Shown one piece after another: positions 1 through 64,000 of a stretch of DNA of 64,000 nt (positions are counted from its first letter, which is position 1; each line of letters starts with the position of its first letter). The position numbers and the translations under genes are program-made. Below the pieces are notes generated by a model, which did no database searches, had not been told where the DNA came from, and was given only the letters and a program-made list of their open reading frames with translations. Source of the stretch: Owenia fusiformis (taxonomy: Eukaryota; Annelida; Polychaeta; Sabellida; Oweniidae); assembly GCA_903813345.2 (NCBI GenBank), contig CAIIXF020000001.1, forward strand, positions 13,723,915 through 13,787,914, read 5' to 3'.

Positions 1-630
1 TATTGGTGACACTGTACACTCCATTATTTTTCAGAGGTGTGAAAGTCTTAAGCCAATATCTGATTCTAAAAAGCTTGGATTAATATGATTGAGATTAAGA
101 TAAGCCAATTGTTTACAAGATGCAGCATCCCAACCTCTGTTAATTACCCTGATATATTTTAAAACTAATACTAATCTGTTTGTTACTAATTATCATGACA
201 CTAGTTCCTTTCAACAAACTTATTACATCCCAGTAGTGATAATCTAGGGATTGACACAATTGTTTTATGGAGATAACAGATAAGTACATGTGTTATGTTG
301 AGCCAAATCTATCAATAATTACAACAACTAGACATCATCATACGCCAGCAGCAGCGGCTAAAATCAACATCGGGAGAATGCTCCTTACCCTCAGCTAAAG
401 GAGGGAGGTGGGAGACATTCATACATCTTCCAAGATGTCACAACAAGGTCTAGGAACCAAGTATGGAGTTGGCATTGGTAAAATCAATTAATGCCCAAAT
501 ATATACAAAAAAAATGCTTATTCGGCAATTCTGAGTTTACTGAAAGTGCGGCCCCTCTCTATAGGGAAAACCTCTGAACAAGAAAACTTTCCTCCAGTCC
601 GAAGAGCATTCCCTGTTCGCAGGTTTTACT

Positions 631-956
631 GTACTTATAAGTCAAGTTGCAGATTGTAATTTGGCACAAAGCTAGAAAATATAGTCTAGTTTTAATAAGT
701 TTCTTCGATTTGGAATTTGTTTTGTAAATGAAGTTTCAATTCATATGTTTAGCCCCTCGCTTTTGTTACATTGAAGAAAATCTGTTATATTACCAATGTA
801 TGCTACTTTGACGACTTATGCCAATGTAACAAAAGCGATGGTCTAAATGCATGAATTACAGCTTTATTTAAAAATCAAATTCCAAACCAAGAGCATTTCT
901 AAAAGCTAGACTTGTCTAACTTTGTGCCGAATGATAATCCGCAACATGACTTGTAC
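631..956. repeat. Fold-back (long inverted repeat) element
   Basis: The left arm, about 631-773, starts GTACTTATAAGTCAAGTTGC and passes through TTGGCACAAAGCTAG and CGCTTTTGTTACATTG. It is matched in reverse complement by the right arm, about 822-956, which contains CAATGTAACAAAAGCG, CTAACTTTGTGCC and GCAACATGACTTGTAC. The loop is about 48 bases. Arms are imperfect but alignable over most of their length. This is typical of a non-autonomous MITE or foldback transposon; no transposase is present. Confidence 0.7.
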
Positions 957-1983
957 ATACGTTTAAATCGAGAAAACAAAAAACTTGTATCCAGGAAGTT
1001 CATCTATTTTGTTACATTGACGTTCCGTCAGAGTAACTGGTTGTGGAACAGTGATAAAGTCGTCAATTGTTCCATAAGTGGTGTCTCAAAAGCTCACCTT
1101 GTTTCAGCTCTTTTTGGTTATAACTCCACAAGTTTTTCATCAATTTGCTTCAAATTGTACAGGTACCTTAATTTATGTGTTATCAATAATGCCTACAAGT
1201 TCCGACAAAACAAGTCGCAAAAACATTCAAAATGGTAACCACTTTTATTGCAGAAAAATCAGGTTTTCAGCTCAATTTTGTTCCCTCAGTTTGCTTGAAA
1301 TTATACAGGTACCTTTATTTCTAGATTATCAACAATGTTTACAAGTTTCTTTCAAAATGGCCGCCATTTCTTTTTAAGAGCAACACCATGTGAGACCAGT
1401 ATCCATGGTACTATTTCATTTTGAATACCTAGTGTAAATGCAGGAGTAGAAATCCATGTAGAAATATACTGAAAGTAGCGTTTCTTGAATCGACAATTGA
1501 TAATAGACATGAAGAATCAACCAAAATATTTACTTGTTTTTTAGAAAATTCCATCAATCAATTTCATATTCATGATATCTTACTTATTTTTGTCTATAAA
1601 CTGCAAACATGTGATTGATAGATCATTATATATTGACCTGATTATCAAAAAGCAATAAGGCTTCAACAGTAGAATCTTTCTGACATTGACACATTGTTGA
1701 TGTAAAGTAGGTAATTATAGAGGGATAAAACCCTAATTCCTCATTCTTTATTTTGCTATTTTGATATTAACTAAAATTGGCTATTAATCATGAGAATGGT
1801 ATTTAGAACACAAATTAAAGGTGATGATATCTTCATGTTTTTAAGGTATTACTACAAAGTTAGTTGGTGATTCTCAAATACTTATGAAATAAATGAAACA
1901 AAATTTTATTTTTTTTATTTTTTATTCATAAATGTCATTTGAAATTAATTACATTTACGCATACATGCAATATTGCTTTGCAG

Positions 1984-2225
1984 TACAGTAAAACCTGTCA
2001 AGTGGAACACTTATCTAAGTGGAACAACTTTATAAGTGGAACATCTATGTAAGTGGAACAATGTTGTAAGTGGAACACCTATGTAAGTGGAACACCCCAA
2101 TAATTGGAACACTTTTCAAGGTCCTATTGACCTAATGTAAAATGAACCTCTGTAAGTGAAGATCTTCCAAATGGAACATAATTTTAGGAACCAAAGTGGT
2201 TCCACTTACACAGGTTTTACTGTAC
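1984..2225. mobile_element. Short terminal-inverted-repeat element with internal AAGTGGAACACC repeats
   Basis: The left end, ACAGTAAAACCTGT, is the reverse complement of the right end, ACAGGTTTTACTGT. The interior is a run of 12-18-base variants of AAGTGGAACAC(C/T)T. Related copies or ends occur at about 16055-16168, 20870-20960, 25671-25806, 28095-28283 and 39959-39970. The element is a non-autonomous MITE-like family; the superfamily is not determined. Confidence 0.7.
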
Positions 2226-3559
2226 TATAACAATCACACATCAGAATTTTCTTTGCATCATTTTTTGCATATAACCACACTAGTACTAAGTCTAGTTTAG
2301 TGTTCTTTAGTTTTTGCTGTTCTGAGAGTCCTATGCAATCCTTAATTTAGAATCTCATGAGATGAGTGTTCAACTGCTGAATTTTATGTATTCTTTGTCT
2401 ACTAGAGACACGTATATTCACATTATTAAGTAATTTGTATTTTGGTGTTATATTAATAGTAGATACAGACTGCATTGTAAGTTTAACTCATTTATTTGGC
2501 CGTCCTCACTTGATTACAATAACAGAGAAATCACCTCTCACTTTATATTATATTACAGATGAAAAATATGAATTTTATTGAGCGAAATGTCGCAATAATG
2601 TTTTGAAGCTACGGAATTGAGTGTTTAAGCTAGAAAAAATGAAGATTAATGGGTGGAATAGAATAGTAATATGTGGTTGCATGTCTAATCATTATCAGTA
2701 AGTACAAGGAGTTTCAGAGAAACTTAACTACCATACAGTGATTGAAAATCAATGTGAATTTACCGAGGGCTTGATAGTGTCACCACTGCACAAATTAGAC
2801 GGTTAATCTTCTTAACACTAAGACAGTCAATGTAACAAATTACGTGACGGAAGAAAATTATTGTCCAGATTTGTTGTGAAGGAATTCCGCCATTTATTCT
2901 TGCAGGGCTCTAATAATGATTGTTAATGATGACAGCGATATTACATGTTGAATATTTATGAAAGTAAAAATTGTAATTTCGCCATGGCTTGTTAGTTTAT
3001 GTCACGGCGATATCTTCCATCATACAAAACCGTACTCTCTTGTCAAATGATTAACATTCTTAACAGACCTTTCAATCGTATGTCAAGATTTATTTTTTTC
3101 ATTAAAAATAGGTGAGCGTAATTGGCAAGTACTTTTTCATCAAACCCGTATATGTGCTCAATGATTTTTGGGTGATTTTAAGCATGAGGTTTTATGAAGG
3201 TTAAGCCTAGGCTGGCAGGCCATGGTTAAAGACTAGCATACACAACATGGCTAACTTAACAAAAAAATTTGATGAATATCATTTTAAACGATTTGACTAT
3301 GAACTGTTTTCCTAAAAACAGTTTCAATAATGTATCATGCTAAGTAATCTGATGAAGCATGGCCATACTGTACCCTGCGTCTAGTTAAACTACACTCTGC
3401 CTAGTAGAAACCATATTACAGTTTAGTAGCCCCGCCCCCACGACGGGTGCCGTTGACAGTTCGGGTAATAAATCACTTCTGACCTACGTGCTGACCTTTC
3501 TTCCACCAATCAGCAAGCCTGAAGAACCATGCGCCAAAATAAATTCTGAATTGTCATTG

Positions 3560-3660
3560 ATCAATTCCGGGGCTTAACGATGACGTCAGAAGGAATGACC
3601 ATATATAGAACATCAGTCAAATTTGGCCGACGAGCACTGATTGGCGCGGTGAGTTCAGAG
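3560..3660 (+). promoter_or_regulatory. Promoter-like block: CRE, TATA box, splice donor
   Basis: A perfect cAMP-response element TGACGTCA (about 3582) is followed by a TATA-like CATATATAGAA (about 3599-3609). A consensus donor GTGAGT lies at 3649, about 40 bases downstream, and CCAAT/ATTGG boxes flank the block. This would suit transcription on the plus strand with a very short non-coding first exon (about 3630-3648), conceivably of the PRRT-like gene whose 5' UTR acceptor is at 22624. The promoter reading and the link to that gene are inference. Confidence 0.3.
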
Positions 3661-3699
3661 GTTTATTTTAGTTTGAAATAGTGAAGACGGAGCTCTCTT

Positions 3700-5190
3700 T
3701 TTAAGAAGTGAAGTCGAACGAATGCAAAGGGTAGCCATACTGTGTTCTGATTGGTCAGAGAAGATAGTTATGATGTCTAGTTATGTACTTAATATAGTAC
3801 AATATACTGATGAGATAATTAAAATTTAACCTTTTCATGACCTCACCACTGATGACTTTGACCTTGCTTGAACTTAGTAAATTATTCAAAACAAGAGATC
3901 ATTTAAAAAGAATTAAGGCTCATGTGAAGTAGATGTTTGCAGTGTTGTAATGAATTGTATTGATAAATAGGGATACAGACTGAAAAATTAAAATTTTATG
4001 CATATTTTGAAAGACGTTCTATAACTTGTCAAGCAGGTGTTCCTTACAGAAGAGTGTTTTCTAAGTCAAGTTTCACTGTATAAGTAGATTGCCAAGCTTA
4101 CTTTTAACGCGGTTGTAATTTACCGAACGGCAAAAGAAGAAAAAATTTGAACATTTTGAACTGATTAAGATCTTTAAATTGTGAAGGTCTGAGTACCAGG
4201 ACCTCTTAGAAAACATCCAAACATATCAAAAAGTGAAGATGGGTCAATTTGATTCTCGTTCTCCCGAAGATATAATAAAATAGTTAAATGTTCGGAGTTT
4301 TTTTAATGCTGTAAATTGTTCACAATTCTAAATCGAGAAGTCGCTCGTATTTCTGTCGTATTTAGGAAATCATGTTGCCGAAAATCAGTGCACAGTGTTC
4401 ATGGTGTTGTTGTAAAATGTGCGTATATGAAACCCTCTCTAACGCAATTTTATTATAAACTAACACCTTAGGGTTAAACTATTGCTCGAGGAATTAACTC
4501 ATTTTCATCAATAAATATTAACCCATCAGGTTTTCTACTAATAAACTAACGTTAAAACCTCAGTCCATTGTCGTTATCACTTACTACTAAACCCAAGTGA
4601 GATATGGCTCTTGCCTCAGCACGAGCCAATAATACTGGTTGATTCAACACTTGCTAGCTTAAATTAATGGCATTTAATATTCAATGTCATTTTCATGTTA
4701 TTTTAGATTGACCTTCATTTTTAGACCAACAAGTAATTTGTTTACGATAATATATACATGAAGAAGAAATAACATGTAATAAACATTTTCTTGAGTTTGG
4801 AACTAAATTTTCTGCATTATGTATTTTTATACTTATATAATATTTTGACCTTTAAGTGATTTCTTGATGTATCATTACTCTCTTACAGTTGATTACTGTT
4901 CTGATTGACTGGTGTACGTGTCCAATCATCTCGATTCTGCGACATCATCTCATTTCCGACCACTTACTGTAAACCTAGTTACATCTGCTGCTTTTATTTA
5001 TTCTGAACTCAATATTTCTGCATTTTGTCTTCTGTCTGCATCAATATTTGCTTTTCTAGGACTAAGGTATTAAAGTTTGACTTAATTTATTGGTCAGAAA
5101 AAGACAAATTCATTTTCAAAAAGAGTGTCCTTGACAGATTTTATGGTTGGTTTTATGAGATATTTGTCTATTCCTCATTAAACCCTTAAT
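3700..5190. other. Non-coding stretch, nothing recognised
   Basis: AT-rich sequence without long reading frames or obvious repeats. If the promoter-like block at 3.6 kb is real, this would be intron of a plus-strand transcript. Confidence 0.5.
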
Positions 5191-5195
5191 TTTCT

Positions 5196-5450
5196 TTCCT
5201 TATTGTACCTTTTAATTTTCCTTCCTTACTAGTACCCCTTCATTTTCCTTCCTCATTATACCTCTTCATTTTCTTTCCTCATTTTTCCCCTTTATTTTCC
5301 TTCCTCATTTTTCCCCTTTATTTTCTTTCCTCATTGTACCCTTTAATTTCCCTTCCTTATTATCCCCCTTCATTTTCCTTACTCATTACCCCCTTCATTT
5401 TCCTTCCTCATTGAACCTTAATTTTCCCTTCCTCATTATATTCCTTCATA
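5196..5450. repeat. Pyrimidine-rich minisatellite, about 26-bp unit
   Basis: About nine or ten degenerate tandem copies of a unit like CCTTCATTTTCCTTCCTCAT. The plus strand is almost entirely C, T and A. Confidence 0.85.
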
Positions 5451-5882
5451 ATAATAATTTCATCCAGGGGATTCATGTCAAGATCCTCTAACTTATGACA
5501 TGCATACATTTAGCATCCATCTCTTAGCCACACATTTGGAAACCCATGTAGAGACAGAATCAAATAAAGTAAATTGGAACTCATATAATCTATGTTTGCA
5601 GAATTTAATCCTTGCATCTTGAATATTGGAGAGTCAACCATGTCATCCACTTGAAAACTACATGATGAGGCTCGCTGGAGCTTGACAGATGGAGATATTT
5701 GACTAATTATATTTGGCAAACCTGTAGATTACCCTCGGGTGATTTATCATAGTGCCATCCACAAACATGACAAAATAAATTGAACCAGTGAAATGAAGCC
5801 TTTTTTATTGGAGCCATCATCATTGCGTGTTTAATGTAATTACCTTGATTTGGAATGTTGTTTTTCGTTCTCTGTATAAGGA

Positions 5883-6405
5883 CGTAGCCCCGGGAGGTTC
5901 ACTGTTACCAAAATTTGGCGGGGGTCCTAGGCTGAACCTTCAGATATCAATATGTTCCCATACCAATCTGACAAATTTCAATGTGTTCCCATACCAACTA
6001 AAATAACGTCTAAAGCCATACCAAATATCCAAAAATATAAGACCAGTGCCATATCAAATGTCCAAATATTGGACCAATGCCATACCAAAGGGGAAAAAAC
6101 TAATATTCAAAATGAAGAATCACCGAGAAGAAGGTAGATCTTTCAGAAAAACGATTCAAAACAACCTCACATTAAAAATATGTATAACTACTAGACCAAT
6201 GCCATACCTGTGAGGTCACATATTTTTCAAGGCCATTCTCATGCCAGAAAGGTGAAAATTTGACCATTGCCATATCTCAAAAGTCATTATTTGGGGGATC
6301 CTAAAATTTGGGTCCATTGTCATACCAAATGTCAAAAAGGTACCCCATGTGTGCCGAGGATCCCCATCAAGGTTTATATACAGTGAACCCCCCAGGGGCG
6401 TAGCA
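5883..6405. mobile_element. Terminal-inverted-repeat element with internal tandem repeats
   Basis: The left end GTAGCCCCGGGAGGTTCACTGT (about 5883-5904) pairs with the right end ACAGTGAACCCCCCAGGGGC (about 6380-6399). The interior holds diverged copies of a unit of about 30 bases containing CCATACCAAATGTCCAAA. The short reading frame at 5952-6137 is a by-product of these repeats. No transposase was seen. Confidence 0.6.
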
Positions 6406-6409
6406 TCAG

Positions 6410-8750
6410 GATTTTTGACTTATTTGTCATAATTGAAGTATAGACATGTAATCATGTTATGTTTTTATTGAAATGCTGAAGAAATCTACTGGACCTAAGG
6501 GCTCATCTTGTACCTAGTTCTGTCAGTATTATGCTAAAATATATGATATTTGGAAAACATGTTTTATTTAAGCTGAATGGGTGATGCAAAAAAACAAAGG
6601 AAAAAGATGTTCAAAATGCAATATGAAAAATTCATAAAACTGGTAGGATAAATTAAAAAGCTATAATGTTGTTTTCGTTAGATTCTCCTCAACTCGACAA
6701 GCTTTTTCTCTCCAGTGGAAAAACACAACTGAATTACTGACAGTATAACAAAACATTAGTATTTGCATAACCTTGGTGACTCATTTTCAGGGTTGATTAT
6801 TCATATGCCGATTGGTAACTCAACAGACATGACATATCGACATATTCATTTTACTAAGTTCTCCCTACAGTTTGTGATTTTATTGTTATTTTAAACAGCC
6901 TAGGATAAAGAACAACAATTCTTTGCAATATAAAGACTCATCATATTTAAACAGAAACCCCATAACTTATAACAAATTGAAAATCCAAAAATGTGAAATG
7001 ATTTAGGAGCTTGTTTATGACACATAGCTTAAAGACAGTGCTAATAACTGAAAAATATGAGCTACAATTATGCCCTTAATGAAGTAATTTCATCGGATCA
7101 TTGTGAAATATTGAAAGCAGTACCTAGATATTATGTCAATAATGATGTCAAAAACACTTTACGAGACAACATATTGAAGTTAAAGTGATAATCATTCTTT
7201 AGATTATGAGACAACATACATCTTTAGATTATGAGACAACATACTATAGTTAAAGTGGTGATCATTCTTAGTCTAATTAGATGTGTGTTTCTGATACACA
7301 AAGCACCAGAAAATATTATATAAGATCATGATGAGCTGATTGATTTGAAAGCTTGATGGGTGAATGCACCTCGATGAATATTAAATCTCAGCAATCAACT
7401 TCATTAGACTCAAGGAAATTGAGCTTCTATTCAGCAATTTCAAGTCCTCACAGTCAGTTTATGATTTTAAAGTCAGGCAGTGAAGTATGAAAAATCATTT
7501 TTTCAAATGAATTTTCCTTTCATGAGGTGATGTATGAGTCATATGAAGAAGCTAAAGGTAGAAATATCACCGTCCAAAATGTTATATAAAGATCATACTG
7601 ATATACCATAATCACAAATGGTTTCTTAAAGTCTGCATCAAATAGTTCAAGGACACATGTTTTGGGTCTTTGGATACAGGAACTTTTGAACTGCTGGTAT
7701 GATGCATCCCAAGAAATTCCTAATCTTCAATACCCATCTGATATTAGATTCTACATGTATTTATTCTATTGCGTTGGATCGCTGATCAGATCCACTCTCC
7801 ACTTAGTTATGATAAATGACATCTCTAGAGGCCTTTCATGACAAATGTGGGCTGAGTAGTGATATACGGATTTGGCATGAGTACAGACGGGGCTGATGGT
7901 ACCATTGGTATAAATACAGGACAGAACTTAATATCAGGCCTTCTATCTTGCCTCTCATGGGGTACAAGATGGATTACTTTTTAAATGTGCTATTGTTTAG
8001 TGGTGATAAATCATTACAAGAGTGGAGAAAAGACAAGATCAAAAATGACACATTGAGAACAAAATTAATAGATCTTATAGAAAAGGTCATAAGAGATATA
8101 GTAATGATGTCGCCTTTGGTGATGTTGGAGTTACTCGCATCATTGCTCTGATAAACCTTTCAGTCATTGAACTTAATGTACAAGAAGATAAGGTTATTTG
8201 TAAAATGGTAACTATCGATCCATTTCCTTGCCATCAGTTTGGTTAATCAGTATAAAAAGAAGGTGTAATTAGTTTTGGGTTTGACTTGATATTAAGTAAG
8301 AAGTCTACAATGGTCTTATGGGATACATTAGAGAATGAATGAACCTCAGTAAATAATATAACTTACACCAAAGGGACTTAAAATGGTCAGCATCTCGGAA
8401 AATTTTATCTCTGGGCCAATGAACTTCAACTAATATCAACCAATATAAGATAATAACACCAATCACTTCATTGTAAAATGATAATCAATACTCCATCAAG
8501 TAATTAAGGTTTTCCTAGATAGTTCTAATGAAGCATGACACCAAAGCTAATGTTCTTCACACCATTCTCATCCCACATATCTCTCTATTAAAAGCTTTTA
8601 CCATTGCCTTAAGACTGTCTGACCCCTGACCCCCACATACTTCACCTCGGAGATGACAATCTTCAAGAGAATCTAAATGAAATTTACCTTTATTTGGCCA
8701 AGGGAATTCAACTTCACATGGATGAAAAATATGAATGTAGTGAACCGCTA
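6410..8750. other. Non-coding stretch with one unexplained short reading frame
   Basis: A local direct repeat around 7160-7260 repeats GAGACAACATA three times with TTAAAGTGATAATCATTCTT flanks. A 67-codon reading frame (7948-8151, plus) has a charged, helical-looking middle but no signal peptide, no domain I recognise and no splice context, so it is left uncalled. No other feature was seen. Confidence 0.5.
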
Positions 8751-8756
8751 TTTACT

Positions 8757-10425
8757 TTTTGGCTCACACAGTGAGCCTATGGGATCGACCAGGCATCCGT
8801 CCGTTGGTTCGTCCGTCCATCCATCTATCCATCGCACAAATTAAAACTGCTATTCAGATTGAGTCATATCCACATTCATTTTATGCATATCCATAATGCC
8901 TATTTGACCTATCACCGCTATTTCCCAAGTTAGCCCAGTTTCCGAAAAATTGCTGATTTGACTTCAAAAAGTCAAATTTTCTGTAAATACTAGACACTTT
9001 GTTGAAGTAGAACTTTCAAATAACTTGTAGTAGTTGCTGTATATGCAACTTATGTCCTCGGAAGATTTCAAAGCTCTTGGAATTACAGTTTTTGGTGTTT
9101 ACTCTAAAAAAGGAGTGGTATCAATATGGAGAACTGAATTCAACAATGTTTTTCTCTTAAACCAATCATTTAAAACATTCTGTAAAAAACACGGTATTTT
9201 ATGTAATGTTGACTGATTGACAACAATTTAATGCGAAAATTATTTAGAAATATTTTGTATAACTGTTTTTGTTAACATTTTTTGTTTTTTTAGTGATTTT
9301 GTTTTTGCTCCTTTCTACCAATTCTTGAGAATGAAATCAAATGTCTTTCCGAACCTTGTTGGAACAAAATAGCATATACAACATGTTTTTAGACCGCTCA
9401 ATATTATAGTTATACAAAGGAATTTTTGGTTGATTTTAAAAAAGTATTCAAAAAATTAAAACAAAATCCCCCCAAAACAGATAAAAATCAAGATAAACCT
9501 TTTATTTCATTAAGTTAACAAGATATTTTTTTAAAGCAACCAATATTTCCTTTGTACAATTACAATATTGAGAGACCTAAACATGATGTGTTTATGCCGT
9601 TTTGTTCCAATAAGGTTCGGAAAGATGTTTCATTTCACTTTGGAAACATGATACCAAAAACAAAACAAGTAGTTGATGTGTTTTCTAAAACAATATAGAT
9701 GAAAGTATATATTTTTTTCAAATTATATTGTTACCATTCAAAAGATGACCATTGAATTGACAATGTGTAAAATATTCAGGATTTTTTGATGACTGGTTTA
9801 AGAGAAACGTGTGTTCAAAAAGTTCGCCATATCGATACCCACCCTTTGACAAAAAGTAGGACTTAGTCATTTTCAAGAAACATTTTCAAGAAACTTTCTC
9901 ATGTATAAAGTCACTGGCAGGTTTTGTGATTGACAAGTTTCTCAAAGTTTGCCTTATGCTCGATCATTTCTTGCAATGAATAACATCATTACTAGATTTA
10001 AGCATTCCCTACATATTGTTCAATATATGTCAGCATCAAATTTTTACTGTTTTTTTTTAGATATTTGACGTCAAAAAAACAGTAAAAATAAGTTATTTTT
10101 CAACTTGCTTCAATTTGACCAAATTTTTGGGAAAATCATCTACAAGTTGCCAGGAGTTCAAATGTGACCTTTACTTGACCTTCAGTGATTGATTTTTGGA
10201 TGTAAATTTTGGTTAGCTTAATCACAAAAGACCTTACTGAGCCATGAATAAGTAAGATTTTCAAGGTCAAATGTCATTAAACTAGGTCACACAACTGTGC
10301 TATCTAAGTTTCTCAAAGTTCGAGACTACAAATCCAAATCAATATTTTTGTTTGAAAGTCAGGATATACATTCCTCTGAAGGTTCCAAACTGCGTGAGCA
10401 CAGGACCGTGGGTCCTTCATTAATT
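8757..10425 (+). mobile_element. Dispersed non-autonomous repeat element, about 1.7 kb
   Basis: It begins with the short palindrome GGCTCACACAGTGAGCC followed by GTCCGTCCATCCAT-type repeats, and closes near TGAGCACAGGACCGTGGGTCC. This head and tail pair resembles a repeat style common in marine invertebrate genomes (from general memory, not searched). The interior is AT-rich with runs of GGTCAAATG/TGACCTT and no intact transposase or reverse transcriptase. Another element (9332-9637) is inserted in it. Confidence 0.45.
9332..9637. repeat. Inverted-repeat element nested in the 8.8-10.4 kb repeat
   Basis: The left arm 9332-9422 contains TCTTTCCGAACCTTGTTGG and TAGACCGCTCAATATT. The right arm 9547-9637 contains the reverse complements AATATTGAGAGACCTA and CCAATAAGGTTCGGAAAG. 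The loop is about 125 bases, and there is no coding capacity. Confidence 0.7.
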
Positions 10426-11741
10426 TGTATTAAAGATAATGATAGCCTGACAACAAAACAATTCAGAATGTTAGATTCATAATATTCCTTTCTGAAATAG
10501 TGTTAATTTTAATCTATGGAATAAAGTTTAATGATGATAAATAAAAAAAATACTTTGTCTCCATACGGCTTTCAAGACTTTGGAAGTGAAATAGGCGAGG
10601 GGTCCACATATTTAATGCATGACTAGAATCTTTTACTGTCATGGATTGATTTACTTACATTATTTTTCAGATGTTTTATACATTGCCCCATAGCATCTGA
10701 AACTCTATGATCCCTTGGTTAGATTGTATTTCCTTCAGAATTTACCCTGTATCTAAAACAAATGATGAAAATTGACAACAGCATTAGAGAACTACAACTT
10801 TTAATAAAGCACTTCATAATTCCTGGCTTTCATTACTTTTGCAAATTACATGCTTGATTGACTGTTATCAAGGTTTATTGCATCAATTCTAAGTTTACTC
10901 TCAAAGGTTAAAGTGGCACTATGATCTGCACAAACTTGTACTTTTTGGAATGACTAAGGAATTCCTGCTATTTGTTCTTTTATTATCTTTCTGAGTTTTC
11001 AGTTCTTGAATGAATATAATTAAGTGTATTTTTTAGGTTTAAAGTTTTTTTTATCATATTAATCAAAACCATGTTACATACAGAGCAAAGGCCGAAGCAA
11101 TGCATTATTGGCCCTGGTAATCAGGAATTAATATAAATGATAAAGTTGCAAAAAAACTTAAGTGTATCTTCCATGAGTTAACAATTACAGCATCATTACT
11201 CTTTTATGCTGAAGTCAATCATTATAAATGGTTTGAATGACACATTTATCTTTTAGCTTTTCAGGTTAAATGTATTTAACTCTATTGATTTTACCTATTA
11301 AGATTTTAAGTATATTTGGTCTGGCTTCCTAATACAATAGTGTAGCAGTTTATCTCAATTCCCTATGTAGTTTTTACCTTCTTTTTAAACATGCAACAAT
11401 ATAGAGATGTAACCTTAGTGTACTTGTTTTGCTTTCATGGTGTCTATCTGTCCTTCACAATAAACATGTCAGTATATAGGTATCATTTGAAGACACCCAA
11501 AATCAGAGAATGCATGTTTTTTGTCATCAAAATATCAAACACAAAAATGTTCACCATGGGATAATGAATCATTATTTGCCGCATCAATTTAGATATCTTC
11601 TCCAATATTCACATACAAATCACCTTAATTTTCTCCCTAGAGTTTCAAATGATTGCCCTAAAATATAGAATTCAAAATTGCGTACTCCTAATTTCAGTCC
11701 AACTTGATAATAGCCTTTATTTTAACTGAAATGCCGAGTTC

Positions 11742-11812
11742 AGTGGTCAGCAGTTAGCATCTGTGACAAATTGTTACGCTTCTGTAACCATTGGCAGGTG
11801 GTGACAGTTTTC
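11742..11812 (+). repeat. Dispersed repeat copy (GGTGGTCAGCATCTGTAAC family)
   Basis: Contains AGCATCTGTGACAAATTGTTAC and GGCAGGTGGTGACA. It is the most diverged of five family members in the window. Confidence 0.45.
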
Positions 11813-12967
11813 TTGTTTGCGATTTAGATTTGCACTGGTTTTTGGATAGTATGCATGTTTGAGCCTTTATGACTATGGGCTATGAATGACATATTGTTAA
11901 TAGATTAATGGTGTGGGTTTTAGTATTGCCAGTAGGTTAACTGACTCTTCAATAATCTAGGCCGGAGGTACAATTGCTAGAATTCTCATCTACCTCGCTA
12001 CTTAGTGTAGTATAGTTTGCCTTTGTAATTTCTTATTGCTTCCTCTTTACCTCTACCCACACTGCATTAATAAAGTAATAAAGTAGACCTTCTGTAGAAG
12101 GTGTGTTTATCAAATGGTGTAACCACATAGCGATTTTATTATTCCATCAATCAGTTGAAATGTCGTATTTAACTCAAGATATTGCGTTGAATTGATAACT
12201 TATGATTTATGTGAGGCTAAGCGTAGAAATTAAACCTGGCAGTAAAGGCTAGGACCGAGATGAATGATCTGCGTTTTGTGACATAATGTGATAAATTGTC
12301 GTACAATCGATGGATTGAAAAGTAGATTTTCTTTGAAATGGGGGATTTATCCGTGTGGTTTATCTCTGTGTTTTATCTAATGTACTATTCAGCCAGATCG
12401 TTAAACAAATCCTTGCATTGGAAAAATATGCCATGCTGTCTGTGCTAATGTCATATCCTGGTTCATGAAGAATATATTTTTCCCTCTTCATGATGGTAGT
12501 GTCCTATCAAACAAACAAACAATGGAATGAAGGAGTCAACTTAAACTGCTTTAAGCTCATGCAATCAGCATTCTTTGGATAAAAAGTTTTAAAAAGTTAA
12601 GTTTTTTGGAACAAGTAAGTCAAGCGAATCACCATTTTATAATAGAAAGACTGAAAATAAGTTAATGTTTTGAGAAATAACATTGTTTAAAATAGCAATT
12701 TTCTAATATTGCCATACCATCTAATGGAAAACACAATCGAGTGTCAAACTTGACCATTTGTGATTATTTAACAAATCCAATATTTTTCATAAAAACAGCT
12801 TGATAGATTATATCAATACTTATAAATTGTGCTTAATTTGATTTACAAAGTTTTCGTGACTTTTTCGATGAGGTAGTGATTTCATGTTGCACTGTGTGAC
12901 TTATGTTTTGCCTTCAATCAATACTTCTGATATATAGTTCTGACGTCTTAATGCATCATGGATTAAC

Positions 12968-13113
12968 ATTTGACATTGGTATCAGGATGTCGATTCTTAC
13001 ATTAATGGTAATTGCTGATGTTTGCCATCCAAAGGGCAACACAAAACAGCAATATGAACAGGGCCCTATGAACCTTGAAGAAATATTAGAATCAAGGATT
13101 GGTTTGCCAAGCA
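12968..13113 (+). CDS. Possible orphan coding exon, unknown product
   Basis: Between an acceptor-like GACATTGGTATCAG and a donor GTAGGT at 13114, the plus strand stays open and reads as an M-initiated hydrophobic stretch (ILTLMVIADV) followed by a polar, acidic segment ending NLEEILESRIGLPS. The exon would end two bases into a codon. Joining it to the acceptor at 22624 gives an immediate stop, so it is not an upstream coding exon of the PRRT-like gene. It resembles a signal peptide plus propeptide start, but no partner exon was found and chance remains a good explanation. Confidence 0.2.
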
Positions 13114-14401
13114 GGTAGGTGTTTTGGTACAGGGATTGGTATAAAATTCAAGAATAGATTAATTTTTGAGTACAATGTGTAGTGGGTCAATTTTAGACTT
13201 TCCATCCTAAAATCTTGGGTAACACTTCACCTTGTATTCTGTCCCTTTTTGGCAAAGCAGGGTGGGGAAGTTTCTCTCATGATCTAACAGCATGGTTAGC
13301 ACAGATTCAAGCAGGCTTAACCCATATGTTTGATGACAAGATTTAAGTCTACTGTGCTTTTAGTTGTTATATATCAAGGCCATAAATGAGTTAATTGGTT
13401 GAAATAAAATGTTGAAAACAATTCATGTTTTAGAAATGTGATAACAAGCCTGGGAAACATGCACTTCAAACCTCATTTACACATAGCTAGGCAAGGTGTG
13501 TCCAATTCCAGCCAATCAGAACACACTATTTCATGTAACTGCATTCCATAATATTACCAATCGCCTCATCCAAGGTCACTTCTCTTTTTTGTTTTAGATT
13601 CTAGTGAAATAATGAAACTGATAAACTGATCAATTATATAGTTGAGTAAAAATCTATAAATAGTATCATAGGGAATAACAAGCTACTTGCTTATTCAGGT
13701 CTATTGGTGAGTGTTGTATGGTTGTCAAGGTAACAATCCATGATACTGACTGTCACAAACAGAAGCTACAACTTGACCCATGCAAAAAGTTTCCTTGAAG
13801 TTATAATCTTTTGAGTCATTTCATATTACTTTTAAGTAATATTGTAAACTATTTTGCAATGTATTTTGCCCAAGACCCAATGCATTATGTAATGACCATT
13901 CCTTTCAGGCATTGTTTCCTAAAATTAACACTTGATGCTCTGTATCTTGTGCAACTTTTGGAAAGCAACACCTTCAAGGAATGCTCATTCCACATTGCAC
14001 TGAATGCAGGGCTTAGATCCTTTAATCAAGCTGTTGTGATGGATCTGTTTTGACTGCAGATACGTTCAAATAGTATTGGAAACAGGTTTAATGTGATGGG
14101 ATGACTTTTCAATAAAGGAATAGAATCATTTAGATATCCGGAAATAATATATAGGCCATTATAAGTAGACATTTTATAAAGGACCTATATAAGGAGGGGT
14201 ACCAAGACAACATATATAATTGTATTCTACTGATGTTATACACACTACCATTAATAGATATGTTTAAGGTTCATGGTGTTATTTTTCTTAGATTTAAGTT
14301 TTGATTTGTTATTGATTAACCTCTTTCACATTTACTTATAATTAATTGTAGATTATTACTGATTAAAAGTGAGGTGTTAAAAACAAAAGTAATTCATGTT
14401 T

Positions 14402-14515
14402 TTATGTCCCCTCTGAGAAGTGGTGACATATTGTTACAGGCTACAACTTTTTTGTAGATGGTTTAAGGTGGTCAGCATCTGTAACAAATGTCAGGTGGTG
14501 ACATTTTGCATGTTT
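14402..14515 (+). repeat. Dispersed repeat copy (GGTGGTCAGCATCTGTAAC family)
   Basis: Starts TTTATGTCCCCTCTGAGAAG and runs through GGTGGTCAGCATCTGTAACA to GGTGGTGACATTTTGCATGT. The second half matches 29060-29105 closely, and the reverse-strand copies at 33.95 and 46.68 kb share the same end. Confidence 0.6.
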
Positions 14516-16054
14516 CATGCTGACATTTAAAACATTGGGTTTAGACCAAGAATAGAAGGAAAACAATGGAATATGTTGTTCTGTACAAAAAAATTCTCCG
14601 AAAAATATGAAGTTTTTTCAAAGAAATTGTTTTTGAATGCCTTAAGGAATTATTATTTTATTATTTTTATTTAACCTTGTGTTTAGTCTGGCCTAGTGTT
14701 TTGTTAAACTGCAAATAGGACAAACTCACCTCAGGTGTTTTTATCAAGGATGTCAACTTGCTAGTCCCCAGTTATTTTTTCTATCAGATTTTTACAGCTC
14801 ATTGCCTTAGGAATGTTATAAAGAATAAGCACAAGGGCACATTTAAATGTTGCTGGAAAGATAATCTGTTGATAGACTATGAGCAAATTAATTATATTGT
14901 CCCTGTGTGTGATAATTGTGTTTTTTCTATTTTGTTTGGATTTGAGCTTGTGTGGTAATGTTACATGTTAAAGCCACCCGAATGGTCGAAAATAACACTA
15001 CATTTAGTCAATTTACACACTACCCAGTCTGAGATCTTTGGATGCCTAGACTAGCCCTGTCGTCCAGTCTTAGTTACTATACTCAGATATTTTCTGAAAA
15101 AGCGTGAGCTCTTAAAGTACAATATAGAAAATAATTATTCAAGCTGCAACACCAAATGGCACCGATTAGCCAATCAGAAGATTTGATGTGATCATTTCCC
15201 CGAGAGTAATTTCACATTAGTGATAATTGTGGAGCACATTTAATCAGGAACTCCATCATAATAGAACAAGGAGCATCCTCAACTGTTCTATACAATAAGT
15301 ATCTCCAATGATGAGATTTCCGATTTCACGGAAACCGTTCAGCGGAGCATGAAATGTTATTAAGCTCACCAGCTTGAAACTGGCATGTGAGAAACACATC
15401 AGTCGGCAGGAGGCACGCTATAGTAGTCAATAGACTTCTTAGATTCCTATATAGGATGCCTATGAATTGGAATATATGGCAATCACTAAGTAAATATTGC
15501 AGAGTTCCTCAGAGACTCATAATAATTCTAGAGTTCCTGATGTGAACTGTGTAAGAAATGTGGAGGATTACAAACTTTGATAAACTTGAGGTAGGTTTGA
15601 TTGAAAAATATCATGACAACTGTTTTAATTTTTACTAGCTTTTTGTATATCAAATGGAGTTTCAATGTACAATTCTTGGTCAAACCATGCAGATAGTAAT
15701 TATTTAGTTAAATTATGCAATGAGGATTAATTAAGATATTTCAGTTTGAAATGCATTTTCAATTTTAAAAGAGTTTTTTATTTTACTTATGGTACTTCCT
15801 TATGGTGTTTGAATTCATGAAGAAGCAACCAATAAGTCATATTTTGAATATTTGTTCCTCATTTGATTATTTGTACAATAATGCTAAGCTTAGTAATAAG
15901 AAAAAAATACTGTAGAAAACAAATATACTATCTTTGATATGTATGCTAGATTAAGTACATGTATGTTGTGATTGTAACTTATAGTTTATAAGTGATTTTA
16001 TTATCTGGTTAATTGCCAATCTAGTCCAAGCTATTATTAAACAGATATAGGGAA

Positions 16055-16168
16055 ATCGTAATACGTGGAACACCTCTGTAAGAATAACACTTCAGAGTCC
16101 CAAGACCAACTGACTTAATATTAAATGAACAATATCAAAGGTGTTCCACTTAAACAGGTTTTACTGTA
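16055..16168. mobile_element. Degraded copy of the GTAAAACCTGT terminal-repeat element
   Basis: Retains GTGGAACACCTCTGTAAG near its left end and CCACTTAAACAGGTTTTACTGT at its right end, as in the fuller copy at 1984-2225. Confidence 0.55.
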
Positions 16169-17429
16169 TTTACTTTAACTAAATGTAAGTATGAACTCTC
16201 ACTTAAATTATTTTTTTCATTGTAATGTATCGCATATCGATATATTATAAATAATCATGAATGACAAATTACATGTAATATTAAATCTACAAACATCCAT
16301 TGCTTTCCCACGAAGCTTCCCACAAATGAATAATTGCCATAATCAGAATGAAACATTACCTGGCCTAAATGCTGCACGTGCACAAATGATGAGAAGTACA
16401 TACCATAATTGCTAAAGAGAGAATTAGATCTAGTATGCAAGCTGAACAAAAATTTGTTTCAATTTTATAATATTTTTGACTCATATCATTCTTTGTCATG
16501 TTTATTTCAAGAAAAGTAAAGATTTTTACAATAATGTAATATTTTTCATTAAATATGGTTACCATTTATTTGAGAGAATTTAAACATTGTTCCCACATTT
16601 TTACACTCTGAATCCTTATATATTAATAACTTCACCAATTTATAACATATTGTAGATCGTTTGGGAGATTATGTAGTTGAGATCAAAAGGAATAGATTGG
16701 TAGGTCAGTTGTACATGTTTCTTGCAATTTTGTCACCCCATAAAAATCTGATTCTGCCTTTAACGCTTCAAAATAAAACACTTTATATTGTGGATGATTG
16801 ATATCTACATTCTATTCTATTCTATTCTACATCCTTCTTTTCATTGGTATATCCAACAAGTTCTTCCTATCAATTGAACATTTTCCCTGGAAGAGATCAA
16901 CACAATGGTTGATCATGATTGTAAATTCTGTGATTCGCTGTAAGAGACCCTTTATGACATTTTCATGTGATCCCTGACATTGATGTAGAACATCAATCCA
17001 GATTTGTCTGATTGATTTAGGCAGTTGTTTAATACTTACTTTGGACGGAATCAATCATCTTGCAAAACAAGCTGATATTGATGTATGAAAGTAAATTAGT
17101 TTAGTCTAAGTAGTACATGCCCAGTGTTGTAGTACTATAGATCTTTAAGAGCAATCATAGGGATTTCTCAGATCAATCCATATTATTAATTAGCATCTTG
17201 CAAATGCTGTATTTGTAGAATTTATGATGATCGATACCTTTGATCCTCAAATTATTAAATGTAGTGCTTTACTCAGGATTTCTTCTCAACTGGGTCTTTG
17301 GTGCAAAATTTTAATTTTCAATGATTTTCAAGGATTTCAACAGGATTCATATAGATTTCCAACTGGGTAGGGCAGTTTTCATATCCTCTGACAGCTGCTT
17401 GTGATCACTATTTATTAACATACTATATA

Positions 17430-20060
17430 TGCAAGGATCACTATTCATATTAAATGTGCAAGGGATTGGAATTTATTCAACATATTGAATATTTAATACA
17501 CTAAATGTGTAGGGTATCACTATTCAACACATTAATTGTGCAGGAGATCACTTTTCATTCTACCAATTCAATATACTAATTAGTGTGTAGGGGATCACTA
17601 TTTAACACACTAAATGTGCAGGGATCATTATTCATTCTACCAAAGCAATATACCAAGTCTGCAGGGGTCTCTTTTCAACATACTAATTGTGCAGCCCGGA
17701 TTACTATTCATTCTACCAATCCAATATACTAATTAGTGTGCAGGGGATCATTATTCGACACACTAAATGTGCAGGGATCATTATTCATTCTGCCAAATCA
17801 ATATACTAAGTCTGTAGGGGATATCTATTCAATATACTATATATGCAGGGGATCACTATTCATTCTACCAATTCAATATACTAAGTCTGTAGGGGATCTC
17901 TTTTCAACATACTATATGTGCAGGGGATCACTATTCATTCTACCAAATCAATATACCAAGTGTGCAGGGGGTCTCTTTTCAACATACTATATGTGCAGGG
18001 GATCACTATTTATTCTACCAAATCAGTATACTAAGTCTGTAGGGGATCTCTTTTCAACATACTATATGTGCAGCCCGGATTACTATTCATTCTACCAATC
18101 CAATATACTAATTAGTGTGCAGGGGATCATTATTCGACACACTAAATGTGCAGGGATCATTATTCATTCTACCAAATCAATATACTAAGTCTGTAGGGGA
18201 TCTCTATTCAACATACTATATGTGCAGGGGATCACTATTCATTCTACCAATCCAATATACTAATTAGTGTGCAGGGGATCATTATTCGACACACTAAATG
18301 TGCAGGGATCATTATTCATTCTACCAAATCAATATACAAAGTGTGTAGGGGATCTCTATTCAACATACTATATGTGCAGGGGATCACTATTCATTCTACC
18401 AATCCAATATACTAATTAGTGTGCAGGGGATCATTATTCGACACACTAAATGTGCAGGGATCATTATTCATTCTACCAAATCAATATACCAAGTGTGTAG
18501 GGGATCTCTTTTCAACATACTAAATGTGCAGGGGATCACTATTCATTCTACCAATCCAATATACTAATTAGTGTGCAGGTGATCATTATTTAAAACACGA
18601 AATGTGCAGGGATCATTATTCATTCTACCAAATCAATATACTAAGTCTGTAGGGGATCTCTTTTCAACATACTAATTGTGCAGGGGATCACTATTCATTC
18701 TACCAATCCAATATACTAATTAGTGTGCAGGGGATCATTATTCGACACACTAAATGTGCAGGGATCATTATTCATTCTGCCAAATCAATATACTAAGTCT
18801 GTAGGGGATATCTATTCAATATACTAAATGTGCAGGGGATCACTATTCATTCTACCAATCCAATATACTAATTAGTGTGCAGGGGATCATTATTTAACAC
18901 ACGAAATGTGCAGGGATCATTATTCATTCTACCAAATCAATATACCAAGTGTGTAGGGGTCTCTTTTCAATATACTATATGTGCAGGGGATCACTATTCA
19001 TTCTACCAAATCAATATACAAAGTCTGTAGGGGTCTCTTTTCAATATACTATATGTGCAGGGGATCACTATTCATTCTACCAAATCAATATACCAAGTGT
19101 GCAGGGGGTCTCTTTTCAACATACTATATGTGCAGGGGATCACTATTCATTCTGCCAAATCAATATACTAAGTCTGTAGGGGATATCTATTCAATATACT
19201 ATATATGCAGGGGATCACTATTCATTCTACCAATTCAATATACTAAGTCTGTAGGGGATCTCTTTTCAACATACTAAATGTGCAGGGATCATTATTCATT
19301 CTACCAAATCAATATACAAAGTCTGTAGGGGATCTCTTTTCAACATACTAATTGTGCAGGGGATCACTATTCATTCTACCAATCCAATATACTAATTAGT
19401 GTGCAGGGGATCATTATTGGACACACTAAATGTGCAGGGATCATTATTCATTCTACCAAATCAATATACTAAGTCTGTAGGGGATCTCTATTCAACATAC
19501 TATATGTGCAGGGGATCACTATTCATTCTACCAATCCAATATACTAATTAGTGTGCAGGGGATCATTATTCGACACACTAAATGTGCAGGGATCATTATT
19601 CATTCTGCCAAATCAATATACTAAGTCTGTAGGGGATATCTATTCAATATACTAAATGTGCAGGGGATCACTATTCATTCTACCAATCCAATATACTAAT
19701 TAGTGTGCATGGGATCATTATTCAGCACACTAAATGTGCAGGGATCATTATTCATTCTGCCAAATCAATATACAAAGTCTGTAGGGGATCTCTTTTCAAC
19801 ATACTAATTGTGCAGGGGATCACTATTCATTCTACCAATCCAATATACTAATTAGTGTGCAGGGGATCATTATTCGACACACTAAATGTGCAGGGATCAT
19901 TATTCATTCTGCCAAATCAATATACTAAGTCTGTAGGGGATATCTATTCAATATACTAAATGTGCAGGGGATCACTATTCATTCTACCAATCCAATATAG
20001 TAATTAGTGTGCAGGGGATCATTATTCAGCACACTAAATGTGTAGGGGATCACAACTCAT
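17430..20060. repeat. Satellite array with a 152-bp higher-order unit
   Basis: The array is made of related 33-45-base monomers sharing GCAGGG(G)ATCA(C/T)TATTCA. In the central part four monomers form a unit of about 44+33+42+33 bases. The monomer start TGTGCAGGGGATCACTATTC recurs at 18221, 18373, 18525, 18677 and 18829, exactly 152 bases apart each time. Other sections use a simplified two-monomer unit of about 75 bases. Degenerate copies extend to about 17400 and 20220. Because about 75 bases is near a multiple of three, one strand stays open as a reading frame of roughly 25-residue repeats (17736-18188, 18949-19277). I regard these as non-coding. Confidence 0.95.
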
Positions 20061-20229
20061 TCTACGAAATTAATATCAATATTTTAAGTGTGTGAGGAAT
20101 CACGATTCAGCATACTAGATGTGCAAGAAATCACTATTCAATATACTAAATACATGTATATGGGATCACTATTCAACAAACTGAATATTTAGGGTATCAC
20201 TATTCAACACATCAAATGTTCTGAATTTG

Positions 20230-22610
20230 AGTTGTCCCAAAGAGTTTGTTAGAATAAGGCCTTTTCTAGATTTATTGCGTCGATGTATTCATTGATTAAC
20301 CTTTAATTAATTTATGCTGAGTGTGTTGTTAGAGCAGATTTAATAAAAGGTTATCAAGCAATATATTAAAATGAATTTCTGTTTCTTTTCTTTCATGTAC
20401 GTCCATGACATGATAAAAGCACTGCTATCATAACCTTGCGTCATACTTTTTAAAAAATGTAATTTTTATCTTTACGCAGTAATTTCTCTAAACAGGAATA
20501 TTCCCGGGTGAGAAGTTTCTTCTGCCGTACTTGATAGGAACTTGTTTTCTTGAAGATTCATTTTAAATATAAGGTACACTTCATAATTGAATATGGCATT
20601 TAGCAGACACTTATATGTTGCATGCCAGCAAACCATTTATGAGTTCTAGATGAGAGAAATGTTATTCTTTGAAGTTGTAATTGTCAGAAACATTTCTGCT
20701 TGCTTTACCTTGATCAAAAAACTATGTGTAATATTGAACAAATATGGACAGTTTATGATTCATGTATGAATCTTCTGAGCATGAACAAATCAGAATGAAC
20801 AACCTGCTTGCGCATAGAAAAATCAAAAATCAGCTTTAAATGGCTCAAATACCAATGGACGGATTTACATTAAAACCTGTGTATATTGAACATAAAGTCG
20901 AGAGCTTGTGAGGAGGTGGTCACAAGAGAGAGGTGTTCACTTAGACAGATTTTACTGTATGTTGATACCTAGGGACAAGGGAGCTCTCAAGAAGAAATTT
21001 AAAAGATGGCCATTATTTATCAAATTGTGTTTTATTGGGTGAGATTTGCTACTTTGTGGAGTTGCTGTTTTCGAATTAAAAATTAAATTGTAATTATGTA
21101 GTTATGTAATCTTAACCACGCTATATAAAACTATTACATATTTACTCAAAAACATTTTAAATCAATTTAATGTTACTTATACTTTGATATGAGGAGAGGT
21201 TAAGTGAAAACATATTTATTGTAAATTGATATACATTAATAGATTTCCTCACTCTATAATAATTGCAGCACTTAATAATACTATTAATACTATTGTTATT
21301 TATGATATATAGGTACAGTACAACATTGTTTATACCTCACTTACTCGCTATAATTAATAGTCATTGATAAAAATGATATCATCACATATTTTTATTATAA
21401 CTAAAGATATGAAAGAATGTACACAATTAATTAGGGAGTTCAGTATATCAATAAAATGTATTTTTATTTTTGTTTTTGTAATTCTAACATTGCCATCTGT
21501 GTTTTCCAATAAGACTTTTTATGAATCTGAGCTACAAACTATTTGACATTTTCTAGATTTCTCAAGCAGACAAAAATCAGAAGAGAAAATAGAATTCCAA
21601 GATTAAAGACAATAATTAGTTAAAGGCGTCAGGCAGCTGTCTCTTATTAGATGTATGTGGCGGTCGTTTGTTGTGCTTCAGAGCCGCATTGAACATTTTA
21701 ACATTAAGGTCAAACCATCAAGGCACAAGGCTAATTTAAAATGAAAACCTATCATTGATTTCTCAGGTAGCTTGATCTGAAGTACAATATCAATGTTATC
21801 AAGAACATGAAATAATTTTACGGAAGAAAGGTTAATCCTTTTGATGTTGTCAACGTTACTTAAGAAAACAAAAACAAAAAAATTCTCAAATCAGCTCACA
21901 TTTGCATTATTACAAAAAATTTCAGACGAATATTGAATCTGTTTGATGTAATCATTTAATCATGGATTGATATAGAAATATATTGCTTCATACGTTAAAG
22001 ACACCTGAGGCTCACACCTGACAATCTGCACCTTAAGATCATGTGTGGCCCTTCAAGGCAAATCAGTCATTGGTTTTATAGATCCTTTAAGGCTAAAAGA
22101 ATCATGCTAGAACACCATACATGCCATATGATAGAGAATCTATTTGTTCAGCATTAAGGACATATTATTAAATATCTGAATATGGGTATTGGATATTAAA
22201 TCTTAAACATTTTATATCACACCAGGGGGGAGCCTGACAAAAATTATTGATTGCTGCTCCTGGCCTAAAAGTCTGTTTATTTATTCTTCTTTCTTTGACT
22301 ATTTTCTAGAATTCACCGAAACTACATTGTTAAATCATTTCTACACTTTTTCATGGATGATGTGTTATTTCAATTGGTAATGAATATGGAGGATGGGATC
22401 TAATCCTTCGTTAAATTACTTTCGCTAGACATAAACATTGATATTTTCATTCATACCTTTGGGAATTTCACTTTATTTAATGAACAATATCAGCGTATTA
22501 ACATCACACTCATAGTATTTGTGGTATTCGAAAACACCTTTCCCTTGTACAATAGGTATATCATTAATGGATATTCTGTGTTAGAGAACACTTACTCTAA
22601 AGAATTGTTT
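20230..22610. other. Non-coding stretch upstream of the PRRT-like gene
   Basis: A MITE remnant lies at about 20870-20960 (TAAAACCTGTGTATATTGAAC ... CACTTAGACAGATTTTACTGTA). Nothing else was recognised. It is probably 5' intron or promoter of the gene starting in the next segment. Confidence 0.5.
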
Positions 22611-22624
22611 TATTTTGCTTGCAG

Positions 22625-22969
22625 ATAACAGCACTAAGAGACAATAAAGAACAATCCATGATGGATGGGACAGCATTTTTTCTGCATGTCAAATGGACAC
22701 ATCTTATTTGGAATAATCAATGGTCTCGCTGATGTACATACAGTCAGACAGTTGGGTTACTGAAACCATGTATCATTTAGTCACTGGGGAATATATAAAT
22801 CACTCAGGAAATGAATACATGTGAAAATTTCTATATTGGATAATTATACACCTAAATCCTAGAATGCAAATGAAATATTCATATAGGCTGGACATGTAGC
22901 TGGTTGCAAAGGATTATATCAAGGAAATGGTGCCAATTGAAGGAGGAAAATCAAATATATTGTTGAGAT
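22625..22969 (+). other. Probable 5' UTR segment of the PRRT-like gene
   Basis: A good acceptor, TTTATTTTGCTTGCAG, ends at 22624. The sequence from there to the start codon carries stop codons, including an in-frame TGA at 22964-22966 directly before ATG 22970. It also holds an upstream ATG-ATG pair (22658-22663) opening a short reading frame of about two dozen codons. The true first exon is not identified. Confidence 0.45.
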
Positions 22970-25900
22970 ATGAACATGTACACAAATATAACGTTACCAG
23001 TTGAAAATGTTTCCGTAGTATCTGGACCACCTGATGTGTATCTTCCACATGCTGAACCTACGCTGGATTGGCCGCAAGCCTTCCAAATATGGCATTGGGC
23101 ATGGCCGTTACATATGTACCTGCTGGGGTCATGGTTCTCTGGCTTAGTAATATACACTTGCGTATCACTTCTGAACCTTCGTAAGAAAATTCGCAGCAAT
23201 AGATATCTCATTCTCATCGATATATTCGTCCTAATGGCTGCTTTACTGCGCTGTTTGTATTTATTTCTCGACCCATATGAGTCGACTCAGAGTGTGCCAA
23301 CCGTGGTATCCAAGCTTGCGTATGCTTTAGTGTTCCCTTGTCTAACAGGGGCATTCAGTTATATCCATATTATGTTCCTGAAGATCACCAAGATGCATTT
23401 CCAATCAAACAGGTTACAGACTGAACATTGTCTCCTTTGTTTCATCATTGGACACTTCAGCATTGTTGTGGTTATCTACACAATAGTGTCCTTTGCCCCA
23501 CAGCTTAAGCTTCTTATCCTTATCGCTCAGACTGTGTTCATATTCTGGGGCTTGTTTCTATGTGCCAACTTCATCTACAGTGGATTCAGAACATCACAAT
23601 ACGCCACAGAAACCCAGCGGGCACTCAGAGAGTTGACACAATACAGCAAGGAAAGAAAATTATCAAAAGATAGCTCCTCGAATATGAAAGTCCTTCGATT
23701 GACCAAACCCAAACTTGTGATAGATGAAAGTCATTATGATTTCATGACGGACACCTCAAGTGAATCAAATACAGTGTCTTATTTCAATGAGTCTGCCATA
23801 GACAGACCAGGAGGGGGCAGAGTTCAGCAAAGTGGTACAGTGGAGAGTACATTTACAATCCCTTCACCAGCTCAGGAGAATATACTTGGTGTTGAGGTTG
23901 ACACACGTCATGATCTCACTTTTGATAGCAGGACTTGCAACTCTAGTGAAACTGACTCTGGGGCTATCGCTCCGCAGCCTATTTCCAACTCAACTAAACT
24001 AACACGTAAGGCATCTAATCCCACAACTCGCTCCCTCCGTAGATCTAGTTGCTCTGATGCCATCAGGTTGGTGCGACTGTTCCATCAACGTGGTTATGAG
24101 AAGTCCAACTGCTCAAGCACTAGTAGTGTGTTCACCATAGATGATAATGCCAACTCCCATGGATTTAAGGCTGCAAATGGCCATATAAATAGCCTTAAAG
24201 CAGAGACTGACACAATTGGGGAGGAGAGAGGTTATATGGCTGATACTGACTCACCAATAAGAAGACCCAAACGATATAAACATAAGGGTAAACATAAAAT
24301 AGATCACCAGGAAGTGCAAACAATCGGTGACAGTCCTGAACATCGTCTGTACCAACTGAAAATGGGTAGTGAGACAATAATGAGTTTGTACAGGATACGC
24401 CAGGGTCGGGTGTTACACAGAGTTCTGAAGGTGGCTTACTTTACGGCACTCTGTGGCTTTCTGTGCTGTGTTCTACAGATCTATGCAATGTTTGGGGAGT
24501 ATGGTGTCTTGTCTACTGTTGTCAGTCCCGAGCCGTGGCCTTGGTACGTCTTCCAGTCATGTGCTAGGTAAGTAGATGGATGAATGATACGACGATGACA
24601 TCATCATCATTTTGTTAAAGATTGCATCTCAATTTACAGCGTTTATTTACACTTAACTTTCACTTTGGCAAATATCCCTTGGGTTTACAATACGTTTATA
24701 AAATATTTATTATGTATAATCACGATACTCTTCAGTGTCCCATATTTCATTCATATCTACATTTTCTATGATTTATTGGTATCATGGGAGAAAGCTTTTC
24801 AATAAATCAAGTCTCATATAGTTTTGTTCCTGTATTAATGTATCAACTTTTACCATTTGAATCGCTCATTCCCTTAGGCTACCAGCATTGACATTCTACT
24901 CAAAAATATCAATTTTCTTCTTATGTATTGTAATGACTTCAGTATCAATAATATTTCCCTTGGTGTCAGTATAAATGATATTTCCCTTGGTGTTATGGTC
25001 TCTAATTGTGATATTGGTACTTGAATGGTGGGGGAAGGGGGTATTAGACCCTGTTTCTTTTCTCTTTGGGTTATGATTCGAGATTTTCTTTTTTCCAGAT
25101 GACTGGTGTACTCTAAGGTGTTTTCTTTTTCTTGTAGTGTTCTGTAACTATTTTTGGTAATTTCCCATTTGCATTTGTGGTTAAATGAGGGGAGGGGAGC
25201 AATCATATTGTGCACCTTCAATGTGACTAGTTGAACCAATTCACCTCATCCAGGCTCTCATGCTATGCTTTTGTGTCTCCCCATTGTCAAAAATAATAAA
25301 ATGATATAATTGATTTCACACCATTGTGACTCAAACTTCACATGTCAGATTATCGTTTTATTGATGAAGACTTCTAATTGTCCAGGATTTAATTCAGATC
25401 AATTTGTTGTTGTTATCTGAGCGTTGATCGCGATGTGTTTTGGTGTTGGATGTCACTGTTATAGGGTCTTAAATACCCATTTGGGATAAGAATTACTCTG
25501 GAGATTAAAATCTAGAATACATAACTATAGATTACCACCTCTATTGAATACTGATTATATTATCTTACTGCAAAAATATTTATTCCCTGTTCCATTATTT
25601 TATTAGATGTTGGATTCTGCAGGCGCCTCAGTTGCCTTGCTTCAAGTCTTAACATTCATATTATTAGATATACAGTAAAATATGTGTTAGTGTATCACCT
25701 CTGGTACCTCAAAATTGTACCATTTGGGAGGTTCATTTTACATTAAATTAATGGGTAACTGGACTTCCACTTATAGGGGTGTTCCACTCAACAGGTTACA
25801 CTGTATACACTCCAAATTATTACAGAATAAAATTTATTCAGACATTTTTTCAATTGGAACCTGGAAATGAAAAAAATGCCTGGACTATTTAAATTTGCCT

Positions 25901-28900
25901 CTTATTACTTGTATTGTCCCTTGTGAGTTTAACATCTTTAACTTGTGTATTTGCTTCATAAGTAGTACATACATGGCCTGTCAACTTATTGCCATAGGGT
26001 TATATTGGTTGAGCTTTCCATACATACAACCTTCCTTATTGCATGTCATTCTGGCTTACAGTATGATCAGCTATTCTATTGTTTTAATAGCATCAAAGTA
26101 ATGAAAGTACACATTGTAATTGTAAGTAAGGTGTAAGGGATGCTCAAAAATATCATATGTCACGCTCTTTTGTAATATAAGTTTAGCTGAACATTGGTGC
26201 CTAGACAACTATCACATGTTAAGTTCTATCACATAAAATAAATGTTATTGTAGCATCAACTGACAATATTTTGAAAAATAGTAAGAGTGAAATAATTTTT
26301 AACTTCAAGAACAAAGACTATTTACGTAAGATATATTTCAGTTTTGACATTTCTTATCACAAGGGTGTTATCAGACTCAGAATCTCAAAGAGGGAAATAT
26401 CTGGTGTATCTATAGATATTGGTTTTTGAATTATTAAGTCGAGGGAAATGGCCCCTATTTATTTCCTTATATTAAAGACCATCAAGTGTGTGTAAATCAA
26501 TGGTTTAATTAACGAAGTATTAGCGATTTTAATTGGATGTGTAAGAAGTCAGGAATCCCTTCCGAGAAAGAAACATTCCTCTATTTTGTTGAAATATGTC
26601 TTCCTTATTTAAAGCGTTTATGTAAAATGCTCAATTAAGTTCACCAATTACGATTTTATCCTCTCAATAAATTTAAGTCTAGATTGAATCTGTGTGAGAC
26701 TCTCAGCAGGAATAAAGAAATTGTACAAGTTCCGAATTCATTTTGGCTAAATTAATCGCTAATAGACGTCTGATTACTTTAACAGCTCAAATGATGTTGA
26801 ATTGAGTGAAATGAAAACTTGGCCGAGTCTCAGTGGATCGCTAACTTCTGATTTCCTCTCGCTCCAATTATTGAAAAAATAAATGAGTTGGGGAGTACCT
26901 CTCATTTTGAATGACATTCATTAGGCTTTCATTATTCTGTAATGTGAATTATAGGATATTTATCATTGAGGAACCATTTAAATTAGATGTAACCTAAAAC
27001 TTCCTCCATGTCATTCTAATGTCTAGAATCACAGAAGGAAATATTCTAAATTTTCATCATGTATTGACGAGACTGCTAGACACTACATCATTAACTCATT
27101 TTTGACATCTAAAGCTATTGCTATTAAGGAAGTGTACCTAAAGATTATACCTATGTGCTGATCATTTTACAAATAAGAAATGAAAAGGCAATACAATCTA
27201 AGCCAAATTGATGAAATCCTGCTAAAGGCACAATTATGAAGTAAGTTTCACTGAGACCAACTAAAATTAAACTGAAAATGTTATATTTAAATTGTACATT
27301 TTTCTTCAAACTAATTCTCAAATTTGAGTATGTGCTCGGCATACATATATTCTGAGAATGTGTAGATCATTTTGAAAAAAAATTGGTTAATATGAAGCAA
27401 GTTCGAAAATGACCTTGTTAGTTTTTTTACCTTGATAGGGTCATTGAAGGTCAAATCTGAAATCAAAAGTAAGATTTGAACTTCTCAAACTTTGTAGATG
27501 ATTTTGAAAAAATATTTGGCTGATTTGGATCAAGTTTGAAAAATACCCTTTTGACCTTTTCTTCCTCAACCTTAAGAATGTCATTGAAGGTCAAATCTTA
27601 AGTCAGAATTGTACTTTTGAGAACTTGAAGATGATTTTGAAAAAAGGTCAATTTGAAGCAAGTTCGAAAAATAGCTTTTTGACTTTTTTGACATTGAGAT
27701 GGTCATTGGAGGTCAAATTTAAAATATAAAGTCAGAATTAAACTTCTGAGAACTTGTAGATGATTTCATGGGTTAATGAATGGGATTTGAAAAATTTCAC
27801 AATGCATGTCATTCAGAGCGAATGGAAATGGTCTGAAGCACTCTGTTCAAAAAGAATTGAGATATCTAATCAAATATAGAAGTCAATATAGAATATAGAA
27901 TAGAAGTTAATATAGAATAGAAGATATAAGATGCTAATTGTCCAAAATTAGAATTAAAGCAGATAACATTGAAAGCAATAAAGTCAGAACTCTCAGATTT
28001 TTTATTAGAAATAGCCATTTGAAGTGGAAGGAGCACAATGTAAAATTGTGACAATCTTTTTCAAAACTTAATCTCAACTATCTCTATCCCTTTTCTGTAA
28101 AATCTGTAAAATGGAACACCTCTATAAATGGAACACCTCTTTAATTGGAACACTTTCCAGAGTACCATGACCAACTGACTCAATGATAAATGAACGTTGG
28201 TTATTGGAACCATTGGAACACCCCCAAAGTGGAACACTTTCTAGAGGTACCAAAAGTGTTCCTCTTACACAGGTTTTACTGTACTTCCTTAAGTGGTGTT
28301 CATCAAGCTAAACAATGTTTGTGTTGCAAGATTTTATCACAAGATATCTTTCAGAAATATGCATGAATTCATTCACCTCTAATAATGGCTCAGTATATGG
28401 TTCAGTGACTCTAACTGTCATTCAAATTCAATTATTTGATTGAAAATATATGTACATTCTGAGATATTCCTACACTTACAAACCCAATTCTGGATAGATT
28501 GATAATAGTTATACAATCATTGAGTATTCCAAATGTCTGTATGACGCTATAATTGTGACAGGCTTGACATGGACTTTAGAATAGATTGAAGAGAAAATTG
28601 TCTAAATAATTTACAATGGGATTTAGATCTGATGCAATTCTGTCTTTATTATTAAAATACAGCAAAATGCTATAGAGTCCTCATTAATCATGACATGATG
28701 AATGTATATTTTAGATAAAAAAGAATCCTGCCCTTTCAATGTTCTTGCTCTTGTCCAAACATGCAAATATTTATCATATGGTTTTAAATGTTGCATTGAA
28801 ATACAAATATGTTAATAGTGTTATTGACTTGGGTTAAAATTGTCCTAGCAGTGTGGAGGTCATGTCCTCAAAGGGTCACTAAAGGTCACATAAATCAGAT

Positions 28901-30119
28901 TGGAAATGGAATCTACTTGATGATTTTTGTTTTTTATCAGTTGTGATTGTATTTAAAACCATTTGTCCCAGATATCTAAAATGCATTTTTATGTCACCAC
29001 ATTCTTATAGTCTCAAACGTTTTTGTGTTTGGCATTCGATGGTTGGTTCGATGGATTCAGTGGTCAGCATCTGTAACAAATGACAGGTGGTGACATTTTG
29101 CATGTTAATGTCTTGTATACCTTGAGGGACCCAGAAATTACCATTTACATGTAGGTCCTAATTGTTATATGACCCTTTGACCTTTTAAGAATCATCTTTC
29201 TTACCATCTTGGGTCTCATTTGACCAGGATCTGTATGAGCTAAATTTTAGTGAAGTGTTTTAGGATTTGAAAAACTTTGTTTGAACTAGTATTTTACCCA
29301 TGACTTTGTAATATAAATTTCAGACTTTGGTAAAGCCTCCTTAACTACCTTGTACCTTGTTTGATACAACCCCTTTAGAAAATCCTGAAAATGTCAATTC
29401 TGTTTCATTGTATGGGAATGAGTTGTCTCATCCTTGGATGTTTTGAAACACTTAAAGATTCTCTCATCCACTTCACATATCCCTTATGGTTTTAATCCTT
29501 ATTACAAATATTCACACCCTTTCATTATGTTTGTCACATTGTATTTGAAGAGTCTCCTGTGTGAACAATAGCAGGATTTATTTGCAAAATGAAAACAGGA
29601 TCGATTGCACACATTTCTGAGAGAGGTGCCATCATGGTGAATGATGTGTTAAAGGATTTAGGCCCAGGGCTCAATGAATTTTGAATTATTTTAAGGCAAA
29701 ATATTTTACATCAGACTTTGAATCATGCAGGGTGAGAGCTCAATTCAAATGGAAAGATACTGAGATACAAGACATTGTACATTAAATTACACACAGTGTG
29801 TGTTAAAATTCTTTCATACATTGCAAAAGATGTTAGACAGTTTACCTCTAAAAAGAAATTCAACCAGAAACCTTGTTGAAAGGCAGAAGTACGGAAACAA
29901 CATATTATATGTGATTTGATTCTCGGGGGGGGGGTCATAATACATGTATAAACCAACTTGGAAATATGTGTGCATTTGAGTAACCCATTTCATATATTTG
30001 CTTTCAGGGTGGCAGAGCTTGGGATGCTCTCAACTATGGCATATATCACCTTTACCACTGGCAAATACAAGCGGAAGAGAAGAGGCAGGAAACGCAATAT
30101 ACATTCAGAAGACAGATAA
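22970..30119 (+). CDS. PRRT3/PRRT4-like multi-pass membrane protein, two coding exons
   Basis: The coding exons are 22970-24567 and 30008-30119, joined by GTAAGT donor and TTTCAG acceptor within an arginine codon, giving 569 residues. The start is set by an in-frame TGA six bases upstream; Met3 is an alternative. A short N-terminus with two N-glycosylation sequons (N6, N14) precedes seven predicted membrane helices at about 47-70, 79-101, 114-138, 152-174, 178-203, 487-508 and 527-550. The helix 5-6 loop is about 280 residues, rich in Ser/Thr and basic patches, with no conserved enzyme motif. The tail is strongly basic (GKYKRKRRGRKR). The WAWPLHMYLLGSWFSG segment and the FQSCARVAELGML segment, which spans the splice, match the membrane core of vertebrate proline-rich transmembrane proteins 3 and 4 (by memory, not by search). 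Unlike those, it lacks the long proline-rich ectodomain. Function is unknown even in vertebrates. Confidence 0.82.
25671..25806. mobile_element. Copy of the GTAAAACCTGT terminal-repeat element
   Basis: The ends TACAGTAAAATATGTG and CAACAGGTTACACTGTA form an imperfect inverted repeat. The interior has GTTCATTTTACATTAAATTAATG and GTGTTCCACT, as in the other copies. Confidence 0.55.
27361..27765 (+). repeat. Tandem repeat, about 125-bp unit
   Basis: Three to four diverged units each contain GTAGATGATTTTGAAAAAA, TTTGAAGCAAGTT(C/T)GAAAA and GGTCATTGAAGGTCAAAT. The same unit forms a second array at 33356-33925. Confidence 0.85.
28095..28283. mobile_element. Copy of the GTAAAACCTGT terminal-repeat element
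   Basis: The left end CTGTAAAATCTGTAAAATGG is followed by repeated ATGGAACACCTCT variants. The right end CTTACACAGGTTTTACTGTA is essentially identical to the right end of the 1984-2225 copy. Confidence 0.65.
28987..29108 (+). repeat. Dispersed repeat copy (GGTGGTCAGCATCTGTAAC family)
   Basis: Begins TTTTTATGTCACCACATTCT and ends CAGTGGTCAGCATCTGTAAC then CAGGTGGTGACATTTTGCAT, closely matching 14469-14515. Confidence 0.6.
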
Positions 30120-31912
30120 ACTTTTGCCAAGTTATGGGCACTTATTTCAATGTTAAATGTTGAGTCCTTTTTGGTCTATTTTGAGACAATTAAGGGGTTG
30201 ACTCAATATCTTATGAGTAAAAATGTTTCGATGTGATTTATTGAAAAACTAATTGAACCCTGACTTACACTGGGATGTGAACATTTTGGCAAAGATGAAG
30301 CAACTACATACCAATCTGATTCAAGGTCATTTGAATCGACCTTTATTGTAATTCTTCATGTGGAGAGTATATCACTGTGTAATTTCTTAACTTAACTTAA
30401 TAAGGATCGCCAATCGTGAAAAATGTAATAGATTTGAACTCTAAATTACTGGTGGACTGTATGATTGACCTTAATATCACCTTCCTGGATCGTATGATTA
30501 ACCTTAATATCATCTTTGTTCACTCGGCTCCCTTTGGTCGGAGATGCCTTATAATAGTGTGTCTTATTGCCAATAGTACTTTCAAATTCTTCACCCATGA
30601 GATTCTATTTGCCGACCTTATAGTACTACTGTAATACGATCCAAAGAAGTAAATGATGTCTAATGAACTATAGTCTTGTAATTACAATGTATGGGTGACT
30701 TGAAGTAAAGGGAATGAGCAACAGTGATGTCCTGTTGCATGAACCATACAATACTGGCAATTAAGGGGATCAAATTACCCGTAACTAACTTTGAATCTTT
30801 AAAGAGGATTCGTTTCCAAATGATCTCAGTTTGTAATATGATGAGGCAGACATAATGAATAAATTGGACAATGCAAAAGAAACTGTAAATTGATACATTT
30901 TGTTCTGTCGTACTGTTTTTTGATTTAGTATGATGACAAAAACATGTAGCTTTTATATGATGTTTATCCACATTTCACATGAAACCAAGAGACAATTAAG
31001 GGAGAAATTTTGACAATTTAAAAAACTGAGCTCATTGGCCTATCCTTTGTTGCGCCTTTTGAGGTCAAGGTCAAATTCTTAGAGAAAAATTGGCAATAAA
31101 TTGAAATATTTAGCTGTGAAGGTAACTGATTTCTTTGTTCAGGAAGATTTCAAATCATGCAGAATTTCTTTTGTTTTGTTGTAATAACTTTTCATCAGCT
31201 TAGCCAATATATCAGGTTTCTCAATATCCTCACGTCACAAATGTCTGTATGCAAAATGTAACCTTATTAAGATACAAAATAACTGTAATTCAATTGACAT
31301 CCACTTCATCTTGTTATACAGTTTCATTTGTTCCTACATCTTGTTAAATGTCAGGACATGAAAGAATGTAACTCAATTAGAGAACCTGGTCAAATGTCAC
31401 AAATGGAGTCATCAATGTATTAGCTTGTGATCAAACAATGTCATCCCAAAGGAGAATGGGTGATAATAAGGTTAGTGCTCTCTCAAAGAACCTTTAACAT
31501 ATTATTATTGCTACAGCATCTAGGTGTTATTGTTCAATATTAACATTAGCCTACTTTGGTGAGCTGAGGACATTAGGACTTGAATGTCCTGTTATTTTAA
31601 CTTACAAGACTCTCCTTTGTCTACCATTGACACTAGGCAGAAAGAAGGGATGCGACTTATAACAAGGCAAAGGATTCCCAAGATTCCCAGATTGTTGATT
31701 CAATTACAGAAAAACAATGATTAGTATAGTTTTCCCCCTCGATATTGAATCATCTGCAACTGCTCTCAAATACTTTCTTCAGCAAAGTATGATAAAAATG
31801 AGATGGTTAAACAAATAAGACACATAATGATAAATATTGCACTTTAAAGAGCAAAATGGCTGTCATGTAATTTACCCAGCATGCCCAAAGTCTAACCAGA
31901 TGTGGACAGATA

Positions 31913-32181
31913 TCACTGGTGATCCGCTCGATTACGCTGGTTACCGAAACGGTTCGTTTTGGTAACAAAATGTCGGAACGTCGAAGGTACGATTTTTCTC
32001 TTTTCCTTATTTCACGCATTGTAGGCAGAATCCCAACAACATTTTTTCTCACAAACGTGTATCAGCATCATATGTCGTGAGAATTCTGCCTACATCGTGT
32101 GAAATAAGGAAAAAAGAAAAATAGTACCTTCGATGTTCCGACGTTTTGGTAACCAGCGTAATCGAGTGGATCACCAGTGGA
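31913..32181. repeat. Fold-back element, arms of about 100-120 bp
   Basis: The left arm 31913-32033 reads CACTGGTGATCCGCTCGATT, GTCGGAACGTCGAAGGTAC and TTGTAGGCAGAAT. The right arm 32079-32181 is its reverse complement with few changes: ATTCTGCCTAC, GTACCTTCGATGTTCCGAC, AATCGAGTGGATCACCAGTG. The loop is about 45 bases. The left arm has an extra segment of about 18 bases in which GGTTACCGAAAC is partly duplicated as GGTAAC. Confidence 0.85.
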
Positions 32182-33355
32182 TATGCAGTTTTCCAGGAAT
32201 TTTGAGAACAAAAATGTGGCACCCACATGCCAAGCAGCACAAGACAATTTCAGTATAGCACTTTTCAAAGTGTGATAAAAGAACAATGTTTCTACATATG
32301 TAAGTAAAATAAGATAAATATGAATTCAATAAAAACAATTATCATAAGGGATGTTGTAACATAAAAGAAGCAATTATTTCTTTGAATGTGTTGTGTAACA
32401 GAACCTTCAAAGGAAACTTCATAGGAAATGTTATGCCTCGTATCAAGTGAAGTATTTATCTAGGAGACTCAGTGAAGTTCATAGCTGTTTCAATTGATGA
32501 ATAGATATCTAGGAATAGAGAAGAATCAATGAGAGAATCAAAGGTGTTGGCACTGCATTCAAACATAAGAAATGAAAGGTTTGTATTTGGTTTCAGTCCA
32601 GAATCAATGCCATATTGTTGTAGGTTTTAAAGAATTCGATACTCAATTATTTGGATATCCGCTTGCATAAAGAAGCTATTAACACAGTGACATAACAGCA
32701 ATTTTTTATTGCATGCAAATCCCTGTGCTTCCTTCTAACATTCTACAGTACAATAAAATCCTGTGTATTTGAAAACCGTCCTATTTTTAGGATTGACTGA
32801 AATATATAGGATTATAGGCTATGGGCAATTGGCATTCAGTTCTGCCATGTAATTTATGTCATAACCAGAACGTACAAAATATCCCAAACAGAAAATGTTA
32901 AGCCATAAAGACCATTTAGTCCAGACATTGATAAAATAAGAGGTATTTAATAAACATTCAATACTAAAATAAACATTGAACACATGGATGCCTTGTCAAA
33001 AATAATAGTCTCTGATTTTTCTTCAGGAAACAGATTATACAAGGAAATTTAATGAGAGAAGTGTTGTTTAGTCCTATGAATAGTTCGATTCCTTCATTTA
33101 ATCAAGTGGATTTTATATTGTGAAGCATGAATGGTGTCATGTCCGTGACACACACAACACACACTAGTGGGAAATTCTACATTAAGTGTGGATTAAGGTT
33201 TTCATCATCATCAGTTGTCACATTACATTAACCCACTGAATTGAAATGTTAAATGCGTTAGACATGAACAAGGGACTAAATCTGTGATAGGAAAATGGAA
33301 AGACAAGGCATTTACATGACAAAATGTCACCACCGAGTTGCTCACAATATAATTA

Positions 33356-33925
33356 GTTCAATCTTAAGTCAGGTTTGAATTTCTAAGATCTTGTTGATGA
33401 TTTTGAAAAAAAATTGGTGAAATTTGAAGCAAGTTAAAAAAATACCTTTTTGCACTGAGAAGGTCATTGAAGGTGAAATCTCAAATCTAAAGTCAGATTT
33501 GAACTTCTGAGAACTTATAGTTGATTTTAAAAAAATTAATCAATTTAAAAAAGGCCTTTTGACCTTGAGAAGGTCATTGAAGGTCAAATCTTTTTTGACC
33601 TTGAGAATATCATTGAAGGTCAAAATCTATAGTCAGAGTTGAAGTTTTGAGAACTTGTAGATGATTTTGAAAAAATGGTCAATTTGAACCAAGTTGAAAA
33701 AAAGACTTTTTTGACCTTGAGAAGGTTATTGAAGGTCAAATCTCAAATCTAAAGTCAGATTTGGACTTTTGATAACTTGTAGATGATTTTGAAAAAATGG
33801 GTCAATTTGAATTGAGTTGAAAAATACATTTTTGACCTTTTTTAACCAAGGTCATTGAAGGTCAAATCATAAATAATAAAGTCAGATTTGAACTTCTGAA
33901 AACTTGTAGATGATTTTGAAAAAAA
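33356..33925 (+). repeat. Tandem repeat, about 120-135-bp unit, second locus
   Basis: About four and a half units contain GATGATTTTGAAAAAA, TTGAGAAGGTCATTGAAGG and AAAGTCAGATTTGAACTTCT. The sequence is shared with the array at 27361-27765, about 6 kb away. Confidence 0.88.
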
Positions 33926-33949
33926 CTGAAGTCAGTCTAAACAGTATTT

Positions 33950-34045
33950 GTTTAAGTTATTGGAAGTTGTAAGAATTTGTTACAGATGCCAACTGCTGAT
34001 CGCCAACCGCCGAAAAATATGTTGGAGATCTTTTATCACTAACTT
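33950..34045 (-). repeat. Dispersed repeat copy, reverse orientation
   Basis: TAAGTTATTGGAAGTTGTAAGAATTTGTTACAGATGCC (two adjoining blocks) is shared with 46680-46720 and is the reverse complement of the GGCATCTGTAACAAA end of the plus-strand copies. Confidence 0.6.
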
Positions 34046-35655
34046 GTGTTTTTGAGTTGAAATGAAAAATGAAAAACATCTGACAGATCATAGATGAGGG
34101 ACATCATCATGTCTTTTTTTACAATGGCAACTTTTGATTATTACTATGTATTTTTTTAATATTATTACTATGGGCTTTCAAGAGACCCATGTTGTTATAA
34201 CAACATATTAAATAAACAAAACAATGATTCCATAGGTAATATACCACATTCATATATGCATTTATTTACTTTATCTTAAAAAAGAATTTCATTACATGAT
34301 TATAGAAAATATATGCTATCCCATACTACACCCTAGGAACCCAAGAGAACCATCCCACATAAAACATGAAAATGCTCTATGAAATTCAGAAAATAAAAAG
34401 ACTTGATTTTGAAAGTATAAAGGCCACCCTTACTCAATTGGAATTTGGCTGAATGGCCAAGAAGGCATGCCTTTCATTAGGTTCAAACCAAAATATGATT
34501 TTTGTGAAAATATTTTCATGAAGAATTATATCAATTTCTTGTTATGGCCACAAAAAAAACATTTCACACGAGATAAATTCATGCAAAATCTTCAAAATAT
34601 GTTTCATATTTTGAATCTGGAGCTCATATCTTATTCTGATTCTCTTCATTATTTTTTGCAAATTGCAAATGTTTTATACTTTAGAGGCAATTTTAGGGAT
34701 TATTTTTAAATATATGAAGAGATCTTTCATAAACTAACATCTACACCCACTGAAGGGGGAGAAGAGTGGAAAATATATTACACCATGAGATATTGAGAAG
34801 TTATTTTAATAAAGTATTTTAGTCGTAATGTAAGTTCTCCTTAGTTCTCACCCATCAACAGAGAATCTTTCCATTTTAATGTTAGCACCATAGTCATATT
34901 ACATTATCAGTATATTAGGCTATTTTATTTTGAATTACATTTACTTGAATTGCATCTTTTAAAATAACAAGAGAGAGGCATTGATTAATATATGAGTCCC
35001 AAAACTTCTGATATTTTATCTAACACTTGGTGATTAGTCATGCTTCAACTATATAAAATAGTCTCAGTAAATGTATTTCAGATCTCTTATTTACTTTGGT
35101 TGTAGAACCCAAAATGTTTATTTCAAAAAGTAGTTTATTCTGTTAAAGCAAATAATTATTTTGGCAATAAATTAGCTTTTTAACTTGGCAAATATCTGAA
35201 TATTGCGAAAAAATAATGATTTTACATGTTTCATAAAATTAAGGCAATGAACAACCTTTCCCAGAATGCTTTTACAGAACAAATATGCATATTCAAGATT
35301 TATCATTAACAAAAACATATTTCTCAACACAAGTATTAACACAGAGTGTATTATGTAAGCCCACTAATACAGTTATTCAAGATACAGAAGAGACTTTGGT
35401 TGATATATTGGAAAGATATGTTCCTTCATTACATAAGTTTAGTTGACTGATTTTTACCCTCATATCTTTATAAAAGACAAATATTGCATCAAGGTATTTG
35501 ATTACTTAGTCTGAAGAATAGGATTCATCTGAACTTCCTTAATAGTATATATTTAAATACTTGCTCAAATAAATTAACACTTTTGCATTGTCCAGATTCT
35601 GATATTTGCAGACTAGAGAAGACATGTGATAACACTCTACCTTGCCTAACACCGA

Positions 35656-38600
35656 TTAGGCTGTAACAGTGCTTTCCTTATCTGCCACTTCTGTATCAAC
35701 CTCAAAGTCATCTTTGTCTATAATTTCATACCCATTACCATTGCTATTGTCACTCCCAGATTTCTCACTTCCAGATTCGTCTTTCTCATCATCAGCCTTA
35801 ACAATGTCATCTTTAATATCTTTTTCTTCAGGCTTGGATTCAGCCGTTTTATTCTTTTCTGTGTTTTTATCTGATTTCTTTGAATCTTTTTCACTGTCTC
35901 CACCTTTATACTCATATTGATAAAGGGGTACAAAAGACTCGAAAAATCCAACATCCTCTGTTAAATTTGGTAACATCCAGAAATGATGGCCGCCAAATGT
36001 GCAAACCCAGATTAGACAAAACAGGATAAATCGAACTGAAAAAGAGGAAAAGCACGTAAATAAAAGCCATATACACACATCATCTTTGATTTCTTAGTCA
36101 ACATTTTGTAAAAACATCAATTTTTTAATTTAAAATAAGGAAACTGAAATTTTGTTTTTCTACAAAATACATAAAACTAAACTGAAAACATTACAATTTT
36201 AACAGTATTCAGGGAAAAGGTAACTGAATTTTATACCTTCCTGGGGGCCATTAACAGAAACTTCGTAAAGTTAAGAATTTGTAAAGCTGTGACATCATTA
36301 TATCCATGGTTACAACAATTGATTTACGAATTCATAACTTTACAAAGTTTCTGTTAATGACCCCCAGATTACTAGTTTACTACTCATAACATACCAATTC
36401 TATATAAACATTTCTACATAAGACTTGTACTTACTACAAATATAATATATTCAGTAATCAAACAAGTGACATCTATATGAACATACAGAAGGTATACTTA
36501 CCAACACACAGACCAAGTATGACTCCTACAAATCCTGCAGCAGCCAAACTCAGGTAGTAGACCCCTAATCTCACCTCTGGAGGCCATAAGGGGAACAAGC
36601 ATACTGCAATTGCTCCAAGCACTGCAAACATATTCATGTTGTAACTTATCTTTAGTATTAAAGTTAAATGATGTATTGTAAAATGCTGAAATCTGCTCAT
36701 GATCAAAAATTGTGCCAATGATTCCCTTACTATCCTTATTTTATTATCTGAAAAAATTGATATATCTGATCAAGTATAAAGATTATAGAAGATTTAAGGA
36801 GCAGAAATGCAAAAACTCATTCGAATCAAAATTTACATCCACTTTTCAAAATCCTCGTCAATTCTCTAACACTGGGGGGATCATTGCGTTGTATTCTCCC
36901 AGAATAAATCGAGATGACATCATCTACCATCGAGCATCAGTTGGTCAAGTGGTAGAGAGCAACTTCACTTATAAATGTTCATGCCCCAACACCATGTCAC
37001 TAGAATCATGTTGTTATTCACTTACCAAGAAGTAGTCCTATGATAAATGTCTTCGGTGGAACAGGATCGTAAATCCAAACATAAAACTGCAATAAAACAA
37101 ACAATGATACGGTTCAAACTGTATTCTAGTCTTTGTTTTACTATTTAATTCTTATAGAACTATCATGGAATCATACTACTTTATTTACAATTTGGTAAGT
37201 AAGACAAGAATGTGCAATATAATAGTTAACCATGGGGGATTGGACGTGGGTTACATTACAAATCGAATTAACAGAATAAGAATATAAAATGTATTTAAAA
37301 TGTATTCAACCCTATAATCAATCAAATGATCAAAATGTTATACAAATGAGCTAAATCTCTCAACTGATCTTAATACTCAAGCTACCTAAATCACTAACTG
37401 ATCTTGTACTCAAGCTACCTAAATCACTAACTGATCTTGTATTCAAGCTACCTAAATCACTAACTCACTTAAGACCAAAACCACAAATGCTTAAGGCTGT
37501 GCACCTAGTTTGTACCCCAGAGCTTATAAAATAAGGTATACAGTCTCTGAGTGCTAGCCATACATCTTTAGTACGCACACAGTGTCTCCATGTCTTTACA
37601 GTTCAAAATCAAGGCTAGCACTGGTGATTTGGAAAGTAAATGCAATCAAGGTTAATCCCCTTGCATGTGCACACTGTGTGTAAATCAAAGCTATTCTCCT
37701 AGCAGGGTTTGAAAATATAATTGAAATACATAAAAATATAACTCTCCACAGTAGGGTTTGAAAATCTAAAACATCCTGTCACAACTGCAATGCATAAAAT
37801 AATTTGATTTGAAACTGAAACATTTGCTATATTGAATGCAGAAACTTTCTGACAACCTTTCAATACGAACAATTCTCTCACGAGCCTAATAATTAATCCA
37901 ACAGTTTACCTCTTCTCCATCTACGAATGTCTGTTCATCATGCATTGCTAATTTATACTTTTTCTCCTTCTTCTTTTTCTTATCATCCTCCTAGAAAAAA
38001 AATGTTAAGAAATATTTAGAATCAGAAATTCAGAGCAAATTTATGTATGTATTCAGTGATTGTGTCTGTTATTCCTCCTTGTCGAACATATTTTCTAATG
38101 GTCTGATGCGTTAAATTGTTTGCTTAAATATGGATATCAATATTTGTTACAGTATATTGCCCAAAATGCTCTTGGTGAGGATTAGAAGGCCAAATTCTTA
38201 AGATAAGATGACCAGTACAATTCCATCATAATGATAATATCATTAGGGGCTGTAGGTCCATATTAATTTGTGATATTATGTTTGAAATGGTGAAGGTGAC
38301 ATTGTTTAGAAAATTCTATAGTATGATATGCTTGCAATTTTGTTTCTTCCCTATTTATCTGGTTTTAACTTTATATAGGGTAGCCAAACTCAAATTATAT
38401 AGCTAGTTAAGAGCCACTGACATTGATATTGCCAATGGTGAAAAAAATATCCTAAATTCAGTTTGATGTGGCATGGCGTGTTTATAAAGAAATGTTCCTA
38501 TATTATGATTTTTTTTTTGAATTTCATTGTATAAAACTCAAAACTGTAAAAAATTATTTCATACAACTGAGTGCTTAGATGCTTTAAATATTTAACCTTT

Positions 38601-41600
38601 TTCTCTTCTTTCTTTTCCTCAGATTTTTTCTCATCTTCTTTCTCAGTGTCGGCTTTGTCTTCTCTCTCACTCTCCTTGTCTTTATCTTCTGTCTTCTCTT
38701 TCTTCTTGCTTTTCTTCTCCTTCTTGGACTTCTGGAGAACGGGATAGAGATATCACCTCATTAATTTTTATCGTTCAAGTAGAACATAAAATTGAGCAAC
38801 TCATATCTTAATTTGATAAACGATTATTTCTTAATTCACATCATGTGTACTACATCTGCATAAGAGTATACCACCTCCTCTCACTTCAATAGATGATGAA
38901 AAAGTCAATATGATTTCTCTCACTTTTGAAAATATCTTAAAACAGCCATACCAACAAGAAAACATCTGAGCAAACTGCTCCTGTAGAAGATGTAATTCAC
39001 AGTAGAAAATTTCATTTTGGAAACCTGTAGAAACAGCAGTTGCTTTCAAATGAAAGAGCTGGTCTACAGGAGATAGTAACATATGGAGTTTTATTCTTAA
39101 ATAAGAGTGCCATACCTTTTCCTCATCAACCTCCTCCTCTCTATCACTCTCTTTAATTTTCTTTTTCTTCTTGTCCTTGTCTTTCTTCCTGTCAACCTTT
39201 GCCGCCCTGTGGAATAGACCTTTTGCCAAAAGTGAGTCTAAATAATAGACTATTGATCTTCTGTCTGTGAATAATACTTCAGTCCCTTTTCCCCCACTGG
39301 CCCACTTGGAATCCATCAACATGTCAACTGCCTTGGAAGCTAAAAAATATGAAGGATAATGCAGAGAGGGATTTATGTTTCAGTTTTTGAATACATCATT
39401 TCTCCAACACTGAAATAACTAATACATATCATCAAATCGATGTACATGTCGAAACAATTTTTTGACCTACAGCTAGTGATTTTTGGAGAAAGTAGTGGTC
39501 ACTTCAAGAGTTTTCCATCCATCCATAAAATGATATTTTATCCATAAGATGATTGTAGATTTTAATGCTAAACTTCATCTGTGTTTTTGGCAGTCACTTT
39601 TAATACCAGAAATTACACACTGGAATTTCACATGATAAGATCACTGTAAATGCCTGATATGCTAATTAAAGCAATAACTGTTGCTAACGTATGCTTATAA
39701 AAGTGTTGTTTCCAAGAAAATTCAAAAATAGCAGCAATTTTGAATTCTAGTAGGCCTACTGCGTCAAAGATCTTAAAACAAAATAATTGTGTTTGAATGG
39801 GCAAATTATATACTGGCCTTACCAATAAAGTATTGCACTGTCATGCCAACAAGTTTTGCCTCCTTCTTGGGAAGATTAAACCGAAGGTGTTTGGCCACTG
39901 CATACTCCTCCTTGGTTGGCTTATCATCATCATTCTGCAGAAATACACAAGATACAAATACAGTAAAACCTTTTTCAGCGAAGACCTCTCTCTAGTGACC
40001 ATCTAGTGTTTAGTGAACACAATTTCAAGACACATTTTACAATGAGAATAACATTCAGATGACAATAGATGTCTACATGCGGTGGTAAGAGTTCAATAGA
40101 ATACATGTATATTGGTCAGTTTCAGTTCTGAAATTCCAGTTTGAAAAATACACAAAAATGGCGAAAAGGAAATTAAATGCAGTGTTCTCCCCAAAAAAAA
40201 TTTTCAACTGGGTGCAAGATTTCAAGTCTAAAAAAATCAGCACTCGCTACGCTCACAATATCTCAGTGTAGGTGCTTACTTCACTCATTCTTTAAATCAG
40301 AAGTTGAAGTGCAGATGCCAACTGGGTGCCAACTGGGTGGCCTTTTGTTTCAAGTAGGGGGAGCCCCCGGTAAAAGTGACATGGGGAGATCACTGAAATG
40401 TGACAATTTATTTAATTAGTCTTACCACCACACACAGACATGTATAGTCAACATCATCTGAAAGAATACACCCAAGAAGAATTGCTGTTAAAGGGATTGT
40501 TCCTGGTATAAAATCAACTAACACTAACACTCCAGTATGACCATGACAAACTGCAGGGCAAATACATGGCAAATGAAATTCCATCCCTCAAAATGCTATG
40601 TACTGAGTATTCATAGACGTAAATCACCCATCACACACAAGTACACTATGTTAGGGGAAGAATTAAAATCTGTGACTCACATTCCATATCTAGGAATTGA
40701 AATAACCAACAACCTCAACTGAACCACACACATACAAACAGTAGTATCAAAATCTAACAAGGGTCTAGGCTTCCTTCCGCTCAACCTCCATCAGTGCCCA
40801 GAAAACATTAAAGCCCGGGCATACAAGTCACTAGTACAGCCAAACCTAGAATATGCTAGTGCAGCATGGGATCCTTACCACCAGATAGATTTCAAAATCC
40901 TGGAACAGGTACAAAAGAGAGCAGCCAGATTTGTTACCAAATGTCACTCTAAGGGAACCAGACTGTGTCACCCAAGCTCTCAAAGACATCTGCAGTGGGA
41001 ATAGCTACAATCGCGAAGAGAGGCCTCCAGACTTTCCCCTTTCTATAAAGAAACTCACAACTTAGCATCCATCTCTATACCCACATACTTCAGCCCTCAA
41101 ACAAACACAAGCACTGCCACTAGACTGTTCCATCCATCCAAATTTATCCAAGCAGCTGCCAGAACGGATGTATACAAGTTTAGCTACTTTCTAAGGACAA
41201 TAGTAAAATGGAACCCTCTGTCTAGTAATATTTTGGACAGTGATCAGGTGATAGCTTATACAGTTTTAAAGATCTAATAGCAAAGGTTTTGCAAAAATAA
41301 ATCAATGCAGTGTAAAACAAATGTATGTATAATGAAGAAATAAATATTTAATGAAAAAAATAGATATGTGTTTGTAATATTGGTATTAACTTAAGATTAA
41401 AAAGTGTCACTATCTCTTTCATTTTTCAACAAATATAGGCTCACCTGACATATGACGCGGGGCAGTCAATTTTGATCTATCGTAGACCATATCAGTATCA
41501 AACTGCCGATATTTCAACCTCGTCTTGCGAGGCCATTTTTATTTGAAACATCTTGAATTTGGTGTCAAAATAAAGCTGGTCACGCCCACTTTCAGAGTTA

Positions 41601-44523
41601 TCAATGAATCATTTACTACGACTACTATATTCATTTAGGAGGCGTGTAAAGTTAACCAATCAGAAAGACAATTGCTCCATATATGACAGTTCATTAACAT
41701 ATTCAGTGTTTACTATTGTTTTTCGCGTCATGACAACACGAGTAGTAACCAATCAAAATGCCGTATTTTATCACGTGAGTTCAGAGTGACATGCACGACA
41801 TGTAAGTTTAGTCTGAGCTGATCGCGATGTTGAACAATTTCTTCTCGGAATTTGTCCAGAGAAATCAGCGATTCTAAATTAAGGTAGGATCTCCCATTTC
41901 TTCCTGTACAAGTTTTAACTTATCTCTATCGAATCCTAAAGTTTTGGATGAAGATATGAAGCATACGTTTAAAAACGAAGCGATTAATTTGACGATCTGA
42001 TTTTGCAATTTGCAATGGCCAATTTACTGCAAGTCTGCGTGTATTTGACAAGAGATAGCGCCAAGTCTTGTATCCGAATGCTTGTTAAGCCACTCAAAAA
42101 CAAGATCCATATTTTCTAAATTTGATAACTTTGCAGAGAGCCCGTTTTCATAACCTGTTTTCCGCGTCTAAATTCAAACTGAGTAGGATTATAGGATCGC
42201 TGGGATTCTCAGTCAATGGCAACGGGTCTTCATTCCAGAACGCACATTTTTTTAGTTGATTCTCCGTCATAGTACTTGTCTAAAGTCCATATCTGCTCTT
42301 TTACTGGCATACTTGGACATATTTCCCCTCCTTAAATTGTCCTCCTTAAATAACACCCTCTCGCCGATTTATATATAGCCATTTCCCAGAACCCGGGAGT
42401 CAGAATCGCTGATGTTTGCCATATTGAACATGTTGAAATATGTACTGTAATATCTGTAATACTAGGCATTGCCTGCTACGCGTAAGGGTCACGTGACTAG
42501 CGCGATACAGGAAAAATGGGGAATTTCGAAACAACAATTTTTGGGCACTTTTATTGCAAATTTCAGGTATTTATAAGTGTTTGTGGTATAAAATATAATC
42601 CACAGACATAAATGAACATCCAAACTACATATTTTATTACGTTTTGGAGCCTTTTTTGCTTTTAAAATGACATCTTTAAGGTAAGTCTGCATGTTCAGAA
42701 TTTTGCTGCAATCTTCAATTGAGTGACACATGTTATTTTTCAAATAGAAATCACTTCTTCTCCACATTGTCTACACTATTGTCTCTTTTGCAAAAAGAGT
42801 GCACTTATGTGCCTAGAAGACAGTAAAGAAGTTTTTTTGTAAAATGTATAAAAAAGAGAAAATTCAGTGAGAATTTTTTTTAATATACATTTTACAAAAC
42901 AAATCTTCTCACCAGTATTTTCTAGGTTCATTAGTGCACTCTTTGTGCAAAACTGAAAGATGTAGACAATTTGGGGAAGGAGTGATTCCTATTTGAAAAA
43001 TAAAATATGACTCAATTGAGGAATGCAGCAAAATTCTGAACATGCAGACTTAACTTTAATCTGTCAGCAAGCAGCTTAACAATTAAGCTTTGTGTTTTAG
43101 CAATAGGTCTATGGTAAATGGGCCAACCAGGGAGTTTCCTTTCAATTTTAAAATGAGTTGTAACCAAACCATAGAGGCATAGATCTATTATCTGATTATT
43201 TAAATGTTAGGTTTAAATTATATTTCATTCAAATTCTATCACTGTTAAACTATATATCTGCTTCAAATGGGCTTATTAGCCTTCAGCAGATTATTAATGT
43301 ACATGTAGATGATTTCATGACAACGTTTTTAGGTTGTATTGGCCAGATATCAAAATTGAAGCTTTTTAGGTGTATCTCACTGTCAGCCCATAATAATGAA
43401 CTTACTCCTAGCACCATTTTGACCAGAAGTTATTGTGATCAACTCTTTTTATGGTTTTATTTACTCGAGTCTCTAGCCAATACTTGGCTAGAGGGGATTT
43501 CATCTGGAATACGTGAACTCTATTTGAAAAAAGCTGGCCGGGGTGTCATAAATTAATTGAATATTTTAAAAATCGCCAGATAAATAAATCATTAATCAAA
43601 CCGGACCCAGCTCGGCTCCTTGATGAGATATGACATGATTTCGACAGGATTTCGTCTAAAATTAAAACAAAATGGCTCCAAGAAAAATGGCAATGTTCGA
43701 AAACTGGACGAAATGTCGTTAACGTCTGACATTAGTAACTGGCTGTAAATTCTAAGTTAGCGATCCAGAAAATGTGAACTAATACACTGATCACTTTATG
43801 TGTGTTTTGGAATTTTTGGTGAGGTAATAAGACCAAAACTCGCAATTCAAATTGTGATGTGGAAAAATGGCGTACATATGATTTCAAATTTTATGATTAC
43901 GACATGACCAGTTGTTCATGCAGGAATATATCTGTACTGGAAGGCCACGATACAGTGGCCTTAGAAAAAGGTAAGGTTTTATATACTGGGTTAGTCATTT
44001 TGACTGGAAGTGTCTCAAGTCTGAGATACAGGGTGGACGAGTTTTTGTTTCCAAAATATTGCATAGTTCATTTTTGAGCCACCTTTCTGTGTTGTGTTTG
44101 CAGGACCCCCCCCCCCCCCACACACACACACACACTGTACCCAGGCCAGGAGCACCGGTGAAACGCAGAGGTTGAATCTTCACCTAAATATTGGATTTAA
44201 GCAACCAACCATTTCAACGAGTCTATGGAATCAATTTGTGAGCAGGAAGCACTAAAAACCACATACAACATATGTATATAACCCCCATGAGATCGACATG
44301 ACGACGTCTTCAAAAATTAAAAATTATTTCGACATATGGAATTTTTAACTTCCATTTATGGAGTGTTTTGGGAAGTATAAGCTCTATAAATCAATCAAGA
44401 CGATGGAGTAAGTGGTTGTGTATTGAAATATTACGAACTAATATAAGCAGCTGTCCCCATACGTATACAATAACCAAATCTTACCACTTTTCTTTTACTT
44501 TTGGTCTTTCTCCGTTCAGCCAT
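35656..44523 (-). CDS. SEC62: SEC62, ER protein-translocation subunit, eight exons, complete
   Basis: Exons in transcript order are 44485-44523, 39823-39934, 39116-39339, 38597-38731, 37910-37990, 37026-37086, 36502-36621 and 35656-36035. All have GT-AG introns and agreeing phases, giving 383 residues (human about 399, also eight exons). The product begins MAERRKTKSKRK. An N-terminal cytosolic domain carries HLRFNLPKKEAKLVGMTVQY, then comes a long Lys/Glu-rich linker (exons 3-5). The FYVWIYDPVPPKTFIIG segment leads into two membrane helices (about 211-230 and 238-269) separated by PLWPPEVRLG. The C-terminal cytosolic tail has HHFWMLPNLTEDVGFFESF and an acidic end. Sec62 works with Sec61/Sec63 in post-translational import of short precursors into the ER, and in vertebrates is also an ER-phagy receptor. 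The tail motif YEII (360-363) sits where the human LC3-binding motif lies. Confidence 0.96.
35719..35730 (-). other. Candidate LC3-interacting motif (YEII) in the SEC62 tail
   Basis: Residues 360-363 read Tyr-Glu-Ile-Ile, preceded by NGNG and surrounded by acidic residues. This fits the aromatic-x-x-aliphatic LIR consensus. The human protein has an aromatic-E-M-I motif in the same context (established for vertebrate SEC62). Function here is inferred from position. Confidence 0.55.
36241..36367. mobile_element. MITE-like inverted repeat in SEC62 intron 7
   Basis: The left arm CTGGGGGCCATTAACAGAAA (36241-) and the right arm TTTCTGTTAATGACCCCCAG (-36367) pair over about 45 bases each around a centre of about 37 bases. 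It lies wholly within the intron between the last two coding exons. Confidence 0.8.
37368..37468. repeat. Short tandem repeat, three copies, in SEC62 intron 5
   Basis: AACTGATCTTGTACTCAAGC followed by TACCTAAATCACT is repeated about three times at a spacing of about 34 bases. Confidence 0.85.
40180..40365. repeat. Probable dispersed repeat in SEC62 intron 1
   Basis: Contains AACTGGGTGCAAGATTTCAAG and a later doublet CAACTGGGTGCCAACTGGGTGG. A similar but diverged phrase (CAACTGGGTCTTTGGTGCAAAATTT) occurs at about 17288-17312. The family is not identified. Confidence 0.3.
40530..41275 (+). pseudogene. Decayed non-LTR retrotransposon, reverse-transcriptase C-terminal part
   Basis: Located in SEC62 intron 1 on the opposite strand. 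The plus strand encodes, across several frames and stops, the hallmarks of the region after the catalytic core of LINE-type reverse transcriptases: NTWQMKFHPSKCYVL, HIPYLGIEITNNL, GLGFLPLNL, then AYKSLVQPNLEYASAAWDPY and EQVQKRAARFVT, then a degenerate tail (SSNILDSDQVIAYTVLK). The 5' part with the polymerase active site and endonuclease is absent. It is probably CR1/L2- or Jockey-like; the exact clade is undetermined. Confidence 0.85.
41440..41890 (+). promoter_or_regulatory. Promoter-like island in SEC62 intron 1
   Basis: A locally less AT-rich stretch with two CCAAT boxes (AACCAATCAGAAAG about 41656, AACCAATCAAAATG about 41749) and an E-box ATCACGTGAG (about 41770). It is followed by two donor-like sites (ATGTAAGTTT at about 41800; TTAAGGTAGGAT at about 41880). 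Between the donors an ATG opens 16 codons before a stop. This could be an antisense or alternative promoter with a non-coding first exon, or another repeat. Confidence 0.25.
42676..43058. repeat. Long fold-back element in SEC62 intron 1
   Basis: The left arm 42676-42850 contains GTCTGCATGTTCAGAATTTT, TATTTTTCAAATAG and AAAAAGAGTGCAC. The right arm 42884-43058 contains their reverse complements GTGCACTCTTTGTG, CTATTTGAAAAATA and AAAATTCTGAACATGCAGAC. Arms are about 175 bases and the loop about 35 bases. It has no coding capacity. Confidence 0.88.
44105..44136. repeat. Poly-C followed by (CA)n
   Basis: A run of C passes directly into an ACAC microsatellite. Confidence 0.95.
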
Positions 44524-47010
44524 TTTGGTTTTTACTAAATTTAAAACTCCACTGAACGAAAAAAGATTCAGACAATTTTTATTCCCGGGTGGATTTGAGC
44601 GGCTCTCAATGCCTTTGATTCATTTGTACTGTAGGTTAGTCCCAGGAGGTTAGTCCTACCACGACTCTACTTGAATTGGTACATTTAAGGTGAATCCCAA
44701 CTATGGCATTTATTATGGTTGAGAAATAAGGATCGAAACCAGCCAAAGTGTTAAATGTGGGGGGGGGCACTTGAAATGTGACGGTGTGTCATTGAGTCCG
44801 CCTTTCGTCCTGTCACACAGGCTGAATGCTACATGTAGATGTATTATAGGAAATATGATGTACTAAGAATTTGCAACTATCTTTGATTTTAAGAGTATTG
44901 GTTCTCAGTTTAAACATTAGGCCCATTCTTCAACACGCATGATATTAAAAGTGCAGTGTCTAATAAAAGCACAATTAGACTGTAACCCCCTGATGTTTTT
45001 GGATCTAAAAGATGTATAAAAAGTTGGCCAGTCTACTGATCAACTTTGAGGCTTCAACCACTTCGTAACGCGATCAATTTGACGATTGTCCACAGATATT
45101 ACTTTTCTACTGGCTAGTAACAGTCGAAATGAAATTGAAAAAATTTGTTCGTTTTGTTTTTTTCATTTAGAATCACAACACATTTTTTGTTATCTTTCCA
45201 CATGACTTAAGAAAAAAATTAGTCATATTTATTACTTTCAAGAGTTTCATAATTATCTATCTATCTACTTAGAAAAATGGTTGTACGCTTTGGGCTTACT
45301 GCGTTTTATCTGACAGTTGGTTGTTCTGATGGCTTTTCTGTTAATTTCCCAATATATCGGAGATATTTTACCCTCAATTTGTTCTCAAGATATATATTTT
45401 AGGTATGTAAGATATTACATGAGCAATTATAATGGGACATCACTGATTGTCTGGGGCCGGGGGAGAATCCTAGGCGATATTCCCCCTTTAATGACATCAC
45501 TGTTGCCGAATGAAGGTCCGGGATGAAGGTCCCTTGGTGTTGTGAACTTGAATTGTGGTCGATCGAATGGTACTTGAATGGCGGGGAGGGAGCATCAAAC
45601 ATTGTTCCTCCTACATTACATCGTTGCCGGTTGAGACTAGTTTACCATATAGCCGGTGTGCCCTTAGATCTTTTCTTTTCTGTACAACTTTTGCTCCTTT
45701 CCCTTTAGAAGGCCACCTGTGGATATCATTTTGCAGTGATGGAGGGAGATAATTTCATAGTTTTCCTCCGCTCCCCGGGCCACGAATATGATATGACTGG
45801 AATTGTTGTTCTCAGTCCAAGAATGCATTATGGTAATAGGACGTACATTTGTGCATCAAAATGGGGCAGACGAACTGTTTTATTTCAATCAATCCCACCA
45901 CTCAAAAGAACACGAAACAGCATTATTCAGTTTAGGTTATTTTTATTCATCCTATGCAATATATGCAATTTATTAATAATTTTACACGGCAGGCACAAAG
46001 GCCTACGTCAGGAATCCAAGCTTATAAGTAAAATCCTCAACATAACTGATACACTTTTAAATAATAATTCTATTCTGCTATCTAAATTGTATTTAATTAC
46101 TAACTGATTAAATAATTGACTAATTATGACAAATGGACATCAAAATGCAGGGACGATTCTCCATTCTCCAAGGAGAACATAGGCTAAGAATATGATAAGC
46201 CACAACAAAATGACTTCATGCACCGTATAAACATCTAAATAACTAAAACGTCACGAATTTCTTCTAGTTCGGAACTCAACAAGGCAATACATGTCACCAA
46301 CTGGTTAGTTATTGCAAATGATTAAACATGTTAAAAATCTACTTATTTGTTGCCATGGTAACATTTTAGGTCAATGTGTCTATGCATTCTTAAGTTACAA
46401 TATATAACAAATTTGAGAAATGTTTAAAGACAAATAGTCTGTTTCCATGGTAACAGATATTCATTGCCATGGTAACTGAATCTGCCAAAATATGTTAAAA
46501 GTCGTCAATGTCTTTATGTTTTAACAAAAAAATTAATGACCATGTGAACACTTCTTTTTAAATTACTACAAATGGTAACAAACGGTAACAGGTCCACTTA
46601 TTTGTTGCCATGGTAACAGAAATGTATTGGAACCTCAGATATTCACAGTAAAAAATCAAGTCACTCTAAAAAGTACTTGTTAAAGTTATTGGAAGTTGTA
46701 AGAATTTGTTACGTGCGCCGACCGCCGAACATCGTCCACAAGTTGGAGACTATAACAACATGTTACCACTTCTGGTGGTGACATAAAAATGGATACATAT
46801 ACAGCGGATCGAGACATAATATAATATGTATATCTGTAGTACAAGTCTCTGGTGTCAGTAAGGTTCAGATACATATAAACACCCATGTCAAGAAACTAAT
46901 GATGGTAATGATAATCAGTACAATTAGTTTCTAAAACTATATACACATTCAAACAAAATATTAATATCACTATTCATTCTTAAACTATTCCTGAAGCATA
47001 GTCACGGTGA
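44524..47010. other. Spacer between SEC62 start and the first receptor gene's 3' end
   Basis: It includes the SEC62 promoter, for which I see no clear TATA box. Several overlapping short plus-strand reading frames (45317-46107) show no recognisable domains. 46330-46640 has four copies of CCATGGTAAC, and 46680-46790 is a dispersed-repeat copy. Confidence 0.5.
46680..46790 (-). repeat. Dispersed repeat copy, reverse orientation
   Basis: TTATTGGAAGTTGTAAGAAT then TTGTTACGTGCGCCGACCGC. It ends CACTTCTGGTGGTGACATAA, the reverse complement of the plus-strand family's TTTATGTC... start. It matches 33950-34010 in its first half. Confidence 0.6.
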
Positions 47011-47277
47011 CTATCCAGGCCCCGTATATCCCGTGCAAGTTCCCGCTGACATCGCGTGCAATAAGTTCATGTTAGAAGCGGGGTTTGAGAGATATGATAA
47101 ATATAGTTAAGTTGAAGAACGTCGTTGCACTGCAATTAAAATAGCCATTGTACAATGAAATAAATTTTGTCCTAAAGTTTCATAGAAAATGTTATATATC
47201 AACTTCATCATATCTCTCAAGGCCCCGCTTCTAACACATGAGCTCATTGCTCGTGATGTCAGCGGAGCCTGGATAGT
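47011..47277. repeat. Fold-back element downstream of the first receptor gene
   Basis: The left arm 47011-47115 (CTATCCAGGCCCCG ... TTAGAAGCGGGGTTTGAGAG ... AGTTGAAG) pairs with the right arm 47190-47277 (CAACTTCATCATATCTCTCA ... GGCCCCGCTTCTAA ... GGAGCCTGGATAG). The loop is about 75 bases. It lies between the receptor gene's stop codon and SEC62. Confidence 0.8.
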
Positions 47278-47453
47278 TGGTTGGCCAATAGACTTGCTTT
47301 TAAACTCGCTCGTTATTCAATCCGTTCATTCAAAGAAGCTATAACATATGTTGATATTCCATTGGAAAGGCATCTTGATTAGCAATAAACTGATAAAGAA
47401 GTCTGGGTCTCGACAGATATTGCCTCTTAAAAATTATTCCTTAATTCAAAGTC

Positions 47454-50400
47454 TCACTTTTCATTAGGATTAAATATATGTGGAATAGAGAAGAATACGG
47501 CAAGTGTTGAGGCCAACGTAAACGTAAGAAACACCCATAGGCACATTCTGTCAATAACCATTGCTGCAAATTTCCAATCGTTGATTTCCTCACCACTTTC
47601 ATTATCCTCTTTGATTTTGTTAGTTATGGATCTTAATTCCCTGAGGATCATTTTTAGTTCTGTTTTAGTGATAAAGTTATCGTCCTGTTGCATGGATGGC
47701 ATATCCCCGAAACTTGATGGTGTGTACGGATAGTAATCATCATCATCTTTAATGTTCATTATCAGGCTTTTAGAGGGCTGTAGTTGTTTTTCTAAGTCTC
47801 TCATAGCTGATTTTCTCTTGAGACTGCGTCTTGAAATGTCTCTGCCTGGGCGATGCAAGCGGACGACCCATGCACCCCACTCGCAGATCAACGTTTTCAC
47901 CTTAAAATGAATACCGTAGTTGTTATCAATTGAATAGTCTTCTCAGTGGTCTAGGGGTGAAATAAACTTAGTATTTTCAGGTTTTGTGAACAATGGAACT
48001 TAGACTTGAAATATACAGGGTGTTCCAAAAATATGTATCAGGGAATCGGAATCAACTGACATAGGGATAAAGGAGAAGATGACCTAATGGTTTTTAACAT
48101 TGTGTCAATGGGGATTTAGCATATAAGCTTTTTCAGAAAACTTAAAAATCCTTGGAAATTGAATACAGGAAAATAACTGTGCATAAAGTTGTTTTAACAG
48201 AAAAATTCCATACAGAATTCAAATATGTCATCAAATAGAAGAAAATGATAGTCTTTGATGACAAAAATGCATATCTCATAAATGAAAAGCGAGACTTGAA
48301 CGAGATTTCAAAGTTATAGTAAAGCCTATTCACCTCAATGTTCCACGGAAGAACTATTCGGAGGAGGTTCAAAATTGCTTTGAACATCCATGACATCAAG
48401 TTATTGATCACATCAATGGATGCAGTAATCATGTAAATGAATGAAAATGGGTATTTTCCCCCCAAATGAATCGAAATATTTACAGGGAAAAAACAATTCG
48501 AAGAAATGGTATCACGTACCCAGCTTGGCATTATGTACATGTCTGGATTCCTGTGGTGGAAGTTGAGAACTAACACAGTCAGGCAAACTGATAAGGTACA
48601 CATTACCATGATGCAGGCAAAATATACAGCTGCAAAAACATTAGAATCAGCTTGAAATTAAACACGAATATGATTGAATTTAAGTTTCACAAATGAGTAA
48701 AAAAACAAATTACTATTCATTCAGATACTCTGTTACTCAAAAATATTATATAGCGTTATAGGACTTCAGACAAAATGATGGTTTCCGCAAATGATATACC
48801 ATTGCATGGAGAAGGTCGTCATTTCCTTTGTTATAACGAACATCTGAGTAAAAAATAAATTGTGTCTGTGAGGTTATCTTAGCATTTTAAGAAAAATAAC
48901 TTGATCCCCATAGCGGACAAATGTTCTGATCTCACCCTGTAAATATATTCCCCATCAAACATACCTAATATCGGGACTGATCCTGAGGTGGCGGGTATCA
49001 TTTCAGCCACAATCATCATAAACACAGATAAGGCTAGCAGAATTGTCACACCTACATGGTAAAAATATATTGTGATCAGTACTAGTAGTATTATACAATA
49101 AGATATATTTCAATTTACGTGTGTTTTTTAAAAAAGGTACAAAACGTTACAAAAAATAATCGAAAATACATTTCTTACAAGCCCCTTTTAATCAAGGTGT
49201 TAATGTTCTTACCCAATCCGATTTTTTCTCCTGCATCGGGAGGAAGCACAAAGAGAAGAATGGAAATCGAAGAGATCATGAAACACGGGATGATCAAATT
49301 GAAGCCATAGTACAGTGTCTTGCGTCTTATGTGTAAAGTGAAGGTAACATCAGGGTATTCTTCAATACAGCACTCATATTTAAAAATGTTTCTTTCTGCT
49401 GGGTGAGCTGAAAAACAAAAAAAATATAACTAGAAATATTAATGATAGTAAAAAATAATCCAGGGAAAATAATACTGCAGGGAAAAATAAGTTGAATTTT
49501 TTCATTTGTCCGGAGTTTGTTTCCTTCCTTTGCGATTCAATGCTCCATTTACCAATTCTATGGTTTCTTCATTAATTTTTGGATTTTATTTTCCCATTTG
49601 GCAACCGTACTCGTATATCAATACATACTTACAATGACTTATAACTGAATTTATATAAATAGATGATACCTAACACAGCCCATTCTCCACTCTCTTGGTA
49701 GGTTGACATATCAATCTCGTTCCATTTCAGGGTTAGATTAATTTTTCCTGCATCATAAGTCCATGAACCAAATTTCATTATACACTTTTGTTCATCAAAT
49801 GGAAACCTATAAACATCACGACTTGTTTTAAATTATAGTTGATTTTCTACAATTGATTAGTAAGAAACAACACAAAATGTCCCTTCTCATCCCTTTGCTA
49901 TAACTTTTGTTCTGCTGGTTTTTCCTTTTGAAACTTTCACTGACAATCAGCATATTACCATTAAAGTTATTGTTACTATGGTAACCGTTGTTAAAGATCA
50001 ACTCACCATTTAATGTTTATTGAACAGGATGATATGTAGAGTCCAATTGGTACCCAGGTAAGAAGGCCACTAGAATACACAACAATGTTTGTCGAAAACT
50101 TCGAGTCAATATCTTCGTCAGCACTGAAAAGCATAGAGTGTTTTTTGAAAAATAATTCAACTCATTTTATAGAGAGAAATGAAGGTTTATATGAGCGATG
50201 AATATGATAATGCTAAGTTTAGCAGCAATGGATAAAATGGAAACTTTCAAATTTTGTCAATGACGGTTTATCCGAATATCTACTGAAAATCGTATCATAC
50301 AATCGCTTCCACTAAGAGTTTAATCATATAAATAGACAAAATGGAACTAAATTCCTGGAGTAAACACATTGTATTACCTATTATACATTAATATATCTGG

Positions 50401-52733
50401 TGTCCAGATCTTTTTAGCTGGAAGACGAATACTTGTAATATTTCCATAATCCTCTGGATTCCACTTCAGCTTATAATCGTGCCATGCCTGGATATATATT
50501 TCTATACATTTATATTTTAATGTCTATTCAAATGAAAAAAAGCAATAAAGTAGAATCATCCAGACACAATTACAGTATGGGACTTAGTAATAGCATAGTA
50601 TAGTGCAACGCAGTGTTGTTTAATGTTGTGTTTTATTGTGTAGTGTGGTGTAGTGTAGTGTAGTGTAGTGCTGTGCTGTGAAGTAAAGTATATTATGTTA
50701 TGGTATGATATGGTATGGTATAGTTTAATATTATTTTTATATAAAAATATACATAAGTATGTACATATGTATAAAAGCCTTTAAGAAGAAATAAAATATA
50801 GCTGATGAATGTAGATATATATTGATAATAATATCTAAATTGATTATTCAATTACTTGAAATATACTTACATAGTCTAGCCATACATTAGTGTTTAATAC
50901 TTCATTCTTTTCATCCTGTAAAGTTCAATCAATACAAAGAAATACATATCGAAATTACTATTTGATTTCCGAAATTATTACACGGTTTGTGAAATGAGAG
51001 GATGACTAAAATTTATACAAATTTAGAGCTACTTAAATAATTCAGATAAAACTACAAGGTAGACAAATATCCTTGTTTCATTTTGCTATAATTTTCTTCA
51101 CAATTCATGAATTTCAATAAAATTGTTTTGCGGATGATGCAAACTTGAATCATCGTGACTAAACTCAAAAATGATTCCTGCACCTTCATTAAAAGTAATC
51201 GCCAAATAAAAATATGGACGTCTTTTGGCTCGCCCCTTTTATAGAAAGTGTTATTGATTAGCACACATTGTAGATATACTCCTCAAAAAAAGTTAAGGAC
51301 CAGTATTTTTCCTCATAGGTTTACATGTTAAACCCTATGTATCTTTAAACTCTATTCTCTAAGCCCGAAACGAAAGAAAAACTAATAATGTAAATGAATT
51401 TGTACCTTGACTCTATTCTCTATATTTCAGAAAATTTTCAATTTAATCTCTCTATTACAATAGGTCAAAAATTGATGTCAAGGAACCCATGTTAACCAAT
51501 GTGAAATGGTGGGTTGGGGGCAAATCAGATTTTTGGATATGTTTTCGGTAAAACATTTATCAAAAATAATTTCTGAGTAGAGAATTGAATTTGCTAACTT
51601 GTCTACAACAAAAAATTGATTTGTTTCTCCAGGTTTTACAAAGTTATTAGTCTCAAATAGTCAAAATCATTTCTCATTAAGCCTCTCATTGAAATAACAC
51701 AGGGGGTAAAAAAAAACTTGAAAAAACTGGTCCTTAACTTTTTTTAGGAGTATATGTTAAGTCTGAAATACTACGCATGCTGTAAAGGATGGCACTAAAA
51801 CATAACACACAAACCAATCTGTATAAAGAATATTTCAGGACATCCATTCACTATGGGCCTGGAATGGGGTCCAAATGCACCACATATACTACCCAAATTA
51901 GGCTATTTCTGGTAGAGGTTATTTCTGTATTTTTATTTTAAACAAGAAGTGGAATACCCCAGAATTGATGATTAAAAGATGAACCTCTCGACAGAATTCA
52001 TATCTAGGAGATAATTCAATTCTATGGAAATTCCCCATCTATTTCAAACAATAGTAGTGAGAAAGCACAAAAAGAGCAACACCTGAAAAAACTCCACAAT
52101 CCCTATATAAGTCACAAAGAAAAATCTAAGAATAGTAGTATATGACCTTTGGATGTAGAACCAGTTGGCTTTGAACGAGTACACAGGACAATAGCTAGTT
52201 TTTGCCAAGGGGGGGGGGTTAAAAAACTCCAGGGGGTCCACATTTGACAATTTTGGCCCAAACCACTTGAAAAATGTGCCTGTTACACCAAATAGTACAA
52301 CGCTTGAGAGCTTGTCGTCTACTTATCAAAGGTGTACTGAAATGTTCTGTTACAATTTGGGCTTTTAGCAATTACTGAGTGGTAATAGGGTTATAGTTTG
52401 TAATATTTGGGTATCAGTAGCTGCAATAAGTAAAGAAAGATACACACCAACGCGGAATCATTTCATCTCCTACCATATGTTTAGCACTCTTAATATGTAA
52501 ATATAGGCAGAAAACCATGCATACAATGCAAAAAGACACTCGTTTTGCAATATCCTGTTGTGAGCAAACCATACCACTTACAATTCCAATGATTTGTTGC
52601 AACGATATCCCAAATACGACTTGAAGTGAATCAGTCTCCGTAGCAACAGGCCGCCCAAGCATATTGTAATTACGCTTGTCCTTGTTAAATATTTCATCTA
52701 TGAGTCTTTCCTCGTGTGGACCCTGCACGGATT
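47454..52733 (-). CDS. Nicotinic acetylcholine receptor alpha subunit, alpha7-like (gene 1), first exon missing
   Basis: Exons in transcript order: 52582-52733, 50871-50915, 50378-50487, 50007-50123, 49670-49806, 49213-49407, 48965-49051, 48520-48629, 47454-47900, all with matching phases. The protein runs from the mature N-terminus ([13 protein letters not shown]) through loop D Trp (LDYAWHDYKL), loop A ([10 protein letters not shown]), the Cys-loop ([17 protein letters not shown]), loop B (GSWTYD) and loop C with vicinal cysteines ([10 protein letters not shown]). These mark it as an alpha subunit with a full acetylcholine site. M1 ([14 protein letters not shown]), M2 ([16 protein letters not shown]) and M3 ([14 protein letters not shown]) follow, then an M3-M4 loop with an acidic DDDDYY patch, an MA helix ([14 protein letters not shown]) and M4 near the C-terminus. 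Pore rings Glu -1' and Glu 20' are present, but 2' is glycine. The signal-peptide exon, which must end one base into a codon, was not found between 52.74 and 56.5 kb. Confidence 0.94.
48520..48629 (-). other. M3 exon of receptor gene 1, near-identical to gene 2's
   Basis: This 110-nt exon and a few flanking intron bases differ from 57654-57763 at only a few positions; the roughly 117 bases starting TTGGCATT(A/C)TGTACATG show two differences. The adjoining exons of the two genes differ far more. Confidence 0.85.
48965..49051 (-). other. Single M2 (pore) exon of receptor gene 1
   Basis: 87 nt, encoding most of M2 and the M2-M3 linker ([20 protein letters not shown]). It is closest to exon B of gene 2 (59690-59776), including in flanking intron bases (CCTACATGG / CCTATATGG). 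No second copy was seen in the adjoining introns of this gene. Confidence 0.88.
50637..50725. repeat. GTGTA/GTATG microsatellite in a receptor gene 1 intron
   Basis: Repeats of TGTAG and TATGG over about 90 bases. Confidence 0.85.
51277..51753. mobile_element. MITE with about 26-bp terminal inverted repeats, TA-flanked
   Basis: The left end ACTCCTCAAAAAAAGTTAAG then GACCAGT (51278-51304) is inverted at the right end as ACTGGTCCTTAACTTTTTTT then AGGAGTA (51726-51752). Both ends abut TA, consistent with a Tc1/mariner-type target duplication. The interior of about 420 bases has no transposase. It sits in the intron between the first two mapped exons of receptor gene 1. Confidence 0.8.
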
Positions 52734-52739
52734 CTATAA

Positions 52740-55700
52740 GCAGTGAATAAGGTACTTAGTCGCTAAACATCCCGCGTACAATGCTTCTGGTATTATGTTT
52801 TATGGATAAACTATGGGTACTGGGTTTTAGGATAATAGCCGAGGGCCTTGGCCCTAGGCTATTCGTTCTCCTTAGATCCAGTACAATGGTCTATCTAATT
52901 TAAACCCCACACTGACTCTTATGAAAGCTGAATGGTCCATGATCCAATTTTAGGAAAGTTTGATCTATTTTGTATTCACTATGATGTAAGTGTGTTGAGA
53001 ATTGAGTGGGTGTAATTAGTTCAGCTTCAGTGCACTGCATATAACAGGCCAGCTACAGTTCAAAATTTGATTTATTTCTTTTGTATTTACTATTTAACTA
53101 TTGGGTGAATGAAAAGGATTTAATCAGGTCAGCTTCAGTGCACTGCATGTGACAGTCCAGGAGAAAACACTGGGCCAAAAACTGTCAATCGTCCTTTGTG
53201 CCACGTTGATTTTGGATAGCTTGCCAAATGTCAATTCTTTAAAAACTAGAAAAATGATCCGATCTTCTTTGTGACAACTGTATATTCTTTGAGATAAACT
53301 ACAGTTCATTCTAAATGCTTAAGTGCGATTTAAGTCCAGTTAAACCATTCAGTTGAGCAGAATGCAAAGTGGCTGCTGTCCTGTGTCCTCTGCTTCAAAA
53401 TTTGAACACTGGGACACTATTTAGAATGCTATAAAAGATAAACATTTGGACCGCCAGGGCCATATCCGATCTCAGGGCTAAATGATTTATTCTTCAGAAT
53501 GATTGTAATTCTCAAATCATTCTTGGTTCAGCTATCTGCTATATTCTTACACGGTTAAGATCATGAAATACTCTGTGTCCAAGTCGATTGTGATTGTGTA
53601 CGTTTCAATCATTATGAATATCAACATGACTATGGTTATTAACAACCAAAATTACAGCTATTGCGCCCCTTAAAGTGAAACAAAGACAATTTGCCACTTC
53701 TGCTAAAATGTTCAAGTACAAGGGTTGTTCAAATAGTTTTGCACAAATATATCTAATTATGAGAATAATGAACCAATCTTGTTCATATTTAGTGAGTTTG
53801 TGCCCCCATCTTATTCCCTTACACTGTCAAATTTTCATGTATGTATAATTATTACTTAACATTTTATGGTTACTATGGTAACCAAGGTGATGGCGGCACG
53901 GTCCGTATCATTTTAAAGAGAAAACAAGTAATATAAAAAGCAAAATATCAGTAAAGATGCCCTTTACTTACATAAACTATCAACTTTTTAAGCAATATCT
54001 AGTACTGTTCTCGTGGCAAAAATGAATCTTATATCAATACTTCTCATCTTATTTTCTTTGGAAATGCCAAAGAATGACCATAAACATACTGTTCAAACAT
54101 CTTGAATAAATCACTTGATTTTATGACGTTGTCAAAGTTCTCGTATCAATTTCTGAAATATTGGAGAATATGACTCAAAATAATAAAGTTGAGGCAGAAA
54201 ACATTGATAGAATACATGTCAAAGAATGGGAAAACAGAATTCCACAAGTTAAAATCATTCATGGATTAAGACATTGCATACAATGACTCCTAAAGGCATT
54301 GCTAAGTATTCCAAGATGGAATTAGACAATGGGAAATGTATTGAAGATAGCTGTAGTTATATCAGGCTTGACATCCTATAGGTAGGAGGGTTCAGACTTG
54401 GTTTCAAAGACTGGTGGACAAAATGCTTCAAGTAATGCATTCCTGCTTCGGAAGACTACATAAGAACTCTATATTTTGATTGATTATAAGTCAATTATAA
54501 TCATAACCTGACGAACTGTTCAAAGAACACAGACACACAATCTACTCAAATCCCACTGGCATATTATTTTTATGAGTAGTCTTACCAGTCTGTAGTTTTC
54601 TGTATATTCAAAACAACATTTCATCAAAATAGTGAACTTCTAATGTTTTTCTGTAATATTCACCGGACGTACCATTAATAGATATCGATATGTGACATAT
54701 CTTGTGAAAACCCATTAGATTCTCCAATTTTGTCACCGTGATCTTAAATACTTTACAGTTCCAAACCAGGAGTTTAATGGGGCGTTGTAAGGTAAATAGG
54801 GCATGGGTAAGTTCTGGGACATGGGATACGCAGTGTATGTTGGGTTTAAAGCAAAATGATACATCGAGGGTGCAAGGGTATATCGTATAATTTCTTAACA
54901 ACCTTCATCAAGTGGGCATATGTAAACATTCATCCATCCATACGCAATATGATTGTTACAATGCTCACGTGGTGAATAGATCTAAAATATCAAACGTGAC
55001 ATTCTAAGAACTTACCTTAGTATGTTCAACTATTTTTCTAAAGGTCCCATCGGGATGTCATATCAAAATATTGTAATAAGTAAATGATACAACGACATGT
55101 ACAATATTTATATGTTTTTATTTTTTCAATGTTTCCAATTCTATTATGAGCTATTATCACAGCTGTTATAAGACAAAACAAAACATGCATTTATCAGCTT
55201 TCCAACGCTCATGTTAAACAACGACTGACATATATTATCAGTGTATCAAAATAATAGTTGTCACATTAAAAAAAAACAGTGACATTCTGATAGATGGCTG
55301 AATCAAAATCATATTTTATTCATAATATTTATTAATACAAAGTGATCACACTTCAAAAATATTGTGTATGTCTATAGAAGTTATTATCAAATAGTGATTA
55401 TTTACATCACATTGAGGACATTGGGTAAAACACATACAACTCACTCAAAGAAACGTCTATATGAAATGATAATTTCCAATATCATTATAACATAATTTAA
55501 TAAGCAACTTGAGGGTGACCAAACACGGGAATTTAATTCCAAAATATACAATATTATTAAATATAATCGTGACTTTATTTATACATTATTATCAATAAAT
55601 AGTTACTTCCGTACACTGTACACACTTTTTACTCAAAATACATTTCGTATGAATATGAATAGAGTAGTGAAAAATAGCTGTTACAACATGTTGCAATCAT

Positions 55701-55760
55701 GTTAAAACTATTGCATGTACAATATATGTGACAAGGGTTTACTGAGTAATCTAGCTGACA
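52740..55760. other. Region upstream of receptor gene 1, first exon not located
   Basis: The signal-peptide exon of gene 1 should lie here. A strong minus-strand donor (CTAAG|GTAAGT at about 55015) could close a non-coding first exon, but no coding signal peptide was convincing. A direct repeat (TCAGCTTCAGTGCACTGCAT at about 53021 and 53128) is present. Possible transposon debris follows at 53720-54430. A 97-codon minus-strand reading frame at 54608-54901 has no recognisable domain. Confidence 0.45.
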
Positions 55761-55765
55761 AGTTA

Positions 55766-55999
55766 CTACATCGTAGTACCGACTACATGATGTATCATAT
55801 CATATGGGGTCGTATTCATTTCATACATTCCATTACGTCTCAGCTCTTCTATGGTCCTGGCACATTCAATGGTCTTAGGACCATTCTGATGATCGAACGC
55901 ACCCTTATAATTATCCCTTTTGAAATAATCAATGTTAGAATCGACACAAATTAAACTAACAGAAAGGAGAATTAATTCAGAATTTGTTAGTGTATACAT
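55766..55999 (-). CDS. Small reading frame, 77 codons, unknown
   Basis: An isolated minus-strand reading frame between the two receptor genes. It starts with a hydrophobic stretch (MYTLTNSELILLSVSLICVD) resembling a signal peptide, followed by a polar stretch including KTIECARTIEELRRNGMYEM. A good acceptor-like tract (TTCTCCTTTCTGTTAG) overlaps its first third, so it could instead be a terminal exon. A minus-strand AATAAA lies about 190 bases past the stop (TTTATT near 55575). No homology is recognised; chance is possible. Confidence 0.25.
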   Translation of the reverse strand: MYTLTNSELILLSVSLICVDSNIDYFKRDNYKGAFDHQNGPKTIECARTIEELRRNGMYEMNTTPYDMIHHVVGTTM

Positions 56000-56881
56000 A
56001 CGAGTATGTATATATATTTATATGTATGGAATAACGAGTCTTAAATTATATTTGTCATAGGTTTTGGGCTGATATAAAGATGGCAGCAGCGGTAGAATCT
56101 CATGGAATTTTCTCAACACAGATTGACTGGCCTGCCCTCTTTATTTGAAAATTGTTTCTATCACCCTTTAGCATAATAATATCATAATTATCATATCATT
56201 TAAAAGTTGCATAATAATTGGCATTAACAGGTGCAACAATAAAAACAGTTTCGGTATACTTTTTACAAACGTAAACAAATTCGCATATCTGGCAGCCTTG
56301 TCTGATATATGCACAGCATAGACTTCCTCTGACGTTAATCCTATACTTCTGATTCCTTCTTTCTTAAACCTTTTCTTCCTTTCTTCACCTCTTTCCTCCA
56401 CATTTTTCTCAGTTAAACGAAATCATTTGATGCAAGCTGCAAATGTTGTCGATCAGAAGAAACATAAAATCACAACAAACACAGGCATGCATGTTGGATT
56501 GTTGACATATATCATGTTACAAATGAAATATACATTAACATGTATAGTATGAAATAAAAAAAAGTCAACATTATTCCAAACTGAGTCAGTTCAATCATTG
56601 TCTTGGGTCATATCGACCATTACGCTAACTGGTTGGATGTCTCTGAATATACATATCAGTGCCCAATCCATGAGTGAGTTGCTCCAATACATCAGCGGAG
56701 CTTGTATGGTTTGTCTATCCGTACACAGCACATCATGGTGACAATGTCTTAAAACGATAAACATGGCTACAACACCAAATTCGACAAAGTTCCTGATGAT
56801 TGCACAAAGAACTAAAGGTATACTTATAGTTCTGTATTGGTTACTGACTGACCACCTAAACATACTCTAAATCCAAAGACC

Positions 56882-59800
56882 TCATTTTTCATTTGGATTG
56901 AATATATGTGGAATACAAAAGAATACGCCAAGTGTGGAGGCCACTGTATATGCAAGGAACACCCATAGGCACATTCTATCTATTACCATTGCTGCAAATT
57001 TCCAATCGTTGATTTCTTCACCATTTTCATTATCCTCTTTGATTTTATTTGTTATGAATCTCAATTCTCTGAGAATCATTTTGAGTTCTGTTTTAGTCAT
57101 ATTAAAATTATCGTCAGGTTGGATATTATGCATTCCTGCGTTTCGCATGTTTGGCATTCCCCCGTTAGTTGCTGGGAAGGGGGATGGGTATGGATAGTAA
57201 TCATCATCATCCCTAATGTTTGTGATGAGACTTTTAGACGGCTGTAATTGTTTTTCTAGATCTCTCATATCTGATTTTCTGATAAGAGTGCGTCTTGAAA
57301 TATCTCTGCCTGGCCGATGCATGCGAACAATCCATGCACCCCACTCGCAGATCAAAGTTCTCACCTGAAAATATATACTTGCAATAGTCATTGCACGCAA
57401 ATAAACCATAATGTAATACAATGGAAGACATGCCCTGTAAATATGAACATATCGCAGAACGTGTGTATGAGAATATTTCCTAAAAAATCTAATAATTTGA
57501 CTTATATTCTAAACTTTAAAACGTTACTTGAAATACGATGCAATTTTCAATCTCCTTCCAATCATCGATGAGTCACTTTGGACCAATCAAAAAATAGAAC
57601 CACACTTTCCTATATAAAATTTTTGTGAAAATACAAAATATCAAATGACGTACCCAGTTTGGCATTCTGTACATGTCTGGATTCCTGTGGTGGAAGTTGA
57701 GAACTAACACAGTCAGACAAACTGATAAGGTACACATTACCATGATGCAGGCAAAATATACAGCTGCAAAAACATGACAATAGAAATTAAAACAATTTAA
57801 AAGTAAATTATACCATTATACTATATTGTGTAATTGACAAGCTCTATTTTCCATCTATTTGATCATTACCTTAATATATTAGATTATATGATGTACAGTA
57901 ACAAAATAAATATTATCCCTTAAAGCCATCTATTATTTATGACAAACGAGACCACACATGATGTAACAATATCTACAAATACGAAACATGCACCTACACT
58001 ACACAACACATTGAACGTAAAAATATGACAAAAATCTAAATGATAAAAACGGAAGATATCATGATGATATGAGTCAAACGAATGTTCTTGCGTCTCTCTG
58101 TCTCCATGTTATTTGGTTTTACAGTGACATTCGTTTAATTAATGCACATACAGAGTGGTGAAACCCTTTATTTTGACCAGGGTGGTCGAATTCTGTATAT
58201 TTCCTCATACCTATGTCACATTAGGGAACACTCCCTGATATTTTAGACATTTGTACATCATTCATGCTACCATATTTCATAACAATCAGACTGATAGACT
58301 GATAGATGTTACGTCACTTTAAACAACATGTAAGGCATGGCCATCATCGCGCTTTAGGCAAACCTGCACATTTCGCCAAAAGTTGTCATTGACCCGACTG
58401 CATTCTTCAGAAGACATGGTCTGAATGACACATATGATTTCCCCTTTGAGGTCTGCAACTGTCATGAGGTCATTCTCGCACACTCTTTGTCTTTGGCGAA
58501 GATGAATCAGGTACGGACATTTTGGACGATGTGTGCAGGTTTGCGTACGATAGTGGCCACTTGAGCATGTTGTTAAAAGTGTTGTAACATTGTGACTATC
58601 AATCAGATGGTCATGAGACCCAGTAGAGTACATAGGTAGACTATTGTATGCACATTTCTTGGTTTCAACGGCTTGATATATTGTTAAAGCAGTTACATGT
58701 ATGAATGCAGGGCTACGAGTTTCAAAATACATTCGATTACATCCCCCTTTTTGGGACACTTTGGATGGGTTTTGTAAATCTTCGTGCACAGAATGGTATT
58801 CCTACTAGTTCTAATTCTAAATCTAAGCGATTTCTACATGTGTTAGCGCCATCTGTTTGATTGTATAGTATTATACATACTAAACCTATAGTAATATTGC
58901 TGAAACATTAATTGTCAAGGCACTAAACAATTAGTCTACGTATATTCACTTTGATCGTGCACACGGTTTACCTAATATTGGAACAGCCCCTGATGTTGCA
59001 GGTACCATTTCTGCCACTATCATCATGAACACGGAAAGAGCAAGAAGAATTGTTACACCTGAAAATGTTATACCAAAAAATGGTGAAAAAGAAAATATGG
59101 GTTGCCTTTGTGGGACGAAACAGAATTATAATCAAAAAGACAATAAGGCAGTGGGATTCCCAGTGCAGTATGTATATGCACATATATGCATCTTAGACCT
59201 TAGAAACGCTAGTTTATTACATTTTTCTGCATTCCCCGGCCTAAGATGCACATTATGACCTTCATAATCACATGTAAAAATCTAATATTTCAAGCATTTG
59301 GTGAATAGATTTCAGGTGAAAATAAAATACACCTGCCAACAATAGAAAACATTAAAGAGTCAAAACTAAAGATAATTTACTTAAAGAGAAAAGTAAGAAA
59401 ACTACACCTACATGTTTATAGAACAATATAAAAATATGAAAGTTATAATTTTGTGTTTGTTAGAAACAATAGCATGTTTCATTTACAACACAATAAATAT
59501 ACATTACAACACCAATCAGTGAGCATCCCCAAAAAATCCTGTTCTGTGCAATTTAAATATTGTATGCTAAATAAATAGTTGTACATTGGGTGGTTTTAAC
59601 ACAAGATTTTTTGAATGTGCAAACTGATCCCCTTAACCCTATCCTAAAATAATAACAATGAAATAAAATACACAATCGACCAGTCATACCTAATATTGGG
59701 ACTGAGCCCGAAGTGGCGGGTACCATTTCAGCCACAATCATCATAAAAACAGCCAAAGCTAGCAGTATTGTCACGCCTATATGGCAAAATATTATGATCT

Positions 59801-62800
59801 TAAATCTGGCACAAGAAATGAATCAGCTATAGGTTTTGTCATGATGGCATTGGTTGGTATTATTGCAATGTAAGTAATATATAATATGAGGATTTCAATT
59901 ATTGATGACTACAACTGAAAAACATTACACTCTTAATTTTTTATCACAGTTTGATGGTCCCATTAAAGGAGGAAAGGAAGTTTACGGACGAGAGTCGAAC
60001 TTGGGTACGAAATGCTGTTTAATAATTATTTTAATAAGTACTTCATGCTATACATTTTTATAAAGTGCCCAAGAGCTTTGCATTGATTACGTGAATATTT
60101 CTCGATTTCAAGGTTAACTGGCATGCATTTTGAAAAAATCCAAAAAGTTTTGCATCTTATATTTGATCATGTTATTTTCTCAGGTATTAAATTTTAGCTT
60201 TTAACGAATACACATTTGAAATAAATAATTGATCTTGACTCTTACATTTTACACTTGTTGGTAATATTTGCTACGACTTAATAGGCATACCATATGGTTG
60301 AAATTAAATTTCAGCCCCAGAAAGTTCAGCCCCATATAAAATGTTCTCAGAAACCTTGCATTAACATTTCAACACTTTTCTAATTTCGTTTGGGCAACTA
60401 TCTTATGCTTTAGTATAATATTTGAATTGTTTTATCATTAAATCTTCAACATAACATTTGTCGAATCTTTGGTGTAACTGAAATGATCTATGGAATTGTT
60501 GTTCTGGATTGTGCCAATTGTTTATTTGCCAATGCTTATGAAATGTGAACACTGTAACTGCATATTCTCCAAAAGGGAATTCTGGTTTAAACTGACGGCA
60601 TTGATATTAAATACTCAGTCACCATTTAAGCACAAAATGAAAATACAATCGAGTTTGAGAAAGTGTTAGAAATATCAATGTAACGTAGGTGATAACGTAT
60701 TTTGCAATTTACTAGAACATAAAATCACACGAACTTTACCTAATGAGACTTTTTCTCCTGCATCGGGAGGAAGCACAAAGACTAGGATGGCAAGAGATGA
60801 AATCATGAAACACGGGATGATCAAATTGAAGCCATAATAAAGTGTCTTGCGTCGTATGTGTAAAGTGAAAGTAATATCAATGTATTCTTCTATACAGCAC
60901 TCATATTTGAAAATATTTCTTTCTGCTGGGCGACCTGAAAAACAATAATTATTGGTTAGAATTGTACATACAGTAATAGTGCCTACATTTTTTCTATGCA
61001 ATATTGTTGATATTGCATGTATTAATAAATTAATTTGGTACAGCCCCTGTGGTATCTATAACACCATTCAAAAATGTAAACTTTATAAATAAAACTCGAT
61101 TTTAACAGTTAGTTCAGTCATCTCGCGTATTGTCGTCTTAAACATGTTGAATTTGAGATTAGAATCCAAACACCGTCAGCAGACCTGCATCGTCAAAGTA
61201 AAAACTATGATACTTTAACTATTTTTTTGTAAATCTGGACACATATGATATTACCTATTAATGCCCATTCTCCACTTTCCTGGTAGGTTGAAATGTCTAC
61301 CTCTTGCCACTTCAGTGTAAGATTGACATTTGCTCCATCATAAGTCCATGAACCAAATTTCATTATACACTTTTGTTCATCAAACGGAAACCTGTAACAA
61401 ATAGTTTAATTCAAATTGATTAACAATAGTACAGCAAAAAATAACACAAATAATAAATCATTATATTTTAATTCTTGAATGTCACGTTTTCTAAAAGAAA
61501 TACGTACCATTTAATGTCTATTGAACATGATGATATGTAGAGACCAATTGGCACCCAACTGAGTACCCCAGTAGAGTACACAACTATGTTCGTTGAAAAT
61601 TTTGAATCGATGTCTTCATCGGCACTGAAACAGAGTGTTTAAAAAATGTTAATACAAATTGAATTAAAAGTCCTTTAAAGAAGCACATTTCAAATGACAA
61701 GTTTGTTTATTACAATTAACTGATCAAATATTTCATTCTGTTCAGGTTCATCTTTCAATGATTCTAGCAAGGTGTATGTACCAAAGCCTTAATGGCCATA
61801 GGAACAAATTAAACCTTGAAAATCATTGAAAGTGCAATATTTGTTTTTATTCACTGATAATAACTTTTCTTTGAGATTATCAAACTATGATCAAACTATA
61901 TATACTATCTAATCGTACTGAATATAATATTTCATGAAATATAAAAGAAGGATCATTTAAAGCTAATATATAAAAATATTAATCTGAACAAAGCTTGCTA
62001 TTAGGTAAACTGTTATGCCTTTAATGCATGTAATAATGATAAATATGATAATCTGAACAGCCAATAATTTATTATCTAGTAGTGATTTTATATATATTAA
62101 ACTCCACGACAAAGCTTTGTATGGAATGACATAATCATATAATCACTAATTCACATACCATATAATTTATGGCATTGTGTTCTGGCGCATATTCCCATAA
62201 GATTGATATGTGTCTATTAGTGATTTATCAATATGAAATACCTGGATATTTCGTTTATATTATACTTTTAAAGGGCACATGCAATATACCTTTCAAAAAC
62301 AGAAAAACAAGTGAAGAAAATATCAAAATAGAATTTCAAAATGATCGTATAACACAGATGAGGCAAAGTTGGATACAATAGATGGATTGTGATAGTTTTA
62401 ATGATGTTCAATGATCGCAGGAGATGAGTGCACAAGCTACTCCATATTATATGATCATAATAGGCAACGTTATACCTTGCAAGGAAGGATGGAAGATATA
62501 TTATCATATCAAAATATCAATGTTAGTTTGAGGACTAAAACCACCGTCTGTTACTATCGAAGAAGGGGGTTATAATGTCCAAGCGGCAACCTAGCCATAC
62601 TTACCGTTTGCAAAAGAGTCAGTGATAAAAGTAAACTAAAGTCCTTCTAATAAGCATAAATCGAGGCATTGCAATCATATTTAGGCCTATAGCGAGGACA
62701 GCTTAAATGATTTCAATGCAACTGTTAGCTCTTGTATTACCCAGAAGATTACCTATTATACATAAGAATATCTGGCGTCCAAATGTATTTTGCAGGAAGT

Positions 62801-62862
62801 CTAATACTCGTGATATTACCGTAGTCTGCAGGATTCCAATGCAGCTTATAATCAACCCATTC
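56882..62862 (-). CDS. Nicotinic acetylcholine receptor alpha subunit, alpha7-like (gene 2), 5' end outside window, two M2 exons
   Basis: Exons in transcript order: 62753-62862, 61508-61624, 61255-61391, 60740-60934, then M2 exon B 59690-59776 and/or exon A 58972-59058, 57654-57763, 56882-57364. The mapped part encodes the loop D Trp (EWVDYKLHW), loop A ([10 protein letters not shown]), Cys-loop ([17 protein letters not shown]), loop B (GSWTYD), loop C vicinal cysteines ([10 protein letters not shown]), M1, a choice of M2, M3, the intracellular loop with the MA helix ([14 protein letters not shown]) and M4, ending NPNEK like gene 1. The pore start is GEKVSLG (Ser at 2'). Its last exon is 36 nt longer than gene 1's owing to a Met/Asn/Pro-rich insertion in the intracellular loop. 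The equivalents of gene 1's 152- and 45-nt exons were not found up to 64000. Exon lengths and phases equal those of gene 1, so the pair is a tandem duplication. Confidence 0.94.
58310..58790 (-). pseudogene. Decayed IS630/Tc1/mariner-type transposase C-terminal fragment
   Basis: In the intron between gene 2's M3 exon and M2 exon A. The minus-strand reading frame (58319-58789) ends with a segment ([30 protein letters not shown]) laid out like the C-terminus of mariner-type transposases: a helical linker, then RR/L-CL---G-H. An upstream [10 protein letters not shown] sits where those proteins have a PxSPDLxPxD catalytic-Asp motif, here not conserved. The N-terminal DNA-binding part was not seen. 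Assignment is from memory of the family pattern. Confidence 0.45.
58972..59058 (-). other. Alternative M2 exon A of receptor gene 2
   Basis: 87 nt between acceptor ATTTTCAG and donor GTAAAC, entering one base into a codon and leaving one base into a codon. It encodes [16 protein letters not shown] and [12 protein letters not shown]. It is intact, with no stop. It differs from exon B at two residues (Ser for Ala at 12', Ala for Ser in the M2-M3 linker) but at many synonymous sites, implying purifying selection on both. Confidence 0.88.
59690..59776 (-). other. Alternative M2 exon B of receptor gene 2
   Basis: 87 nt between acceptor GCCATATAG and donor GTATGA, with the same phase as exon A. 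It encodes [16 protein letters not shown] and [12 protein letters not shown]. It is closer at DNA level to gene 1's single M2 exon than exon A is, so it is likely the ancestral-type copy. Confidence 0.88.
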
Positions 62863-62869
62863 CTATGTA

Positions 62870-63450
62870 CAAGGGAAGTAAATAAGTTCAACTTGACGAA
62901 ATTGTTGAACTGTTTATTGTGGTTAGTCTTGAAGCATCTGCAATGAAATTGTTGATTTTCTTCTGGCCTAGATATTATATCTGGTAGGTCTGATATGTCT
63001 ACGGGGAACTATGGGCCCGGGACAATGGGACTTTCAAATAACGGCCGTTCGGTATTTTCCAAATAATCATTGGAGAATTCAAAGTCTTGGGGAACCCAGC
63101 TGTGTAAAAGAACTATACTTATTATGGATGTGCATGTGCATGTCTCCATTGTCCACATGGTCGTATCTTAAGATATAACAGCATAACAATAAATAGTAAC
63201 TACACATACCCCCTCTTATTGCAAATTATAACCACAAGTTACGACCAAAACGAGGACACAGGGAGTTATATTTTTTGAAATACGTCATGATTTTCCACAC
63301 AAATCATGCCATTTCTCCATCTATTGTAAAAATAGATGAACGCAACACAACACAACTGCAGCCCAACAGATTTAATGTTTTGTTTAAATAGTGTTTACAA
63401 AACCTTCCATATTTGATTTTAATGACTGCTCAATGACTATAATATTTAAA
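62870..63450. other. Probable intron of receptor gene 2, nothing recognised
   Basis: By analogy with gene 1 the next upstream exon would be 45 nt encoding a [12 protein letters not shown]-like segment. I did not find it here, nor in the remainder of the window. Confidence 0.5.
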
Positions 63451-63568
63451 GGTTATGTCACTATTGTTGCATATATGCCCGAGGGTTTCAGTGATATATG
63501 GCCCGACCTTGGGAGGGACATTGATCACTGAGAACCGAGGGCATATGTGCAACTATAGTGACATAAAC
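63451..63568. repeat. Near-perfect palindromic element, about 118 bp
   Basis: GGTTATGTCACTATTGTTGC ... ATATGCCCGAGGGTTTCAGTGAT pairs along its whole length with ATCACTGAGAACCGAGGGCATATG ... GTGCAACTATAGTGACATAA. There is practically no loop. Confidence 0.85.
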
Positions 63569-63571
63569 GAT

Positions 63572-63832
63572 TTATAACATACCTATGATGATATAGTCTG
63601 GTCAGAACGTACCGTTTTCTTATCTTATTGACTAGCAATGGTTCGGAAATGATGATTTATTCCCATGTTTGTATCTTACGAATGTACGATCAATTTGACC
63701 TAGGCCTAATGTATGACGTAGTCCCAGCGCTTGACCAACCAGAAAGTTAGCGGGCGCGGGCTTTTCAAAAGTTATATTGGCCCGCTGTCTTGTGAACAGT
63801 TTACACTATACGTCATCATAGGTATGTTATAA
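63572..63832. mobile_element. MITE-like element with about 26-bp terminal inverted repeats
   Basis: The left end TTATAACATACCTATGATGA then TATAG (63572-63596) is inverted at CTATACGTCATCATAGGTAT then GTTATAA (63806-63832). It begins a few bases after the palindrome ending at 63568. The interior of about 210 bases is non-coding and locally GC-richer (AGCGGGCGCGGGC). Confidence 0.75.
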
Positions 63833-64000
63833 TAAATTATATTACATATAATAAACTATTAAATTTTGTATTTGGGAGTTGAATTATGTTGCATTCATCA
63901 TCAACAACTGAACATCTAGTAGAACAAAAATCAAGAATAAATAATTCTGTGCAAAAGGTAATGTGACAACGGGCTGTGGCTACACCAAAGAATAGTAAGC

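Follow-up and report, generated by a model that had tools for sequence, protein, structure and literature searches.

Does a single nicotinic receptor gene of the annelid Owenia fusiformis exchange the exon that codes for its pore helix, and if so, what ensures that only one version enters each messenger? The window analysed here, a stretch of 64,000 nucleotides (C1:13723915-13787914), carries on its reverse strand a receptor gene with two exons for the M2 segment and the M2-M3 linker, exon 8A (59690..59776; Ala at 12', Ser at 28') and exon 8B (58972..59058; Ser at 12', Ala at 28'), each of 87 nt. A preliminary description of this DNA had reported two such exons about 630 bases apart, with the same phases and intact borders, and its coordinates stand: the gap is 631 nt, both copies start and end in phase 1, and each is preceded by AG and followed by GT. 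The exons on either side also lie where they had been placed, the M1 exon at 60934-60740 and the M3 exon at 57763-57654.

Judged by sequence, the predicted product is clearly an alpha7-like nicotinic acetylcholine receptor subunit. Among solved structures the best 13 of the 60 matches listed are all alpha-7 (best E 3.4e-138), and alpha-3 and alpha-4 follow among those 60 near 1e-111. The isoform assembled from exons 2a, 4b and 8A matches both Neur_chan_LBD (PF02931, E 1e-70) and Neur_chan_memb (PF02932, E 4.3e-54), and the translation contains a Cys-loop whose two cysteines enclose 13 residues, the adjacent cysteines of loop C (YECC) and the GEK motif before M2. Over the M2 exon, 18/29 residues are identical to human alpha-7 in 8A and 17/29 in 8B.

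The 29-residue products of the two exons differ solely at 12' of M2 (Ala in 8A, Ser in 8B) and at 28', which lies in the M2-M3 linker (Ser in 8A, Ala in 8B); positions are counted along the alignment to alpha-7 and named by the M2 prime numbering scheme. At the nucleotide level 21 of the 87 bases differ, 18 of them synonymously and 3 nonsynonymously by the NG86 count (pS 0.77, pN 0.047), which bears out the earlier remark that the exons encode nearly the same helix despite many synonymous differences. The repeat extends over 92 nt at 77% identity (E 3e-14), which excludes a chance likeness of 8A and 8B, and its alignment ends 2-3 bases outside the exons. When 21 changes were placed at random on 8A with the same share of transitions, discarding placements that created a stop, every one of 100,000 runs gave at least 6 residue changes against the 2 observed, so that 0/100,000 were as conservative as the real pair. 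Because 18 synonymous changes stand against 3 nonsynonymous ones, with two residue changes as the outcome and a match confined to the exons, the pair is on sequence grounds an old duplication, both copies of which were kept by purifying selection on the protein; the saturation of the synonymous sites argues against recent conversion between them. Mutually exclusive exons are recognised as homologous copies in tandem that agree in length and phase and are both conserved, and 8A and 8B show this pattern. Exclusive choice between the two is, we infer, what explains the pair best.

The gene continues past base 64000 of the window, and reading a further 9.2 kb revealed that the M2 pair is one of three duplicated sets. 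In the direction of transcription the other two are exons 2a (C1:13791087-13790936) and 2b (C1:13790649-13790498), of 152 nt each, which code for the N-terminus and whose products are 69% identical, and exons 4a (C1:13788694-13788585), 4b (C1:13788198-13788089, just past the window end, as is 4a) and 4c (62753..62862), of 110 nt each, which code for the extracellular region ending in the WTPDILMYN motif. The remaining exons were each found once: exon 3, of 45 nt (C1:13788896-13788852), exon 5 with the start of the Cys-loop (61508..61624), exon 6 (61255..61391), exon 7 with loop C (YECC) and M1, ending in GEKVSL (60740..60934), exon 9 with M3 (57654..57763), and exon 10 with the M3-M4 loop, M4 and the stop (56882..57364), those in the window being on the reverse strand like 4c. 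The preliminary account of the gene was thus right as to the exon 8 pair and missed the duplicated exon 2 and the triplicated exon 4, which lie mostly outside the window. AG and GT flank every one of the 7 copies in these sets, and the order is 2a-2b-3-4a-4b-4c-5-6-7-8A-8B-9-10. No exon from another set was found between the copies of any set, which marks them as duplicated exons, as distinct from remnants of broken genes. We consider it probable that this alpha7-like subunit gene has three sets of alternatives, 2a/2b, 4a/4b/4c and 8A/8B, from each of which one exon is normally chosen per mRNA.

For exon 1, which would code for the signal peptide, one candidate was seen 5' of exon 2a, and the neighbouring receptor gene described below gave two that did not convince; none was accepted. 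The intron between exons 2b and 3 contains a tandem repeat of about 700 bp (C1:13789679-13790378) with a unit of about 110 bp by alignment offsets, and a long inverted repeat was seen by reading upstream of exon 2a, at about 4500-5500 of the 9.2-kb stretch past the window (L004). Elsewhere in the window, a 152-bp unit is repeated 17 times in a satellite-like array at 17495-20076. A search of the assembly for COX1 gave no match.

A second receptor gene lies on the same strand of the window, with exons 2-10 at 52733-47454, and in this paralogue every exon was found single. Its one copy of exon 8 (48965..49051, reverse strand), which served as a comparator, has Ser at both 12' and 28'. The exons 2, 4 and 8 of the neighbour match 2a, 4b and 8A best, with some flanking intron sequence in common; dS to these three is 0.79, 0.15 and 0.54, respectively, against 1.58-2.03 to the other copies of the same sets. 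With the gene at C10:23.2 Mb as outgroup, 8A and the neighbouring exon 8 have 5 derived bases in common, 8B and the neighbour 1, and 8A and 8B 1. Between the two genes dS is 0.04 for exon 9, 0.15 for exon 4/4b and 1.49 for exon 5. The near-identity of exon 9 and exon 4/4b beside an exon 5 that is far diverged at synonymous sites is clear evidence of patchy gene conversion between these two genes. Stretches that include flanking intron are 94-96% identical around exon 9 (48511-48647 compared with 57645-57781) and around exon 4/4b (50350-50494 compared with C1:13788061-13788205). The likely order of events on these comparisons is that the exons were duplicated first and the gene afterwards, the neighbour then losing the alternatives; given that conversion has been patchy, this order is likely rather than proven.

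The single exon 8 of the paralogue, as far as searched, bears on another account of the pair, namely that the gene in fact relies on one of its exons 8, while the other is seldom or never included in the messenger and is slowly decaying as a duplicate. The silkworm alpha6 gene would offer a parallel, as the cDNAs reported for it contain exon 8b only despite the presence of 8c (PMC1919356). We nevertheless think a dying duplicate unlikely, since the 21 nucleotide changes have produced just 2 residue changes and left both borders intact, and since one copy should have been broken had decay been neutral over a distance at which synonymous sites are saturated; these observations are still compatible with use having been lost recently.

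Mutually exclusive choice would be secured differently in the three sets, as can be seen from the reading frame. All 12 combinations that take one exon from each set (2x3x2) are open over 478 residues after exon 1. By comparison, all 7 of the double, triple or skipped forms of exons 2 and 4 that were tested run into an early stop: exon 2 doubled or skipped, 4a+4b, 4b+4c, all three copies of exon 4, and exon 4 skipped stop after 9 to 152 residues, and 4a+4c stops after 152. Double use or skipping in these sets leads to an early stop, so the frame itself would enforce single use; wrong products of sets 2 and 4 would be removed in this way, presumably with the aid of nonsense-mediated decay. The preliminary description had pointed out that inclusion of both M2 exons would keep the frame, and this is indeed the case: 8A and 8B together give an open product of 507 aa and omission of both one of 449 aa. 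The frame filter being absent for exon 8, any exclusion between 8A and 8B must come from control of splicing, and regulation would be needed for this set.

The splicing signals themselves are ordinary and do not predict exclusion, 8A and 8B being alike in having 9/15 pyrimidines and 4/6 donor matches. An intron of 631 nt is too long for simple steric exclusion. A duplex search among the three introns around 8A and 8B gave no significant pairing, with 12/15, 9/15 and 12/15 shuffles as good or better. For the stretch upstream of 8B the predicted fold is a good one (z -3.8), with the 8B acceptor paired to CACCTGAAA some 240 nt 5' of it; by our estimate nine paired bases in 3 kb are near chance, and the pairing was not counted. 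The intron after 8B contains a strong fold-back element at 58300..58600 (z -9.5, no strand assigned), for which 39 other copies covering at least 243/301 bases at 73-78% identity were found among the 40 candidates scored of 895. Being a dispersed repeat rather than a feature peculiar to this gene, it was not retained as a candidate splicing device.

These features also bear on the idea that the M2 exons are combined, a double-M2 or M2-less form being a regular product with a dominant-negative or non-channel role. The frame is kept in either form, and the G at +5 of the 8A donor and the CAG acceptor of 8B make direct joining of 8A to 8B seem possible. Against this, M3-M4 would presumably take the inverse topology behind a second M2, the frame is lost on double use in this gene's other two sets, and the comparable exons of insect alpha6 are described as mutually exclusive (PMC8505678). 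Regular combination is in our judgement improbable, and mutually exclusive use of 8A and 8B is the reading that we retain.

Tandem exon copies are also present in four other receptor genes of the genome, where the counts are lower bounds, as searches with single exons find only sequence that resembles the query. There are three copies of exon 4 at C10:21718861-21720099 (L006:4862-6100) and two at C9:37715876-37718680 (L007:3877 and 6574), with borders that seem intact by eye in both genes. Exon 7, which codes for loop C and M1, is duplicated at C10:23212441-23212902 (L001:942-1136 and 1209-1403), as two copies of 195 nt with intact borders and a 72-nt intron between them; this pair at C10:23.21 Mb has pS 0.69 and pN 0.25, and its copies differ at the start of M2 (GEKLTF versus GEKISL). 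Exon 2 is present twice at C12:21802557-21802891 (L028), where the 48-nt intron between the copies may make splicing from one to the other hard. No adjacent pairs of exons 5 or 6 were seen when the genome was searched with these exons. Such further sets, together with three sets within one gene, make it most improbable that the second M2 copy is an assembly artefact from a collapsed haplotype or a misjoin, the more so as 21/87 bases differ, far beyond allelic difference, and similarity ceases within 2-3 bases of the exon borders.

A tree of exon-4 products (30 rows of the 81 exon-4 matches, 35 columns), in which 17 of the 26 inner branches are open, groups the copies at C10:21.72 Mb together (91/96) and places the copies at C9:37.7 Mb in one group with the single exon 4 of a gene at C9:26.73 Mb (96/94), the second C9:37.7 Mb copy pairing with that single exon (99/94). 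By this grouping, exon duplication would again have preceded the separation of genes. Exons 4a, 4b and 4c of the gene studied here are weakly placed (46/76), and the tree favours, without showing it, a separate origin for each set of exon-4 copies. Searching the genome for M2 gave 72 matches, among which two M2 exons were seen only in the studied gene; M2 was seen on an exon of its own in four genes, namely this one, its neighbour, and those at C10:23.2 Mb and C9:37.7 Mb.

As to what the exchange might achieve, the choice between 8A and 8B would tune gating through positions 12' and 28' with little change in selectivity, because all M2 positions except 12' are identical in the two exons. The relevance of 12' to gating in Cys-loop receptors, invoked in the preliminary description, is backed by the epsilon mutation T264P at M2 12', which is reported to prolong openings through slower closing while unitary current is unchanged (PMC8024024); the available part of PMC6801167 has nothing on 12'. 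Exchange of Ala for Ser is milder than T264P, so it may plausibly alter open time or desensitisation. Subunits with 8A and with 8B, if mixed in one pentamer, could grade the effect on gating. Since both residue differences are conservative, the functional gain from having two exons could also be small or nil.

Taking these strands together, we offer a wider picture that is tentative and that we hold at slightly less than an even chance: a single gene giving rise to up to twelve subunits through three exon choices, a pore choice that arose at the same exon as that in insect alpha6 but independently of it, a neighbour that kept 2a-4b-8A and lost the alternatives, and finely graded gating in mixed pentamers. 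The gene would then be a natural test of the effects of 12' and 28' with all else constant, and a modular gene beside a fixed one is a pair in which to ask how variety in splicing disappears once a gene has been duplicated.

One parallel among known systems is NALCN, where exons 15a/15b (31a/31b in arthropods) are described as mutually exclusive pore-segment exons in molluscs, annelids and others (PMC3557258). That channel belongs to an unrelated family, and its alternative exons are reported to swap a selectivity-filter residue (E/K), whereas 8A and 8B leave M2 the same except at 12'. Insect alpha4, like the studied gene, has a tandem alternative exon for the extracellular domain, 4/4', which is reported to change loop E and residues near the Cys-loop (PMC2064938). 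Unlike in alpha4, the Cys-loop exons 5 and 6 of the studied gene were found once, and the triplicated exon precedes them. Vertebrate CHRNA7, to which we take accession NM_000746 to refer, provides the closest solved relative of the subunit. The corresponding vertebrate exon is treated as constitutive in a legend of PMC1919356. Literature searches that covered titles and the openings of abstracts, for the most part outside subscription journals, showed among the entries listed no report of alternative M2 exons in nicotinic receptor genes outside insects, and the term 'alternative splicing' is absent from the main text of PMC6896357, on lophotrochozoan receptors, as far as that text was available.

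The closest precedent is insect alpha6 (Drosophila D-alpha-6), and its existence qualifies the earlier remark that alternative exons for the pore helix are uncommon in nicotinic receptors: mutually exclusive exons 8a/8b/8c for TM2 and the TM2-TM3 loop are tabulated for it together with exons 3a/3b in loop D (PMC8505678 Table 1), its alternative exons are considered to predate the divergence of the insect orders (PMC1919356), and in Tribolium all six combinations have been detected by RT-PCR (PMC2064938). Our locus would hence be an elaborate new example of M2-exon swapping and not a new kind. Both genes have tandem exons of the same phase for TM2 and the TM2-TM3 loop along with an alternative extracellular-domain set. 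In alpha6 that second set is exon 3, in loop D, and exon 8 is present two to three times, whereas the annelid gene has a single exon 3 and duplicates exons 2 and 4; as its exon 3, of 45 nt, was found once, we do not file it as an alpha6 gene. Tribolium exon 8c is reported to alter a conserved glutamate (PMC2064938) that 8A and 8B leave unchanged. Within the Owenia genome, 8A and 8B differ from the M2 exon at C10:23.2 Mb by 9/29 and 8/29 residues and from each other by 2/29, which suggests that they are likely the outcome of a duplication separate from, and later than, that of insect alpha6. What is new is the likely separate origin of the M2 pair, the exon 2 and exon 4 sets and the pairing of a modular with a fixed gene. 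If transcripts confirm this picture, duplication for exchange has probably happened to one and the same exon of this receptor class two or more times, and the exon for M2 and the M2-M3 linker would be a preferred tuning point of nicotinic receptors.
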